64,000 nt of DNA from Gammaproteobacteria bacterium Ga0074134 (GTDB lineage: Bacteria; Pseudomonadota; Gammaproteobacteria; Ga0077554; Ga007554). A program made the translations under genes and the position numbers. Positions 1 through 64,000 of this stretch are shown here, piece after piece; within the stretch, counting starts at the first letter, position 1, and the number at the start of each line of letters is the position of its first letter. The stretch is taken from positions 1 through 64,000 of the forward strand of contig LNEJ01000026.1 of the NCBI GenBank assembly GCA_001464965.1. The letters run 5' to 3'. Below the pieces are notes generated by a model. It had not been told where the DNA came from. It did not search any database and saw nothing but the letters and a program-made list of their open reading frames with translations.

Positions 1-1
1 G

Positions 2-88
2 CCACACACGCATAACGGTGGGCTGGCACCGAATGCGGCAGAGAAGCAGTATTGGATGGACTATAAAACCGTGGCCAAAAAGACTTGA
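2..88 (+). other. Upstream in-frame part of the SIR2-like gene, ended by TGA
   Basis: Read from base 2, this stretch is open to the TGA at 86-88 and lies in the same frame as the SIR2-like ORF that follows. The codons just after the stop (DVNYEDLYYLV) read as normal protein for this family, so the two pieces look like one gene split by a nonsense codon. The N-terminal nucleotide-binding part would lie left of the window. A sequencing error at the TGA is an alternative explanation. Confidence 0.5.
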
Positions 89-127
89 CCACTACAAGAT
101 GTAAATTACGAAGATCTTTACTATCTG

Positions 128-1000
128 GTGAGCCAAATTAGAGACAGTGAATTGGGCGAGTATGATAATCCCGCAGCCCAGTCTTTCATTGACAAAATCA
201 AGGCGAATATCGAACCTTTACCGTCCACACACCAACTATCGAAGTTAAGTAAACTAGCGTCTGAGGCTGCCAACTATATCCATGATGTTGTTTGGGCACT
301 GCTAGTAAATACTCCAAATACTCCAAATACTCTCGATTATTTCAGCTTTATGGGAGATGCTTGTAAAGATCAGGAATTGGGGATCGATGTTTTCACGCTC
401 AACCACGACACTCTGCTAGAGCAGTACTTCAATAATCATAAAATAAAGTTTACAGATGGCTTTGATAGTCCAGTAAATGATGTTCGATATTGGAAGCCTG
501 AGCTCTTTGATGGGGAGATCTCAAACGTGCGTTTATTCAAGCTCCATGGCTCGGTGGATTGGTTTCGACTCGAAGAAGGACTTGGCATTATTCCATTGGG
601 TGGCGACCGTTGGTATAGCAAAAACCGAAACGGTGAAATGCAATATCTGCGAAGTGAACGGCCTGAATTTTTAGCAGGTTCGTTTAATAAAATATTGCAA
701 TATGTAGAGCCGCCTTACGATGACCTACTTTGCTGGTTTCTAAAGGGGCTAAGAGAGACTTCGAGGTTGGTTATTTGCGGATATAGTTTTGGGGATAAGG
801 GCATCAACACAAGACTTCTTGATTGGGTATATTCTGCTGCTGAAAACAAAATAGTACTCATACATCCTGAGCCCGTAAAACTTAGGGAAAGTGCAAGAGG
901 TGCAATTGCAAACAAGGATGATTTATGGGGTAAAAAAATGTCATTGATTAAAAGTTACATCCAGAATGCTAACTGGCCCGAGATCAAAGCCTCATTATAG
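128..1000 (+). CDS. SIR2-like domain protein, probably an N-terminally interrupted gene
   Basis: This encodes a SIR2_2-type protein; many members of that family are NAD-hydrolysing effectors in phage-defence systems. Visible family motifs are TLNHDTLLEQY (about residues 91-101), KLHGSVDWF (about 138-146) and ICGYSFGD (about 216-223). The N-terminal GAGxS-like nucleotide-binding segment is missing. GTG 128 is only the first start codon after the in-frame TGA at 86-88; coding similarity seems to continue upstream through that stop, so the product is probably non-functional or the gene is a pseudogene. Base composition is more AT-rich than in the neighbouring housekeeping genes, which fits horizontal transfer. 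No partner defence gene is visible downstream: the next sequence is a repeat and a broken efflux gene. The domain call is fairly firm, the activity is not. Confidence 0.65.
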   Translation: MSQIRDSELGEYDNPAAQSFIDKIKANIEPLPSTHQLSKLSKLASEAANYIHDVVWALLVNTPNTPNTLDYFSFMGDACKDQELGIDVFTLNHDTLLEQYFNNHKIKFTDGFDSPVNDVRYWKPELFDGEISNVRLFKLHGSVDWFRLEEGLGIIPLGGDRWYSKNRNGEMQYLRSERPEFLAGSFNKILQYVEPPYDDLLCWFLKGLRETSRLVICGYSFGDKGINTRLLDWVYSAAENKIVLIHPEPVKLRESARGAIANKDDLWGKKMSLIKSYIQNANWPEIKASL

Positions 1001-1006
1001 CGAAGA

Positions 1007-1113
1007 GCGTAGGGTGCATCCCACGCACCAAATCAAACAAAGCAAGTAGCACGGACGAAGCGCGAGCGGAATCCGGGGAACACCGTGACTCCATCCACAT
1101 TTCCCCGGATTCC
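1007..1113. repeat. Composite intergenic palindromic repeat
   Basis: The first part (1008-1029) carries GTAGGGTGC followed by CCACGCACC and is repeated with 20 of 22 bases identical at 15135-15156. The second part is a perfect 13-bp inverted repeat, GGAATCCGGGGAA at 1068-1080 and its complement at 1101-1113. Elements of this kind are common in proteobacterial intergenic regions. It sits exactly between the SIR2-like gene and the truncated RND gene, so it may mark the rearrangement junction. Next to it, at 1149-1169, the pentamer GGAAG is repeated four times. Confidence 0.65.
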
Positions 1114-2137
1114 ATTTTATTCCATCCGCGTCTGGCAGGCGTGCGGCCGGAAGGGAAGGGAAGGGAAGGACGCAGGACCGCAGGTCTATCTGGATATCGA
1201 CCAGGAAAAGGCTCAAGCGCTTGGCATTGACATGGCGGATCTTAACAACACTCTTAGCTCTGCCGTTGGTGTTGCGTATGTGAATGACTTTGTGCGTGCC
1301 GGGCGCATTCTCAAAGTACAGATGCAAGCCGATGCCGACCTGCGCAAGACCCCTGATGATCTTTTGAAACTCCCGGTGAGAAATCGCCAGGGCCAAGTGG
1401 TGTTGCTGGGTGAGATTGCCAACCCCAAATGGATTGTGGGACTGCCCAAGCTCGACCGCTATAACGGCAACTCATCAATGAAAATCGCAGGCAACCCTGC
1501 GCCTGGACATTCGACCGGCGAGGCAATGCAGGCCATGGAGGAGATCGCCGCCAAACTGCCGGCGGGGTTTGCCTTCGAATGGTCGGGGACTTCTTTTGAA
1601 GAGCGCCTCGCTGGGGCGCAAACTCCCGTCCTGCTCGCGCTATCCCTGCTTGTGGTGTTCCTGGCACTTGCAGCCCTGTATGAAAGCTGGGCAATTCCGT
1701 TTGCCGTGGTCCTGGTGGTACCGCTGGGCGTTCTCGGTGCGGTGCTGGCCGTTCATCTACGGGGCTTGCCCAATGATGTGTTCTTCAAGGTGGGCCTGGT
1801 TGCCATCATTGGCTTGTCGGCCAAGAACGCCATCCTCATCATCGAATTTGCCCGCAAGCTGCACGATGATGGCATGGAACTGGTCGCCGCCACATTGGAG
1901 GCCTGCCGAATGCGATTAAGGCCCATCCTTATGACCAGTTTCGCATTCATTTTGGGCGTGATGCCGCTCGCCATTTCCACGGGCGCGGGTGCGGCCAGCC
2001 GCCACGCGGTGGGTACGGGCGTGATTGGCGGGATGATTGCTGCAACAGTATTGGCTATATTCCTGGTGCCTGTATTCTTTATCGTGGTGCACAGGCTCTT
2101 CCCTACGCAGTCACGGGAGAAGACGAAACATGATTAA
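1085..2137 (+). pseudogene. RND (HAE1/AcrB-type) efflux permease, C-terminal third only
   Basis: From about base 1170 the product aligns with the last third of AcrB/MexB-type inner-membrane multidrug pumps (about 325 of 1040 residues). It begins at the porter-domain motif around VYLDIDQEKAQALG, followed by YVNDF, RYNG, then the final transmembrane helices with LAALYESW, GLSAKNAIL, RMRLRPILMTS and GVMPLAISTGAG. The first 28 or so codons, including the GTG at 1085, come from the upstream repeat and are not family sequence. About 720 residues, including the proton-relay helix 4, are missing, so this cannot be a working pump. It overlaps the downstream outer-membrane gene by 8 bp, the usual arrangement for an RND operon whose front (periplasmic adaptor plus most of the permease) has been deleted. 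Confidence 0.85.
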
Positions 2138-3590
2138 GAAAAAGTTTTCGTCCATAACCTCAACGAGAAAAACGGCGTGGCTCACGCTTGCGTCCGCTGC
2201 CCTTGTATCACTGGCCGGCTGCTCGCAGGTACCCACATATGAACGCCCGGCAGCGCCAGTGCCACAACACTTTCCCAATGTTAGTGAGGCACCCGCCACA
2301 CCCTTGATGCCCTGGCGTGAATATTTCTCAGATCCATCGCTCCGCACCCTCATAGAGGCGGCACTCAACCATAATCGCGACCTCAAAATCGCCGTCGCGC
2401 GCGTCGAAGAGGCGCGTGCGCTGGCGGGAGTCACGCGCGCTGATCGCTTCCCGACCCTGGAGGCACAAGGTTCATTCAATCGTTCCCGTACGCCGGCGAA
2501 TGTTAGCGTGACGGGTAACGCACGTACCTTCAGCCGCTACGATTTGGCTTTGGGCCTGACAGCTTTCGAGCTGGATTTCTGGGGCAGGGTGGCCGCATTG
2601 AGTGAAGCTGCCAGGTCGCAGTATCTGGCAACTGAGGAGGCCGCAAGGAGCTTCCGCATCGGATTGATCAGCGATGTGGCCAGCACCTGGCTTATGCGTG
2701 TGCAGCTCGCCGAGCAAGAGCGGCTTGCCACAGAGACATTAAAAACGCGGGAGGAAAGCCTCACACTTATCCGTAAGCGGCAGGGAGCCGGGCTGGCGAG
2801 TGATCTTGATGTGCTCGCCGCAGAAGGGCTGGCTGAATCGGTGCGTGTCCAGACAGGAGATCTGAAACGCCAGCGCATGCAGGCGGAAAACGCACTGCGG
2901 CTGCTTACCGGCATGGAGGTTGATATTCCAGCACCGGCAAATTCTGCCAGCCAATCCCTGATGGACGGGCTTGCGCCGGGGTTGCCCTCGGAGGTCTTGC
3001 TCCATCGGCCTGACGTACTTGCCGCAGAACAGCGGCTCATCGCCGCGAACGCTAACATCGGCGCTGCTCGTGCAGCCTTTTTCCCGCGCATTGCACTCAC
3101 CACCAACCTGGGTATGGCAAGTAGCGCATTGTCGACTCTGTTTGGCAGTGGCAGCGAGGCATGGGTGTTTCAGCCTGTGCTGAGATTACCCTTGTTTGAT
3201 GCGGGGCGTAACAAGGCAAACCTGGATGTGGCCAACGCCCGCAAGGTTCAGGCCGTGGCCGATTATGAAAAAACCATTCAACAAGCCTTCCGCGAAGTGT
3301 CCGATGTGCTTGCCGCCCAGTCCACATATACCGAGCAAGTGACCGCCCAGGAGGCTAACGTGCGCGCGCAACAGACACGCTTTGAGCGCGTAAAGGCACG
3401 GGAGAAGGCAGGTATAGCCACCTATTTGGAAATTCTGGATGCAAGCCGCGATGCGTTCAACGCGGAACAGGTTTTCGTGAGTTACCGTTGGCAGCTCATG
3501 AGCACCCGCATCGCCCTCTACAAAGCCTTGGGAGGCGAAGGTTGTGCTCGGCATAAGCTCACATGTAACGCGGAATTTTCCAATCCCTAA
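2130..3590 (+). CDS. NodT/OprM-family outer-membrane efflux lipoprotein
   Basis: Outer-membrane channel of a tripartite RND system, 486 residues, full length for the family. The start ATG at 2130 overlaps the end of the RND gene. A lipoprotein signal ends in the lipobox LAGC (cysteine about residue 31). Two long alpha-helical OEP repeats follow, with typical segments such as LTAFELDFWGR and VDIPAPANS in repeat 1, and ANIGAARAAFFPRIALT with LRLPLFDAGR near repeat 2. Nothing in the sequence looks broken, although the pump it would serve is truncated; it may be silent or recruited by another pump. Longer reading frames starting further upstream lack a signal peptide and are not used. Confidence 0.9.
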   Translation: MIKKKFSSITSTRKTAWLTLASAALVSLAGCSQVPTYERPAAPVPQHFPNVSEAPATPLMPWREYFSDPSLRTLIEAALNHNRDLKIAVARVEEARALAGVTRADRFPTLEAQGSFNRSRTPANVSVTGNARTFSRYDLALGLTAFELDFWGRVAALSEAARSQYLATEEAARSFRIGLISDVASTWLMRVQLAEQERLATETLKTREESLTLIRKRQGAGLASDLDVLAAEGLAESVRVQTGDLKRQRMQAENALRLLTGMEVDIPAPANSASQSLMDGLAPGLPSEVLLHRPDVLAAEQRLIAANANIGAARAAFFPRIALTTNLGMASSALSTLFGSGSEAWVFQPVLRLPLFDAGRNKANLDVANARKVQAVADYEKTIQQAFREVSDVLAAQSTYTEQVTAQEANVRAQQTRFERVKAREKAGIATYLEILDASRDAFNAEQVFVSYRWQLMSTRIALYKALGGEGCARHKLTCNAEFSNP

Positions 3591-3601
3591 GCCGGACGAG
3601 C

Positions 3602-3624
3602 CGGAACCAAAAATGTTCCGTTTT
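3602..3624 (+). terminator. Possible rho-independent terminator after the efflux gene
   Basis: A short stem CGGAAC/GTTCCG (3602-3607 and 3615-3620) with a 7-nt loop is followed by TTTT. It lies 12 bp after the stop codon of the outer-membrane gene. The stem is only 6 bp, so the call is tentative. Confidence 0.4.
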
Positions 3625-3696
3625 CTGACTTTTCTAGACCAGAGGAATCCCAGCCCCCGGACAAGCTGCTGTAGGAGGCACCACGCTATTTTAGGA

Positions 3697-5196
3697 TCAT
3701 ACCTTAAATAGCCCCACGTAATCACCAAGCTGATCGCCAAGATCCAGCACCTTTCCGCTGGTTTGACTAACCTGCTGCATCTTTTCGGCATTATCGCCAG
3801 CTGAATGGTTAATGCTGTGAATATTGCGGTTGATTTCTTCGGCCACGGCGCCCTGTTCTTCTGCGGCACTGGCGATCTGCAGATTCATGTCGCGGATGGC
3901 CGATACCGCATTGGCGATGGCTTGCAAGGCATCGCTTGCCCGGTTGGCCTGCTCCACGCCATGCTGAGCCCTTGCCTTACCCTCTTGCATCGCCACGACA
4001 GCGTTCTTCGAACCTGTTTGGAGCTTTTCTATCATCGACCGGATCTCAGCAGTGGACTGTTGGGTGCGGCTGGCGAGGGTACGCACTTCGTCTGCCACAA
4101 CCGCGAAGCCACGGCCCTGTTCACCTGCGCGTGCCGCCTCAATGGCCGCATTCAAGGCCAGCAGATTAGTTTGCTCGGCGATGCCCTTGATCACATCCAG
4201 CACCATACTGATACCTTGACTGTCCTGCTCAAGTTTTTGAATGACAGCGGCCGATTGCTCTACCTCATTGGCGAGATCGAGTATCGATTGGCGCGCCTGA
4301 TCGATAACAAATTGGCCGGCTTTGGTCTCCTGATCGGCATTAGTTGTAGCCTGGGCAGCCTGTTCCGCACTCCTCGCCACTTCCTGCACTGAGGCAGTCA
4401 TTTCATTTATGGCTGTGGCCGCCTGGCTGGTCTCGGCCAATTGTCTTTGAGCATTTTCATTGGCCTGGGTGGTGGTTTGCTGCATTTTCCGCATGGAAGC
4501 ACCTAGCGTTTGGGAAACAGTCCTGGCGTTTCCGATGGCATTGTGAAGAGCCTGCATGAACTCATTAAAGCCGCGCGCGAACTCGCTGCTGGCATTGGCT
4601 GAACGGAAACTGAGATCGACAATGCCATCCCTGATATTCAAGTGTTGGCCAATTTCACGCAGCTCCTCGGATTGAGCCGCATCCTTGCGAAAGTTAATAG
4701 CAAGCAACACCAGTGCTGCGGTCTCAAAGACAACAAAAGCGGCGTGAATCAGTACTATGCCAATCCCGTTGTGATGCTCGAAGATATGCACACCATGGCC
4801 GCCTTCCTGTAAAAAGCTGAAGGCCAGATGATGAACAGCAATCACTACTGCGGCAGTGACAATGGGTTTCCAATCCACGTAATAGAGCAAAAAAGCCAAC
4901 AGCGCGAATATACTGAAGTGCATCTCGATCATGCCATGGCTTTGATGGATATGCAGCGCCGCAAAAACCATGAAAGTAATGGCATTCGTCAAGCGGGTAG
5001 CCAGATTGCCCGGCAGCATGAAATACATCGCGGTGGAAACGATGGCAGCCGGCAGGCCAATCACAAAGGCCGCAAACCAGGTGTCATGCCATGCGGCCAG
5101 CATCAACGAGACAACCAGCAACAGCCAGTTGATGATGGTCATAAATTTGTCGCCCCGCCGATACAGGGTTTGCAATGAAGAGGTACTGTTGCTCAT
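3697..5196 (-). CDS. Methyl-accepting chemotaxis protein with six-helix membrane sensor
   Basis: Chemoreceptor of about 499 residues. The N-terminal 170 residues form about six transmembrane helices with almost no periplasmic loop, so sensing would be within the membrane. The segment is unusually rich in histidine ([34 protein letters not shown]). A HAMP-like linker and a standard cytoplasmic signalling domain follow; the conserved hairpin tip is [19 protein letters not shown] and the helices after it contain [13 protein letters not shown]. The ATG at 5196 is preferred over an in-frame GTG at 5205 because a GAGTGG-like ribosome site precedes it. No che genes are adjacent, so it is an orphan receptor. 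The ligand is unknown; the histidines suggest haem, metal or a gas, but that is inference. Confidence 0.88.
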
Positions 5197-5435
5197 AATT
5201 TCCACTCGTAATGATATCCAGCCAATGGCACTTGAAAAAGATTAACGTCTTTTCCTTTTCGTGCTCCTATTTAGCGGTATTTGATGATTAAAACTTTAAT
5301 GATCTGCCCGGTTTTTCACAGCAGAATGGGTGGCAAAAAGCTGGGGGAAAGAAACTGCGAGAGGCGGGTAAGGGGGCAGGAGAGTAAAACCGGGCGGGAG
5401 CAGCGCCGCATGGCGCACGCCACTCCCTTGCAGCA

Positions 5436-7013
5436 TCAATGCCTGAAATGCCGCATACCCGTAAACACCATGGCAATGCCATGCTCATTGGCGGCGTCGA
5501 TCACTTCCTGGTCACGCATTGATCCGCCAGGCTGAATGACGGCGGTGATGCCTACCTCGGCGGCGCTGTCCAAGCCGTCGCGGAACGGGAAGAAGGCGTC
5601 GGAGGCCATCACCGAGCCTTTGACCTTTAGTCCTGCGTCGGCGGCCTTGATGGCGGCGATGCGTGCGCTATAGACACGGCTCATCTGGCCTGCACCGATG
5701 CCGATGGTCGTGTTGTCTTTGCAGTACACAATGGCATTGGATTTGACGAACTTGGCGACCTTCCAGGCGAAGAGCAGATCGCGCATTTCCTGTTCAGTGG
5801 GTGCGCGACGGGTGACCCACTGAAGATTGGCAAGATTCACCATCCCCACATCACTCTCCTGCACTAGCAGACCGCCGGTGACACGCTTGTAATCCAAGCC
5901 AGCCGCACGTTCGCCCCCCCATGCACCGGACGCCAGCACCCGCACGTTGCTTTTGGCCGCAAGAATCGGCAGGGCATCATCAAGCACGGCCGGTGCAATA
6001 ATCACCTCAACGAACTGGCGCTCGATAATCGCCTTGGCAGTAGTGGCATCCAACGGCTGGTTGAAGGCGATGATTCCTCCGAAGGCGGAGGTAGGGTCAG
6101 TGGCATAGGCGCGGTCATACGCCTCCAGCAGTGTGGAGCCCAGCGCCACACCGCACGGATTGGCGTGTTTAACGACGACACAGGCCGGGCCTTCAGCGAA
6201 GGATTTCACACACTCCAGCGCGGCATCGGTGTCGGCGATATTGTTGAATGAAAGTTCCTTACCCTGAATCTGACGGGCAGTACTGACGCTGGCCTCGCGC
6301 TGTTCGCGCTCGACGTAAAACGCAGCCTGCTGGTGCGGATTTTCACCATAGCGCAGATCCTGGGCCTTGGCGAATTGCACGCTGTAGGTACGCGGAAAGC
6401 GACCGCGTTCGCCGTTGTCCTGTATCGCGCCAAAATAATTGGCTATCGCGCCATCATAGCGTGCAGTGTGTTCGAAGACTTTGACCGCCAGCGAAAAGCG
6501 CGTTGCCGCGCTGACGGCATCGTTGTTGGCATCCATCTCGGCCAGCACCTTATCGTAGTCGGCGGCGTCCACCACCACAGTGACGGCAGCATGATTCTTG
6601 GCGCTGGAACGCAGCATGGCAGGTCCACCGATGTCGATATTTTCAATCGCGTCTTCCAGCGTGCAGTCCGGCTTGGCAACCGTCTTTTCGAAGGGATAGA
6701 GATTCACCGCCACCAGATCGATAGGGCCGATGCCGTGCTGCGCCATCACGGCATTATCGACCCCGCGCCGCCCCAGCAAGCCGCCATGAATTTTGGGATG
6801 CAAGGTTTTGACGCGCCCATCCATCATCTCGGGAAAGCCGGTGTAATCGGAAACTTCAATTACCGCAATGCCATTATCAGCCAGCAGTCTGGCCGTGCCG
6901 CCGGTGGAGAGAATTTCAACGCCGCGCTCACGCAAGCGGCGGGCAAAGTCGATGATGCCGGTTTTGTCGGATACGCTGATCAACGCGCGTTTGATGGGGG
7001 TGTTGTCTTGCAT
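5436..7013 (-). CDS. purH: Bifunctional AICAR transformylase / IMP cyclohydrolase PurH
   Basis: Catalyses the last two steps of de novo purine synthesis, AICAR to FAICAR and then to IMP, in the cytosol. At 525 residues it has the expected length. The N-terminal MGS-like cyclohydrolase domain shows [21 protein letters not shown] and [18 protein letters not shown]; the C-terminal transformylase domain shows [20 protein letters not shown] and [10 protein letters not shown], and ends in the conserved GMRHFRH. It follows fis and dusB on the same strand, an order common in Pseudomonas and Xanthomonas relatives, but a palindromic repeat separates fis from purH. The ATG start is followed directly by family sequence. 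Confidence 0.97.
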
Positions 7014-7060
7014 GGGATGGTTAATTCTCTAATTTCGGAGTAACAATTTTTTCGATTTTT

Positions 7061-7131
7061 GCCACGGAGGCACAGAGATTATTGTATTAAGGCAGCGTAA
7101 TTATTCTCCGTGTTCTCTGTGCCTCCGTGGC
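7061..7131. repeat. Perfect 18-bp inverted repeat between fis and purH
   Basis: The arms GCCACGGAGGCACAGAGA (7061-7078) and their exact complement (7114-7131) flank a 35-bp AT-rich loop. There is no T-run after either arm, so it is not a classical terminator. The arm sequence resembles a palindromic intergenic repeat found in many bacterial genomes. It could still attenuate read-through from fis into purH. Confidence 0.7.
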
Positions 7132-7145
7132 AAGTTCAATAAGTG

Positions 7146-7439
7146 TCATTCCAGGCCATACTGCTGCAGCTTCTTGCGCAGGGTGCCGCGATTAATGCCG
7201 AGTATTTCCGCGGCCAGGCTCTGGTTGCCACGCGCATGCTGTATCACCGCTGCCAGCAGGGGGCGCTCCACCTCGCTGATCACCATCTGATAGAGATCGC
7301 CGGAAGGAGTATGTCCATCCAGATCTTTGAAATAATTCACCAGGGCGGTTTCGACGCAACCAGACAGCGGTCTTTTGCGGCGTTCGCATGACATGGAGGC
7401 CGATATTTCTCCCCGCGCTTCTGTTGGAGACGTGCTCAT
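7146..7439 (-). CDS. fis: Nucleoid-associated DNA-binding protein Fis
   Basis: Small homodimeric DNA-bending protein that regulates rRNA and many other promoters. At 97 residues it matches the family. The C-terminal helix-turn-helix carries the hallmark RGNQSLAAEILGINRGTLRKKL and ends in QYGLE. The N-terminal part is longer and more variable, as usual outside the enterics. The ATG overlaps the dusB stop codon (ATGA), so the two genes are translationally coupled, the conserved dusB-fis arrangement of gammaproteobacteria. Confidence 0.95.
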   Translation of the reverse strand: MSTSPTEARGEISASMSCERRKRPLSGCVETALVNYFKDLDGHTPSGDLYQMVISEVERPLLAAVIQHARGNQSLAAEILGINRGTLRKKLQQYGLE

Positions 7440-8422
7440 GCGGCCATCTCCATGCCCATTTCCAGGCGGTCGAAGAAGTCACGCGTCACGGCGAGTTGTT
7501 GTTCGATGGTTTCCAGCTTATTGACCTCATGGCGGAACGCGCCGCCGCCCGGCTGGCCTTTGCTGTACCAGGAAATATGCTTGCGCGCCATGTGCACACC
7601 GGTGCGCTCGCCGTAGAACTCGTAAAGCCTGTGCAGGTGATTCAGCATGATGCGGCGTATCTCCGGCACCGAGGGATCGGGAAGCACTTCGCCGGTTTTC
7701 AGGAAATGATCGATAATACGGAACAGCCACGGCCGCCCCTGCGCGGCACGGCCGATCATAACGGCATCGGCACGCGTATAGTCGAGCACGAATTTGGCCT
7801 TTTCAGGCGTGGTGATATCGCCGTTGGCAATCACTGGAATGTTGATAGCGGCCTTGATGGCGGCAATGCTGTCATATTCCGCATCCCCCGTGTAACCGCA
7901 GGCGCGGGTGCGGCCATGCACCGCCAGCGCCTGGATGCCGGCCTGCTCGGCGATGCGCGCGATGGTCACGCCGTTGCGGTGGTTTTTATCCCAGCCGGTG
8001 CGGATTTTGAGGGTTACCGGCACATTCACGGCAGCCACCACGGCATCGAGAATCCGCCCCACCAACAGCTCATCCTGCAACAGCGCCGAACCGGCCATGA
8101 CATTGCACACCTTCTTCGCCGGACAGCCCATGTTGAGATCGATGATCTGCGCGCCATTGTCCACATTATAGCGTGCCGCCTCGGCCATCATGGCAGGATC
8201 GGCCCCGGCGAGCTGTACCGATGTGGGCTCGGTCTCACCCTCGTGGTTGGCGCGGCGCAGGGTCTTGGCACTGCCCCACAGCAAGGAGTTGGACGTCACC
8301 ATTTCGGACACGGCCATGCCTGCACCCTGTTCCTTGCACAACTGCCGGAACGGGCGGTCTGTCACGCCCGCCATAGGGGCGAGCACCAGGTTATTGATGA
8401 GCTTGTACGGACCGATCTGCAT
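7436..8422 (-). CDS. dusB: tRNA-dihydrouridine synthase B
   Basis: FMN enzyme that reduces uridine (position 17 type for DusB) in the tRNA D-loop using NADPH. 328 residues in a TIM barrel. Signature segments are LAPMAGVTDRPFR at the N-terminus, the catalytic-cysteine motif DLNMGCPAKKV (about 95-105), VHGRTR and ANGDITTPE, with MIGRAAQGRPW near the end of the barrel and a helical tRNA-binding C-terminus (ARKHISWYSKG). First gene of the dusB-fis-purH group; overlaps fis by 4 bp. Confidence 0.96.
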   Translation of the reverse strand: MQIGPYKLINNLVLAPMAGVTDRPFRQLCKEQGAGMAVSEMVTSNSLLWGSAKTLRRANHEGETEPTSVQLAGADPAMMAEAARYNVDNGAQIIDLNMGCPAKKVCNVMAGSALLQDELLVGRILDAVVAAVNVPVTLKIRTGWDKNHRNGVTIARIAEQAGIQALAVHGRTRACGYTGDAEYDSIAAIKAAINIPVIANGDITTPEKAKFVLDYTRADAVMIGRAAQGRPWLFRIIDHFLKTGEVLPDPSVPEIRRIMLNHLHRLYEFYGERTGVHMARKHISWYSKGQPGGGAFRHEVNKLETIEQQLAVTRDFFDRLEMGMEMAA

Positions 8423-8611
8423 AGTTTTTTGTGGGCATGGCGCCCTGATGATCGAGAAGTATAAGGGCGGAAATGATACCCCTTAACCAGCCATGGATAA
8501 AGAGCAACTGCATGGGAAATCAGGGCTGTCCCTTAAAATTTTACCCGCATACCCCGGAAAATTCGCACAACAATCACGTACAATATTGGTTTTTCAGAGA
8601 ATTTTCGACTT

Positions 8612-9847
8612 GTGGCTGATTTATTAAAAGAAACCGACCTCTGCGTGAAATGCGGCCTGTGCCTGCCGCACTGCCCTACGTACACCAAGACGCGCAACGA
8701 GGGTGAATCTCCGCGCGGGCGCATCGCTCTGATCGAGGGATTGGCGGGCGGGCGGCTGGCGCTGACGCCACGCCTGGAGGCGCATCTGGCAAGCTGCCTC
8801 ACCTGCCGCGCCTGCGAGGATGTGTGCCCCTCCGGCGTGCACTATGGGACGATCATCGACGCGGGGCGTGCGCTCATTAATAGCCAACGGGCACAGACAA
8901 CACGCGAAGCCGCCATGTACGGCTTGATCACCCGCAAGCCGCTGCTGCGCTTTGTCGCCAGGCTACTGCGCCTCTACCAGCGCTCCGGCCTCCAACGGCT
9001 GGCCCGCGCGAGCGGGCTGGTGCGGCTCACCGGCACCGGGCGGCTGGACGGTCTGCTGCCGTCTCTCCCACCCACCCCTGCCTGGCAGGACTATTATCCG
9101 CCACGCTCTGATTCGCGCGGCACGGTAGCGCTGTTTACCGGATGCGTCGCCGAGATGATGGATACCACCACCCTGGATGCGGCAATCCGCCTGCTGACCG
9201 CCTGCGGCTATGGCGTTCACGTGCCGCGCACCCAGGCGTGCTGCGGGGCGCTGCATCTGCACAATGGGCAACCTGTACAGGCACGGCAACTGGCAGAAAA
9301 AAACCTTGCTGCATTCGCGTCACTGCAAGCGGACGCCGTGATCTCAGCCGCCAGCGGCTGCGGCGCGCAGCTTGCCGAATATGATCAGATCATCACTGAC
9401 GATCAACGGGCGCAGCCCTTCGCGCGCTCGGTGCAGGATATCAGCCAATTCCTCGCGGGCATCACCTGGCCGGCGGGCATCACATTCTCGCCGCTCCACA
9501 AGCGGGTCGCAGTCCACGAACCGTGCAGCCTGCGCCATGTACTGCACCAGCAGACTCCCCCCTATACCCTGCTGCGCAACATCCCCGGCATCGAACTGAT
9601 CCCCCTGCCGGGAAATACCCAGTGCTGTGGCGCGGCGGGCGCCTACATGATCACCCAACCTGCGCTTGCCGATAGCTTGCGCAACGATAAACTGGAGGCG
9701 CTAAAGGCCCCGGGCGCGGAAATATTGGTCAGCTCCAACCTGGGCTGCGCCCTGCATTTGGCCGCGGGGCTACGCGAAACCGGCACAGATGTCGAAGTAA
9801 TCCACCCTGCGACTCTGCTTGAAAGACAGATGCGCATAGCAAAATAA
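8612..9847 (+). CDS. glcF: Glycolate oxidase iron-sulfur subunit GlcF-like
   Basis: Iron-sulfur electron-transfer subunit of the membrane-associated glycolate dehydrogenase. 411 residues. Two 4Fe-4S motifs lie near the N-terminus (CVKCGLCLPHCP and CLTCRACEDVCP), followed by two cysteine-rich CCG domains (CCGALHLH and CCGAAGAYM), the layout of GlcF and related heterodisulfide-reductase-type proteins. GTG at 8612 begins directly before ADLLKETDLC; no better start exists. The partner flavoproteins GlcD and GlcE are not in the window, so assignment to glycolate rather than another 2-hydroxyacid rests on family resemblance. With gph at 21.3 kb it would complete 2-phosphoglycolate recycling. Confidence 0.85.
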   Translation: MADLLKETDLCVKCGLCLPHCPTYTKTRNEGESPRGRIALIEGLAGGRLALTPRLEAHLASCLTCRACEDVCPSGVHYGTIIDAGRALINSQRAQTTREAAMYGLITRKPLLRFVARLLRLYQRSGLQRLARASGLVRLTGTGRLDGLLPSLPPTPAWQDYYPPRSDSRGTVALFTGCVAEMMDTTTLDAAIRLLTACGYGVHVPRTQACCGALHLHNGQPVQARQLAEKNLAAFASLQADAVISAASGCGAQLAEYDQIITDDQRAQPFARSVQDISQFLAGITWPAGITFSPLHKRVAVHEPCSLRHVLHQQTPPYTLLRNIPGIELIPLPGNTQCCGAAGAYMITQPALADSLRNDKLEALKAPGAEILVSSNLGCALHLAAGLRETGTDVEVIHPATLLERQMRIAK

Positions 9848-9906
9848 GCCCATGCCGGCCTTGCCACAGCTTGCTACTTATCACATGACTCTTGTATCTT
9901 TATCGA

Positions 9907-10545
9907 ATGCGCCACTACTCCCCCATTGACCACCTGCTCATCAATCTCGACCAGGCGGTCCGCACCGTGTTCGGCAAGCCGCAGGTCACCGAACGCCCCA
10001 CTCCTGCCGATACTCATGAGGACGCCGCGCTTTCAGAGGAAGAACGGCGCCGCGCAGCGTGTATGATGCGTGTTAATCACGCGGGCGAGGTCTCAGCCCA
10101 AGCGCTCTATCAGGGGCAGGCGCTCACCGCAAAATTGCCCGAGGTGCGCGAAAAAATGGAACGCGCGGCACTGGAGGAAAACGATCATCTCGACTGGTGC
10201 GAGGGACGCATCAAGGAGCTGGGCAGCCACACCAGCGTGCTGAACCCGGCGTGGTATGCGGGATCGTTCGCCATCGGCGCACTGGCAGGCGCGGCAGGCG
10301 ACAAGTGGAGCCTGGGCTTTGTGGCAGAGACCGAACACCAAGTGGTGAAACATCTGGAGGATCACCTGCGGCACCTGCCGCCCCAAGACATTAAAAGCCG
10401 GGCGATACTTGAGCAAATGAAAGAGGATGAAACCCACCATGCAACCGTCGCCCTGGAAGCAGGCGGCGCGGCGTTGCCATGGCCGATCAAAAAACTGATG
10501 GGGCTTGTTTCGCGCGTGATGACGCTAACAGCGTATCGGCTATAA
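9907..10545 (+). CDS. coq7: 3-demethoxyubiquinol 3-hydroxylase Coq7
   Basis: Di-iron monooxygenase that hydroxylates the 6-position of demethoxyubiquinol in ubiquinone synthesis. 212 residues from the ATG at 9907; an in-frame TTG at 9892 is possible but less likely. Iron ligands of the four-helix bundle are visible in [36 protein letters not shown] and [14 protein letters not shown]. Two short hydrophobic stretches suggest peripheral membrane contact. Its presence shows that the organism makes ubiquinone, the likely donor for the Act complex further on. Confidence 0.95.
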
Positions 10546-10635
10546 CCTTGGCGCTATCCCTACCGCGCAGCGAGCAAAGAGTCATCCGGCATTTTCCCCA
10601 CTCCTAAACAACCTCACACCCAACAAGGTAAAGTC

Positions 10636-12666
10636 ATGCGTAACACCCCCGAAGTGCTGAAAAAAATCAGCCGCCGCGCCACATGTAATTTGACACAAAT
10701 AATAATGGCAAGCCTGCTGGCCGGCATGGTCATGCCCGGACTGGCGAACGCATTGACGCTGCCGCCTGAACAAGTCGCCCTCATCAAGGAGACCATTTTC
10801 GAGGTGGTTGTACCCAAGCCTGATGAAACAAAAATCAGCTACGACCAGCCCATCAATTTTGACCTCCTGCCTTTTTCATACCGGAAAGATAAATATGTCT
10901 CCATTGGGACTGCCTTTGCGCTCCCCAACGGGCGAGTGATAACCGCCGCGCATGTACTCAGCCTGCACTCGCCAACACTTTACGGAGTCCCGATGCTCCG
11001 CGACACCAAAGGGACGGTGTATGAAATCGACAAAATCGTTAAATACTCTTACCAACGTGATTTCGTTGCATTTACCTTAAAAGATTTCAAACCAGCCAAA
11101 TTCTTAACACCAGCCCAGACATCACCCATTAACGAACCCGTGTTCGCGGTAGGCAATGCCTTGGGGGATGGCATCGTGATACGCGACGGGACATACACTT
11201 CCGACACACCTGAGGATCGCAATGGCGAATGGAAGTGGATACGCTTTTCCGCCGCAGCCTCACCCGGCAACAGCGGAGGACCCTTGCTGGATAGAAACGG
11301 CAACGTACTCGGCATAGTCGTCGCCAAATCACCCAATGAAAACTTGAACTACGCATTACCTTTGAAAGAGGTCTTCGATGCACCGGACGATAAAGCGGTG
11401 ATGAAGCGATTGCAGACTTACCAACTGCCTAATATGGATTTTGCTGACACGAATACCCTCGATATAAAAGTGGATCTCCCCTTATCACCCAAGGATCTCC
11501 GGCAAAAATTGCAGCCCAGTGTGGCGCAATTCTCAGCCGCTCAACTGGCGGCAATTTTCAGCCGTCATGGCAGCAACATCTTTCCTCAAGGGCCGAACTC
11601 GCGGAAGCTCCTTTCCACAACGTTGACGGTCAAGGAACCCGTGCTGATCACAAAACGTCCGGATGGCGACTGGGAGCCGCGCCAAGTAATGCAGATCTAC
11701 AGAAATGATTTGGGCGCGAATGGATTTGTCGTTGGCGGAAACATAAGCCAAGCTTATTATCTGGGCCGCCTGCGCAAGCCGGACAATGTGGCCTTGCAAG
11801 ATTTGATGGGCGATTCGAAACAATTCATGGATCTGTTCTTGAAGACATTCCCCATCAAACGGGATACCGGTTACGAAAACAGGCGAGTCACATCCCTGGG
11901 ACAAGCGCAGCAAAGCCGATGGTTCCGTGACAACTACGGACGCCCCTGGCAGGAGCAACACTGGGACATTCCATTTCTCAACCGGCAATTACTTGCCTAC
12001 CTCTCGCCAACACCCGAAGGTTTTGTGATTCTGCTCGCTGTTCCGCCAGTCGAAGCCGTGCCCGATTTCGAGAAAGATTCAGAGGCCCTGGTTAATTTCG
12101 TGTACTTCACCTATGGCGGCGCTATCAGCGATTGGAATGCGTTCATGAAACTACCGAAGCTGATGCCGGATCCCCTGGGCACTCTAAAAATCAATTATGA
12201 TGGCAAAGGCTCCGTGTCGGCACATACAAATCAATTTACGTTCGAATGCACTGCTGATTGTATGTCGATCAGCGCGCGATCGCGCCTGGAGGTTGGCTTC
12301 AACTTCACCACCAACGGCAACAGACCCTCGCTTAACATTGGAGCGGTTGGTCTGCTCGAATCCATCGGCGCGGACAAAGCATTAATTGTATCGCGCGTAC
12401 TCCAGCCACCCGAGGATTTAGGCGAAGAGTTCCGGAAACGCTGGCTGGATGTCTCAAATGGCGCCACCCCTTATGATGGACGGCCGATCATTGATAATGG
12501 ACGCACCTCCATCAATAAGAATATCGGGTGCCATAGAAAAGACAAGGTTAAAGCTGACGAGGAAAGTTGTTACGTTGCTGGCTACATTCAGAGCGGCGAT
12601 CAAAACAAGGAAGCCTTCGAGCGTAAATTTGAGGCGCTGCTGCAGCGTGTCGTGGTACTGCCTTAG
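10636..12666 (+). CDS. Secreted S1C trypsin-like serine protease with long C-terminal region
   Basis: Predicted exported protein of 676 residues: signal peptide to about residue 39 (ending GLANA), then a trypsin-like domain with a complete triad, His106 in VITAAHV, Asp142 in YQRDFVAF and Ser213 in SPGNSGGPL. No PDZ domain is recognisable after it. The 430-residue C-terminal region is unlike any family I recognise; it contains clustered cysteines (ECTADC around residue 536 and two more near 635-645) that could form disulfides in the periplasm. An AAGG ribosome site precedes the ATG. It stands alone between coq7 and the convergent speD. The catalytic fold is clear, the substrate unknown. Confidence 0.8.
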   Translation: MRNTPEVLKKISRRATCNLTQIIMASLLAGMVMPGLANALTLPPEQVALIKETIFEVVVPKPDETKISYDQPINFDLLPFSYRKDKYVSIGTAFALPNGRVITAAHVLSLHSPTLYGVPMLRDTKGTVYEIDKIVKYSYQRDFVAFTLKDFKPAKFLTPAQTSPINEPVFAVGNALGDGIVIRDGTYTSDTPEDRNGEWKWIRFSAAASPGNSGGPLLDRNGNVLGIVVAKSPNENLNYALPLKEVFDAPDDKAVMKRLQTYQLPNMDFADTNTLDIKVDLPLSPKDLRQKLQPSVAQFSAAQLAAIFSRHGSNIFPQGPNSRKLLSTTLTVKEPVLITKRPDGDWEPRQVMQIYRNDLGANGFVVGGNISQAYYLGRLRKPDNVALQDLMGDSKQFMDLFLKTFPIKRDTGYENRRVTSLGQAQQSRWFRDNYGRPWQEQHWDIPFLNRQLLAYLSPTPEGFVILLAVPPVEAVPDFEKDSEALVNFVYFTYGGAISDWNAFMKLPKLMPDPLGTLKINYDGKGSVSAHTNQFTFECTADCMSISARSRLEVGFNFTTNGNRPSLNIGAVGLLESIGADKALIVSRVLQPPEDLGEEFRKRWLDVSNGATPYDGRPIIDNGRTSINKNIGCHRKDKVKADEESCYVAGYIQSGDQNKEAFERKFEALLQRVVVLP

Positions 12667-12674
12667 CTGAAAGA

Positions 12675-12693
12675 GGGGAGATAAGCTCTCCCC
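12675..12693. other. Short hairpin between convergent genes
   Basis: GGGGAGA (12675-12681) and TCTCCCC (12687-12693) form a perfect 7-bp stem with a 5-nt loop in the 48-bp gap between the protease and speD stop codons. There is no T-run, so it may only assist termination from both sides. Confidence 0.3.
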
Positions 12694-12714
12694 CGGCTAT
12701 GAAACGCAAGGTTC

Positions 12715-13530
12715 TTACACCCTCAACCCTTTTTTCAAATTCCGCCCATAAAAAATTTCAGCCATTTCACGGCGCAGCATTTTTTTGATCTTTTTGCTCT
12801 CACTGGGCAACAGATCCTTCTGCCCCGTGCCGAACAGGTAATTATCCAGATCAAACTCTTTCAGAATCATCTTGGTGTGAAAGATGTTTTCCTGATAGAC
12901 GTTGACGTCGATCATCTGGTAACGGTCCCGTGTATCTTCAGACAAATAGTTCTGGATCGAATTGATCTTATGGTCGATGTAGAGTTTTTTGCCGTTGATG
13001 TCACGAGTAAAACCACGCACCCGGTAGTCCATGATAACGATGTCGGACTCAAAGCGATGGATGAGGTAATTCAATGCCTTGAGCGGCGAAATACGCCCGC
13101 AGGTGGAAACATCAATGTCGGCGCGAAAGGTGCTGATACCGCTGACCGGATGGCTCTCCGGGTAGGTATGCACAGTGATATGGCTTTTATCGAGGTGCGC
13201 AACAACAGACTCGGGCAACGGACCCGGCGCTTCGCTGTTGGACAAATCCTGCGCGACCACCGGTTCCTCGGAGATGAGCATGGTAACGCTGGCTCCCTGC
13301 GGATCATAGTCCTGGTGTGCGACATTGAGGATGTTGGCGCCGATGATATTGGAAACATCGGTCAGGATTTGCGTCAGCCGCTCGGCGTTGTAAGCCTCGT
13401 CAATATACTCGATATATTCACCACGCTGCTTGGGCGTCTTGGCGTAGCAAATGTCGTAGATATTGAAGCTCAACGACTTGGTGAGATTGTTAAAGCCTTG
13501 CAGCTTGAGCTTTTTGAGTGGCTTTACCAC
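12715..13530 (-). CDS. speD: S-adenosylmethionine decarboxylase proenzyme SpeD
   Basis: Decarboxylates SAM to supply aminopropyl groups for spermidine. 271 residues, matching the long E. coli class 1A type. The self-cleavage site that makes the pyruvoyl group lies in [16 protein letters not shown], between the Lys and Ser; [18 protein letters not shown] and FTRDINGKK are also conserved. Translation starts at GTG 13530, supported by GGGAGGA seven bases upstream. No speE is adjacent. Confidence 0.95.
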
Positions 13531-13782
13531 GTCACATCCTCCCGCGACTTAGGGACCCGGCAGAGACCCCTAAAATAAATAGCAGGCCAGCGCACATCGC
13601 GCGGGAGCATCCCGTCTGCGCCAGCCAATCCTAAAACGGCGTATTATGCACTACTTTTACTGCCTTTTGCGAATAACTGTTTTTCTCGCCCCCGGCATCA
13701 ACAATCCGGCCCCTTCTTGCTGCTGAACTTGCCACCGCTCCCTTCTTTTGTTGCCATTAAGTGAATTTTTTTCAGTGAGGGC

Positions 13783-13814
13783 TTGACATTTTGATATATT
13801 GGGAATAAATTCCC
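13783..13814 (+). promoter_or_regulatory. Putative promoter with GGGAAT dyad before the DUF5666 gene
   Basis: A consensus -35 box TTGACA (13783-13788) is followed after 17 bp by TAAATT (13806-13811). The -10 region is embedded in the perfect dyad GGGAATAAATTCCC (13801-13814), which is well placed to be an operator. The rest of the gap between speD and the lipoprotein gene (13531-13871) holds nothing I recognise. Confidence 0.5.
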
Positions 13815-13871
13815 AAATAAGTCGATAACGGCGACCGACCTACTTAACATTACGCACAAGGAGAGATTACC

Positions 13872-15128
13872 ATGAACATCAAAACTTTGGTTAGAGCAGT
13901 CACCACCGCCTTGGCGGTACCCGCCATCGTCGCATGCGGCGGAGGCGGTGGAAGCCCGTCTACCGGCAGCAGCCCCACCGCCATCCGAGGCGTCAGTCAA
14001 GGACCGATCACCGGCTTCGGCAGCGTGTTCGTCAATGGCGTCGAGGTCGAGATCCCGAGCGGCACCCGCATCGAAGTGGAGGGCGAAAACAAAACTGAAC
14101 GGGATTTGCGCATCGGCATGGTGGTGAAGATCGAATGGGAGAAAGATGCCAGCGGCAGAGCAGCGGCGAAGAGCGTCAAATATGCCGACGATGTGCAGGG
14201 ACCAATGCAGAACATAAATGCGACGGCCGGTACGTTCACCGTGTTGGGGCAAACTGTAATAGTGGATCGTCTGACGAAATTTGAGCTTGATGACTCAAGC
14301 GCCCCCATCTCCGGCCTGACCGCCCTGAAGAATGGCGATATCGTTGAAGTCAGCGGGCTAAGGGATGCCACCGGCGCCATTCGCGCCACCCGCGTCGAAG
14401 TCAAGACAGGAACCTCCGCATCGTCGGAATTCGAACTCAAGGGTATCGTCAGCAACTTCAATGACATCACAAAAACATTCATGATCGGCGCAACCAGCGT
14501 GAGCTATGCCACCGCCAATCAAGTACCAACTGGCACCTGGGGTAACACCGCATGCGCGGAAATCAAAGGATCAATGACTGGCGACACGTTGGTAGCCGCC
14601 AGGATCAAATTGGACGACAGTTGCTCGCTGAGCGGCAGCAGCATCAGCTCGGATTCGGAAGTCGAGGTCGAAGGCTTTGTCACCGGGCTTGCCGGCGATG
14701 ACTTCAAGGTCAACGGCCAGGCGGTGCGCGTGAACAGCACTACCCGCTATGAAAACGGCACCCCGGCCAGCCTCAAGGAAAACGCCAGGATCGAAGCGGA
14801 GGGCCTTGTCAGCAACGGCGTGCTGGTAGCGAAGAAGGTATCTTTCAAGCTGGGCAGCGATGACAGCAGAAGCGGCAGCGGCGACGACTCCTCCAGCCCT
14901 TACAAGGAAATCAAAGGCAAGGTGAGCTTCAAAGGGAACGGCACCGTTACGATCACGAATAGCGCCGGGGAGATAATCGTCACCGTCAACAGTTCCACCA
15001 TCCTTGAAGACGGCATCAAGCTTGATCTGAGCAACCTCCTCTCAGGGCAAGGGCTTGAAGTCTACTACCGTGTACAGGACGACGGCAAGCGCATCGCCAT
15101 CCGCATCCACCGCGAGGATTCGGTATAA
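13872..15128 (+). CDS. DUF5666-type lipoprotein with repeated OB-like modules
   Basis: Predicted lipoprotein of 418 residues; the signal peptide ends VACGGGGG, a lipobox with a glycine linker. The mature part is made of about four to five repeats of 60-80 residues around the theme 'G-x-V/I-x-G-F/V ... V-x-G-x-x-V-x-V-x-x-x-T ... L-x-x-G-x-x-V-E-V-x-G', as in DUF5666 proteins; clear copies start near QGPITGFGSVFVNG, GPMQNINATAGTFTV, LKGIVSNFNDITKTF, VEGFVTGLAGDDFKV and IKGKVSFKGNGTVTI. A Ser/Asp-rich linker precedes the last repeat. AAGGAGAG ribosome site; a strong terminator follows. Function unknown; similar proteins are surface or periplasmic. It is monocistronic. Confidence 0.8.
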   Translation: MNIKTLVRAVTTALAVPAIVACGGGGGSPSTGSSPTAIRGVSQGPITGFGSVFVNGVEVEIPSGTRIEVEGENKTERDLRIGMVVKIEWEKDASGRAAAKSVKYADDVQGPMQNINATAGTFTVLGQTVIVDRLTKFELDDSSAPISGLTALKNGDIVEVSGLRDATGAIRATRVEVKTGTSASSEFELKGIVSNFNDITKTFMIGATSVSYATANQVPTGTWGNTACAEIKGSMTGDTLVAARIKLDDSCSLSGSSISSDSEVEVEGFVTGLAGDDFKVNGQAVRVNSTTRYENGTPASLKENARIEAEGLVSNGVLVAKKVSFKLGSDDSRSGSGDDSSSPYKEIKGKVSFKGNGTVTITNSAGEIIVTVNSSTILEDGIKLDLSNLLSGQGLEVYYRVQDDGKRIAIRIHREDSV

Positions 15129-15134
15129 AGGGAA

Positions 15135-15156
15135 CGTAGGGTGCGTTCCACGCACC
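15135..15156. repeat. Second copy of the GTAGGGTGC...GCACC repeat
   Basis: Matches 1008-1029 at 20 of 22 bases in the same orientation. It sits between the DUF5666 stop codon and its terminator, and is followed at 15171-15187 by a degenerate GGTGCGCAGGGCGCAC stretch that may be part of the same element. Confidence 0.6.
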
Positions 15157-15200
15157 GTGAGAGAAACAGCGGTGCGCAGGGCGCACTTTACGGGAAAATA

Positions 15201-15234
15201 CGGCGGGCCAGGGAAGGCCCGCCGTATTTTTTTT
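15201..15234 (+). terminator. Rho-independent terminator
   Basis: A perfect 9-bp GC-rich stem CGGCGGGCC/GGCCCGCCG (15201-15209, 15216-15224) with a 6-nt loop is followed by an eight-T run. It ends the DUF5666 transcript and faces the convergent VOC gene. Confidence 0.9.
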
Positions 15235-15249
15235 AGGCCGCGAACCCCA

Positions 15250-15648
15250 TCATGAACCCGCTATCGGCGGGTGGTAAATCATCTGCACGGTATTTCCATC
15301 CGGATCCATGCAATAAAAACTATGTGCGCCGTCACGGTGTGCGCGCGGCACGGTTTTCATCGGCACATCATGGGCGCGAAGAAAGTCGTACCAGACATCC
15401 ACCTCTTGCGGAGACTCAATAATAAACCCGATATGATCGAGGCGTTGCGGGCCATCCGGCGCGAATCCCGCCGGGGCGCGGTGCAGCGCGAGATTGTCAT
15501 TGCCCGAGGTGAGGTAAATATTGTCCGGGTCGGGGCGCCATTCCACCTTCATGCACAGCAAGTCCACATAAAAATGTTCGCAGGCTTCCAGGTCTTTCAC
15601 AAACAGGGCAACATGACGCATGCCGGCCGTGGGTTTAGGCTTGATCAT
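15250..15648 (-). CDS. VOC-family (glyoxalase-fold) protein
   Basis: Metal-dependent vicinal-oxygen-chelate fold of 132 residues. The paired beta-alpha-beta-beta-beta modules begin RHVALFVKDLEACEHFYVDLL and LDHIGFIIESPQEVDVWYDFL; candidate metal ligands are the His of RHVAL, Glu in KVEWRP, His of LDHIGF and the Glu/Asp region in MDPDGNTVQMIYHP. The start at ATG 15648 follows the OsmC stop by 4 bp with GAGG upstream; the longer reading frame would overlap OsmC. Specific reaction unknown (glyoxalase, dioxygenase and fosfomycin-resistance members share the fold). Probably co-transcribed with osmC. Confidence 0.85.
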   Translation of the reverse strand: MIKPKPTAGMRHVALFVKDLEACEHFYVDLLCMKVEWRPDPDNIYLTSGNDNLALHRAPAGFAPDGPQRLDHIGFIIESPQEVDVWYDFLRAHDVPMKTVPRAHRDGAHSFYCMDPDGNTVQMIYHPPIAGS

Positions 15649-15652
15649 CGCG

Positions 15653-16072
15653 CTAGGCCTCCTCGCGGATCTCATAGTCATGGGTAATGCTCGCTGTCTT
15701 GCCTAGCATGATCGACGCCGAGCAATATTTCTCCGCCGAAAGATCAATGGCGCGCTTGACAGTGGCCTCTTTCAGGCCCTTGCCGGTAACGATGAAATGC
15801 ACATGGATGGCGGTGAATACCTTGGGATCGGTGTCCGCCCGTTGAGCCTGCAATTCAATTTCGCAATCCTTTACCTGTTCGCGCGATTTCTTGAGGATGA
15901 GCATGACATCTATCGCCGTGCAACCGCCCATGCCCAGCAAAAGCATCTCCATAGGCCGCATACCCAGATTGCGCCCGCCAATCTCCGGCGCGCCATCGAG
16001 CACCACCGCGTGCCCCGTCTCCGACTCGCCGACAAACATCACATCCTGCACCCACTTGATACGCGCCTTCAT
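15653..16072 (-). CDS. OsmC-family peroxiredoxin-like protein (YhfA type)
   Basis: 139 residues from ATG 16072, chosen because ACGGAGG lies just upstream and the N-terminus MKARIKWVQDVMF matches E. coli YhfA. Conserved elements are PMEMLLLGMGGCTAIDVM (first redox cysteine), HFIVTGKGL and AIDLSAEKYCSASIML (second cysteine). OsmC proteins reduce organic hydroperoxides; for the YhfA subgroup the substrate is not settled. It is divergent from crp, as yhfA is in E. coli, so the synteny supports both calls. Confidence 0.9.
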   Translation of the reverse strand: MKARIKWVQDVMFVGESETGHAVVLDGAPEIGGRNLGMRPMEMLLLGMGGCTAIDVMLILKKSREQVKDCEIELQAQRADTDPKVFTAIHVHFIVTGKGLKEATVKRAIDLSAEKYCSASIMLGKTASITHDYEIREEA

Positions 16073-16185
16073 TGCAGCCTCCGTTGATTCCTCGATAGCG
16101 CAAAGCTTATCACAAGACACTTCAGAGACTTTCATCATTGGCCGCTAATACTGACAGGACTACGTTTACCCTTAGGAGATAATCC

Positions 16186-16818
16186 ATGGCTATCAAGAAA
16201 CCCCTCAAAAGCCCCGCAATAGAACGTTTCATCACCCATTGCAACCGGCGCCGCTACCCACCCAAGAGCGTACTGATCTATGCCGGGGATGCGCCTGATG
16301 TTCTTTACTATATTGTCGATGGCTCGGTGACGGTGCTCATCGAGGATGAGGATGGCCGTGAGATCGTACTTTCCTACCTGAATGCCGGTGATTTTTTTGG
16401 TGAAATGGGATTGTTCGACGAACAGAAAAAACGCAGCGCCTGGGTGCGTGCCCGCGGCCAATGCGAGGTTGCGGAAATTGGCTACACGCGGTTCCGCCAA
16501 CTGGCCAAGGAAGATCCCGATATCTTGTTCGAACTCGCCACACAAATGGCATTGCGTCTGCGCCGAACCAGTGGTATGGTTGGCAGATTGGCTTTCATGG
16601 ATGTCGCAGGCCGCGTAGCACGCACCCTGCTTGATCTGTGCAAGGAGCCCGATGCCATGACACACCCCGACGGGATGCAGATACGCATCACGCGTCAAGA
16701 GTTGGGCCGCATCGTCGGCTGCTCACGGGAAATGGTGGGAAGGGTGCTGAAAAGCCTGGAAGATCAAAATCTCATCACGGCGACGGGTAAAACCATCGTG
16801 GTGAATGGAGCTCGATAA
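16186..16818 (+). CDS. crp: cAMP receptor protein (CRP/Vfr)
   Basis: Global transcription regulator of 210 residues. The cyclic-nucleotide pocket [20 protein letters not shown] is nearly the E. coli CRP sequence, including the Glu, Arg and Ser cAMP contacts. The helix-turn-helix [20 protein letters not shown] keeps the Arg-Glu-Arg recognition pattern, so it should bind TGTGA-type sites. An AGGAG site precedes the ATG by eight bases. Divergent from the YhfA-type osmC gene. Adenylate cyclase is not in the window. Confidence 0.96.
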
Positions 16819-16823
16819 TTGCT

Positions 16824-16860
16824 CTGTGTCACCGATCGTTAAGGGCGTTTGGTGACACAG
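16824..16860. other. Hairpin after crp
   Basis: CTGTGTCACC (16824-16833) pairs perfectly with GGTGACACAG (16851-16860) across a 17-nt loop. It begins 6 bp after the crp stop. No T-run follows. The TGTGTCACC arm also resembles half of a CRP site, so it might serve in mRNA stability or as a protein site. Confidence 0.4.
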
Positions 16861-16916
16861 CGTAAATTAAAAGACCGCTGGATTCTCAGTGATCTTTATA
16901 TACCGGTGGGAGGGGG

Positions 16917-16955
16917 CTCACGCGCCATGCGTTAACGTATGACGCGTGAGTTTTT
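16917..16955 (+). terminator. Rho-independent terminator for crp
   Basis: CTCACGCG (16917-16924) pairs with CGCGTGAG (16943-16950), followed by TTTTT. It lies 100 bp after crp and 90 bp before the end of the convergent trpC gene. Confidence 0.7.
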
Positions 16956-17041
16956 ATCCCCCGCCATCAAAACGCACCGGGTAGTATTCAAGCCCTTCAA
17001 TGAGGCATTCAGATCCGCCTCTTCGCGCGCCAAACCCTTTT

Positions 17042-17854
17042 TTAACCGCCTCGCTGACTGCCAAACAGCTTGTGCAATGCCTCGCCTGGATCAGGCGCCT
17101 TCATGAACGCCTCGCCTACCAGAAAGGCATTAACGTTGTGGCTTCGCATCAATGCGACATCTTGCGCGGTGTGGATGCCGCTCTCGGTGATCACGATGCG
17201 ATCCGGCGGGATCTTGCCCAGCAAATCCAGCGTAATCTGAAGATCCGTATTGAAGGTGCGCAGGTCGCGGTTATTAATGCCGATCAACGTCGTATCGAGC
17301 CTCAGCGCCCGCTCCAGCTCGTGCGCATCATGCACCTCAACCAGCACCGCCATACCCAGATGATCCGCCAGTTGCGCCAGCTCCAGCAGGGTGGCATCAC
17401 TCAGCGCTGCGACAATCAACAAAATGCAGTCCGCACCAATCACCCGCGCCTCATAGACCTGATAAGGGTCAATGATAAAATCCTTGCGCAACACCGGCAA
17501 TGAACAGGCGGCGCGCGCCTGTTGCAGGTAGGCCTCAGCGCCCTGGAAAAAATCCGCATCGGTCAGCACCGACAGGCACGCCGCCCCGCCACGTTCATAA
17601 CTGGCCGCGATTTCACCGGGATGAAAATCCGCGCGCAACACGCCCTTGCTGGGAGAGGCTTTCTTGATTTCGGCGATAACAGCGGGAAGACGCGCCGCCA
17701 GCTTGGCTTCGATCGCGCCCACAAAATCGCGCGGTACGGGCGCGGCGGCCACCTGTTTGCTCAACTCGCGCATCGGCAGCGCGGCACTGCGCTCAGTGAT
17801 CTCCTCGGCCTTGCGCTTGAGAATCTTTTTGAGAATATCGGGGGTTTGGGTCAT
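17042..17854 (-). CDS. trpC: Indole-3-glycerol-phosphate synthase TrpC
   Basis: Converts CdRP to indole-3-glycerol phosphate in tryptophan synthesis. 270 residues, TIM barrel. Catalytic and binding segments are [11 protein letters not shown] (Lys), [25 protein letters not shown] (Lys), [20 protein letters not shown] and ITESGI. Not fused to TrpF. Last gene of the operon, 14 bp after trpD. Confidence 0.97.
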
Positions 17855-17868
17855 TGTTTTTTTTCGGC

Positions 17869-18894
17869 TTAGGCCAACACAAAACTGTTAGTGAACTTAA
17901 TCAGCGCTTCCAGTTTGGCGCGCGCCGCGCCACTGGCGATGACATCGCTGGCCTTGCGCACGCCCTGCTCCAGTGTCCCGGCCAGGCCTGCCGCATAGAT
18001 CGCCGCCCCGGCGTTCAGCGTCACGATATCCCGCGCCGGACCCGGCGTGTTGTCCAGCGCCGTGCGCAGCATCACGAGACTGTGCTGCGCGTCACTCACC
18101 TTCAGCGCGTCGATGGCCGCACGCTGCATGCCGAACTGTTCCGGCGTGACGCTATAGGTGCTCACCTTCCCCTCTTTCAGCTCGGCGACCTTGGTCGCGG
18201 CACCGATGCTGATTTCGTCCATGCCATCTTCAGAGTGGACCACCAACACGTGCTCACTGCCCAGCCGCGCCAACACTTGCGCCAGCGGAACCAGCCAGGC
18301 ATCGTCAAATACACCTATCACCTGATTCGGCGCGCCTGCCGGATTGGTAAGCGGGCCAAGCACGTTAAACAGGGTGCGCACGCCCATCTCGCGGCGCGGG
18401 CCGATAGCATGCTTCATCGCGCCGTGATGGGCGGGCGCGAACATGAACCCCACGCCCACCTCATTTACACAGCGCGCCACCTCGTGCGGCGTCAGATCGA
18501 GCCGCACGCCCGCGGCCTCCAGCACGTCGGCGCTGCCGGACTTACTGGACACGGAACGATTGCCGTGCTTGGCTACACGAGCCCCGGCAGCAGCGGCCAC
18601 GAAGGCGCTGGCGGTGGAGATATTGAAGGTGTGCGCGGCGTCGCCGCCGGTGCCGCAGGTATCCACCAGATGCGGGCCGCTTATCTCCACCTTGGCCGCC
18701 AACTCGCGCATCACTTGGGCGGCAGCGGCTATCTCATCCACCGTCTCGCCCTTCATGCGCAAGCCGATCAGAAATCCACCGATCTGCGCAGGCGTTGCCC
18801 CGCCGCTCATGATCGTGCTCATGACGTCCGTCATTTCCATGGACGTCAGATCACGGCGCTCGGTAACGGCGCGGATGGCGGATGGCATGTCCAT
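17869..18894 (-). CDS. trpD: Anthranilate phosphoribosyltransferase TrpD
   Basis: Joins anthranilate to PRPP. About 341 residues. The PRPP-binding glycine-rich loop is [37 protein letters not shown] and [13 protein letters not shown] are also diagnostic. The ATG at 18894 is preferred; an in-frame TTG at 18918 would overlap the trpG stop. A GAGG element overlapping the trpG end serves as ribosome site, suggesting coupling. Confidence 0.96.
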
Positions 18895-18907
18895 TTGTCT
18901 TAAAACC

Positions 18908-19492
18908 TCAGCGCTCAATTTGCAAAAAATTCTTCAACAACGCATGGCCGTGCTGGGTGAGAATGGATTCCGGATGGAACTGCACCCCTTCCACGGCATA
19001 TTCTTTGTGGCGCACGCCCATAATTTCGTCCATTTCGCCGCCAGGTGTTTCAGTCCACGCAGTGATCTCCAGGCAATCCGGCAGCGTCTCTTTTTCGATC
19101 ACCAGCGAATGATAACGCGTCGCCTCGAAGGGATTGGATAGCCCGCGAAACACACCCGCATTCTTGTGATAAATCATGGAGGTCTTGCCGTGCATGATTT
19201 GCCTGGCATGGATGACGCGTCCGCCGAATGCCTGGCCGATACTCTGATGCCCCAGGCAAACACCCAAGAGCGGAATCTTGCCGGCAAAGGCTTGGATAGC
19301 CGCAACCGAAACGCCCGCCTCATTGGGCGTGCAAGGCCCCGGTGAGATCACGATATGATCCGGCGCCAGACGCGCGATCTCATCCACCGTGATCTGGTCA
19401 TTGCGATACACCCGCACATCCGCACCCAACTCGCCCAGATATTGCACCAGGTTGTAGGTGAAGGAGTCGTAGTTGTCGATCATCAGCAGCAT
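18908..19492 (-). CDS. trpG: Anthranilate synthase glutamine amidotransferase subunit TrpG
   Basis: Supplies ammonia from glutamine to TrpE. 194 residues, class I amidotransferase with nucleophile Cys in [15 protein letters not shown] and the His-Glu pair in [12 protein letters not shown]-terminus [18 protein letters not shown] is canonical. It may double as PabA for folate synthesis, since these are hard to separate by sequence; operon position favours trpG. Confidence 0.95.
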
Positions 19493-19552
19493 ACGGCCTG
19501 CACCCTCCTATTCTCTAATTTTCAGCCCGGAATGGAAATTCCGCGCAAAAGC

Positions 19553-19753
19553 TCACGCAGCCTGCCGTTCCCCGCCGCTGTGAAAGGGCATGAATCCAGA
19601 CTTGATTGCATCAAGGATCACGATCTCGACAATCGAATCATCGGCTGCATAACTCACGTTCACATTCCAGTCTTGAGATATCTCCCGAACAATCGGCTTA
19701 TCACCAAACTGGATTTCCAGAATATCATCCTGAGGATAGTAGGTCGTTTTCAT
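19553..19753 (-). CDS. DUF2283-family small protein inside the trp operon
   Basis: A 66-residue protein beginning MKTTYYPQDDILEIQFGDKP, with the D-x-L-x-I-x-F and IVEIVILDA pattern of DUF2283. The family is found widely in cyanobacteria and proteobacteria, often next to DUF4258 toxin-like genes, which are not seen here. It lies between trpE (13 bp away) and trpG (60 bp away) on the same strand, so it is almost certainly co-transcribed with them. Function unknown. Insertion of an unrelated small gene between the two anthranilate synthase subunits is unusual. Confidence 0.75.
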   Translation of the reverse strand: MKTTYYPQDDILEIQFGDKPIVREISQDWNVNVSYAADDSIVEIVILDAIKSGFMPFHSGGERQAA

Positions 19754-19766
19754 GGATCAAGCTCCC

Positions 19767-21254
19767 TCAGCGATGCACGCCGTCCAACCCCGCCTCAGCC
19801 ATAGCGACCGCCCTGAAAATCGCCCGCCCCTTGTTCATTGTCTCTTCCCACTCCATGGCGGGCACGGAGTCGGCGACGATGCCTGCGCCAGCCTGGATGT
19901 GCAGCACGCCATCCTTGATTACGGCGGTGCGGATAGCGATGGCGGTGTCCATGTTGCCATTCCAGCCAATATAGCCCACCGCGCCCGCATAGACACCGCG
20001 CTTGACCGGCTCCAGCTCGTCGATGATTTCCATGGCGCGCACCTTGGCCGCGCCGCTCACGGTGCCCGCCGGGAAGGTGGCGCGCAACACGTCGATGGCG
20101 GTCATGCCCGGCATGAGCCTTCCTGTGACATTCGAGACGATGTGCATGACATGAGAGTAGCGTTCGATGACCATCTTTTCGGTCACAGTTACACTGCCCG
20201 TCTCGCTCACCCTGCCTGCGTCGTTACGCCCCAGGTCAATGAGCATGAGGTGTTCGGCGCGCTCCTTGGGATCGGCCAGCAGGTCCTGCTCCAGGGCTCG
20301 ATCTTCGGCCTCGCTGGCACCGCGCCGACGAGTGCCCGCAATGGGCCGCACCGTGATCAGACCGTCCTCCAGGCGCACCAGGATCTCCGGCGAGGAACCG
20401 ACGACATGGAAGCCGCCCAGATCCATATAAAACATGTACGGCGAGGGATTGAGGCTGCGCAGGGCGCGGTACAGATCAAGCGGCGCGGCCTGATAAGGGA
20501 TGGAGAGGCGCTGCGACAGCACCACCTGCATGATATCGCCCTCCAGGATATACTCCTTGGCCCGTTCCACGGCGGACTCGAAACCCTGCCGGGTGAACCC
20601 CGAGACGAAATCCTCCTCGTTCACCTGCAACGCGCGGCGCGGCGTGGGCGGACGGGGCGTGGCCTCGCGCAAGGTTTGCACCAGCGTATCGAGACGCTGC
20701 TGCGCCTTGTTCCATGCCTGGTCGATATCGGGATTGACGTGGATCACCACATACAGCTTGCCGCGCAGGTTATCGAATACCAGCACTTCATCAGAGACCA
20801 TCAACAGGATGTCGGGTGTGCCAAGCGGGTCAGGCTTGGCACACTTCGCCAGACGGGCCTCGACATAGCGCACCGTGTCATAACCGAAATAGCCCACCAT
20901 GCCGCCGGTAAAGCGCGGCAAGCCAGCGACCTCCGGCACCCGGTAACGGGCGCGGAAATCTTCGATCCAGGCCAGGGGATCATTGGCTCGCAGGGCTTCC
21001 ACCACCGCGCCGTCCTTTTCCACAGTAATGTCGTGCCCCGCAACCCGCAGGATGGTCCGGCACGGCAGGCCGATGATGGAATACCGCCCCCACTTCTCGC
21101 CCCCCTGCACCGATTCGAACAAATAGGAATAGGGACCGTCTGCCAGCTTGAGATAGGCGCTGAGCGGCGTATCGAGATCGGCCAGCACCTCGCGCATCAA
21201 GGGGATGCGGTTGTATCCCTGAGCGGAGAGCTTCTGGAATTCGTCGTGTAACAT
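19767..21254 (-). CDS. trpE: Anthranilate synthase component I TrpE
   Basis: Makes anthranilate from chorismate using ammonia from TrpG. 495 residues. The N-terminal regulatory domain shows the tryptophan-site neighbourhood [19 protein letters not shown]; the chorismate-binding domain shows [56 protein letters not shown] and [13 protein letters not shown]. Full length. It follows gph by 15 bp. No leader peptide or attenuator is visible in front of it, so regulation must act further upstream or by feedback. Confidence 0.97.
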
Positions 21255-21269
21255 GGCCAGAAATATTCC

Positions 21270-21959
21270 TTAGACCGCGGGTTCCAGCAAACCCCGCAGT
21301 TCCGCCATGGAGTCGATCACCGCATCGGGTTGGGACTCGCGGATATCAATGCCGTGATTGTAGCCGTAGGTCAGGCACACAATCTGAAATCCCGCAGCGC
21401 GCGCGGCCTTGACGTCGCTCATCGAGTCGCCCACCATCAGGGCGTGGCACGGTTCGATACCGAAGAATGCGGCGGCATGCAGCAGCGGCATGGGATCGGG
21501 CTTCTTTTTCGCCACCGTATCGCCACTCACCACGATTTCGAAATGGTCACGGATACCCATGTCCTTGAGCAAGGGCTCGGTGAACGCCGCAGCCTTGTTG
21601 GTCACACAGCCGAGCTTATAGCCCGCCCCTGCCAGGTAATCCAACCCTTCACGGACACCCGGATAAAGATGGCTGCGCTTGCTGGTGTTCTCGGCATAGA
21701 GTTCCATGAAAACCGGCAGCGCCTTTTCATATAAAGCCTCGTCCGGTTCACCATCCAGTTGATTGATCAGAGCCCGGCGCACCAGCCGTTCGACACCATT
21801 GCCTACCCACTCGCGCACCCGCGCCTCACCGCGGTGCGGCATGGCGAGGCGATCCATCATTGCATCCACGCAAAATGCCAGGTCCGGCACACTGTCCACC
21901 AGCGTACCGTCCAGATCGATCAACACCATTTGCGGTTTTTTAAGCATTCGAAAGCCCAT
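21270..21959 (-). CDS. gph: Phosphoglycolate phosphatase Gph
   Basis: HAD-superfamily phosphatase that removes 2-phosphoglycolate. 229 residues. HAD motif I is LIDLDGTLVDSVPDL, motif II CVTNK, motif III KKPDP with upstream VAKK, and motif IV MVGDSMSDVKAARAAG. Starts at 21959 or the in-frame ATG at 21947; neither has a clear ribosome site. The rpe-gph-trp order is common in beta- and gammaproteobacteria. With glcF at 8.6 kb it suggests phosphoglycolate handling. Confidence 0.93.
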   Translation of the reverse strand: MGFRMLKKPQMVLIDLDGTLVDSVPDLAFCVDAMMDRLAMPHRGEARVREWVGNGVERLVRRALINQLDGEPDEALYEKALPVFMELYAENTSKRSHLYPGVREGLDYLAGAGYKLGCVTNKAAAFTEPLLKDMGIRDHFEIVVSGDTVAKKKPDPMPLLHAAAFFGIEPCHALMVGDSMSDVKAARAAGFQIVCLTYGYNHGIDIRESQPDAVIDSMAELRGLLEPAV

Positions 21960-21970
21960 GGTTCATGTAG

Positions 21971-22002
21971 GTTGGGTTAGGTGAGCAACACCGTAACCCA
22001 AC
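21971..22002. repeat. Palindromic repeat between rpe and gph
   Basis: GTTGGGTTA (21971-21979) and TAACCCAAC (21994-22002) form a perfect 9-bp stem. The unit, beginning TGTAGGTTGGGTTA, looks like a dispersed intergenic repeat known from many proteobacteria. It lies inside the operon, so it may modulate mRNA stability rather than terminate. Confidence 0.6.
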
Positions 22003-22016
22003 ACCCGCTCTGTATT

Positions 22017-22691
22017 TTATTTCCCGGCCTTAGCCAGCTCGGCGCGCATCGCAGCGACGGTAGCCTTGTAATCGGGGGTATTGAAAATCGCCGAGCCGGC
22101 GACGAAGGTATCCGCGCCCGCCTCCGCAATCTCGCGGATATTGCCCACATTCACGCCGCCATCGATCTCCAGGCGGATATCGTAGCCGCTCTCATCGATC
22201 AGGCGGCGCGCTTCGCGCAGCTTGTTGAGCGTGGCAGGGATAAATTTCTGACCGCCAAAACCCGGATTGACCGACATCAGCAGCACCATATCCACCTTGT
22301 CCATCACATACTTCAAGTAATCCAGCGGGGTAGCCGGATTGAACACCAGGCCGGACTTGCAGCCGCAATCCCGCACCAGGGCGAGTGAACGGTCGATATG
22401 CTCACTGGCTTCGGGGTGAAAGGTAATATAAGTAGCGCCAGCCTTGGCGAAATCGGGGATAATGCGATCCACCGGCTTGACCATCAGATGCACGTCGATC
22501 GGAGCAGTAATGCCATGCTTGCGCAGGGCCTCGCACAACAGCGGCCCGATGGTCAGATTGGGGACATAATGGTTGTCCATCACGTCGAAATGCACGATAT
22601 CCGCGCCGGCATCCAGCACGTTCCTCACTTCCTCCCCCAGGCGCGCAAAATCCGCCGACAGGATGGAGGGTGCTATTTTATAATCTGGCAT
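22017..22691 (-). CDS. rpe: Ribulose-phosphate 3-epimerase Rpe
   Basis: Interconverts ribulose-5-phosphate and xylulose-5-phosphate in the pentose-phosphate and Calvin pathways. 224 residues, TIM barrel. Signature segments are [35 protein letters not shown] (catalytic Asp, metal His), [33 protein letters not shown] and LEIDGGVN (second Asp). First gene of the rpe-gph-trp transcript. Confidence 0.97.
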
Positions 22692-22830
22692 AGTGATGGC
22701 CTCTTCAAAGTAAATGCAATGCAGCGGCGGCTAACCACCGCCCCGCTTCTGATATTCAAACGGCTAACTTTACCTGAATATGGAAAATTTTTCACTTTCT
22801 GCCGCTTTTGGGATTATTAAGGTCAAACTG

Positions 22831-23691
22831 ATGACAAAAACCCTTATGGCGCTCATCATCACCCTTTCCACCGGGCTGGCGTTTGCCGCAGACAGCGACG
22901 GAGAGAAACGCCTGGGCGAAATGCTCAGCGCAAGCGCAACCTTGGTAGGAGAGGCGGTTTGGCTGGATGCCGGGGCGGACAAATTCCTCGGCCTGTACAC
23001 CGGGCAGACCGCCAGGACACCGCAAGGCGGGGCCATCATCCTGCACGATGCGGGGATGCACCCCGATTGGCCGGCCGTCGTCGCGCCGTTGCGCCGCGAA
23101 CTCCCCAAATACGGCTGGTCCACGCTTGCCGTGCAATTGCCATTGCCTGGTGAATCAAAGGAAGAAGATAGCGCCCGGCTTGACCAAATCCCCGCGCGTA
23201 TCCGCGCCGCAATCGCATTTCTGCGCACCAAGGATATAACGCGGATCGTATTGATCGGCCATGGCCAGGGCGCCACACTGGGTGCAACCTTCCTCGCCAA
23301 CGACCCTCAATCCGGCATCGGTGCGCTGATAGGCGTAGGTATGAGCGCCGAAAAAACCCAGACACCACGGCTATACCTTCCCACATCGCTGGAAAAAATC
23401 TCACTCCCGGTGCTCGACATCTACGGCGGCAGAGATGAGGACAGCAGCCGCACCAAGGCCGAGCGCCGCAACGCTGCCGTCAGGGCCAGGGCAAACGCCT
23501 CCCCGCAACAGACGGAACCCCCCGCCAAGCGCCCCGCAAACGCCTTGCCTTACCGGCAAATTGAAATCCCAGGCACGGATCACTTTTTTACCGGCTCCGA
23601 ACTCATCCTGACCAAACGCATCTCTGGCTGGTTGAAAAAAAACGCCGCCACGGCTCAACCATCACCGCAACCCGAAAAACCTAAGGAATAA
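22831..23691 (+). CDS. DUF3530-family alpha/beta-hydrolase-like protein
   Basis: 286 residues from ATG 22831, chosen because it starts a clean signal peptide (MTKTLMALIITLSTGLAFA) and has AAGG eight bases upstream; the longer frame does not. The fold is alpha/beta hydrolase, with the nucleophile-elbow-like IGHGQGATLG in which the usual Ser is replaced by Gln (GHGQG rather than GHSxG). A conserved DHFF near the end would carry the general-base His. Whether it is catalytic is doubtful. A low-complexity charged stretch lies near residues 205-240. Predicted periplasmic. Followed 2 bp later by the CopD-like gene. Confidence 0.75.
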   Translation: MTKTLMALIITLSTGLAFAADSDGEKRLGEMLSASATLVGEAVWLDAGADKFLGLYTGQTARTPQGGAIILHDAGMHPDWPAVVAPLRRELPKYGWSTLAVQLPLPGESKEEDSARLDQIPARIRAAIAFLRTKDITRIVLIGHGQGATLGATFLANDPQSGIGALIGVGMSAEKTQTPRLYLPTSLEKISLPVLDIYGGRDEDSSRTKAERRNAAVRARANASPQQTEPPAKRPANALPYRQIEIPGTDHFFTGSELILTKRISGWLKKNAATAQPSPQPEKPKE

Positions 23692-23693
23692 CC

Positions 23694-24149
23694 ATGTTTA
23701 TCGCCCTGCCCCTGCACTTGCTGGCCGCCATCATCTGGGTTGGAGGGATGTTTTTTGCCTATATGGCGTTACGTCCTGTTGCTGCAACTCTACTGGAACC
23801 ACCCCAGCGCTTGCCCCTCTGGTCACAAACCTTCGGGCGCTTCTTCCCCTGGGTGTGGGCAGCCATCATAATATTGCCCGCGACAGGGCTATGGATGATC
23901 TTTATGGAATTCGGCGGGATGAAAAACAGCGGCGGACACATACACCTGATGCTGACGCTGGGCACGGTGATGATTCTACTGTTCCTGCACGTTTTTTTCG
24001 TGCCTTACCGGAGGTTGAACGCGGCGATTGCGGGAGGGAACCTTCCAGCGGCAGGTATACATCTGGGGCAGATTCGCCGGATCATAGGCATCAATCTGAT
24101 ACTGGGGCTGATCACAGCAGTTACCGCCAGCGCGGGACGTTTTTTGTAA
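23694..24149 (+). CDS. CopD-family integral membrane protein
   Basis: 151 residues with four predicted membrane helices. The first begins with HLLAAIIWVGGMFFAYMALRP, typical of CopD/YcnJ-like and related haem/copper-membrane proteins (the HxxxxxxWxGG pattern). Other helices carry FPWVWAAIIILPATGLWM, HLMLTLGTVMILLFLHVFFVPY and INLILGLITAVTASAG. It is directly downstream of the DUF3530 gene and probably co-transcribed. A role in copper or haem handling is suggested by family only. Confidence 0.75.
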   Translation: MFIALPLHLLAAIIWVGGMFFAYMALRPVAATLLEPPQRLPLWSQTFGRFFPWVWAAIIILPATGLWMIFMEFGGMKNSGGHIHLMLTLGTVMILLFLHVFFVPYRRLNAAIAGGNLPAAGIHLGQIRRIIGINLILGLITAVTASAGRFL

Positions 24150-24171
24150 CAGCCAAGAGAAGATTCATCCC

Positions 24172-24196
24172 CCCTCTCCCGCAAGGCGGGAGAGGG
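24172..24196. repeat. CCCTCTCCCGC palindrome
   Basis: An 11-bp perfect inverted repeat (24172-24182 and 24186-24196) with a 3-nt spacer, in the gap between convergent genes. A related GGGGAGAGGG stretch follows it at 24199-24208. This is a very common bacterial intergenic repeat and may act as a transcription stop for the CopD-like gene. Confidence 0.6.
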
Positions 24197-24270
24197 CCGG
24201 GGAGAGGGTGTAAAAACAGCCTTAAATCACCGACGGTACTGGGGGGATATCTCTCCATCCCTCAATCTTT

Positions 24271-26715
24271 TCATGCCTTACAACTCGCGCGGCGCCTATA
24301 CCCCAGCCACACACCAAACATCCCCAATACAGCCAAAGGTATCATCCCAAAAACACCGCCACCTCCACCAGAAGCAGCACCTGGTGTTGTACTGTTCGGG
24401 ATGGGGTCAAGAGCCGCCGAAACTGTAGACGTAAGGGCAGAACTGTTGTTGTCCGGCACAAAATCCACAACGGCAGCGGTAGCCGCCGTCGAAACCACTG
24501 CCGTACTTTTTAGGGTCTTCGCACCACTGGGCGGACTGACGGCCACATACACGACAATGCTCTCATTTTCCTTCAACACCTTATCGTATTGGCACGTTAC
24601 AGTACTGCCCGCCTGCTGGCACGCAACCCCCTGAGGGCTATTCGCCCGCAACATCACGGCGCCCTCATCCAGCGTTTGTGTAATGGTCACACCCGAGGCA
24701 ACACCTGGACCATTGTTTGTCACCGTAATGGTGTAATCGACAGGGGTATTGGAACTAACGGCCTTGAGTGCGCGGCCCGTCGCTGCGCTGGCAGTCAGGA
24801 TAATCTGCAAATCAGCAGGGGTGGCCGGAACCGAGCTTATCTCTACCGCTCCGATGTCGCACCTGCCACTTGCCGTGTCAGGCCTGATATGCAAGCGCTG
24901 ATCCACGCCTGGCGATGGGCACGCACCCGGCGGTATAGCATCAACCGCAGGGCCAGCCGCAGGGATATGCACCCGCCGCGGCAAAATGCCGCCGCCCGGA
25001 AGGGTAATAGGTCCACCGCCCGCGGTGCCCCCCATATCGGTTAGCGTCCCAAGCAAGGGATTGGTGTTTGGAGGCAGATCATTCGCTGCGGTTAGCTTGC
25101 ATGTACCACCATTATCGATGTTGTAACCCTGGCTGATAATAGTAGTAATAGGCTCAGGTTTCGTAAATTGGGAAACCGAAGTTATGCTATCAAGGAATCT
25201 CCCAGAGAAACAGTTCCAGGACGGGTCAACACCGGCAATGATCGTGTTTTGAAGCACGGTAGCGTCCCTTGGCGACAAATCTGGGTCAATAAATATCTCG
25301 TTGCCGAGGGTATATAGCTGGCCATCGAAGCTAGCAGTAACATCAATGGCTGCCTGGTTGTTGCTCATGGTAACGTGCGTGAGCTCGGCCCGCGAGCCAT
25401 TGGAGAGGCCGCCACCGGCACGGTAGGCAATGTTACCGCTGATGGTGGAGTGTTTTATCGTCAGCGTACTAAAACCGAAATTATCAATGCCACCCCCCTC
25501 CCCGATCAATATGAACGTATTCGAGCCCACCGTGTTATTAGTGATGCCGCTGTAAAGTATGCTCATCGTGCTCCAATTATCAATGCCGCCGCCTCGGAGC
25601 AGAGCATTGTTGCCACTGATGTCGCTGGACACGATGATGACCACGCCCTCCGTGGCGATAGCATCGTTATAGATGCCCCCACCTTGAGAGGCCAGATTCC
25701 CGGTTACCGAGCTGTCCCGAAGGGTGAGCCTTCCGCCTATATTCGCGATAGCACCGCCTCTTGAAGAACTTACTCCCGGCTGAAAGGGTCTGGAATCCTT
25801 ATTGCCCCTGAGTACACTCGCAACAATGGTCAGCGAGCCGCTGTTCAATATGCCGCTGCCATACCGAATGGTGGTGTTGTTTTCGATAATACTGTTCTGG
25901 ACGAGCATCTCACCAATGTTGTAGATACCCCCACCTCCATCACGAAAATTACTCCCAAAAGAAGAATCAATACTGGGTATCGATGCAATGTTTTTTCCTA
26001 TGGTGCAATTTTGGATGGTCATTTTGGTTCCGGCGGCGTTGTAAATACCGCCACCCGTACCCTGACTGTCCGAGGCTGTACCACTCGCCCATTCCGCGAT
26101 GTTCTGGGATACTTCGCAGTTTTTGAGCGTTACAAACGCACCCGCATTATAAATACCGCCACCAAGACTGTTTCCACCAGAAGACGCATACGCATACCCC
26201 TTCTCGATGGCTACGCCGTCAATAGTGACATTATTGCGCCCGACAAAATGAAATACCCGGTCAACCGTACCCCTGAGGGTAGTAGAAGCGCTTCCCGTCC
26301 CCTGCTGGGCTATGCGGGTAACCGCCGCTCCCGCACCCACGATGCTCAGATCAGCCAAGCCCGTAACATCAAGGTCACCGCTGGCCGCCGCGTCTTCATT
26401 TTTACCTGCGATAGTGAGATTGTAGGTTCCTGCGGGCAGATTGATGGTATCCGCCCCCGCCAGCGCATTGGCTTCCTGGATGGCAGCGCGCAGAGTACAG
26501 ATACCATTACCGGCAACGGTTTCACATTTACCGTCACCTGGAGCCGCATCAACGGCATCGGTATTTATGTTGACTGTGAAGGGGAGGTTAGCAGCTTGTG
26601 ATGGAGAGGAGTTAACAAGCAACCCTGATGCCAGGGAAATCAGGAACAGCGGATATCGGATTGCGCGAAAAAAGCCACTCGCTGTATCAATCCCTTGGCT
26701 TTTTTCATAAGGCAT
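24271..26715 (-). CDS. CSLREA / beta-helix / DUF11 surface protein with GlyGly-CTERM-like tail (copy A)
   Basis: Predicted cell-surface protein of 814 residues. After a signal peptide (ending near SPSQA) comes a CSLREA-type segment (CTLRAAIQEANALAGADTI, about 64-82). About 400 residues of right-handed parallel beta-helix repeats follow, of the kind GGGIYN-x-G-x-x-x-I-x-x-S-x-I-x-x-N, as in choice-of-anchor Q and Pmp-like proteins. Then comes a DUF11 Ig-like domain (DYTITVTNNGPGVASGVTI). The C-terminus is a glycine run, one hydrophobic helix and an RRR cluster, the GlyGly-CTERM layout recognised by rhombosortase. AGGTGA lies six bases before the ATG. A close paralogue lies 350 bp upstream. Function unknown; adhesion or envelope coat is plausible. 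Confidence 0.85.
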   Translation of the reverse strand: MPYEKSQGIDTASGFFRAIRYPLFLISLASGLLVNSSPSQAANLPFTVNINTDAVDAAPGDGKCETVAGNGICTLRAAIQEANALAGADTINLPAGTYNLTIAGKNEDAAASGDLDVTGLADLSIVGAGAAVTRIAQQGTGSASTTLRGTVDRVFHFVGRNNVTIDGVAIEKGYAYASSGGNSLGGGIYNAGAFVTLKNCEVSQNIAEWASGTASDSQGTGGGIYNAAGTKMTIQNCTIGKNIASIPSIDSSFGSNFRDGGGGIYNIGEMLVQNSIIENNTTIRYGSGILNSGSLTIVASVLRGNKDSRPFQPGVSSSRGGAIANIGGRLTLRDSSVTGNLASQGGGIYNDAIATEGVVIIVSSDISGNNALLRGGGIDNWSTMSILYSGITNNTVGSNTFILIGEGGGIDNFGFSTLTIKHSTISGNIAYRAGGGLSNGSRAELTHVTMSNNQAAIDVTASFDGQLYTLGNEIFIDPDLSPRDATVLQNTIIAGVDPSWNCFSGRFLDSITSVSQFTKPEPITTIISQGYNIDNGGTCKLTAANDLPPNTNPLLGTLTDMGGTAGGGPITLPGGGILPRRVHIPAAGPAVDAIPPGACPSPGVDQRLHIRPDTASGRCDIGAVEISSVPATPADLQIILTASAATGRALKAVSSNTPVDYTITVTNNGPGVASGVTITQTLDEGAVMLRANSPQGVACQQAGSTVTCQYDKVLKENESIVVYVAVSPPSGAKTLKSTAVVSTAATAAVVDFVPDNNSSALTSTVSAALDPIPNSTTPGAASGGGGGVFGMIPLAVLGMFGVWLGYRRRASCKA

Positions 26716-26826
26716 TTAGTCACCTATTCCATGGTGATGGGAAAGCAAAGCGCCCCTTTACACTATAAGGACAAGGGCGAACAATCACATAAGCGAGCCC
26801 TCCCTGCCGCTTTCACTTGCAATCAT

Positions 26827-26856
26827 TATATAGCATGTTTTTTATAAAAAAGTCAA
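26827..26856 (-). promoter_or_regulatory. Putative promoter of surface-protein gene A
   Basis: On the minus strand TTGACT (26856-26851) is followed after 18 bp by TATATA (26832-26827), with an overlapping TATAAT two bases further on. It gives a leader of about 105 nt before the ATG at 26715. The same -35 box and spacing precede paralogue B. Confidence 0.5.
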
Positions 26857-26971
26857 GGAAAGGGGCGGCTCGAAAACCTAAAAATCGCTCATCCACGAAT
26901 AATTTAGAATGGTAGCCTCAAGCTATAAAACCCTTCGGCACGCCCGCCACGCGGGTTGCTCAGGGTGAACC

Positions 26972-27036
26972 GGATCTCACCGACTGAGTGAGATCCACAA
27001 AAATACGTTCATGCTGAGCCTGCCGAAGCATGAACG
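26972..27036. repeat. Intergenic palindromes between the two surface-protein genes
   Basis: Two perfect inverted repeats lie side by side: GGATCTCAC/GTGAGATCC (26972-26980, 26988-26996) and CGTTCATGCT/AGCATGAACG (27006-27015, 27027-27036). The second, with its loop GAGCCTGCCGA, belongs to a dispersed repeat known from many proteobacteria. The stretch before it, with CTCAGGGTGAAC at 26959-26970, looks like a further degenerate copy. The rest of 26716-27065 carries the leader and promoter of gene A only. Confidence 0.65.
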
Positions 27037-27065
27037 GCTGACACAAGCCCAACTGGCGGCCTGAC

Positions 27066-29618
27066 CTATATACGGCGTGCCGCACTACGCCTATAGCCCC
27101 GCCATGCGCCAAACATGCCCAGCAACGTCAAAGGCAACACCCCAAAAGCACCGCCGCCGCCGGTTGTAAATCCGCCAGGCCCGGTACTATTCGGAAAAGG
27201 ATCCGTGACTGTTACGGACCGCTCAACGGTGACGCTATCGTTACTAGACACAGGATCGATGGTTGTTCCAAGATCGGGGTACGAAACCGTGGCCGTGCTG
27301 CTGAGGGCCTTCCGGTTAAGATCCGAGGGGCTGACGGTCACATAGACATCGAAGGACTTATCCGCCGCCAGCCCGCCACTGTATCCACAGGTGACCGTTC
27401 TTCCATCAACCTGGTTGCAGGCTACAGCAGCCTGGCGGGGACCGTATGACCCAAGCGACACATCGGCATCGAAAACCTGAGTGACGACAATCAACCCGCT
27501 CACGCCCTGAGGGCCATTGTTCGTTACCGTGATCGCGTAGCTCATGCTCGCCGAAGAATTAAAGGCCTTGAGCGACGCACTAGCCCTGGTAGCGAAGCTC
27601 ACCGCAATGTTCAAATCCGCGATCGAGGCCTTGGTGATACCAACTTCCACCGCGCCGATGTCACACGAGCCGCCCGGCACATCGGGCCGGACATACAGGC
27701 GCTGATCCACCCCAGGCTTGGGGCAGGCGTTAATGGGGATGGCGTTGATTGCCGGGCTGCCCGTATTCAGCATATACATCCACTGGGGAACCTTGCTAAT
27801 ACCCGAGAGGTAAGCGGGAAGCACAGCCCCTTCCCCAAAATCGGCGACCGCCACAAGCTGCGGACTGGTGCTGATCTTGTCATTCTTGGCCGCAACCAGC
27901 CCACAGGTATTGCCGCTGTCGATATTATAACCGTTCGATGTAGACGGAAAGGGCACTGTGGGGGCCTCAAGCAGGGCGGGGGCGAAATTCTGGGTAGCCG
28001 CCCTGCCGGCCAGGCAGTTACCCGCCAGGCTGGCACCACCCGCGATGATCGTGCTTTCAAAAATCGTGGCTTTGTTGTTCGAGTTGGCCCCCTGATCAAT
28101 AAATACCTCGTTCCCCAGAACGTAGGAACCACCGGAGCCACCACCACCTGAACCTCCACCACCGAAGCCACCTCCGCCGAAACCACCCCCGAAGCCACCA
28201 CCCCCACAAAAACCAATGCAATCGTCGGCGGTGGGGTCGACCGGACCACTACCTGCTTTGTTGTTGGCGAGAGTGACATGCAGCAGCCTCGCTTTCGCGC
28301 CATTGATCAGCCCGCCGCCCGCGCGGTTGGCGATGTTGTGGCTGATCGTGGAGTGTGCGACCAACATCTCGCCTATCCCCATATTCCGGATACCGCCACC
28401 ATCGCCCAGGAGAGGACCGCCGAAGAAGCTGCCAAAGGAGCCGCTACTATTGCCAGTAAACCCGGCAGTATTCTTATAGATAGCGCTATAACTGATGCGC
28501 ATCACACCCCAGTTGTCGATCCCACCGCCCCACTGTTCCGCAGCATTGGAAGATACAGTGCTGGTGATAATGTTGAACTCAGGCACGTTCATCCCAATTT
28601 GCAAATTAAGGATGCCGCCCCCCTCAATGGAGGTATTGCCGGTAACCAAGCTGTCCCTGAGCGTGACAATGCCGCCGTCATTGGCAATCCCCCCGCCCAT
28701 TCCAAATATCTGCCTAGATGATTGATTGCTGCTGCCAGCAGGCCCGCGGTTGTTGCTGACGATGCTTTTGGTGATGACCAGCGTTCCTTCATTGAGTATG
28801 CCAGCCCCGTTCCTGTAGGTCGTATTGTTGTCCACAACAGTGCTGAGCATAGTCATGTCGCCGCCATTAAAGACACCTCCGCCGCCATTAAACCCCGGCT
28901 CATTCGAATCCCCGCTGTCCTGGGTGCTATTATCTTTGATCGTACAGGTGTTGATGGTCATCTTGGCGCCAAGGGCGTTGTAAATACCGCCACCCTGACC
29001 GCCCGACCTCGCGGTATCCGACCATACCGTCGCGTTCCCGGTTATCTGGCAATTTGAGAGTGTGACCCAGGCCGTTTGGTTGAAAATGCCGCCGCCATTC
29101 CCTTTGGCGCCGCTTACATAGCCTTTCTCTATCGACACATTGCTGATGGTGACGTTATTTTTCCCGATGAAGTGAAACACGCGATCAATACCCTGGGAAA
29201 AGCTTCCTCCCGCCGAGATGCGCGTGGATGCTGAGCTGACGCCCTGAATGGTCAAATCACCCCCGCCGGTGACGTCCAGATCGCCACTGCGGGCACTGTC
29301 TTCGCCCCTACCGCTAATAGTGAGCGTATAGGTTGCCCCTAGTAGCGTGATGGTGTCCGCCCCCGGCAACGCATTAGCCTCCATGATCGCGGCACGCAGG
29401 GTACAGGTAGTGCCTGTCAAGGTGGTTGCACACCTGCCGTCACCGGGACTGGCATCGACCGCATCTGCCGTGCTGTTGACGGGGAAAGTAAGGGCGTGCA
29501 ATGGAGAATTGATCAATAAGCCTGCCGCCAGGGAAGCAAGAAGGGCAAACCGCAGGTGCTGCGCCTTACGGGAAGAGGCGGAACATGCACCAGCCTCTCT
29601 ACTTTTCTTTATTAGCAT
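27066..29618 (-). CDS. CSLREA / beta-helix / DUF11 surface protein with GlyGly-CTERM-like tail (copy B)
   Basis: Paralogue of copy A in tandem, about 850 residues from ATG 29618 (GTG at 29630 is also possible). Same order: signal peptide, CSLREA-type segment (CTLRAAIMEANALPGADTI), beta-helix repeats with many GGGI-x-N turns, DUF11 domain (SYAITVTNNGPQGVSGLIV), glycine run, hydrophobic helix and basic tail. It differs by a glycine-rich insert of about 25 residues (plus-strand 28128-28210) built of GGGGF and GGGGS units next to a CIGFC pair, just before the shared LGNEVFID segment. Tandem duplication with divergence is the simplest origin. The sorting enzyme (rhombosortase) is not in the window. 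Confidence 0.85.
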   Translation of the reverse strand: MLIKKSREAGACSASSRKAQHLRFALLASLAAGLLINSPLHALTFPVNSTADAVDASPGDGRCATTLTGTTCTLRAAIMEANALPGADTITLLGATYTLTISGRGEDSARSGDLDVTGGGDLTIQGVSSASTRISAGGSFSQGIDRVFHFIGKNNVTISNVSIEKGYVSGAKGNGGGIFNQTAWVTLSNCQITGNATVWSDTARSGGQGGGIYNALGAKMTINTCTIKDNSTQDSGDSNEPGFNGGGGVFNGGDMTMLSTVVDNNTTYRNGAGILNEGTLVITKSIVSNNRGPAGSSNQSSRQIFGMGGGIANDGGIVTLRDSLVTGNTSIEGGGILNLQIGMNVPEFNIITSTVSSNAAEQWGGGIDNWGVMRISYSAIYKNTAGFTGNSSGSFGSFFGGPLLGDGGGIRNMGIGEMLVAHSTISHNIANRAGGGLINGAKARLLHVTLANNKAGSGPVDPTADDCIGFCGGGGFGGGFGGGGFGGGGSGGGGSGGSYVLGNEVFIDQGANSNNKATIFESTIIAGGASLAGNCLAGRAATQNFAPALLEAPTVPFPSTSNGYNIDSGNTCGLVAAKNDKISTSPQLVAVADFGEGAVLPAYLSGISKVPQWMYMLNTGSPAINAIPINACPKPGVDQRLYVRPDVPGGSCDIGAVEVGITKASIADLNIAVSFATRASASLKAFNSSASMSYAITVTNNGPQGVSGLIVVTQVFDADVSLGSYGPRQAAVACNQVDGRTVTCGYSGGLAADKSFDVYVTVSPSDLNRKALSSTATVSYPDLGTTIDPVSSNDSVTVERSVTVTDPFPNSTGPGGFTTGGGGAFGVLPLTLLGMFGAWRGYRRSAARRI

Positions 29619-29731
29619 ATAACCACCCACTCACCAGTGCCGGGAAGGCCGCCTATCCCTTGCAGCAAATACCAGGTTGGCATAATACATGCCATAGGTC
29701 TGGCTCTTTTTTTGCTTGTATCGCGGATACC

Positions 29732-29761
29732 CTTATATCAAACAGTCCGGCACGGAGTCAA
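29732..29761 (-). promoter_or_regulatory. Putative promoter of surface-protein gene B
   Basis: On the minus strand TTGACT (29761-29756) is followed after 18 bp by TATAAG (29737-29732). The leader would be about 100 nt. The layout matches the promoter of copy A, which supports both. The gap 29619-29946 otherwise holds only the act terminator. Confidence 0.5.
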
Positions 29762-29880
29762 GGCTAAAACAAGCAAGTCGTTGATAATTCTACAGTTCCT
29801 TGGCGATCAAACCGCCCCTCTCAAGGAACAAAACAATGCGCTTTGGCTTTCTGGAAATGGATTTTTAGCGGGACATTCAT

Positions 29881-29927
29881 AAAAAAACCGCTGACCCTGC
29901 GTTTTTCAGGATCAGCGGTGTGTTTTT
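29881..29927 (-). terminator. Terminator of the act operon (bidirectional)
   Basis: ACCGCTGACCCTG (29887-29899) pairs with CAGGATCAGCGGT (29907-29919), 12 of 13 pairs with one mismatch opposite a C. On the minus strand it ends in a run of seven T; on the plus strand in five T. It lies 20 bp after the actF stop codon. Confidence 0.9.
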
Positions 29928-29946
29928 GCAGCATCAAGCCTTGAAA

Positions 29947-30978
29947 CTAAGCCTTAATCAAGCCGTACCTGGTCAGCGACCACTTCACCGCGAACCACGC
30001 CACGCCGAAGATGGCGATGGTCACACCGATACCAAACGCGGAGGTCATCGGCATGGTGTAGTACTGGGGATCGACCGATCCCGCAATCCAGGTATAGCGC
30101 TCAATCCAAGTGCCGAGCCAGATGGATGTCGCCACCATTACGATCACATACGGATTGTGGCGGTTTGGCGTGATCGCCAGCGTAGTGAACGGAATGATGA
30201 ACTTCATGGTCAGGAATGTCCACCACAGCGGACCAAAGCCCTGGTACATCATGTTCCTGTAGCGCGTCACGTCGTCAGGCAGACGCCCGTACCACATGAT
30301 CAGATACTGGGTGAAGTACAGGTAAGTGAACAGGATGGTAAAGGCGAGCATGAACTGCGCCATATAATTGAATATATGGGGCTCGAACGGCTTGGTTAAT
30401 TTATCAGACCGATACAGGAAAAACAGAAAGATCGTGAAGAAGGCCAGGAAGCCATGGAAATTGCTCACGAAATGATAGGCGCCATAACTGGCGCTGTGCC
30501 AGCCGGGCAACATGGTCATTTCAAAGTCCCAGGCCACCATCGTTCCATAAAGGAAATAGGCAACCGGAATCAGCAAAGCAATATTGCGGAAGCGCCGACG
30601 GACTGCGTAGGACTCGTCAATCTCGCTCAGGTGCTGATACTTGATGAACAGGCCGTACAAGCCCGCCACGATCAGGAAACCGATGATTTGCCGGCTCACT
30701 AGGAAGGTGTAGTCATGCCAGCCCGGCAGGTGTTGGCCTTCATCATGGGCATGGGCCAGCCACTGGAAAGTCGACTCACCGTTTGCCAAAAGCACCAGCA
30801 ACAACACAAATGCGATGGGGAACAGCACTGCCAATGCACAAGCCAGCTTGCGCACCTGAAAGCGCCACTTGCCATTGACCAGGTGAAGGACAGCAGAAAA
30901 TGTCACGCCACCCAGCGCAAGATACAGAATAATTAAAAAGTCTACGGTCAATACTGACCAGCTACCAAAGTTTTCCAT
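29947..30978 (-). CDS. actF: Alternative complex III membrane subunit ActF
   Basis: 343 residues with about ten transmembrane helices and almost no soluble part. Characteristic pieces are LPGWHDYTFLVSRQIIGFLIV, WDFEMTMLPGWHSASYGAYHFVSN in segments, MWYGRLPDDVTRYR and GTWIERYTWI, as in ActF. ActF is structurally related to ActC but lacks a clear quinone role; it packs in the membrane core of the complex. Last gene of the operon, 34 bp after actE, followed by the terminator. No actG and no oxidase gene follow. The predicted product is somewhat shorter than usual ActF proteins. Confidence 0.88.
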   Translation of the reverse strand: MENFGSWSVLTVDFLIILYLALGGVTFSAVLHLVNGKWRFQVRKLACALAVLFPIAFVLLLVLLANGESTFQWLAHAHDEGQHLPGWHDYTFLVSRQIIGFLIVAGLYGLFIKYQHLSEIDESYAVRRRFRNIALLIPVAYFLYGTMVAWDFEMTMLPGWHSASYGAYHFVSNFHGFLAFFTIFLFFLYRSDKLTKPFEPHIFNYMAQFMLAFTILFTYLYFTQYLIMWYGRLPDDVTRYRNMMYQGFGPLWWTFLTMKFIIPFTTLAITPNRHNPYVIVMVATSIWLGTWIERYTWIAGSVDPQYYTMPMTSAFGIGVTIAIFGVAWFAVKWSLTRYGLIKA

Positions 30979-31012
30979 TTTGCCCCTCTGGTGTTCGTAT
31001 TTCTATTGCGTT

Positions 31013-31567
31013 TTATTTAGCGGATACAGTTTTCGCAGGCTCGGCCTGTGCGTCCTGAACCATTTTATGGCGAACATAGTTCACCACATGCCAGCGTTCT
31101 TCCACAGACAGGTCGTTGGAGCCACGCCCATCTTCACGCGCGCTTGGCTTACCATAGGCCGGCATAATCGCGCTGCCGAAAGTAATGGTGCCGAATATCC
31201 ATCCTTCGGTCAGATTCTTCTGGGCATAATCATCGGCCAGGTTGATGGCACCGATTTTCGCAGTAATCGGAGAATCCGCCTGCCCGGTAAGACCATGACA
31301 TGCCGCACAATAAATCCTGAACAGCACCTTGCCCTTCTTCAAGGATTCCTCGGATACCGGGATAGGATTTACCAGATCCTTCGCCTCATCCCGATTGGCA
31401 ACCGTGGTTGCGATCCCCTGCGTCGGAACCGAGCGCTTGGGGAAAGGCGCCATCGGCCCCTCCTGAGGCTTGATGTTGGGCTGATTCATCATGTCCTGCG
31501 ACCAAGGCCAGGCAAACGCCGCCGTGGGCACCAACATCGCAGCTAATAGCGGACCAACAAACCTCAT
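31013..31567 (-). CDS. actE: Alternative complex III monohaem cytochrome ActE
   Basis: Periplasmic c-type cytochrome of 184 residues. Signal peptide MRFVGPLLAAMLVPTAAFA ends in a signal-peptidase I site, not a lipobox. One haem motif, CAACH (about residue 91), with a candidate axial Met in AIMPAYGKPS. It would receive electrons within the complex and pass them on. The start ATG overlaps the actD stop (ATGA). Confidence 0.9.
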   Translation of the reverse strand: MRFVGPLLAAMLVPTAAFAWPWSQDMMNQPNIKPQEGPMAPFPKRSVPTQGIATTVANRDEAKDLVNPIPVSEESLKKGKVLFRIYCAACHGLTGQADSPITAKIGAINLADDYAQKNLTEGWIFGTITFGSAIMPAYGKPSAREDGRGSNDLSVEERWHVVNYVRHKMVQDAQAEPAKTVSAK

Positions 31568-32097
31568 TTGATCACCTCTTCCCGGATTTCAAGTACTTTA
31601 TGCTGCCTGAACAGCGCCTTCATGGGTTCAAACGTATCCTCGTCCAGCTCCATGATGATACCGATTTGATCCACAGCAATTTTTTCGCTGTACAACTTTT
31701 CCTTTTTCCCAAACAACAGGCCGGACAGAACCAGGAAGCTGATTACAGTAAAAATGACGCCAAATAAAATCAGCATTTCATAGGTGAGCACGATATTGGA
31801 TGGCAACGGCACTACCGGCTTACCGCCCTGAGGCTGCACCAGGAAGTTGGCCTGCGCCGACGCCAGGAACAGGAATCCGAAAGTTATGCCGAATATCGCG
31901 CCGGCAAGCGTGAATTTCGGCACATGCGCCGGGCGCTCACCCAGCACCTCCTCAATCTCCGGGTGTTCGATGGGGGACATCAATCTGACATCATCGACGG
32001 ACACGCCAGGAACCTTGTACTGCCGGATGTCGGCAATGGCGGCAAAGGCCTCCTCGAAATCAGAGAACAAACCCAAGATACGATATTTCTTTTTCAT
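31564..32097 (-). CDS. actD: Alternative complex III subunit ActD (DUF3341)
   Basis: 177 residues. An N-terminal soluble domain begins KKYRILGLFSDFEEAFAAIADIR, two transmembrane helices follow (ITFGFLFLASA and LTYEMLILFGVIFTVISFLVLSG, read in parts), and the C-terminal tail is cytoplasmic. The P-x-H-x-P-x-F-T-L-x-G-A-x-x-G segment around PAHVPKFTLAGAIFG is the DUF3341 hallmark. It is 2 bp from actC and overlaps actE. Confidence 0.9.
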   Translation of the reverse strand: MKKKYRILGLFSDFEEAFAAIADIRQYKVPGVSVDDVRLMSPIEHPEIEEVLGERPAHVPKFTLAGAIFGITFGFLFLASAQANFLVQPQGGKPVVPLPSNIVLTYEMLILFGVIFTVISFLVLSGLLFGKKEKLYSEKIAVDQIGIIMELDEDTFEPMKALFRQHKVLEIREEVIK

Positions 32098-32099
32098 GA

Positions 32100-33521
32100 T
32101 TACGCCCCTTCTACACTGGGTCTGCCAGTGGCTTGCTGCATGTCATCCGTCCGCCGATGGAACTTCTCAGCCACTTCGGCATGCGCTTCCCGTCTGCGAT
32201 GGAACACCATTTCCTTGACCTCGTACATGGAAACGCACGGGAATACTTTCACAAAGATAAGGAACAGCAATCCGAACCAGCCGAAACTACCGAACACAAT
32301 GGCCCATTGGACGATGCTTGGCCACAGGAAATTCCAGGCCTCTGGAGCATAGGCATGTGATAGCGTCGGGCCGACGATCATCCAGCGTTCCAGCCACATG
32401 CCTACGTTGAGCAGGATGGATACCACCATCATGGTCGCCATGTGACGGCGCAGCTTCTCAAAGGCCAATGCGAATGGCAGTACCGAGCCAAAGAACATCA
32501 TGGCCCAGAAGTAGGGGGCGAATGGACCGACAAACTTGGAGATCAACACCTCCTTGGCAACGGGATCATGCCCGTACCACGTCGCACCAAACTCAACCAG
32601 GTTCAGGTAAGTCCATACCATGGCGATGGCAAAGGTCAGCTTGCAGGTCTTCTCCATCAGCGCGACCGTCATGTACTCCTCCAGCCTGAAGAAGTACCGC
32701 AGGAGAATAAACAGCGTGATGATAGCCGCACATCCAGAGTACAGCGCGCCCGCCACAAAGTAGGGAGGGAAGCTGGTCACATGCCAGCCCGGCATGATCG
32801 ACATAGCAAAGTCGGAAGACACGATAGAGTGCACCGAAACCGCCAAAGGAATCAGGAAGCAGGCCATCAGCATGTAAGTCTTGCGGAAGTGGCGCCACTG
32901 CCGGTCCGTACCCTGCCAACCCAGCGAGAGCACTGTGTAGAGCTTCTTGCGCCAGCCGGTAACGTTATCGCGGCAGATCGCCAGATCGGGGATCATACCG
33001 ATAAAGAGGAACAGTGCCGATGAGGTAAGGTAGGTGGTGATTGCAAAGGCGTCCCACACCAGAGGCGACCGGAAGTTCGGCCAGATGCCGCGGTCGGTGA
33101 CATACGGAATGACCCAGTACAGGTTCCACATGCGCCCCAGGTGGATCATGGGGAAAAAGCCCGCCGTCATCAGCGAGAATGTTGTCATCGCCTCTGCAAA
33201 GCGATAGATCGGCTTACGCCAGTCGGCATGGATAATATGCAAAATCGCCGACAACAGGGTTCCCGAGTGGCTCATGCCGATCCAGAAAATGAAGGTTGCG
33301 ATATACAACCCCCACATGTGCGGACGGTTAAGATCCGCCACGCCCAGACCATTCTGATATTGATAAACCTCCGCCGTCACCGCGCATGCCAGCATGGCCA
33401 CGCAAACGGCGACGGCGACCCAATAGGCCTTACGCGGATTCTGCAGGCTTTGCAGAATATCCGTGTTGATCTGCGCCCACTTTATCTCTTCGTTAATATC
33501 TTTTTCGTTTACGTATTTCAT
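32100..33521 (-). CDS. actC: Alternative complex III quinol-binding subunit ActC (NrfD family)
   Basis: 473 residues, about ten transmembrane helices in two four-helix bundles of the PsrC/NrfD type; ActC contains the quinol site next to the iron-sulfur subunit. Segments typical of the subunit are FIFWIGMSHSGTLLSAILHI, MTAGFFPMIHLGR, FAMSIMPGWHVTSFPPYFVAG and ATWYGHDPVAKE. The long cytoplasmic C-terminus is charged. Starts 84 bp after actB2. Confidence 0.93.
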   Translation of the reverse strand: MKYVNEKDINEEIKWAQINTDILQSLQNPRKAYWVAVAVCVAMLACAVTAEVYQYQNGLGVADLNRPHMWGLYIATFIFWIGMSHSGTLLSAILHIIHADWRKPIYRFAEAMTTFSLMTAGFFPMIHLGRMWNLYWVIPYVTDRGIWPNFRSPLVWDAFAITTYLTSSALFLFIGMIPDLAICRDNVTGWRKKLYTVLSLGWQGTDRQWRHFRKTYMLMACFLIPLAVSVHSIVSSDFAMSIMPGWHVTSFPPYFVAGALYSGCAAIITLFILLRYFFRLEEYMTVALMEKTCKLTFAIAMVWTYLNLVEFGATWYGHDPVAKEVLISKFVGPFAPYFWAMMFFGSVLPFALAFEKLRRHMATMMVVSILLNVGMWLERWMIVGPTLSHAYAPEAWNFLWPSIVQWAIVFGSFGWFGLLFLIFVKVFPCVSMYEVKEMVFHRRREAHAEVAEKFHRRTDDMQQATGRPSVEGA

Positions 33522-33605
33522 GCCGTCTTTTCCACCGACCTGATCTGTTGAGTTGTCATTGATAATTCCAGGATTGACTCACAAACAACCACGCGAACCC
33601 CACCC

Positions 33606-34607
33606 TTAAACTTCGCGCACCCGCTCCAGGTACAACACACTGGGATCGGTGTTCAAGCCTTCCAGAATACGGTAACCGCGAAGCTCCTTGTTTTGTTTGC
33701 TCTGCTTGGTCTTGCCACGCTCCACCTGATGATAGCTCCACAATTTGCTCACCTGACTCTCAGGATTTTGCATATCGCCAAACACCAACGCCCCGGTGGG
33801 GCACGTCTGGACACAGGCGGTAGCAAACTCCCCATCCATCACCTTGCGGTTTTCCATTTTGGCCATATCCTTCGCCACACGGATGCGCTGGACGCAGAAG
33901 GTGCATTTTTCCATCACACCCTTGTCGCGCACGCTGAGGTCAGGATTGAGCTGCATGTGCAGCGGCTCCGGCCAGGCGTCTTCATAGTAAGACCAGAAAT
34001 TGAAATAGCGCAACCGGTAGGGACAGTTGTTGGAGCAATAACGTGACCCGATACAGCGGTTATACACCTGGGCATTCAGGCCGTCCGGCGTATGGTATGT
34101 TGCAGCCACCGGACAGACCGGCTCGCAGGTGGCGGCATGGCACTGCTGGCACATCATCGGCAAGAAGCTGGCGCCGAAATCCTGGAACTCGCTTTTGGTT
34201 CCGTCAAACCCGACGCGTTCCTCAAAGCTCTGACCACCCTGCTCAAGCAAGCCCGGGAGATAACTACTCGGCATGGATGGCTTGAGATCCGTCTTCTTCG
34301 CAGGAGGATTGCCCTCAATCCAGACATCGACATTCGCGGTAGGAATTGCCTTGTACGGCTCAATATCGGGCTCATCCCAATAACGCTCAATGCGCAACCA
34401 GTTCATGGCTTGGTTTTTACCGCAACGCTTCTCACCCACCACAGGCAGGTTGTTTTCGGCATAACAGGCCACCGAACAGGCATTGCAGCCTATGCATTTA
34501 TTCAGATCAACAACCATACCCCACTGGTGCTCGTACTCATGGAAGCCACCCTCTTCGGCGCCTTTCCGGTACCTGGACCAGTTGGTCAAAATATTATCAA
34601 GTGACAT
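33606..34607 (-). CDS. actB2: Alternative complex III iron-sulfur protein ActB2 (separate gene)
   Basis: 333 residues from ATG 34607, overlapping the end of actB1 by 11 bp. Four cysteine groups for iron-sulfur clusters are visible: CIGCNACSVAC, CQQCHAATCEPVCP, CIGSRYCSNNCP and CTFCVQRI with CVQTCPTG, as in DmsB/PsrB-type proteins. In Rhodothermus marinus and Flavobacterium ActB this domain is the C-terminal half of one fused protein; here it is a separate polypeptide. It would carry electrons between the quinol site in ActC and the haems of ActA and ActE. It has no signal of its own and would be exported with the Tat-bearing ActB1. Confidence 0.92.
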   Translation of the reverse strand: MSLDNILTNWSRYRKGAEEGGFHEYEHQWGMVVDLNKCIGCNACSVACYAENNLPVVGEKRCGKNQAMNWLRIERYWDEPDIEPYKAIPTANVDVWIEGNPPAKKTDLKPSMPSSYLPGLLEQGGQSFEERVGFDGTKSEFQDFGASFLPMMCQQCHAATCEPVCPVAATYHTPDGLNAQVYNRCIGSRYCSNNCPYRLRYFNFWSYYEDAWPEPLHMQLNPDLSVRDKGVMEKCTFCVQRIRVAKDMAKMENRKVMDGEFATACVQTCPTGALVFGDMQNPESQVSKLWSYHQVERGKTKQSKQNKELRGYRILEGLNTDPSVLYLERVREV

Positions 34608-36825
34608 TCTTTGTCCCCTCTGTGCGGTCAAACACGCTTGCAGTAACAGTACCCACCATCTTGCGCCCAAGCTGAGTCTCGTTGCCCATCAGCTTCACCA
34701 GCACTTCGCGCCGGCCTGACTGGGCGACTGTCACACGGGTGCCATACAAGGCCAGCTCGCCGGTTTTCGCATCAATAACCGGAGCAAGAATCTTGAGTGG
34801 ATTGACGCCACGCCCCTTGGCATACCTGCCATATTCCTCATGCCCCTGCCCCATCGGCACTGCGATGACCTGCGGGTGTATACCCTTATAGACATACACC
34901 TGCGCCTCGACAGCGCCCTGCGCAGAGGTCACTTTGACAAAGTCACCTTCTTTTACGCCCAGTTTGGCAGCCGTCGCGGGATGCATTTCCACCCAGGAGG
35001 TCCACACCACCTTGCTGATTTGGTCGGGGGCTTCCTGAAGCCAGGGCAGGTTGGCATGACGGCCATCCCACAAGCCAAGCCGGGCAGACGGCACCAGATA
35101 GTAGTCCTGCGCATCCCCCTTAAACTCGGGAAAGCTGATCTCAACCATCTTGGGATTAAGGGAACCCGCAACAGTGCCTACATTCACAACACCTTTCTGC
35201 AGACTCTTGCCCCAGAAATCCTCAGCACTGACCGCATCGCCCTTCACAGAAGCGGGTAACGCAGCGAATGCATTTTTCAGATAACCGTAATAATCCGCAA
35301 ATGGCTCATATTCCTTGACCTGGCGCGCCTTCAGCAAGGCCAGCAGCAGATCGCCAAAACCCTTGGTATCGGGATACAAGCGCTCCATCAGCGGCTGCTG
35401 AATGCTGATCGACTTTTGTTCTGGCTGGTAAAGCCCCATGTGTGTGCCCCAGTCTTCATGGGCGGACAGAATGGGCAACACCAGATCGGCGCTCATGGCG
35501 GTTTCATCGGGATGTACGGCGAAGACCACCTTGAATGGGATATTTTTCAGCTTGTCAGCCAGCCCCAGCGCAGCGGGGGCGGTGTAGACGGGGTTCGCGC
35601 CATGGAAAAACACCACATCCAGCGCTTTCTTGTCAGCAGCATCGGCCAAAGCCAGGAGATCACGGGTACCGCCTGCCTTGGCCTCCATCTGCGGGAAAGC
35701 GGACGACCCGGAGGGCAGTATAGTCTTGCCGACATTGCCGAGCACCATGTTAAGCAACATGATCGCGGCAGCCGACTGGTAACCATGGGCATGGCCTTCG
35801 ACTGAGGCGCCCGCCAGAACCAGGCTGGGAGAACGCTCTTTCAGCAACTTGGCAATCCGCATTATGCGATCGCCTGTTACTCCTGTGATTCCGGCAACCT
35901 TTTCAACATTGTAGCCTGTAATCAGCGTCCGGATATTTTCAGGAAGGCCCGCGACCCTGACCTCATCCCCGGCCAAGGCCTGGTTGGCGATACCCAGCGC
36001 AAGCACTCCCTCGGTACCGGGACGAACCGCCACCCACAGATCGGCACTGCCGCCCGTGAGAGTCATCTTGGGCTCGACCTGGACCAGCACACCACGCGGG
36101 GAACCCGTGCGGAACTTGGCATATTCACCGGCAAAATGCACCGGCGAGGCCCCCGCCCCCACCAGATCAGCACCGAATGACAAAATCATCTTTGCCGCAG
36201 GAAGATCATAGCGCGGCATGGCCTCGCCAAGCATATCCTGATTGACGGCACGCACTACGGCGTTATTAATGGTCTCGTGGATAAAATGATTTTTCGAACC
36301 CATTGCGGCAAGGTGGGCGGACAGCAACACCGATTGATGGCCGCTTACCGTTCCGGTAAACCAGGCAAAGCGATCGCCCGCCAAACCAGACGAGGATCCT
36401 GTTTTCTGCTCCAACAGCGCCAACGCTTCTTCCCAGGACACCTCGGCCAGCGCGCCACCTTTGCGCAGCATAGGCTTCTTCAGGCGGTCAGGGTTGTAAT
36501 GCCCCTGCACACCGGCCTGTCCCATCTGGCATAGCTTGCCTTTGTTTATTGGTGATTCAGGATTGCCTTCCATCTTGAGCACGCGCCCTTCGCGCACACG
36601 CCCATGGACACCGCAACCCGCTGGACATTGCTGACACGTTGACGCAAACCAGACGCCAACGCCAGGAATAACATACTCTTCGGGCTGAAGGTAAGCGACC
36701 ACCTCCTCCTTACCCTCCTCAAGGGTAACTGTTGTCGGCCTATCACAGCCGGCAACGGCTACACCCACACCGCTCCAACCCAGGATCTTCAGAAAGTCTC
36801 TGCGGTTGATATCGTTACCACTCAT
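34597..36825 (-). CDS. actB1: Alternative complex III molybdopterin-like subunit ActB1 (separate gene)
   Basis: 742 residues, DMSO-reductase fold. The N-terminus has a Tat signal (NRRDFLK, Arg8-Arg9) ending in VAGC27, which fits a lipobox, so it may be a Tat lipoprotein. Four cysteines, C64, C67, C71 and C99, form C-x2-C-x3-C-x27-C, the pattern that binds a 4Fe-4S cluster in true molybdenum enzymes. In described ActB proteins the B1 part is thought to lack both the molybdenum cofactor and this cluster, so its presence here is notable. No obvious Cys, Sec or Asp molybdenum ligand could be assigned. GAGGTGG precedes the ATG. A stand-alone molybdoenzyme is less likely given the complete act context. 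Confidence 0.85.
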   Translation of the reverse strand: MSGNDINRRDFLKILGWSGVGVAVAGCDRPTTVTLEEGKEEVVAYLQPEEYVIPGVGVWFASTCQQCPAGCGVHGRVREGRVLKMEGNPESPINKGKLCQMGQAGVQGHYNPDRLKKPMLRKGGALAEVSWEEALALLEQKTGSSSGLAGDRFAWFTGTVSGHQSVLLSAHLAAMGSKNHFIHETINNAVVRAVNQDMLGEAMPRYDLPAAKMILSFGADLVGAGASPVHFAGEYAKFRTGSPRGVLVQVEPKMTLTGGSADLWVAVRPGTEGVLALGIANQALAGDEVRVAGLPENIRTLITGYNVEKVAGITGVTGDRIMRIAKLLKERSPSLVLAGASVEGHAHGYQSAAAIMLLNMVLGNVGKTILPSGSSAFPQMEAKAGGTRDLLALADAADKKALDVVFFHGANPVYTAPAALGLADKLKNIPFKVVFAVHPDETAMSADLVLPILSAHEDWGTHMGLYQPEQKSISIQQPLMERLYPDTKGFGDLLLALLKARQVKEYEPFADYYGYLKNAFAALPASVKGDAVSAEDFWGKSLQKGVVNVGTVAGSLNPKMVEISFPEFKGDAQDYYLVPSARLGLWDGRHANLPWLQEAPDQISKVVWTSWVEMHPATAAKLGVKEGDFVKVTSAQGAVEAQVYVYKGIHPQVIAVPMGQGHEEYGRYAKGRGVNPLKILAPVIDAKTGELALYGTRVTVAQSGRREVLVKLMGNETQLGRKMVGTVTASVFDRTEGTKNVT

Positions 36826-36902
36826 AGCAAATCACCCACCTCAACGTGCAATTCAAAACGCTGCGCACACGAACTCCAAGCGCACCCTGTTCAATTTAGT
36901 TA

Positions 36903-37556
36903 TTACTTGTGACACTTCCAGCAGTCGAACGGCCCTTTATTTGCCTCGTGACAACGGGCACAGAACCCCATATTCAGAGGCTTAACCTTGTGCGCAACCG
37001 TCATCTTCTTGACCTCACCATGACAGAAGGCGCACACCTCAGAAACATTGTCGACAGACATGCCTTCATTGTCGAACACAAACCTCTTCAGGTGTTTTTC
37101 ATGGGTGAAGTGCACATAATCAGGGACGTCATGCACTTTTTTCCAGCGCGGTGGCTCTTTCTTCTCCCAGTATTCCGTGAGCTTTTTGATACGCGGCTTG
37201 TCGGTGGCAATCACGAGATGGCAACCCATGCACTTGCTGGTTGGTGGAATACCAGCCACCTTGCTGCGACGCGCATAGGTGTGGCAATACATGCAGTTGA
37301 TCTTGTTGACATCAACATGGATGTTATGGGGAAACTCGATCGGTTGCTCGACGTTTTTACCCTCATGCTCACCTTTCGGCGGAACCGCGTTTGGCACACT
37401 GGTACCGCCATCCGCCCACGCGGAAGATATCGCAAGAAAAAATCCCAGCACCATGGCGGCAAGCACCATCAGAAAATAGCGTGAACCACGGTAATGCGGC
37501 ACAGCCACCCCCGAAGAACCCACCGGCCCAGATAAAAAAAGATAACCGTGCGACAT
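36903..37556 (-). CDS. actA: Alternative complex III pentahaem cytochrome c ActA
   Basis: 217 residues with five CxxCH haem motifs: CMYCH, CMGCH, CAFCH, CARCH and CWKCH, the last at the very C-terminus. One N-terminal hydrophobic helix (about 30-47, ending AWADGG) anchors or exports the protein; the 28 residues before it are uncharged and longer than usual. Cytochrome c7/NrfH-like haem packing is expected. First gene of the act operon, with GAGGGTTGAG before the ATG. Confidence 0.92.
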   Translation of the reverse strand: MSHGYLFLSGPVGSSGVAVPHYRGSRYFLMVLAAMVLGFFLAISSAWADGGTSVPNAVPPKGEHEGKNVEQPIEFPHNIHVDVNKINCMYCHTYARRSKVAGIPPTSKCMGCHLVIATDKPRIKKLTEYWEKKEPPRWKKVHDVPDYVHFTHEKHLKRFVFDNEGMSVDNVSEVCAFCHGEVKKMTVAHKVKPLNMGFCARCHEANKGPFDCWKCHK

Positions 37557-38301
37557 CTCAACCCTCGATGTTTATATAAATTACCACGGGATTTCAGCAT
37601 TACCGAAAGGAGCGCCCACCATCAGGCGGACACCACGCAATGCGAGGCAAATACCCCTCCCAAACAGAATGCGGCGCACCCGCGCCCACTAAAGGAACGG
37701 GGAACGCCCGTGCGCCACCATTAAAACTCAAAGGCAACGCACTACGCTAACCGAGACCAAGGAAGGAAGGGAATACTTAAACGACAGGACACACTAAGCC
37801 GTACCCACCCCTAATCCTTTAATTCCCGACCAATACGCGCTCCCACCAATTTCCGTATTTATTTTGTTAGTATTAGGTGCAAAAGGCTAATGATAATAGG
37901 CAATTAAATTTGTATTTGTTATCTTTGACCGCCCCTACGCTTCGAATCCTAGAACAACTTTATAGAGCGTGTCAATGCCAAAATATCGGGTTTTTTCAGG
38001 TGCCTCACAGATAATACAAAAAAACACAGGGAACAACCCCTCGGAACATACCAAAAAGTTATACGCCATGAGGCTGGCACCATTGGTAAATTACCGGTAA
38101 AAACTAAAAATAGCAAAATAATCCCCGTTTCATATTGTTTTTAAAATTTTATCCCAAAAAAAGAAGTCTCACCCCCAATAAAACAGTGCGGCAGTCTGCA
38201 ACAATATTTTAATCGCGAAAGAAGCGCCCACCTTCCTGCCGATAATTTAGTAGACTACAGCAAATTTCAGGATCATCACCTCCCTGGAGGATGTCAATAT
38301 C
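37557..38301. other. 745-bp gene-free region between actA and the DegS-type gene
   Basis: No convincing ORF on either strand. The act-proximal half is GC-rich, the half from about 37800 to 38240 is clearly AT-rich with A- and T-tracts (for example near 38100-38160). The two flanking genes are divergent, so both promoters should lie here. GGAGG at 38287-38291 is the ribosome site of the DegS-type gene. No tRNA, known riboswitch or repeat was recognised. Confidence 0.6.
37946..37975 (-). promoter_or_regulatory. Possible promoter of the act operon
   Basis: On the minus strand a consensus TTGACA (37975-37970) is followed after 18 bp by TAGGAT (37951-37946). Transcription from here would give an unusually long leader of about 385 nt before actA. 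Other starts in the AT-rich zone are possible. Confidence 0.35.
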
Positions 38302-39495
38302 ATGTCGACACGCAAAATACTCATATTTCTCGCTGAAGCAACCGTCATTGGACTGGCCGTTGCGTTTGTTGTGATGTTTTTCTTCCGTCCCAACACCCTG
38401 GAACGACGCCCCGTTGTCGAATTCAAGGAAAGCGCTGCGCCCGCGAACCCCACCCCGGCTCCCCGGGGAACAGCACAAGACATGTCCGGCCCGGTGTCAT
38501 ATGCGCGCGCGGTGGAGCTTGCTGCGCCGTCGGTGGTGAATATTTTCACGGCTAAGGTCGTCACCCAGCGCTCCCACCCGCTCTTTAACGACCCCGCTTT
38601 CCGCCGTTTTTTCGGCGATAATCTGCCTGCGCCCGGCAAGCGTCAGGAGAACAGCCTGGGATCGGGCGTAATCGTTAGCTCACAAGGTTACATTCTGACC
38701 AACAACCATGTGGTCGAAGGCGCCGACGAAATCAAGGTTGGTTTGCATGACGGACGCAGCGTGGGGGCAACAATCGTTGGCACCGACCCGGAAACTGATC
38801 TTGCGGTATTGAAGGTCGCGATCGACAACCTCCCCAGCATCACCATCAGCCAGTCTGACGCGCCGCGTGTTGGCGATGTCGCGCTGGCCATCGGCAATCC
38901 CTTCGGCGTTGGCCAGACGGTGACGATGGGCATAGTCAGCGCCACGGGCCGCAGTGAACTTGGCATCAATACCTTTGAGAACTTCATCCAGACAGACGCC
39001 GCCATCAACCCCGGCAACTCTGGCGGAGCGTTGGTCAACGCCTACGGCCAATTGATTGGGATCAATACAGCGATCTTTTCGCGTTCGGGGGGGTCGGAGG
39101 GTATTGGTTTCGCGATCCCGGTCAGCATCGCCAAGAATGTTATGGAGCAGATCGTGGAGCGCGGCCATACAGTGCGCGGCTGGCTCGGCATTGAAGCCCA
39201 GGACCTCACCCCGGAACTGGCCGAATCCTTCGGCGCGAAAAATGTGAGCGGGGTGGTGGTTGCTGGGGTATTGCCCAACAGCCCGGCTAGCAAGGGCGGG
39301 CTAAAGTCCGGCGACATCATAACCCAGGTCAACGATCAAAACGTAACCACGGCCAAGGATCTGGTGAACACCATCGCCAAAATCACGCCTGGCACGGAGA
39401 CGCGCTTACGGGGGCTGCGCAACGGCAAGGAAATCACCTTCACTGCCCGCGTGGGCGAACGCCCTCAGCCCCAGGCGCAAAAGCAACCTGAATAG
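38302..39495 (+). CDS. DegS/AlgW-type membrane-anchored serine protease
   Basis: 397 residues: one N-terminal transmembrane helix (about 8-28), a proline-rich linker, a trypsin-like domain with His136 (ILTNNHVVEG), Asp166 (DPETDLAVL) and Ser240 (NPGNSGGAL), and a single PDZ domain (about 285-380). One PDZ plus a membrane anchor matches DegS/AlgW, which start envelope-stress signalling by cutting RseA/MucA; a soluble DegP would have two PDZ domains and a cleaved signal. The anti-sigma factor is not nearby. The C-terminal tail is rich in Gln and Pro. Confidence 0.9.
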   Translation: MSTRKILIFLAEATVIGLAVAFVVMFFFRPNTLERRPVVEFKESAAPANPTPAPRGTAQDMSGPVSYARAVELAAPSVVNIFTAKVVTQRSHPLFNDPAFRRFFGDNLPAPGKRQENSLGSGVIVSSQGYILTNNHVVEGADEIKVGLHDGRSVGATIVGTDPETDLAVLKVAIDNLPSITISQSDAPRVGDVALAIGNPFGVGQTVTMGIVSATGRSELGINTFENFIQTDAAINPGNSGGALVNAYGQLIGINTAIFSRSGGSEGIGFAIPVSIAKNVMEQIVERGHTVRGWLGIEAQDLTPELAESFGAKNVSGVVVAGVLPNSPASKGGLKSGDIITQVNDQNVTTAKDLVNTIAKITPGTETRLRGLRNGKEITFTARVGERPQPQAQKQPE

Positions 39496-39651
39496 CCCAG
39501 GGTTAAACGGCGCAAGCACCCCGCGCCTCCAAAGCAGGGGCGGCTGCCGATGAGGGATAAGCTTACTCAAAGGGTACAAATGGATCAGCATGTTTCGGGT
39601 ATGGCCATGCCAAGAATGCTCGCTAGAATGGGGGCAAGCGCATATACATTG

Positions 39652-40236
39652 TCACAAAAATATGATTTTAGAACGGTAGCGATCATTCCATGCGGCTTTG
39701 CGGCGCTTTTTAGCGAGGCTCACTGAAGAAGACTCACGTTCAAACAAATTCATGCAAAGGTGGCGAATGCTGGTCATAATCGCCGGGGCATTTCCTTTGC
39801 GAATACGGCTTGCATCATCGCCAAGAACGACATCCAATCGGAAGTAGCAGGGGATGCTCGACGCCCCATGACCGCGCACTGCGTGCGCAAAGGACTTTGC
39901 CTGTGTGGGGATTGGGTTGATGAAGGAACGCCGCTCAACGCTCCGCACATCGCCTTGCAAACATTCCCGCTCCACCCTGCCGATGCTGCGTAAGCCTTTC
40001 CAGTTACGGGTATCAGCAAGTGTACCCAGGTTCTCGGTAATCCAATAGCGGCGTATCTCAAATCGGCCATGGTCTTTATCCAGCTCTTCTTCGTAATCGT
40101 GCGCCACCCCCGCAAAGTGATGGGCCTGAGCCACTGTGAAAAAGTCTTCAACCGCCTCGCTACATGAGTGGAAAGAGATCGCGGAGCAATTGAACCCTAT
40201 CCACGTGTGGCGACAGTTATTCCAGTACCTTGCCAT
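39652..40236 (-). mobile_element. ISAs1-family transposase remnant
   Basis: A reading frame of 194 codons whose residues from about 28 to 190 resemble the C-terminal half of ISAs1 (DDE) transposases: FAGVAHDYEEELDKDHGRFE, RRYWITENL, KGLRSIGRVERE, FAHAVRGH, DDASRIRKGNAP. The normal GHWGIEN...LHW stretch is replaced by GHGASSIPCYF, which reads as a local double frameshift. The N-terminal half of the usual about 375 residues is missing and no terminal inverted repeats were found. A dead IS fragment, inserted near or across the ankyrin gene that follows. Confidence 0.8.
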
Positions 40237-40254
40237 TGCCGTGACGGCGGGTAA

Positions 40255-40940
40255 CTGGCTTGGGCCGCCTCAAAATACGCGGTTATTAACCAATGGGGAT
40301 GGGTAATCGCGGATTTAGGCTCAAGCGCCAAGGATGGCACAGCGCCACCGCTGCTGGCGATACAACACGGCCAGCTGGAAGTGGCGCGTCAGTTGATCCA
40401 GCGCGGCGCCCGCGTCAATGATGGCGACAGGCATGGACGTAATGCCCTGTGGTATGCCAGCAGTGATGGCGGCCAGGAGGCGGTACGGCTGCTGCTGGAC
40501 GCCAAAGCCGAGCCTGATGTTAAGGATGAAGACGGCTATACCCCCTTGCTGCGCGCAGTAAAACAAGGGTGCGATGCCGTGGCGATCTCCTGCTGCAACA
40601 CGGCGCCAGCAGCCGGATGCAGAGCAACGATGGCAGCACACCTCTGATGCTGGCGGCTGGCCGCGGACAGATTAATCTCGCACGACGGCTGCTCAGTGCC
40701 CGGGCCGAACTCGATCAGCGCAACAATACCGGCGACACGGCGTTGATCCTCGCCGTCCGGGGCGGTTATGTTGACGTAGTGAAACTGCTACTCGACGCCG
40801 GCGCCGATGCTGGAGTACGCAACAATCGCCACGAACACGCGCGCGGTTTGGCCGAGGCGGCGAAACGTAGCGATATTGTGCGTATGATAGATAATCAGGC
40901 GGGGGAAAAAGCGGTTTTTCGGATTGTTCTGATGGATTGA
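40255..40940 (+). pseudogene. Ankyrin-repeat protein gene, frameshifted and 5'-truncated
   Basis: The reading frame from 40255 to about 40585 encodes three ankyrin repeats (DGTAPPLLAIQHGQLEVA, HGRNALWYASSDGGQEAVR, DGYTPLLRAVKQGCDAVA). The next repeats (DGSTPLMLAAGRGQINLA, GDTALILAVRGGYVDVV) continue in another frame from 40569 to 40940. The break lies near 40580-40590, where CDAVA should join DLLLQHGA. No start codon with a ribosome site or signal is left; the front was probably removed with the IS insertion. If the frameshift is a sequencing error the product would still lack its N-terminus. Confidence 0.75.
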
Positions 40941-40983
40941 TCTTATCATACAAAACGGCAACCTGCTGCAGAGCACACAAAAA

Positions 40984-41057
40984 TGGCTGGGGGACTAGGA
41001 TTCGAACCTAGGTTGACGGAGTCAGAGTCCGCCGTCCTACCGCTAGACGATCCCCCA
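40984..41057 (-). tRNA. tRNA-Gln (anticodon CUG)
   Basis: On the minus strand the sequence starts TGGGGGATCG and ends with encoded CCA. The acceptor arm TGGGGGA/TCCCCCA, the D-loop TAGCGGTAGGA, the anticodon loop CTCTGAC (anticodon CTG) and the T-arm with GGTTCGAATCC all fit; it closely resembles E. coli tRNA-Gln. 74 nt including CCA. Confidence 0.95.
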
Positions 41058-41203
41058 ATTGCAACAGGAGAAAACTTGCACCACAGGTAATGCCGTAAAG
41101 GGGATTTACGGTAATTACCGGTGCGAGGAAAACCACACCACTCTCACCCGCCCCTCTGCCGCTTGCAAGACAGAGGAATGGGTGAAAGCGTGCCGGATTA
41201 ATA

Positions 41204-41596
41204 TTAGCGCTTGGAGAACTGCGGACGCTTACGGGCTTTGCGCAGACCAACCTTTTTACGCTCGACCTCACGCGCATCACGGGTAAGGAAGCCGCCCTTG
41301 CGCAGAGTGGAACGCAGGCTTTCATCAAAACCCAGCAGGGCGCGGGCGATGCCATGGCTGATGGCGCCGGCCTGACCGGTGTTGCCGCCGCCGGAGACGG
41401 TGACGTTGACATCGACGGCGTCGACGAGCTTGGCGCTCTCTAGCGGCTGACGCACCAGCATACGCGCGGTTTCACGGCCAAAGTAGTCTTCGATCGTGCG
41501 GCTGTTGATGGTGATCTTGCCGGTGCCAGACCGGACGTAAACCCGCGCCGCGGAGCTTTTGCGGCGACCTGTTCCATAATGCTGCGTTTGTGCCAT
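41204..41596 (-). CDS. rpsI: 30S ribosomal protein S9
   Basis: 130 residues from ATG 41596. Typical segments are [55 protein letters not shown], and the C-terminal FSKR tail that reaches the P-site tRNA. 25 bp after rplM, the conserved pair. Confidence 0.98.
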
Positions 41597-41621
41597 ATGC
41601 AATTCCTGCTAAAAGTAACTA

Positions 41622-42050
41622 TCAGATATCCAAAGGCTTAGGCTGCTGCGCGGCGTGCTGATGCTCGGCGCCCCCATAAACCTTGAGCTTGCGGTACATG
41701 GCGCGGCCCAGGGGATTCTTGGGCAGCATGCCCTTGACGGCGGTCTCGATGACACGCTCCGGCGCTTTGGCCATCAGCTTGCCGAGGGAGATGGTCTTCA
41801 GGTTGCCGATGAAGCCAGTGTGCTTGTGATACATCTTATCGGCGAGCTTGTTGCCGGTGACGTGCAGCTTGGCGGCGTTCACCACCACAATGTAGTCGCC
41901 GGTGTCGACATGCGGCGTGTACTCGGGCTTGTGCTTGCCACGCAGGCGGCGCGCGATTTCGGTGGCAAGACGGCCCAAGGTCTTGCCGGAGGCGTCCACC
42001 ACATACCAGTCGCGCCGGACGGTCGTTGGGTTTGCGCTAAAGGTTTTCAT
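41622..42050 (-). CDS. rplM: 50S ribosomal protein L13
   Basis: 142 residues from ATG 42050 ([20 protein letters not shown]), with GGAG upstream; the longer frame is not family sequence. Diagnostic stretches are [22 protein letters not shown] (in part), [18 protein letters not shown] and [19 protein letters not shown]. First gene of the rplM-rpsI operon. Confidence 0.98.
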
Positions 42051-42164
42051 TCTGCTTCGCTCCAAAAAACTGCGTAAAGGGCGAGAATGGTACATGAGAG
42101 GGAGAAAAGATACAAGGGCAATTTAGCGATTCCACACAGACCGGGCTTCACCGCAACAGCAATT

Positions 42165-42941
42165 TCACGACATCAGCCTGCGCCGCAGCAACACCGTGGC
42201 AAGCCAGTATGCGGCGCCCGCGTAGAGCAGCGGCACCAGCAGGTGCAACGCCGGGGCAGGGGGCGCCTGCCCGGTCATCAGGGGGCGCACAATCTCCACC
42301 GCATGGGATAACGGCAGCAGCTGCGCGCCTATTTGCACCGCCTGCGGCACGCCCTCCAGCGGAAAAAATACACCGCTCACCAGAAACAGGGGGGTGATGA
42401 CCAGCGTGAAATAGTAGATAAAAAAATCATAGCTCTTGGCCAGCGCGGTGATGACCAGCGCCATGGCGCCGAAGCACAGGCCAGTGACAAATACCACCGG
42501 CAGCACCCACAGCGCCCCCCAGCCATGCACCGCCCCCAGCGCCGCCGCCACGATCAGGATCGGGATTGCACTGATGAGGCTCTTGGTGGCCGTCCAGATG
42601 ATTTCACCAAGCACGATGTCGTCAATGTCGAGCGGGGCGGCCAGCATGCCGCCCCAGGTATTTTGCACGGCCATGCGGGTGTAAGCGGAATAGAGTCCCT
42701 CGAAGGTGGCGGTGTTCATGGCGCTGGCGCAGATGATGCCGGAAGCGAGAAATACGATGTAGGGCAACCCCTTTACCTCGCCAACGAAACCGCCCAGGCC
42801 ATAGCCCAGCGCGAGCAGATACAACAGCGGCTCGCCGAAGTTGCCGATCAAGGCGGGGCCGGAGAGCTTGCGCCAGACGCGCAGATTGCGGCGCCACACG
42901 GGGAGCCAGCGCACGCTGATAACCGGCAAGGAGAAATTCAT
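42165..42941 (-). CDS. ABC-2 type exporter permease (NodJ family)
   Basis: 258 residues with six membrane helices of the ABC-2 type. Hallmarks are NFGEPLLYLLALGYGLG, YIVFLASGIICASAMNTATFEG and the LFLVSGVFFPLEGVP loop with LPLSHAVEIVRPL after it, close to NodJ. It overlaps the ATPase gene upstream by 4 bp. NodIJ proper exports lipo-oligosaccharides; the free-living relatives export an unknown, probably lipid-like or polysaccharide-like substrate. Confidence 0.88.
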   Translation of the reverse strand: MNFSLPVISVRWLPVWRRNLRVWRKLSGPALIGNFGEPLLYLLALGYGLGGFVGEVKGLPYIVFLASGIICASAMNTATFEGLYSAYTRMAVQNTWGGMLAAPLDIDDIVLGEIIWTATKSLISAIPILIVAAALGAVHGWGALWVLPVVFVTGLCFGAMALVITALAKSYDFFIYYFTLVITPLFLVSGVFFPLEGVPQAVQIGAQLLPLSHAVEIVRPLMTGQAPPAPALHLLVPLLYAGAAYWLATVLLRRRLMS

Positions 42942-43861
42942 CCTTCGCGCAACTCCTTGCCAGTCAGCTTGATGAATACATCCTCCAGATTGGCACGGCG
43001 GTGCATGAAGTGCAGCTCAGGCCGCCGGCTGAGGGCATCCAGCAAGGGACGCTCATCATTGACGTAGCAAAATACTGTCTCACCGGAGCGCTCGCCACGC
43101 TGTACCAAGGGGCGGCCTATAGTGTCATACCACTCTTCCACGCCGCCGCCATGGATTTCCACCACATGCGGCTCGATATGCCGCCTGACGAGCTCGGCAG
43201 GGCTGCCGGTAACCAGGACATGGCCGTTATCAATGATCATCAGGCGGTCGCACAGACGCTCCGCCTCTTCCATGTAATGCGTGGTGAGAATCAGAGTCTT
43301 ACCCTGCCCAAGCAAGGCGCGCAGGCGCTGCCAGATGAGCTGGCGGGCCTGCGGATCGAGGCCGGTGGTCGGCTCGTCGAGAATCAGCAGCTCAGGGTCG
43401 TTGATGAGCGCCCGTGCCAGGGTGAGGCGCCGCTTCATACCACCGGACAGAGTCCCGATGCTCACGCCGGCCTTGGCCTCCAGCGCGGCAAAGTCGAGCA
43501 AACCGGCGATGCGCCTGTCAAGCTCGGGGCCGCGCAAGCCAAAGTAGCTGGCGTAGGTGATGAGATTTTCCAATACAGTGAAATCGGGATCGAGATTATC
43601 CTGCTGCGGCACTACGCCGAGCCGCTCGCGCATCCTGCGCGCCTGTTGCGGTATAGGATAACCCAGCACATCAAGACTACCTGCGCTGGGCGGCGTGGCA
43701 CCCATCAGCATACGCAAGGTGGTGGTCTTGCCTGCGCCGTTAGGTCCAAGCAGTCCGAAGCACTCACCGCGATGAACTTCGATGTCGATGCCATTGACGA
43801 CAGGTTGCGCGCCATAATATTTGGTCAGGCCACGCGCCTCTACGACCAGGTCTGATGCCAT
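42938..43861 (-). CDS. ABC exporter ATPase (NodI family)
   Basis: 307 residues. Walker A GPNGAGKTTT, signature LSGGMKRRLTLA, Walker B LLILDEPTTGLD and switch His in LILTTHYMEEAE are all intact. The C-terminal extension after the ATPase domain (LVTGSPAELVRRHIEPHVVEI onward) is typical of the NodI/DrrA group. Forms the exporter with the overlapping permease gene. Confidence 0.92.
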   Translation of the reverse strand: MASDLVVEARGLTKYYGAQPVVNGIDIEVHRGECFGLLGPNGAGKTTTLRMLMGATPPSAGSLDVLGYPIPQQARRMRERLGVVPQQDNLDPDFTVLENLITYASYFGLRGPELDRRIAGLLDFAALEAKAGVSIGTLSGGMKRRLTLARALINDPELLILDEPTTGLDPQARQLIWQRLRALLGQGKTLILTTHYMEEAERLCDRLMIIDNGHVLVTGSPAELVRRHIEPHVVEIHGGGVEEWYDTIGRPLVQRGERSGETVFCYVNDERPLLDALSRRPELHFMHRRANLEDVFIKLTGKELREG

Positions 43862-43862
43862 T

Positions 43863-44171
43863 CTAGATTTTCAAGCGCTCAACCACACGGCCATGACGCA
43901 GATGCTCTTCGATAATCTCGTCGATGTCGGCCTGATCCACGTAGGTGTACCACACGCCTTCCGGGTAGACGACCATCACCGGCCCCTCGGAGCAGCGGTC
44001 CAGACAACCGGCGTTGTTGATGCGCACCGCGCCCTTGCCATTAAGGCCCAGCTCCTTGACGCGCGCCTTGGCATGATCGCGCATGGCCTGAGCATCGAAA
44101 TCCTGGCAGCAGGCACTGCCGTCTTCGCGTTTGTTGGTGCAGAAAAAGACATGGTGACGGTAATATGACAT
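43863..44171 (-). CDS. Thioredoxin-like [2Fe-2S] ferredoxin
   Basis: 102 residues from ATG 44171 (MSYYRHHVFFCTNKR). Cysteine pattern: CTNKREDGSACC near the N-terminus and NNAGCLDRCSEGPVM in the middle, as in thioredoxin-fold 2Fe-2S ferredoxins related to NuoE and to the Shethna-like ferredoxins. The V-W-Y segment after it (YPEGVWYTYV) is typical. One base separates it from the ATPase gene. Electron partner unknown. Confidence 0.9.
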   Translation of the reverse strand: MSYYRHHVFFCTNKREDGSACCQDFDAQAMRDHAKARVKELGLNGKGAVRINNAGCLDRCSEGPVMVVYPEGVWYTYVDQADIDEIIEEHLRHGRVVERLKI

Positions 44172-44240
44172 GGCCTTGTGTTTCACGTTGTATGTGGTTT
44201 ACCCACGGATGTTGCTGATAAGCCCTTTTTCAGAGGCGCT

Positions 44241-45026
44241 CTATAGAAATTCAAATTCAAAACTGATCGCGTTTTGACCGGGATCGACGAGTTCCAGCAC
44301 CACTTCAACAGGCTTTTGCGGCGCCATACCCTCTTTGAGATTTATGGTTTTTGCTAGATATTCGGCCGGCTGAAAACGGCGCACCGCCACAATCTGACCG
44401 GCAACATTGGAGAGGCTCAATTGCAGCACCGGATAAGGCTGCGGAAAGGGGGCATTGTTGATCAGCGCCGCCTTCACCAGGAGCGCATTCGCCACGTCCG
44501 GATGGCTGCGCAGCTCGCGGTTCACCAGGCTGATGCGCTTGACATCGCGCATCAGGGGGATTTCGCAACCCATCACCCCGCACATCGCCTCCAGACTTGG
44601 CCGTAGCTCGGGATACCGGGCGAGATCGTCGCGGGTGAAATAGGCATACTGCGCCACCAGCAGAATGATCAGGAACAGATTTACCGCCGTCCAGGCCAGC
44701 GTGCCTGCCCAGCCGTGCCGGACGGCCTCCGGCTTCACGGCATGCTCATACATGTTAATGGTTGGCGCGTTGACGATATCAAAAGCCTCTTCGGCGGGCA
44801 ACGGAACGCTTGCCCTGCTTACTATTGGCTCAGCTGGAATTGTGCCACCAACAGGGGTAAGCGGTATTCCGGTCACGGACACGAACCCCTCCGCCTGATC
44901 AGCGAGGCTGCCCAGCGCATCGAATGCACCGCGACACTGCCCGCACCGCACCCACCCTTGCGCGGCGGAAAGTTGGGGAGCGGTTACCCTGAAGATGGTG
45001 CTACAGTGGGGGCAGCGTGCGTACAT
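44241..45026 (-). CDS. Zinc-ribbon / DUF3426 membrane protein
   Basis: 261 residues. An N-terminal MJ0042-type zinc ribbon (CPHCSTIFRV ... CGQCRGAFDAL), a linker, one transmembrane helix (about 104-123), and a periplasmic DUF3426 domain with LRPSLEAMCGVMGCEIPLMRD in parts. Found next to prmA in many gamma- and betaproteobacteria; function unknown. 20 bp after prmA. Confidence 0.88.
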   Translation of the reverse strand: MYARCPHCSTIFRVTAPQLSAAQGWVRCGQCRGAFDALGSLADQAEGFVSVTGIPLTPVGGTIPAEPIVSRASVPLPAEEAFDIVNAPTINMYEHAVKPEAVRHGWAGTLAWTAVNLFLIILLVAQYAYFTRDDLARYPELRPSLEAMCGVMGCEIPLMRDVKRISLVNRELRSHPDVANALLVKAALINNAPFPQPYPVLQLSLSNVAGQIVAVRRFQPAEYLAKTINLKEGMAPQKPVEVVLELVDPGQNAISFEFEFL

Positions 45027-45046
45027 GGCGGCGGCATCCTTTCATC

Positions 45047-45946
45047 CTAAGTCCGCCGGATTCTTATACCCGACAGCCGTACCCACTCTTCCCGCTCAAC
45101 CCTCGGGGCCATCTCAAACCAGGGCTGGTAATGCCCAGCCACGTCATCCGACTGGCTATCGAGGATGCCAGACAAAACAATGCTCCCGCCAGGTCGCACC
45201 AGCTCTGCGAAGAGAGGTGCAAGGTCAATCAGGGGTTTGGCCAGGATGTTGGCGATGAGTAGGTCAACCGGCTCTCCGGGCAAGTTCGCGACCAAATCCT
45301 TGGGGAGCACCGTCGTGATGGCTGCGCCAACTGCATTCTTTTCGGCATTGAGCGTGGTGGCCAGCAGCGCCTGGGGATCATAATCGACCGCCCACACCCG
45401 GCGCGCCCCAAGCTTTGCAGCAGCAACAGCGAGGATGCCCGAGCCGCACCCGTAGTCGATAACATCCTGGCCCGCAATATCGTGCTGATCCAGCCATTCC
45501 AGACACAGCGCGGTAGTAGGATGCGTGCCGGTACCAAATGCCAGCCCCGGATCGAGCAGCACGTTCACTGCGCCGGGTTCGGGTGGCGAACGCCAGCTTG
45601 GACAGATCCACAACCGCTCACCAAACCGCATCGGGTGAAAATTATCCATCCATTCGCGTTCCCAGTCCTTGTCTTCCAGGGGGGAGACGCGGTGTGCGGG
45701 CGGCTCGTCCTGGCCCAGCGCGGTGCGCAAGAACTCAAGCACGGCATCAAGATCGACATCCGCCTCGAACAGGCCGGTCACGCTGGTTTGCGTCCATAAC
45801 GGCGTGACTCCCGGCGGCGGTTCGTAGAGCGGTTGATCCGCGCCATCCTGCAGGGTTACCGCGCTGGCGCCTGCTTCGCTCAGCAGATCAGCGAGGTGCT
45901 GGGCGGTGCCGGGGGTGGCATTGAGCCTAAGTTGCAGCCAGGGCAT
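45047..45946 (-). CDS. prmA: Ribosomal protein L11 methyltransferase PrmA
   Basis: 299 residues from ATG 45946 (MPWLQLRLNATPG); the longer frame runs antisense to the accC end and is not family sequence. SAM-binding motif I is VIDYGCGSGILAVAAAKLGA; LLDPGLAFGTGTHPTT and IANILAKPLIDLAP are also characteristic. Methylates L11 on lysines and the N-terminus. 58 bp after accC. Confidence 0.96.
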   Translation of the reverse strand: MPWLQLRLNATPGTAQHLADLLSEAGASAVTLQDGADQPLYEPPPGVTPLWTQTSVTGLFEADVDLDAVLEFLRTALGQDEPPAHRVSPLEDKDWEREWMDNFHPMRFGERLWICPSWRSPPEPGAVNVLLDPGLAFGTGTHPTTALCLEWLDQHDIAGQDVIDYGCGSGILAVAAAKLGARRVWAVDYDPQALLATTLNAEKNAVGAAITTVLPKDLVANLPGEPVDLLIANILAKPLIDLAPLFAELVRPGGSIVLSGILDSQSDDVAGHYQPWFEMAPRVEREEWVRLSGIRIRRT

Positions 45947-46004
45947 GTCAAAAACAGCGGCAAGACGCGAAGGAAAAGAGATTTGCACCTGCTTGTATCT
46001 GCAT

Positions 46005-47345
46005 TTACAGCCCCAGCTTCTTTTCCAGGTAATGGATATTCGTACCGCCTGCAATAAAGGCCGCATCCTTGAGGATGTCGCGGTGTAGCGGGATGTTGGT
46101 GTTAATGCCTTCCACAATGATCTCGCTGAGCGCGGTGCGCATGCGCGCCAGGGCGGATTCGCGGGTATCGCCATGCGCGATCAGCTTGCCGATCATCGAA
46201 TCATAGTTGGGCGGCACCTTGTAGCCGGAATAGATGTGCGAATCGACACGCACGCCAGGGCCACCCGGGGCATGGTAGCGGGTGATCATGCCTGGCGATG
46301 GCATGAAGGTGGCCGGGTCTTCGGCATTGATGCGGCACTCTATGGCGTGGCCGCGCAAGATGATGTCTTTTTGCTGAGAAGACAACGGCTCACCAGAAGC
46401 GATGCGCAACTGTTCCTTGACGATATCCACGCCAGTGACCATTTCCGTGATCGGGTGCTCCACCTGGACGCGAGTATTCATCTCGATGAAGTAAAAGCGT
46501 TCATCTTCATACAGAAACTCGAACGTACCCGCGCCGCGATAACCGATTTTCTTGCAGGCCTTGACACAGATCTCGCCCATGTTCTTGCGCAGCTTTTCGG
46601 AAAGGCCGGGCGCCGGCGACTCTTCGATCACCTTCTGATGGCGGCGTTGCGTGGAGCAATCGCGCTCACCAAGATGAATCACGTTACCATGCTGGTCAGC
46701 CAGCACCTGAAACTCGATATGGCGCGGGTTTTCCAGGAATTTCTCCATGTACACAGTGGCATTGCCGAAAGCGTTGGCGGCCTCGGTTCGCGTCAGGGAG
46801 ATGGCCTGCAACAGCGCGGCCTCGCTATGCACCACGCGCATCCCGCGCCCGCCGCCGCCGCCTGCGGCCTTGATGATGACGGGATAACCGATGTCACGCG
46901 CCATCGCGCGGATCTCCTGCTCATCATCTTCCAGCGGCCCTCCTGAGCCTGGCACGCACGGCACACCGGATTTCTTCATGGCGGTGATAGCGGAGATCTT
47001 GTCGCCCATCAGGCGTATCGTCTCGGGCCGCGGCCCGATGAAGATAAAACCGCTCTGTTCCACGCGTTCGGCAAAGTCGGCGTTTTCGGAGAGAAAACCA
47101 TAACCGGGGTGAATGGCCACCGCATCAGTGACCTCTGCGGCACTGATCAGCGCAGGAATGTTCAGGTAGCTCTGGGCGGCGGGTGCCGGACCTATGCACA
47201 CCGATTCGTCGGCCAGCAGCACATGCTTCAGGTCACGATCCGCCGAGGAATGCACCGCCACGGTTTTAATGCCCAGTTCACGGCACGCGCGCAAAATGCG
47301 CAAGGCGATTTCACCGCGATTGGCAATAACGATTTTTTCAAGCAT
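46005..47345 (-). CDS. accC: Acetyl-CoA carboxylase biotin carboxylase AccC
   Basis: 446 residues. ATP-grasp enzyme that carboxylates biotin on AccB. Visible segments are [36 protein letters not shown], the glycine-rich lid [32 protein letters not shown] and [18 protein letters not shown]. Full length. Forms the accBC operon with accB 57 bp upstream. Confidence 0.98.
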
Positions 47346-47402
47346 TCATCAGGCTCACTATAGGATGAAGGGAGTCAGATTAGGCAGGCTTTAAACCTGC
47401 CC

Positions 47403-47855
47403 CTACTCAATGACAAACAGCGGTTCGCCATATTCGACAGGTTCGCCATTTTCCACCAGGATGGCGGTCACCACGCCGGCCTGATCTGACTCGATCTGGT
47501 TGAGCATCTTCATCGCCTCGATGATGCACAAGGTATCGCCAACATTGACACGTTGACCCACCTCAACGAAGGCTTTGCTGCCGGGAGAAGGGGAACGGTA
47601 GAAGGTACCCACCATGGGTGACGTTACGGCATGGCCTGGGGCAACTGCGGCGACCTCTGGCGCTGGGACAACGGACGGAGCCGTGGCCGACATAGCAGTC
47701 ACGGCAGGGGCAGCGTGGGCCTGCATCATCACAGGCACAGGCGACTGGCCGTAACGGCTGATGCGCACCGACTCCTCCCCCTCCCGGATCTCAAGCTCCG
47801 CAATGCCGGACTCTTCAAGCAATTCAATTAATTTTTTGACTTTGCGTATATCCAT
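47403..47855 (-). CDS. accB: Biotin carboxyl carrier protein AccB
   Basis: 150 residues: N-terminal helical part ([18 protein letters not shown]), an Ala/Pro-rich linker (about 45-78) and the C-terminal biotinyl domain with VEAMKM-type motif [15 protein letters not shown]; the lysine is the biotin site. Lies 14 bp after aroQ. Confidence 0.97.
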
Positions 47856-47869
47856 AATGTACCCAAAAT

Positions 47870-48319
47870 TTAATGTGTATGTGTGTCAAGGCGCGCCAAG
47901 GCAGCCTGCAACGCCAGCTCATAACTTTGCGGCCCAAAACCGCAGATCACCCCGGCAGCAAGATCTGAGAAGTAGGATTGGTGGCGAAACGCTTCCCGCG
48001 CGTGCACATTGGACAAATGCACCTCAACAAACGGGATACGCACCGCGCTCAGCGCGTCGCGCAGCGCAACGCTGGTATGCGTGAAAGCAGCGGGGTTGAT
48101 GATGATGAACGCCACGGATTCCTGAAGAGCAGAGTGTATACGCTCCACCAGCGCGTGTTCAGCGTTACTCTGAAAACAGACCAGCGTGTGCCCTGCCGCC
48201 TGGGCAAGCTCTTGCAGACGCGCGTTGATCGCGCCCAGCGTTACCCGCCCATAATGCTCAGGCTCGCGAGCACCCAACAGATTGAGGTTCGGTCCGTGCA
48301 GGACCAGTATCACCGCCAT
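47870..48319 (-). CDS. aroQ: Type II 3-dehydroquinate dehydratase AroQ
   Basis: 149 residues from ATG 48319, preceded by GGAGGGGGCG. Third step of the shikimate pathway. Motifs are [19 protein letters not shown] (catalytic Tyr), [32 protein letters not shown] and [16 protein letters not shown] (catalytic His). Precedes accB as in most gammaproteobacteria. Aromatic products from here feed the trp operon at 17-21 kb. Confidence 0.96.
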
Positions 48320-48576
48320 CTTCGCCCCCTCCAGACTCACCAAGCAACATACGCTTCATGTTTGCGTAGTTTTTTAAGGCGCTTCCATGTGCCGAGGAAC
48401 CTCTGACACATCAGCGGTTCCTTTAAGTTTTATTATCAAAACCCGACGGAGTGAATTGTGCATGGCGGTGAGCGTTTTGTCCAGATCAAATAAAATGTAC
48501 CCGTAAAGGGGGCTCAATGACCGGTATTTCGACGCAGATCGGCACCAGATTTTCCTGGCAACGGGTTTTAACTGCG

Positions 48577-49158
48577 TCATAGCAACGGCTTGATGGTCTC
48601 CTCGACAAGCTGGCGGGACATCTCCCCGATCTGGCCATAAATGACTCGGCCCTTGCGGTCGATGACAACAGTATAGGGCAACGCCCCCATCGTGTTTCCG
48701 TAGCGTTCAGCGATGATCATTGCGTCATCCTCTCCCACCAGCACGGGGTAGTTGATTTTCATTTTTGACGTTTTCATGAACCCCTGAATCGTCTCAACGT
48801 CGTCAAATGCAACACCTACAAACTGCAGGCCCTGCGGCCCATACTTCTTCTGCAACTCGATAAATGCGGGCATTTCGCGGCGGCACGGTCCACACCATGT
48901 GGCCCAGAAGTTGACCACCAGCACCTTGCCGTCCCATGCACTGATATTGCGCGATATGCCCTCCATGTCCGGCAGCGCAAACACCGGGCGCATCGGACCC
49001 GCCTCCTGCGTAGACACAGGGGCAGGCATAGGCGCAGCACGCTTTTCCGCTGCATTGGCAGGCGCCACTTCCTGCAGCCCGGCGAAAAAGTATCTGCTAC
49101 CCCAGGCACCGAGGCCAAAAAACAGCAGCGCGGCCAGTATCAATCCGATTTTTTTCAT
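48577..49158 (-). CDS. TlpA-type membrane-anchored thioredoxin
   Basis: 193 residues: an uncleaved N-terminal helix (about 4-22), Ala/Pro-rich linker and a periplasmic thioredoxin domain with WCGPC (Cys89/Cys92) in VVNFWATWCGPCRREMP and the cis-proline in GALPYTVVIDRKG. Probably reduces cytochrome c or Cu-site thiols, with electrons from DsbD, whose stop codon its ATG overlaps. The 257 bp after it, before aroQ, hold only a weak hairpin near 48394-48421. Confidence 0.9.
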   Translation of the reverse strand: MKKIGLILAALLFFGLGAWGSRYFFAGLQEVAPANAAEKRAAPMPAPVSTQEAGPMRPVFALPDMEGISRNISAWDGKVLVVNFWATWCGPCRREMPAFIELQKKYGPQGLQFVGVAFDDVETIQGFMKTSKMKINYPVLVGEDDAMIIAERYGNTMGALPYTVVIDRKGRVIYGQIGEMSRQLVEETIKPLL

Positions 49159-51047
49159 GATTCACGCACCCCCTGCTTCCTTCCAAGCGTCGCAGCTATG
49201 TGCGCCTGAAAAGTCCCGGCCTTCAAAAAACCCACTACGCGGCGGTCACGCTGCTCTGTGCCTTCGGGGCTAAAAAACATAATAGACGGCGGCCCGAAAA
49301 TGCCAAAATGCTTGAGCAGCGCCTGATCTTCGGCATCATTGGCGGTGACATCGGCCTGCAATAACACCACACCGGCCAGCGCCTGCCGGACGCCCGGATC
49401 AGAGAAGGTGTATTTCTCCATTTCCTTGCAGGAGACACACCAGTCCGCATAAAAATCGAGCATGATGGGTTTGCCGGAGGCACGCGCCATATCAATTTCC
49501 CGATTCAGTCCGGCCAGCCCTTTGATGGGTTTGAATGGCATCGGAGGGACTTCGGCGGCGGACAGCCCTCCAGAGCCGAATTGCACGCCGCGCAACGGCT
49601 GGAATATATCCTTGCCGCCACCGGCCGCACCCAGCATGATCAGGCCGCCATAGATCAGCAACACCAGCCCCACACCCTTCCACAGCTTGCTCCAGCCGCT
49701 GGCTTCCGGGGATTGCCGCTCCAGCGCGCCCATGTACACCGCCGAAATGATGAGCAGCACAGCCCACAGCACCATGGAAATCTGCGGCGGCAGGATGCGC
49801 TCCAGCATCCACACCGCCACCGCCAGCAGCAGTACGCCAAATACCGCCTTGATAGCGTTCATCCAGTCCCCGGCCTTGGGCAACAACTTGCCTGCGGAGG
49901 CGCCGATAACCAGCAGCGGCCCGCCCATGCCGAGACTCAAGGCAAACAAGGCAGACCCGCCAAGCACGGCATCACCGCTTTGGCCGATGTAAATCAGGGC
50001 GCCCGCCAGCGGCGCCGCAATGCAGGGGCCGACAATCAGCGCGGATAAAAGCCCCATTACAGCGACGCCCGCATGGCTACCGCCGCGCTGCCTGTTGCTC
50101 ATCTCGGTCAACTTGCCTTGCCAACGGCTAGGGAGTTGCAAATCATAGAAACCGAACATGGACAGGGCCAGCAGCACAAACACGGCAGCAAAGCCGCCGA
50201 GTATCCAGGGGTTCTGAAACACCGCCTGGAGATTCCCGCCGAACAATCCGGTCACTACCCCCACGACAGTGTAGGTCGCCGCCATGGCAAGCACGTAAGA
50301 CAACGACAAAGTGAAGGCCCGGCGCGAAGTTAGCGCGCTGCCCTGCCCCACGATGATGCTGGACAAAATAGGGATCATGGGGAACATGCAAGGGGTAAAG
50401 GCCAGCAGCAGGCCAATACCGAAGAAACTGAGCAGGGTGAGCGCCGTGTTGCCGCTCGCAAGGGACTGGGCATAGCGGTCTTGCTCCGGCACATCGCCAT
50501 CGGCTATGGCGGGTGCAGCAGGTACAAACGGCGCGCTACCGCCCGGCAGCGTTAATGCAACAACCTTGGTGATCGGCGGGTAACAAAAGCCGGCGTCGGC
50601 GCAGCCCTGATAATGCAGCTCCAGATTGATGCCGGTGGGTGAGGTGGAAGTGCGCGTTACAGGAAGGGTGATGGTCAGCGGCTTGTGGTAGACCTCAACC
50701 TGGCCGAAGTTGGGGTCGGCCTTGAATTCGCCCGGCGGGGCGGTAAAAGTGCCGAGGCTGACGCCCGCGCCATCTTTCAGGGCAAACGCGAATTTGCTTT
50801 TGTAGAGATAATAGCCCTCGGCAACATCCCATCGCGCGCTCACGGTGCTAGCATTGACCGCATTCACCGACAGGACAAAGGCTCGATCCGCCTCCAGAAA
50901 CTTTTCATCCGGCTTTTTTACGCCCAGACGCTCGCCGAGAGAGGAAATCGCTCCGAAAAACCCCTGGGATGAGGCGTCCGCAACCACCGTCAGCGGCATC
51001 GCCACACTGGCGGCAAATAACCACAGCACCATCAAAAACCGCTTCAC
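49155..51047 (-). CDS. dsbD: Thiol:disulfide interchange protein DsbD
   Basis: 630 residues with the three DsbD parts: periplasmic immunoglobulin-like N-domain with the CADAGFCYPP pair, eight-helix core with FTPCMFPMIPIL and VGPCIAAPLAG cysteines, and C-terminal thioredoxin domain with DFYADWCVSCKEMEKYTF. Transfers electrons from cytosolic thioredoxin to periplasmic partners. Overlaps the TlpA gene by 4 bp and follows cutA by 5 bp; the cutA-dsbD-tlpA cluster is common. Confidence 0.96.
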   Translation of the reverse strand: MKRFLMVLWLFAASVAMPLTVVADASSQGFFGAISSLGERLGVKKPDEKFLEADRAFVLSVNAVNASTVSARWDVAEGYYLYKSKFAFALKDGAGVSLGTFTAPPGEFKADPNFGQVEVYHKPLTITLPVTRTSTSPTGINLELHYQGCADAGFCYPPITKVVALTLPGGSAPFVPAAPAIADGDVPEQDRYAQSLASGNTALTLLSFFGIGLLLAFTPCMFPMIPILSSIIVGQGSALTSRRAFTLSLSYVLAMAATYTVVGVVTGLFGGNLQAVFQNPWILGGFAAVFVLLALSMFGFYDLQLPSRWQGKLTEMSNRQRGGSHAGVAVMGLLSALIVGPCIAAPLAGALIYIGQSGDAVLGGSALFALSLGMGGPLLVIGASAGKLLPKAGDWMNAIKAVFGVLLLAVAVWMLERILPPQISMVLWAVLLIISAVYMGALERQSPEASGWSKLWKGVGLVLLIYGGLIMLGAAGGGKDIFQPLRGVQFGSGGLSAAEVPPMPFKPIKGLAGLNREIDMARASGKPIMLDFYADWCVSCKEMEKYTFSDPGVRQALAGVVLLQADVTANDAEDQALLKHFGIFGPPSIMFFSPEGTEQRDRRVVGFLKAGTFQAHIAATLGRKQGVRES

Positions 51048-51052
51048 GCTTT

Positions 51053-51376
51053 CTATATCTCTTCTGAAGAATCAATCCAGGCAAGGTAGGCTGCCAGCCC
51101 CGTGTCAATGGAGACAGCGATAATCTCTGGAAGTTCATAGGGGTGAATCGCCAGAATAGCCCCCTCAATCTCGGCATAATCCTCGGCCAGCGACTTGATG
51201 AGCAGTAAATGCTCCTCCCCGGCTTGGCGCTCCCCTTTCCAGTAGTAGATCGAGCGCATGGCAGGCAGGATATTAACACAGGCGGCCAGCCCCTGATCCA
51301 CCAGAGCACTGGCCACGGTGTCGGCTACCTGAGGGTCCGGGCAGGTGGTGAGAACGATGTGATATTTGCTATTCAT
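51053..51376 (-). CDS. cutA: Divalent-cation tolerance protein CutA
   Basis: 107 residues from ATG 51376 (MNSKYHIVLTTCPD). Trimeric ferredoxin-like fold; characteristic ASALVDQGLAACVNILPAMRSIYYWKGE and IKSLAEDYAEIEGAILAIHPYELPEIIAV (in parts). Genetic links to copper and to dsbD are known; the biochemical role is unsettled. First gene of the cutA-dsbD-tlpA operon. Confidence 0.95.
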   Translation of the reverse strand: MNSKYHIVLTTCPDPQVADTVASALVDQGLAACVNILPAMRSIYYWKGERQAGEEHLLLIKSLAEDYAEIEGAILAIHPYELPEIIAVSIDTGLAAYLAWIDSSEEI

Positions 51377-51437
51377 GCTAGAAAGATACCGCATCCGCGT
51401 CGCCCGAGCAAAAACAATGAATCTTTTACGAAACCAC

Positions 51438-51465
51438 TTGACGCGGGGATTTTGGCGGATATCAT
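51438..51465 (+). promoter_or_regulatory. groESL promoter
   Basis: TTGACG (51438-51443) is followed after 16 bp by TATCAT (51460-51465), five of six matches to the -10 consensus. The element overlaps the start of the CIRCE region, as expected for HrcA control. Confidence 0.65.
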
Positions 51466-51467
51466 TA

Positions 51468-51494
51468 TTAGCACTCGTCGAGGGTGAGTGCTAA
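51468..51494 (+). promoter_or_regulatory. CIRCE operator (HrcA-binding site)
   Basis: Exact CIRCE: TTAGCACTC, nine bases, GAGTGCTAA. Binding of HrcA here represses groESL until heat shock titrates GroEL. It begins three bases after the -10 box, so it lies on the transcription start. The groES ribosome site and ATG follow 70 bp later. Confidence 0.97.
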
Positions 51495-51563
51495 TGGCGC
51501 TGGCCGCGATGTTGAAACCGCAGCACATACGTGTTAAGTCTTTAATTATTAGGGAGATTACAT

Positions 51564-51854
51564 ATGAAAATCCGTCCTTTGCATGATCGCGTCATTATCC
51601 GCCGCATGGAGGAAGAGCGTAAATCCGCCGGTGGCATCGTGATTCCCGATACTGCAGCTGAGAAACCCGTGCGCGGCGAAGTCATCGCCGTGGGCAAGGG
51701 CAAGATCCTTGAAAATGGCGAAGTGCGCACACTGGCCGTCAAGCCAGGCGACCGGGTGCTGTTTGGCAAATATTCCGGCACCGAGATCAAGGTCGATGGC
51801 GAAGACCTTCTGGTGATGCGCGAAGAAGACATCGTCGGCGTCATCGAAGAATAA
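51564..51854 (+). CDS. groES: Co-chaperonin GroES
   Basis: 96 residues; heptameric lid of the GroEL cage. [18 protein letters not shown], the mobile loop [18 protein letters not shown] and [20 protein letters not shown] (in part) are canonical. AGGGAG precedes the ATG. Confidence 0.98.
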
Positions 51855-51905
51855 ATCAGTTTGTACGATCCTTTCATTATTTGATCAACGAATTCAGAGG
51901 AATAA

Positions 51906-53555
<1,650 letters not shown>

Positions 53556-53599
53556 GCCCCGGTCCGCAGAAGCGGGAGCAACCCCGTCCTGCAAACCTG

Positions 53600-53632
<33 letters not shown>

Positions 53633-53688
53633 TGTAGTATGATTTTCGTCATTCCGTTAAGGCACAACCTCCATAGGAGGAAGCAACC

Positions 53689-54723
53689 GTGAAGCACAGC
53701 AACACTATTATCAGGCAACATATTGGGGCCATTGTCGCGGCCCTGTTGGGCGTATCCAGCATCTTTTATTCTCCCATAGGCGGGACTGGGGAAGCGGATC
53801 CTTATCTGCGTCCGAAGATCGTGCCCGCCCCGGCAGATAACCAGCTGACCCCCGACCGCGCCGAGCTCGGCAAAATACTGTTTTTCGATCCTCGGCTTTC
53901 GGGCTCCAACTGGATAAGCTGCGCCACATGTCACAACCCGGCGCTCGGCTGGTCGGATGGATTGCCCACGGCTATCGGCGACGGCATGAAGACACTCCAC
54001 AGAGCAACTCCCACGATTTTGAACACGGCCTATAACAAGATCCAGATGTGGGACGGACGCGCACCGAACCTGGAAGAACAAGCGACAAGCCCTATCGTAT
54101 CGCCAAGTGAAATGAATCAGGATCTCGATGCGTTGATTAAGGAGCTATCCGCCATTCCCGGCTACAAGGCGTTGTTTGAAAAGAGCTATCCCGGTGAAGG
54201 CATCAGCAAGCAAACCATCTCCAAGGCCATCGCCAGCTTCGAAAGAACAGTGGTGTCGACGGAATCCCCTTTTGACAAGTGGCGCAAGGGGAACAAGAAG
54301 GCGGTGAGCGAATCAGTAAAACGCGGGTTTGTTCTATTCGAAGGCAAGGCCAATTGTGCCGCTTGTCATCAAGGGTTTAATTTTGTTGATGACGGTTTCC
54401 ATAATATTGGCCTGAAGAAGCTCGGCGATGTCGAAGACGAAGGAAGATTCGCACACAAGAAAGTTAAAGTTCTGAAAGGCGCATTCAAGACCCCCACACT
54501 GCGCGACATTGCCCGCACCGCGCCCTATATGCACAATGGCGTGTACAAGACATTGGAAGAAGTCGTGGATCATTACAACCGCGGTGGAGAAAATCAGGAA
54601 AACCCCGACCCCAACCTGAAGCCGCTTAATTTAACGGATCAGGAAAAAGCGGATCTGGTGACCTTCCTGAAAAGCCTCACTGGAAAGCACATGACCATTA
54701 ACATCCCCCAGCTGCCGAATTAA
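53689..54723 (+). CDS. Di-haem cytochrome c peroxidase / MauG-family protein
   Basis: 344 residues, predicted periplasmic, with an N-terminal hydrophobic signal (about 11-28). Two haem motifs: CATCH (about residue 81) in WISCATCHNPALGWSDG and CAACH (about 224) in KANCAACHQGFNFVDDG. Other family marks are LGKILFFDPRLSGS, HRATPTILNTAYN, MWDGRAPNLEEQA, and KTPTLRDIARTAPYMHNG near the C-terminus. Such proteins reduce peroxide or, as MauG, modify partner proteins. GTG start with AGGAGG upstream. Forms an operon with the cupredoxin gene 14 bp downstream, a possible electron donor. Confidence 0.9.
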   Translation: MKHSNTIIRQHIGAIVAALLGVSSIFYSPIGGTGEADPYLRPKIVPAPADNQLTPDRAELGKILFFDPRLSGSNWISCATCHNPALGWSDGLPTAIGDGMKTLHRATPTILNTAYNKIQMWDGRAPNLEEQATSPIVSPSEMNQDLDALIKELSAIPGYKALFEKSYPGEGISKQTISKAIASFERTVVSTESPFDKWRKGNKKAVSESVKRGFVLFEGKANCAACHQGFNFVDDGFHNIGLKKLGDVEDEGRFAHKKVKVLKGAFKTPTLRDIARTAPYMHNGVYKTLEEVVDHYNRGGENQENPDPNLKPLNLTDQEKADLVTFLKSLTGKHMTINIPQLPN

Positions 54724-54737
54724 AGGAGACTTATTAA

Positions 54738-55076
54738 ATGGTTAGATTCAATATGAAAAAAGCCATTTTTTTACTGCTCTCCGCCTGGCTGCCGGCAACA
54801 CAGGCCGCGGAGATTGAGCTAGGACAGCAAAAAAAATCCTTCGTACAAAACGGTCAGAAGATAGAACGCCTAAAAATAAAAGCGGGAGATACTATTCGCT
54901 TCAAGAATTATGATCCGTTCTTCCATAATATATTTTCACTATCAACCCTTAAAACCTTCGATCTTGGGTCCTTCCCCAAAGGAGAGTCACGCACCGTGAC
55001 CTTTGACACGAAGGGAACGGTAGACATTGAGTGCGCCATCCACCCGCAAATGCAGTTGAAACTCGAGGTTGAATAA
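54738..55076 (+). CDS. Small periplasmic cupredoxin (plastocyanin-like)
   Basis: 112 residues with a signal peptide ending near TQAAE. Type-1 copper ligands appear as His in DPFFHNIFS and the cluster C-A-I-H-P-Q-M (Cys, His, Met) in DIECAIHPQM. The short C-x2-H-x2-M loop is typical of small bacterial plastocyanin-like proteins found with MauG-type peroxidases, often labelled methylamine-utilisation protein. AAGGAG nine bases before the ATG. Its stop overlaps the next short frame (TAATG). Confidence 0.88.
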   Translation: MVRFNMKKAIFLLLSAWLPATQAAEIELGQQKKSFVQNGQKIERLKIKAGDTIRFKNYDPFFHNIFSLSTLKTFDLGSFPKGESRTVTFDTKGTVDIECAIHPQMQLKLEVE

Positions 55077-55234
55077 TGGCGCGCCTTACCAGGCAGATGC
55101 TGACGGGGGTGATTCTCTCCATGGGCGGGGCAGCGATGGGCCGTGCACCGGTGATGTCAGTATGGGGAGAGCAATTATCCACACAAGAAATCAATGATGT
55201 GGTGGCGTATCTTAGGACGATACTTGTGAAATAG
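55076..55234 (+). pseudogene. Cytochrome c C-terminal remnant
   Basis: A 52-codon frame that starts on the TAATG overlap with the cupredoxin gene. The product resembles the last 40-50 residues of a class I c-type cytochrome: GRAPVMSVWGEQLSTQEIND followed by VVAYLRTI, with a candidate axial Met in APVM. There is no signal peptide and no CxxCH, so it cannot bind haem. It looks like the tail of a third gene of this operon whose front was deleted. Confidence 0.65.
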
Positions 55235-55329
55235 GGGGCAGGGAATTTTGGCGCCGTCCTTCTACCTGAAAACGGCGATTGAAAACCATAAATCAGGGCA
55301 GCGCTCGACGCCCTGATCTACCTGACCAG

Positions 55330-56499
55330 CTACTCTAAACTCAGCGTCATACTAGATGATGTCGGGGCCGCACTCTTGATCTTTTCTCCTTCCTCGCTCT
55401 CCAGGCTCAATGCGCTTTCCTCGGTTTGCTTGCCCGCATTCTTTTCTTCCAGGCTGATGCGCAGACGCAAATTATTTTGCGAATCGGCATTGCGCAGCGC
55501 TTCTTCGAGTGTAATGCGGCCTTCCTTGTAAAGGTAATATAGTGCGGCATCGAAGGTTCGCATGCCTACATTCTCTGATTTGCTCATAATCTCCTTGATC
55601 TTGTGCATCTCGCCTTTGAGAATCAGGTCGCAGATCAGTGGCGTTCCGAGGAGTATTTCAATTGCGACGGTACGTTTGCCATCCACAGTGGGGATAAGGC
55701 GCTGTGAAATGATGGCACGGACATTGAGCGACAAGTCCATCAGCAACTGATGGCGCCGCTCTTCAGGAAAAAAGTTGATGATGCGATCCAGCGCCTGATT
55801 GGCATTGTTGGCATGTAACGTCGAGATGGCCAGATGGCCCGTTTCAGCGAAGGCAATCGCGTGCTCCATGGTCTCACGTTCGCGGATCTCGCCGATAAGA
55901 ATAACATCCGGGGCCTGACGCAGCGTGTTTTTCAGGGCATCTTCAAAGCTGTCGGTATCCACGCCCACTTCACGCTGATTGACTATGGATTTCTTGTGTT
56001 TATGAACGAATTCGATGGGGTCTTCGATGGTGACGATATGCCCGGCGCTGTTTGAGTTGCGGTAATCAATCAAGGATGCCAGAGAGGTGGATTTACCTGA
56101 GCCCGTGCCGCCGACAAAGAGGATCAAACCACGTTTTTGCATGATCACCTTGGTGAGTATGGATGGCAGATTGAGCTTTTCCATGTCTGGAATATCGGTT
56201 TTGATATTGCGAATCACCATCGCCACTTGATTGCGTTGCTTGAAAATATTGACGCGGAAACGGCCCACGCCCGGCTCGGATATGGCGAGATTCATTTCCG
56301 GTTTTTTCTCAAAGGCCGTGATCTGTTCCTGATTCATTACCCGGTACGCGATTTCCTTGACCGCATTGGGACTCATCGTGGCAGGCTCAAGGGGAGTAAG
56401 CACGCCCTGGATTTTGGCGCTGGGCGGCGCGCCGGTAGTCAGATAAAGATCCGAAGCGTCTTTCATGACCATGATTTTCAGGTAATCTTTAAATTCCAT
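55330..56499 (-). CDS. pilU: Type IV pilus retraction ATPase PilU
   Basis: 389 residues from ATG 56499 (MEFKDYLKIMVMKDASDLYL), with GGAGAAGG upstream; the longer frame runs into the divergent glnE leader. Walker A GGTGSGKSTSLASL, Asp box, Walker B DVILIGEIRERETMEHA and the His box GHLAISTLHANNANQALDRI. The N-terminus and the long, charged C-terminal tail match PilU rather than PilT. Works with PilT in pilus retraction and twitching. No pilT nearby. Confidence 0.93.
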   Translation of the reverse strand: MEFKDYLKIMVMKDASDLYLTTGAPPSAKIQGVLTPLEPATMSPNAVKEIAYRVMNQEQITAFEKKPEMNLAISEPGVGRFRVNIFKQRNQVAMVIRNIKTDIPDMEKLNLPSILTKVIMQKRGLILFVGGTGSGKSTSLASLIDYRNSNSAGHIVTIEDPIEFVHKHKKSIVNQREVGVDTDSFEDALKNTLRQAPDVILIGEIRERETMEHAIAFAETGHLAISTLHANNANQALDRIINFFPEERRHQLLMDLSLNVRAIISQRLIPTVDGKRTVAIEILLGTPLICDLILKGEMHKIKEIMSKSENVGMRTFDAALYYLYKEGRITLEEALRNADSQNNLRLRISLEEKNAGKQTEESALSLESEEGEKIKSAAPTSSSMTLSLE

Positions 56500-56635
56500 A
56501 CGTCCTTCTCCAAAAGCATTCTGATGGCCTATTGGGTTATAGTTGTAATTATTATCGGCGTTGAGGAGGGGCAGCTTAAGCGGCGGCAAAAAAACTCACG
56601 CCACCCTTGCCTGTATGAGAAAAACGAGACACGCG

Positions 56636-59509
56636 ATGACGGACAACATTAAAGCCCTGCCCGCGGCATTGCAGGCACGCATTGATAGCTATCTGGATGC
56701 CTTTGCGGAGGCCCAGAACAACGCAGGCGTTCGTATATCCAGCCATACAGAGTTGTTGCCGAAGATCCATGAGGCATGGGCCTATAGCGACTTTGTGGCG
56801 CAAAATTGCGTGCGCCATCCGCAAATGCTCGGTGATCTTCTGGACAGCGGCGATCTGCTCAGGGCCTACCCGCCAGAGGAATATCGGCTCAAGCTCCAGG
56901 CTGCCCTTGATGGCGTACACGATGAAAAGCGTCTCAGCGCCGTGCTGCGCATCCTGCGGCGGCGCGAGATGGTGCGTATCGCCTGCCGCGACCTGGCGAG
57001 CTGGGCAGAACTGGAGGAGACCCTGCGTGAACAATCGTGGCTGGCGGAGGCCTGTCTGGATGTTGCCTTACAACATCTGCATGACTGGCAGCGCACAGAA
57101 GCGGGCGACCCTCTGGCGGAAGACGGCAGCCTGCAAGCGCTCGTCGTCTTGGGTATGGGCAAGCTCGGGGGACAGGAGCTGAATTTTTCTTCGGATATCG
57201 ATCTCATTTTCGCCTACCCCGAAGAAGGCCAGACCAATGGACCGCGCACCTTGAGCAATCAGGAATATTTCACTCGCCTTGGCCGACGCCTGATCAGCGC
57301 CATCAGCGATTTCACCGCTGAGGGTTTCGTATTCCGCGTCGACATGCGCCTGCGCCCTTATGGCGAGAGTGGGCCGCTTGCGATGAGTTTTGACGCGCTG
57401 GAGGAGTATTACCAGACCCACGGGCGCGAATGGGAGCGTTACGCGATGATCAAGGCGCGCGCCGTGGCCGGTGACGTGACTGCGGGAGAACGCCTGATGC
57501 AGCGCCTGCGCCCGTTCGTCTACCGCCGCTACCTGGATTTCGGCACCTTCGAGGCATTGCGCGAGATGAAGGAAATGATCCGCCGCGAGATCGAGCGCAA
57601 AGGACTCCACGGCAACATCAAGCTCGGCTCGGGCGGCATCCGCGAGATCGAATTCATCGGCCAGGCCTTTCAGTTGATACGCGGCGGGCGCGAGCCGGAA
57701 CTGCAGGAGCGGCAGATCCTACGCGTCCTGAAACTGCTCGCCAGCCGCGGTGATTTACCGGAGTATGTGACGCATGCATTAACTGTAGCCTATGTATTCC
57801 TGCGCCGCACCGAAAACCGTTTGCAGGAATTCGCCGATCAACAGACCCATACGTTGCCAACCGATGATACAGGCCGCCTGCGCCTGGCGGCCTCGATGGG
57901 GCATGATGATTGGGCGGCTTTTTCGCGTGCTCTTGAGAAGCATACGCGTGTGGTCCATGAGCATTTCGAACAAGTCTTCGCCGCGCCGCAAACAGCCGAG
58001 GCTGGAACGCCTGATCTCACCGCCGTCTGGCGCGGCGCCCTGGATGAAGCCCAGGCACGCGCTGCCCTCCAGGCCACGGGATTTAGCGACACCGAAGAGG
58101 CACTGCGCCTGTGCGCACGCCTGCGCGAAGGCCATGTCTACCGCGTTCTGAGCGCCCAGGGCCGCGAGCGTATGGATCGCCTGATGCCGTTGCTGCTCGG
58201 CGCGGTAACCATGACCCTTCAGCCCACCGTTACGCTGCTGCGCCTGACCAGCCTGCTGGAGGCCGTCGCCCGGCGCACAGCTTATCTGGCGCTGCTGGTG
58301 GAGAATCCGCTGGCGCTATCGCAACTGGTCAAGTTATGCGCCGCGAGCCCCTGGCTTGCCAGCCTGCTGACCCGTCATCCGCTACTGCTTGATGAATTGC
58401 TTGATCCGCGCAGCCTTTATAAACCACTGGGCCGGACCGAGCTGGAACACGAGCTACGTGTGCGCCTGCACGCCATCCCACCCAATGATCTGGAACAACA
58501 GATGGAGGCGTTGCGCCAGATCAAGCAGGCTGCCGTGCTGCACGTAGCCGCAGCGGATGTGGCTGGTGCGATGCCGCTGATGGTGGTAAGCGACCATCTC
58601 ACCGAAATCGCCGAAGTGATGCTGGAGCAGGTGTTGTCACTCGCGTGGCACCACCTCACAGAGCGCCATGGCCGCCCTCAGTGCAACAGCGACGGACAAA
58701 TCCGCGAGCCTGGCTTTGCCATCATTGGCTATGGCAAGCTGGGCGGCATCGAGCTGAGCTATGGTTCCGATCTGGACCTGGTGTTTCTGCATGACAGCGC
58801 GGGTGAAGAGCAATACACGAGCGGCCCCAAAGTCATCGACAACGCGGTATTTTTCGCCCGCCTCGGCCAGCGCATCATCCACATCCTCAATACCCAGACA
58901 CCGGCGGGCGTGCTCTATGAGGTGGATACGCGGCTACGTCCGAGCGGTGCCTCCGGTCTGCTGGTAAGTGATGTGGAGGCTTACACGGCTTATCAGCGCA
59001 ACCAGGCCTGGACCTGGGAACACCAGGCGATGGTGCGGGCGCGGGTCGTGGCCGGAAATGACGAGATTAACGAACGTTTCACCGCCTTGCGCCACGAAAT
59101 CCTGTCACGCCGCCGTGATCCCGCCACGCTGCGCCGCGAGGTACGCGAGATGCGCGAACGTATGCGCCGCGAACTCGCCAGCCGTAAACCCGGCTGTTTC
59201 GACCTCAAACAGCACCCCGGAGGTATCGCGGACATCGAATTTATGGTCCAATATGGGGTTTTGGCTTGGGCCTGCGATCACCCCGCGCTACTGCGTTTTA
59301 CCGATAATATCCGCCAGTTACAAGGCTTTCTTGACGCCGGATTGATGCCGGAGGCGGATGTGCAGCGGCTGAGCGAAGCCTACCGCGCCTACCGCGCGGC
59401 CGTGCACCGCCTCACCTTGCAGGACGAACCGGCAGTGGTGGCCGATAGCGAGTTCCGGGAATACCGAGATGGGGTTGAAGGAATCTGGCGCAGGATGATG
59501 GAAGACTGA
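56636..59509 (+). CDS. glnE: Glutamine-synthetase adenylyltransferase/deadenylylase GlnE
   Basis: 957 residues from ATG 56636. Two nucleotidyltransferase domains are recognisable: the N-terminal deadenylylase with GMGKLGGQELNFSSDIDLIF and the C-terminal adenylylase with GYGKLGGIELSYGSDLDLVF. Other conserved pieces are GSGGIREIEFIGQ, KQHPGGIADIEFMVQ and ALTVAYVFLRRTENRLQ. Adjusts glutamine synthetase activity to nitrogen status under PII control. Divergent from pilU and 33 bp upstream of ilvE. Confidence 0.97.
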   Translation: MTDNIKALPAALQARIDSYLDAFAEAQNNAGVRISSHTELLPKIHEAWAYSDFVAQNCVRHPQMLGDLLDSGDLLRAYPPEEYRLKLQAALDGVHDEKRLSAVLRILRRREMVRIACRDLASWAELEETLREQSWLAEACLDVALQHLHDWQRTEAGDPLAEDGSLQALVVLGMGKLGGQELNFSSDIDLIFAYPEEGQTNGPRTLSNQEYFTRLGRRLISAISDFTAEGFVFRVDMRLRPYGESGPLAMSFDALEEYYQTHGREWERYAMIKARAVAGDVTAGERLMQRLRPFVYRRYLDFGTFEALREMKEMIRREIERKGLHGNIKLGSGGIREIEFIGQAFQLIRGGREPELQERQILRVLKLLASRGDLPEYVTHALTVAYVFLRRTENRLQEFADQQTHTLPTDDTGRLRLAASMGHDDWAAFSRALEKHTRVVHEHFEQVFAAPQTAEAGTPDLTAVWRGALDEAQARAALQATGFSDTEEALRLCARLREGHVYRVLSAQGRERMDRLMPLLLGAVTMTLQPTVTLLRLTSLLEAVARRTAYLALLVENPLALSQLVKLCAASPWLASLLTRHPLLLDELLDPRSLYKPLGRTELEHELRVRLHAIPPNDLEQQMEALRQIKQAAVLHVAAADVAGAMPLMVVSDHLTEIAEVMLEQVLSLAWHHLTERHGRPQCNSDGQIREPGFAIIGYGKLGGIELSYGSDLDLVFLHDSAGEEQYTSGPKVIDNAVFFARLGQRIIHILNTQTPAGVLYEVDTRLRPSGASGLLVSDVEAYTAYQRNQAWTWEHQAMVRARVVAGNDEINERFTALRHEILSRRRDPATLRREVREMRERMRRELASRKPGCFDLKQHPGGIADIEFMVQYGVLAWACDHPALLRFTDNIRQLQGFLDAGLMPEADVQRLSEAYRAYRAAVHRLTLQDEPAVVADSEFREYRDGVEGIWRRMMED

Positions 59510-59542
59510 GGTTATCACGTAGTATTGAGGAGCACCTGCATA

Positions 59543-60463
59543 ATGACGATGGCTGACCGCGACGGCGTGATCTGGCTGGACGGGGAAATGGTTCCCTGGC
59601 GCGAGGCGAAGGTACATGTACTGACGCACACCCTGCACTACGGCATGGGGGTGTTCGAGGGCGTGCGCGCCTATCAAACCAGCCGCGGCGCGGCGATTTT
59701 CCGGCTTGATGCCCATACCAACCGGCTGTTCCGCTCCGCGCATATCATGGGCATGGCGATGCCCTACGACAAGGCCACACTGAACGAGGCCACCCGCGCC
59801 GTGGTGCGTGAAAATGGCCTGGATTCGTGCTACATACGGCCCATGTGTTTTTATGGCGCCGAGGGCATGGGGCTGCGCGCCGACAACCTGAAGGTACATG
59901 TCATGATCGCGGCCTGGCCGTGGGGAGCCTATCTGGGCGCGGAAAACATGGAGAAAGGCCTGCGCGTGAAGACTTCATCTTTCACACGCCATCATGTCAA
60001 CATCACCATGTGCAAGGCCAAGGCCAATGGCAACTACATCAATTCGATGCTAGCCCTGCGCGAGGCGCTGTCATGCGGTTGCGACGAGGCTCTGCTGCTC
60101 GACGCCGAGGGTTATGTATCCGAAGGCAGCAGTGAAAACGTCTTCATCATACGCGACGGCATGCTCTATACACCGGAGCTGACCTCGGCGCTGGACGGCA
60201 TCACCCGCGACACCCTCTTTACTCTGGCTGCCGAGATCGGCCTGCCGGTGCATGAAAAACGCATCACCCGTGATGAAGTGTATATCGCCGACGAGGCGTT
60301 CTTCACCGGCACCGCCGCCGAGGTGACGCCGATCCGCGAGGTGGACGGGCGCGCCATCGGCGGTGGCAGCCGCGGCCCCATCACCGAGCGCTTGCAGACG
60401 CTCTATTTCGACCAGGTACATGGGCGCCGCGAAGATCATCCCGAATGGCTAACATTGGTGTAA
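59543..60463 (+). CDS. ilvE: Branched-chain amino-acid aminotransferase IlvE
   Basis: 306 residues from ATG 59543 (GAGGAG upstream). PLP class IV enzyme for Leu, Ile and Val. Characteristic are HYGMGVFEGVRAYQT, YIRPMCFYGAEGMGL, the catalytic Lys in ITMCKAKANGNYINSMLA, EALLLDAEGYVSEGSSENVF and FFTGTAAEVTPIREVDGR. Part of glnE-ilvE-zf-CHCC-waaF-waaC, a set seen in Pseudomonas. Confidence 0.96.
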   Translation: MTMADRDGVIWLDGEMVPWREAKVHVLTHTLHYGMGVFEGVRAYQTSRGAAIFRLDAHTNRLFRSAHIMGMAMPYDKATLNEATRAVVRENGLDSCYIRPMCFYGAEGMGLRADNLKVHVMIAAWPWGAYLGAENMEKGLRVKTSSFTRHHVNITMCKAKANGNYINSMLALREALSCGCDEALLLDAEGYVSEGSSENVFIIRDGMLYTPELTSALDGITRDTLFTLAAEIGLPVHEKRITRDEVYIADEAFFTGTAAEVTPIREVDGRAIGGGSRGPITERLQTLYFDQVHGRREDHPEWLTLV

Positions 60464-60475
60464 AAGGAGAATCGA

Positions 60476-60691
60476 GTGTCACAGCACAATACCGCCGCTT
60501 CCAGCCAGGCCAAGCGCATCGAACCCAACGCACAGAACCACTACGAGGTAACGCGCGCCGACCTGCCCCTGCATTGCCCGATGGACAGCATGAGCCTGTG
60601 GAACTCCCACCCGCGCGTGTACCTGCCGATTGAGGCAACGGGTAAGGCAAAGTGCCCGTATTGCGGGGCGGAGTATGCACTCAAGGATTAA
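60476..60691 (+). CDS. zf-CHCC zinc-finger protein
   Basis: 71 residues starting at GTG 60476 with AAGGAG upstream. Conserved C-terminal half LHCPMDSMSLWNSHPRVYL followed by CPYCGAEYAL, giving a Cys-His-Cys-Cys zinc site related to the NDUFS6 subunit of complex I. Found next to ilvE in many proteobacteria; role unknown. Confidence 0.9.
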   Translation: MSQHNTAASSQAKRIEPNAQNHYEVTRADLPLHCPMDSMSLWNSHPRVYLPIEATGKAKCPYCGAEYALKD

Positions 60692-60712
60692 GATGCCCGC
60701 ACCGCACGCGCA

Positions 60713-61750
60713 ATGTCACCCCTATTAGTTGTCGGCCCGTCCTGGGTGGGCGATATGGTCATGGCGCAGAGCCTATTCAAAACACTGAAGCAGCGTTCGC
60801 CGGAGACACCTATCGATGTCCTGGCACCGGCCTGGAGCGAGGCCCTGACGGCACGCATGCCCGAGGTGCGGCGCTCCATTGTGATGCCGCTGGGGCATGG
60901 TCAGTTGCAATTGCGTGAGCGCTATCGGCTCGGACGCGAGCTGCAAACGGCGGGCTATGGACAGGCCATCGTGCTGCCCAATTCCTGGAAGTCTGCGTTG
61001 ATCCCGTTTTTTGCCCGCATCCCGCGCCGCACCGGCTATCTGGGTGAAGCCCGCTGGGGATTGCTCAATGATGCCCGGCGCCTCGACAAAGCCGCCTTGC
61101 CAATGACCGTACAGCGTTTTGTTGCCCTGGGTATCGAACCGGGCCAGTCTTTGCCGAAGCCCTTACCACCGCCTTCTCTAGTCGTGACGCCATCATCGGC
61201 AACCCAAGCTGTACAACGCCTGCAACTGGAGGTCGATTCGCGGCCGATACTTGCACTCTGCCCAGGCGCCGAGTTTGGCGCGGCCAAGCGCTGGCCTCAG
61301 GAGTATTACGCCGAGGTTGCGAAATCCTTGCTAGCGCGCGGCTGGCAGGTGTGGCTGTTCGGTTCGGAAAAGGACACCTCTATCACCGATGCGGTCAAAC
61401 GTAGCGCCACTGGCGCGATCAAACATGGCGCAGGTGCAGACTGCATCGACCTGGCGGGCCGCACCACATTGGCGGAAGCGGTGGATTTGCTGTCACTGGC
61501 GGCATTGGTCGTGAGCAATGATTCAGGCCTGATGCACGTGGCTGCGGCGCTGGGGCGCAAGCTGATCGCGATCTATGGCTCATCCGACCCTGGCTTCACC
61601 CCGCCACTGAGCGGCACGGCCCGCATCTTGCGCCTGGGACTGGAGTGCAGCCCATGCTTCCAGCGCGAGTGCCCGTTGGGACATCTGAAATGCCTGAGAG
61701 AAATCGGCCCCGCACAAGTGCTGCAAATCGTCACCGAAATGACGGCATGA
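60713..61750 (+). CDS. waaF: LPS heptosyltransferase II WaaF
   Basis: 345 residues, GT9 family, adds the second heptose to the LPS inner core. N-terminus MSPLLVVGPSWVGDMVMAQSL with the glycosyl-acceptor site; donor-binding pieces are CPGAEFGAAKRWP, AGRTTLAEAVDLLSLA, VVSNDSGLMHVAAALG and IYGSSDPGFTPP. 21 bp after the zinc-finger gene and overlapping waaC. Confidence 0.95.
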   Translation: MSPLLVVGPSWVGDMVMAQSLFKTLKQRSPETPIDVLAPAWSEALTARMPEVRRSIVMPLGHGQLQLRERYRLGRELQTAGYGQAIVLPNSWKSALIPFFARIPRRTGYLGEARWGLLNDARRLDKAALPMTVQRFVALGIEPGQSLPKPLPPPSLVVTPSSATQAVQRLQLEVDSRPILALCPGAEFGAAKRWPQEYYAEVAKSLLARGWQVWLFGSEKDTSITDAVKRSATGAIKHGAGADCIDLAGRTTLAEAVDLLSLAALVVSNDSGLMHVAAALGRKLIAIYGSSDPGFTPPLSGTARILRLGLECSPCFQRECPLGHLKCLREIGPAQVLQIVTEMTA

Positions 61751-62769
61751 ATGTCTTGATCGTAAAAATGTCCTCCCTGGGTGACGTGGTGCATACGCTG
61801 CCGGCGCTCACTGATGCGCAGCGTGCCTTGCCAGGGATACGTTTCGACTGGGTAGTTGAAGAGGCCTTCGCCGAGATCCCCACGTGGCACCCCGCTGTGG
61901 ACAGAGTAATCCCGGTGTCGCTGCGGCGCTGGCGCAAGCACCCGTGGCGCAGCCTGGGTTCCGATGAATGGCGCGCATTCCGCAAGACACTGGGTGAGCG
62001 CACCTATGATTACATCATCGACGCACAGGGCTTGATAAAAAGCGCCCTGATAACGCGGCTGGGCCACGGTATTCGTTGTGGATTCGACCGCGACTCCGCA
62101 CGTGAATCTGTGGCGGCACTGCTATATCAACAGCGTTATGAAGTTGCCAGGAATATGCATGCTGTCGAACGGATACGCCGTCTCTTCGCCCTGGCTCTCG
62201 GTTATCCGCCCCCGACGCAAGTCGGGGACTACGGCATAGACAAGAGCAGGTTTACCGCCGCGCCCATGGAGCGCCCCTATCTGGTCTTTCTACACGGCAC
62301 CACCTGGCCCACCAAACACTGGCCGGAGAGTTATTGGACGGCGCTGGCGTGCCTGTGCCGCGATGCGGGCTATAATATTTATCTGCCCTGGGGCAATGAC
62401 GCTGAACGGCTGCGTGCCGAACGTATCGCAAACTCAGCGCCCGGCACACAGGTACTGCCACGCATGGAGCTAAACCAACTCGCCGGGGTATTGGCAGGCG
62501 CGCGGGCCGTGGCGGGGGTGGACACTGGCCTTGCTCACATCGCAGCGGCGTTGGCGGTGCCATCGGTCACCCTGTACGGCGCCACCTCGCCGCAACGCAC
62601 CGGCACTTACGGACAGGGGCAGATACACCTTTGCGCGGATTTTAGTTGTTCGCCCTGTCTGAACCGGCGGTGCACCTACACCGGCGACGCACCAGTACAA
62701 TCAGCCTGTTACCAAACCCTATCACCTGAGCGAGCATGGGAAGCGTTGCATGAGATTCTAGGCCGATGA
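61747..62769 (+). CDS. waaC: LPS heptosyltransferase I WaaC
   Basis: 340 residues from ATG 61747, which overlaps the waaF stop. GT9 family, adds the first heptose to Kdo. Conserved segments are MNVLIVKMSSLGDVVHTLPAL (in part), VEEAFAEIPTWHPAVDRVIPV, HGTTWPTKHWPESYWTAL, AGVDTGLAHIAAALAVP and TLYGATSPQRTG. A putative deacetylase gene overlaps its end by 4 bp. Confidence 0.95.
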   Translation: MNVLIVKMSSLGDVVHTLPALTDAQRALPGIRFDWVVEEAFAEIPTWHPAVDRVIPVSLRRWRKHPWRSLGSDEWRAFRKTLGERTYDYIIDAQGLIKSALITRLGHGIRCGFDRDSARESVAALLYQQRYEVARNMHAVERIRRLFALALGYPPPTQVGDYGIDKSRFTAAPMERPYLVFLHGTTWPTKHWPESYWTALACLCRDAGYNIYLPWGNDAERLRAERIANSAPGTQVLPRMELNQLAGVLAGARAVAGVDTGLAHIAAALAVPSVTLYGATSPQRTGTYGQGQIHLCADFSCSPCLNRRCTYTGDAPVQSACYQTLSPERAWEALHEILGR

Positions 62770-63299
62770 ACACAATACCCATCCTCATGTACCACAACCT
62801 CGGCCACCCGCCCCAGGGCGCGAAGCTGCGCAACCTCTACGTGCGCGCCGGGGCCTTCGCCCGGCAAATGCGCCTGTTACGCCTGTTAGGTTTCAAGGGC
62901 CTGTCAATGTCCGCCGCCATGCCTTATCTGCGCGGCGAAACAGCCGGGCGCGTGGCAGTGATCACCTTTGACGACGGATACCTGGATACCCTTGAGACCG
63001 CTTTGCCGGTAGTGCGCACCCACGGTTTCAGCGCCACCTGTTACGTGGTCAGCAGGCGCACGGGACAATACAATGACTGGGACGCGGTCGCCCTGAACGT
63101 GCGCAAACCGCTCATGAGTGCCGCGCAGGTGCGGGAATGGCAGGCGGCCGGCATGGAAGTGGGCGCGCACTCGCGTACCCATCCCCACCTGCCAACCTGC
63201 ACGGATGCCGAATTGCAGGCCGAAGTGGCGAGCAGCAAGACCGACCTAGAAGACCTCATCGAGACACCCGTTACCCAATTCTGTTACCGATATGGGTAG
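62766..63299 (+). pseudogene. Polysaccharide deacetylase, truncated
   Basis: 177 codons of a NodB-type (CE4) deacetylase. The metal and catalytic motifs are present: ITFDDGYLDTLE (Asp-Asp) and MEVGAHSRTHPHL (two His), with the N-terminal IPILMYHNLG. The frame stops at TAG 63297-63299 right after QFCYRYG, where intact relatives (250 or more residues) read YPYG and continue. The next codons in this frame (HND, SVRR) still look family-like before another stop, so the gene appears decayed rather than short. It overlaps waaC by 4 bp and may still be translated. Confidence 0.7.
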
Positions 63300-63500
63300 C
63301 ACAACGATTCAGTGCGCCGATAAATTGCCCGGCGTCTTGCTCAGATATTGGAGGGCGGCGACGAAGGCCAAGCGCCCGTCATGCCTGCTGCTGAATAAAA
63401 CATCGTAATGCGTATCGCCCTGATCACCACCACAATCATCCCGCTGCGTTGGCGGTCGTTCTAGAAAGTTGAATAAATCGGAGACTCCCTAAATACAGGA
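63300..63500. other. Gene-remnant stretch between convergent genes
   Basis: After the deacetylase stop there is degenerate coding-like sequence. At 63408 an 18-codon frame beginning MRIALITTT, followed by IIPLRWRSF and a stop, looks like the first residues of a GT4-type glycosyltransferase cut off early. No terminator was found. Confidence 0.3.
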
Positions 63501-64000
63501 CTAAGGCTGACGCAGGTGGTGGTGTTGCATTTCCCATAACTTGAGGTATTTGTAATAGGTGCTTTCGGCATTGGCAATAGCAAGGATCAGTCCTGGCCGA
63601 CCATCCAAAAAACCCAGATTGAACAGATAGGTACGCACAAATGCCCACATACCGTGACCTATGGCCGCCCTCAGCGAGCCGCGTTTGCCCCTCGCATATA
63701 AATCGCGGGCGCTGCCACTGGAATAGCGATTTATTTTCTCCACCACGGCATGATAGTTAAGATAGCTGTAATGAATCATTGGCTCCTTTAGATGGCCGAC
63801 GGGTTCTTGCGTGGCAAGGTGGGCATGAATTTCATGGCTGGTGAAGCTCGCGCTGCCTTTCCTGAACAAGCGCCGGGTACGATCCGGCCACCAGCCCGAA
63901 TGCCCCATGAATCGCGTCACGAACAAGGAGCGGCGTGGCACGTCGAAAACCTTGTACTGATCGACCCTGATGGCTTCGAGGATTTCAGCGGCAAGTTCCG
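63501..64000 (-). CDS. Glycosyltransferase family 2, WaaE/KdtX-like (partial, 5' end outside window)
   Basis: The frame is open from the right edge of the window to the stop at 63501, so about 165 C-terminal residues are seen and the catalytic GT-A part lies beyond 64000. The visible part (YKVFDVPRRSLFVTRFMGHS, GWWPDRTRRLFRKGSASF, HYSYLNYHAVVEKINRYSS, GKRGSLRAAIGHGMWAFVRTY, NAESTYYKYLKLWEM) is typical of the C-terminal region of LPS-core glucosyltransferases of the WaaE type. Orientation is opposite to the waa genes. Confidence 0.85.
   Translation of the reverse strand, partial: ELAAEILEAIRVDQYKVFDVPRRSLFVTRFMGHSGWWPDRTRRLFRKGSASFTSHEIHAHLATQEPVGHLKEPMIHYSYLNYHAVVEKINRYSSGSARDLYARGKRGSLRAAIGHGMWAFVRTYLFNLGFLDGRPGLILAIANAESTYYKYLKLWEMQHHHLRQP

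What the first reader, a model, noticed from the sequence alone, without database searches (positions are those of the whole stretch)
3697..5196. Chemoreceptor with a histidine-rich intramembrane sensor
Instead of a periplasmic ligand domain this receptor has six helices and about ten histidines within or next to helices 3-6. Pairs such as HH and the [13 protein letters not shown] loop are suited to bind haem, copper or another metal. It stands alone without che genes, next to a broken efflux operon. The sensory input is not one I can name from known ligand-binding domains.
Basis: partly seen in the sequence, partly recalled or inferred. Interest (0 to 1): 0.5.

Follow-up and report, generated by a model that had tools for sequence, protein, structure and literature searches.

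The report
Chemoreceptor with membrane-buried metal-site signature
A bacterial steering receptor carries, inside the membrane, a sensor domain in which one acidic position and four histidines hardly ever change, and in many relatives the gene sits beside a gene for a membrane-tethered partner protein (in one branch of the copper-chaperone family), so it may sense oxygen, redox state or copper through a bound metal.

Summary
In detail: window:3697-5196(-) encodes a 499-aa chemoreceptor whose first ~178 residues are six membrane helices with 12 histidines and no periplasmic domain. Conservation splits them. Over 115 genes H93 and H151 are 115/115, H122 and H123 114/115, and residue 91 is always Glu or Asp; H37, H82, H84, H87 and the [11 protein letters not shown] loop histidines vary. 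So the loop idea fails and the intramembrane idea survives: [E/D]-x-H (TM4), HH (TM5), H (TM6), all in the outer half of the membrane. No Pfam family covers the domain (116 rows scanned). It drives MCP, kinase and GGDEF outputs. New: many relatives pair the gene with a TM-anchored partner whose type follows the tree: SCO1/SenC (12 loci), DUF6436 (thioredoxin-like, Cys-rich; 29 of 80 named loci), or an unnamed ferredoxin-like protein (27 of 29 alphaproteobacterial-type loci); in three loci a cbb3-type oxidase gene follows. The window genome has neither SCO nor DUF6436. Best reading: a metal (probably copper) site sensing O2 or respiratory redox state for taxis, in design like archaeal HtrVIII, which is however thought to bind haem. 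Ligand unproven; haem and copper-ion sensing remain open.

The parts
3697..5196 (-). Chemoreceptor gene (499 aa plus stop; a GTG start at 5205 is also possible)
4663..5178 (-). Six-helix intramembrane sensor domain, residues 7-178
   Evidence: AlphaFold2 helices and pLDDT; no Pfam match, no NCBIfam match (window sequence only), no PDB sequence match of weight
4918..4926 (-). E91-M92-H93, [E/D]-x-H motif at the outer end of TM4
   Evidence: acidic 115/115, His 115/115; 46 of the 115 rows came from a scan whose pattern holds this motif, 69 did not
4828..4833 (-). H122-H123 in TM5
   Evidence: 114/115 each
4744..4746 (-). H151 in TM6
   Evidence: 115/115
4723..4725 (-). E158 in the middle of TM6 (E 92, Q 16 of 115)
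3805..4299 (-). MCP signalling domain (PF00015)
5436..7013 (-). Upstream neighbour, purH-type enzyme; not a partner. The gap between it and the receptor holds no frame that resembles a partner
   Evidence: the equivalent gene of a relative (L023) matches AICARFT/IMPCHase

Best explanation
The N-terminal domain is a six-helix intramembrane sensor that holds a metal, most likely copper, in the outer leaflet of the inner membrane, ligated by some of E91, H93, H122, H123 and H151. [quoted passage not shown] a change in its ligation or oxidation state moves TM6, which leads into the cytoplasmic signalling hairpin and so sets CheA activity (aerotaxis or energy taxis). In many relatives a co-encoded, membrane-anchored periplasmic protein (SCO1/SenC, DUF6436, or an alphaproteobacterial ferredoxin-like protein) loads or redox-tunes the site. 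Shown: invariance of the five positions, the six-helix model, fusion to MCP, kinase and GGDEF outputs, pairing with partner genes. Inferred: that the five positions form one site, that it binds copper, the stimulus, and the mechanism. The window's own receptor has no such partner gene nearby and its genome (80 contigs, listed as 100% complete) has no SCO or DUF6436 match, so here the site would have to be loaded by other means.
For: Invariance of [E/D]91, H93, H122, H123 and H151 across 115 genes: the 41 rows found by similarity and the 29 alphaproteobacterial-type rows, at about 20-30% identity to the window, give the same answer as the 46 pattern-scan rows. In the model all five lie within nine residues of the outer ends of their helices. 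SCO1/SenC-type genes adjoin the receptor gene on the same strand in 12 loci, six of them confirmed by Pfam and six by an HMM made here. DUF6436 is over its cut-off in 8 of 229 genomes, and in 6 of those 8 it lies beside the receptor gene. A COX1-plus-FixO gene directly follows the receptor in three loci. SCO chaperones serve the membrane-buried CuB site of cbb3 oxidase (PMC7558416 passages). Precedents: HtrVIII, a six-TM archaeal aerotaxis receptor (PMC13401364 and PMC9680633 passages); and SCO frames stand beside RegB-type six-TM kinase genes too (4 of the loci fetched).
Against: G000, its genus mates G021 and G169, and in all 8 of 20 receptor genes of the class draw have neither DUF6436 nor SCO beside them; in the named set 50 of 80 have neither. 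The alphaproteobacterial-type partner has no CxxC or other copper motif, only one Cys conserved near its C-terminus. No profile similarity to COX1, RegB or MHYT. HtrVIII, the nearest precedent, is described as probably haem-binding. No coordinates were available, so that the five residues meet in space is inferred. Haem ligation by His would look the same in sequence.
Confidence: 0.4

Rival explanations
1. A b-type haem is ligated by two or more of the four His, and the receptor senses O2, NO or quinone redox state through it, like CyaC of Sinorhizobium or as proposed for HtrVIII.
For: CyaC is a six-TM cyclase with two haem-B whose redox state follows ubiquinone (PMC10463352 passages); four invariant His would suffice; the six TM segments of HtrVIII are called homologous to haem-binding sites of cytochrome c oxidase and likely to bind haem (PMC13401364 passage).
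Against: The CyaC-type anchors resemble fumarate reductase/succinate dehydrogenase cytochrome b enough for BLAST (PMC4821796 passage), whereas no Pfam family at all matches more than 1 of 116 members here at E 0.01. All conserved His lie in the outer half on TM4-TM6, which does not suit two haems (inference). SCO partners point to copper.
Confidence: 0.25
2. The metal ion itself is the stimulus: copper (or zinc, nickel) taxis, with the partner protein presenting periplasmic metal to the receptor.
For: Same site and partner evidence; a TonB-dependent receptor gene follows DUF6436 in L209 and L262.
Against: No copper-resistance family recurs in the neighbour tables, which show the 25 commonest families each of 40 to 86; DUF411 and Cation_efflux occur once each. 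The oxidase link fits a cofactor as well as a stimulus.
Confidence: 0.18
3. The domain binds a lipophilic ligand or quinone, as CqsS and RegB do, and the His/acid set is a polar binding or proton site.
For: Six-TM sensors with lipophilic ligands exist (CqsS; PMC4821796 passages). The model's best fold matches are the membrane domains of ImcA and adenylyl cyclase 8. RegB-type kinases also pair with SCO.
Against: Four His plus an acid invariant across so diverged a family is stricter than ligand pockets usually are (inference); no profile match to RegB; the thioredoxin-fold partners are not explained.
Confidence: 0.1
4. The partner, not a metal, is the sensor: a thioredoxin-fold protein changes thiol/disulfide state and docks on the receptor.
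For: DUF6436 has an invariant pair of Cys, a third invariant Cys and a near-invariant C-terminal C-x-C; SCO-type neighbours carry CxxxC; DCC1-like thiol-disulfide oxidoreductases match 3 of 77 downstream neighbours.
Against: Does not explain the intramembrane His/acid set; many receptors including the window's have no such partner.
Confidence: 0.07

Closest known systems
HtrVIII (Htr8) of Halobacterium salinarum
   Same: MCP with an N-terminal region of six TM segments, said to be homologous to haem-binding sites of cytochrome c oxidase, mediating aerotaxis (PMC13401364 passage; PMC9680633 passage)
   Different: Archaeal; described as probably haem-binding; its sequence could not be obtained and the original paper is not held, so homology is untested
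CyaC of Sinorhizobium meliloti (diheme-B six-TM anchor)
   Same: Six-TM sensor with intramembrane His and a redox role
   Different: Cytochrome b (fumarate reductase) kin with four spaced His; no such Pfam match here; cyclase output
RegB/PrrB kinases with SenC/PrrC
   Same: Six-TM redox sensor encoded beside a SCO protein (operon recalled; SCO frames seen in 4 RegB-type loci)
   Different: GGxxNPF stretch (seen), no ExH/HH/H set; no profile similarity
MHYT domain (PF03707)
   Same: Membrane sensor with conserved His, proposed to bind copper (recalled)
   Different: MHYT repeats; no profile similarity; PF03707 has no match in the window genome
Membrane domains of ImcA, adenylyl cyclase 8 and Rv1625c/Cya
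   Same: Similar six-TM arrangement: Z 10.3 (164 residues, 4.2 A), 7.8 (165, 4.3 A), 6.3 (125, 3.8 A)
   Different: 4, 9 and 14% identity; unrelated designed bundles score Z 6.6-6.7 in the same list

Membership tests
Methyl-accepting chemotaxis proteins | C-terminal MCP signalling domain | tested here: met
   PF00015 161.6 bits against a cut-off of 34.6
MHYT sensors (PF03707) | match to PF03707 | tested here: not met
   no Pfam match; no PF03707 match in G000; hhalign probability 0.5-0.6% against 14 MHYT proteins
RegB/PrrB redox kinases | TM region with the RegB profile | tested here: not met
   hhalign probability 0.1-0.2% against 18 RegB-type TM regions
CyaC/FrdC-type diheme b domains | detectable similarity to fumarate reductase/succinate dehydrogenase cytochrome b | tested here: not met
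   no such Pfam family among the matches of 116 members at E 0.01; no profile comparison was made
CyaC/FrdC-type diheme b domains | two bound b haems | not testable with these tools
   needs purified protein
HtrVIII-type aerotaxis receptors | homology of the six-TM region to HtrVIII | not testable with these tools
   no haloarchaeal sequence was reached; the 22 and 34 plasmid records found are all bacterial by name
Heme-copper oxidase subunit I | profile similarity to COX1 | tested here: not met
   hhalign probability 0.06% and 0.29% against 4 COX1 sequences; one local match is a shared HHL letter run
Class III cyclase / ImcA six-TM fold | same fold | tested here: inconclusive
   best Z 10.3, within the range where helical bundles may agree by arrangement alone
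SCO1/SenC (partner gene in relatives, not in the window) | PF02630 match and CxxxC | tested here: met
   L088 and L162 over the cut-off and 4 members of A7 at E 0.001 or less; CxxxC in all 12 loci, six of which were found by an HMM made here only
DUF6436 (partner gene in relatives, not in the window) | PF20029 match | tested here: met
   12 of 76 upstream and 9 of 77 downstream neighbours; L163 147.2 bits, L099 84.9 bits, cut-off 27.3

The most novel reading that the evidence does not exclude
A widespread, unnamed class of bacterial receptors senses O2 or respiratory state through a CuB-like copper centre built into a six-helix membrane domain and loaded by a dedicated membrane-tethered metallochaperone (SCO, DUF6436 or a ferredoxin-like protein): a respiratory-type metal site reused as a sensor across chemotaxis, kinase and c-di-GMP signalling.
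Probability: 0.3. Interest if true: 0.82.

Novelty: new variant of a known kind. Interest (0 to 1): 0.6.

Why it matters
Many chemoreceptors have no assignable ligand domain. This gives one such family a compact, testable site (five residues) and a biochemical handle (a co-encoded partner). It also gives DUF6436, of unknown function, a likely role: in one even draw of 229 genomes six of its eight over-cut-off genes lie beside this receptor. If the metal is copper, it would link copper delivery and respiration directly to motility.

Tried and rejected
Sequence families. Pfam scans of the window domain, the 17-row A1 and the 116-row A11, NCBIfam for the window only, and PDB sequence searches with the window, A1 and the 87-row A3 gave no family. 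Weak hits of single members or of the window (DUF7144, SLATT_1, Peptidase_M50B, SPC12, DUF6954, MIGRI_fam) were taken as chance, and EmrE at E 0.69 likewise.

Profiles of RegB, MHYT, COX1 and SCO against the domain: no similarity. DUF6436 against SCO: 67.6% over 47 columns, and weak thioredoxin-type hits in the PDB, best 0.00036 to a designed protein and 0.00066 to 2ywi: thioredoxin-like, not proven SCO kin. The alphaproteobacterial-type partner: nothing of weight in the PDB by sequence, and in NCBIfam two single-member matches (0.00083 and 0.034) taken as chance; modelled at pLDDT 83.3, pTM 0.66, as a TM helix plus beta-alpha-beta-beta-alpha-beta; Foldseek best E 0.029; VIA rows run from subtilisin propeptides (Z 7.3) through plant HMA domains (6.4 and less) to copper chaperones Hah1/Atox1 (5.7), all in the range of common arrangement, so no kinship is claimed. 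HMMs from either half of its 24 rows found the held-out rows again, E 2e-22 to 0.0011, with no hit outside loci of that group among 6290 frames.

Foldseek against the PDB with the sensor model: nothing under E 1.

Caveats on counts. The 80 loci (best 80 of 339) were chosen by the pattern IEMHFx[IV]F, so E91 and H93 are built in for the 46 of them that stand in the alignment; H122, H123 and H151 are not. A3 was thinned at 72% identity and short matches were dropped. A11 has 116 rows with one gene twice (L131, L133); one search counts 115. Partner counts use stop-to-stop frames, a 700-base limit and HMMs made here; where flanks are 1.5 kb partners can be missed: L105 and L112 were scored 'none' in the tree but have SCO downstream in L218 and L219. 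In the class draw I counted 20 genes for 21 matches, as the two matches in G206 are pieces of one place. L019's DUF6436 frame is 625 bases from the receptor frame, the other five are within 182 bases or overlap. DUF6436 had 16 genomes at E 0.001 in all; the eight below the cut-off have no receptor hit. Of two annotated alphaproteobacterial plasmids looked at, Methylobacterium (L260) has the partner frame and Paracoccus (L261) does not. Motif screens for outputs: the first missed variant MCPs; the looser one gave 135 MCP, 4 kinase, 1 GGDEF and 17 unclassified of 157 rows, some genes being held twice. A first extraction had minus-strand loci unturned and was discarded. In the neighbour scans, 76 of 79 upstream frames (three very long ones left out) and all 77 downstream frames were scanned, and 62 and 44 of 147 frames of the second set. 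The tree is a quick one with 39 of 104 inner branches open.

Literature: the listings of ten searches showed no description of this domain or of its pairing with DUF6436 or SCO; the one paper holding 'DUF6436' (PMC11687729) was seen in the listing only; the library is open-licence. MtpA-C of Methylobacterium differ by their described domains (PMC10613068 passages). PMC2020435 (passages) names HtrVIII for aerotaxis but also says of HtrVIII that no functional data exist.

Full report
What is there. The ORF window:3697-5196 on the minus strand reads as a 499-residue protein with an MCP signalling domain at residues 300-464. Its first 172 residues match nothing in Pfam, nothing of weight in NCBIfam and no PDB chain by sequence. 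AlphaFold2 on a 17-row alignment gave six helices with mean pLDDT 92.6 and pTM 0.89. Since the signalling part is cytoplasmic and there are six spans, the N-terminus should lie inside (inference). Residues 1-172 hold 12 histidines, the other 327 hold five.

Which histidines matter. I gathered relatives by similarity in 229 genomes of the class (19 hit), by profile in 299 genomes of the phylum (47 hit) and in 240 genomes of a second class (27 hit), and by pattern in named genomes (339 relatives, the best 80 kept). The named genomes are mostly Gammaproteobacteria by title, with Betaproteobacteria, Gemmatimonadaceae, a Solirubrobacter, a Leptospiraceae and an Acidobacteria MAG. Over 115 genes residue 91 is Glu in 87 and Asp in 28; H93 and H151 are 115 of 115; H122 and H123 are 114 of 115; E158 is Glu in 92 and Gln in 16. 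H84 is His in 45 and Gln in 34; H37, H82 and H87 are His in 29 to 36; the loop residues H134, H137, H141 and H142 vary. The 41 rows found by similarity and the 29 alphaproteobacterial-type rows give the same answer as the 46 pattern-scan rows, so the result does not rest on the pattern. The two groups align profile to profile at 99.9% probability.

Where they lie. In the model TM4 spans 90-106, TM5 109-131 and TM6 145-178. E91 and H93 are at the outer end of TM4, H122 and H123 eight to nine residues from the outer end of TM5, and H151 six residues into TM6: roughly 2 to 14 A deep by helix rise, so they could meet in the outer leaflet. This is geometry from helix ends, not measured distances.

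Outputs. By motif, 135 of 157 rows end in an MCP part, 4 in a kinase and 1 in GGDEF, with 17 unclassified. Pfam confirms MCP in L105 and L112, kinase parts in L016 and L019, and GGDEF with PAS in L123. The domain is thus a portable sensor.

Partner genes. Among nearest neighbours of the 80 named loci, DUF6436 heads the upstream table (12 of 76) and, after two TPR models, the downstream one (9 of 77). With an HMM made here, 29 of these 80 loci have DUF6436 within 700 bases of a receptor frame, 1 has SCO and 50 have neither. SCO1/SenC-type proteins with CxxxC adjoin the receptor on the same strand in 12 loci over all sets. In the alphaproteobacterial-type draw 26 of 29 loci have a small TM-anchored protein beside the receptor on the same strand and one on the opposite strand; of the remaining two, L159 has the partner frame but its receptor scored below my threshold, and L156 is the tandem mate of L161, which has it. 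In the even draw of 229 genomes, DUF6436 passes its cut-off in 8; in six of them it lies beside the receptor gene. The other two, G162 and G165, have no receptor hit; in one the next gene is a TonB-dependent receptor. Of the 20 receptor genes in that draw, 6 have DUF6436, 6 SCO and 8 neither. Annotated plasmids agree: SCO beside the MCP in Marinobacter nanhaiticus, DUF6436 beside it in Pseudoalteromonas, and DUF6436 beside a short receptor frame without an MCP match in a Pseudomonas aeruginosa plasmid; a Paracoccus plasmid has no partner frame. On a 107-row tree the partner labels need 17 changes against a shuffled mean of 51.9, as low in 0 of 200 shuffles; this shows that partner type follows the tree, no more. 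In three loci a gene with COX1 and FixO parts, as in a fused CcoN-CcoO, follows the receptor directly; two are titled Gemmatimonas or Gemmatimonadaceae, the third (L085) only 'bacterium', and it groups with a Gemmatimonadaceae row in the tree.

What the partners are. SCO chaperones bind copper and serve both the CuA site and the membrane-buried CuB site of cbb3 oxidase (PMC7558416 passages). DUF6436 proteins begin with a hydrophobic stretch and have an invariant pair of Cys (C-x-C in nearly all rows), a third invariant Cys and a near-invariant C-terminal C-x-C, with weak thioredoxin-type hits. The alphaproteobacterial-type partner is modelled as a TM helix plus a ferredoxin-like fold with one Cys conserved near its end. 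SCO frames also stand beside RegB-type kinase genes, a known six-TM redox sensor, in four loci (L223, L227, L228, L236), which gives the pairing of a six-TM sensor with SCO a precedent.

The window's own case. Nothing like a partner lies in the gaps on either side of the receptor, and G000 has no DUF6436 and no SCO match. The nearest row in the thinned tree, Thioalkalivibrio sulfidiphilus L024, has DUF6436. So the window receptor keeps the site but not the partner. G000 has 7 MCP-domain matches, 12 CheW-domain matches and three COX1 matches, one of them nearly whole, so a working chemotaxis system and a heme-copper oxidase are plausible.

Mechanism. I favour a copper site that senses O2 or respiratory redox state, loaded by the partner where there is one. 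For it: invariance, placement, SCO pairing and oxidase neighbours. Against it: members without a partner, an alphaproteobacterial-type partner without a copper motif, and the haem reading of HtrVIII. On checking the passages I moved a little weight (0.42 to 0.40) from copper to haem, because the HtrVIII review speaks of haem. Copper-ion taxis, a lipophilic ligand and partner-as-sensor stay open with the weights given.

Comparison with the known. HtrVIII is the closest in design (passages only; the original is not held) and untested for kinship. CyaC is a six-TM diheme sensor but of cytochrome b kin. MHYT, RegB and COX1 profiles do not match. The fold resembles ImcA and cyclase membrane domains at a level that may be arrangement only. 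In Cya an outer pocket of the membrane domain is a proposed cation site whose mutation lowers activity (PMC9433096 passages), which shows that such a site can act through a six-TM bundle.

Verdict. Observation confirmed, interpretation partly supported, and extended by the partner genes. The family is unnamed in Pfam; NCBIfam was asked for the window sequence only, and CDD, PANTHER and other libraries were not available.

Noticed in passing
window 128-2137 (+): A SIR2_2-domain ORF (128-1000; best PADLOC match Aga_SIR2, 3.3e-24) directly precedes an AcrB-type pump gene of which only the last third (profile 708-1021) remains.
   Followed up: partly
L164/L209 and L262: DUF6436 is followed by a TonB-dependent receptor gene in a locus without the six-TM receptor (L209) and in one with it (L262).
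   Followed up: partly
L026, L031, L032, L041, L043, L051, L052, L055, directly upstream of the receptor: Judged by eye, a shared membrane protein of about 180-205 aa with a WSRxIWGRxLLALCVVFELxRR-like stretch takes the partner position in these loci; the one tested (L031) has no Pfam match.
   Followed up: no
L061, L062, L065, L067, L082 upstream: Universal stress protein genes precede the receptor; the records are titled uncultured proteobacterium (three), Methylococcaceae and Methylobacter.
   Followed up: no
L028, L029, L030 and L161: Two receptor frames with this six-TM domain stand in tandem; in the first three both follow one DUF6436 gene.
   Followed up: no
L163:5995-6942: A plasmid copy of the domain in Pseudomonas aeruginosa is a 315-aa frame without an MCP match in Pfam, next to DUF6436.
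   Followed up: no
L018 and L130: The only breaks of the HH pair among the 87 rows of A3: H123 is Gln in L018 and H122 is Tyr in L130.
   Followed up: no
L223, L227, L228, L236: SCO-type frames stand within 1.5 kb of RegB-type kinase genes.
   Followed up: no
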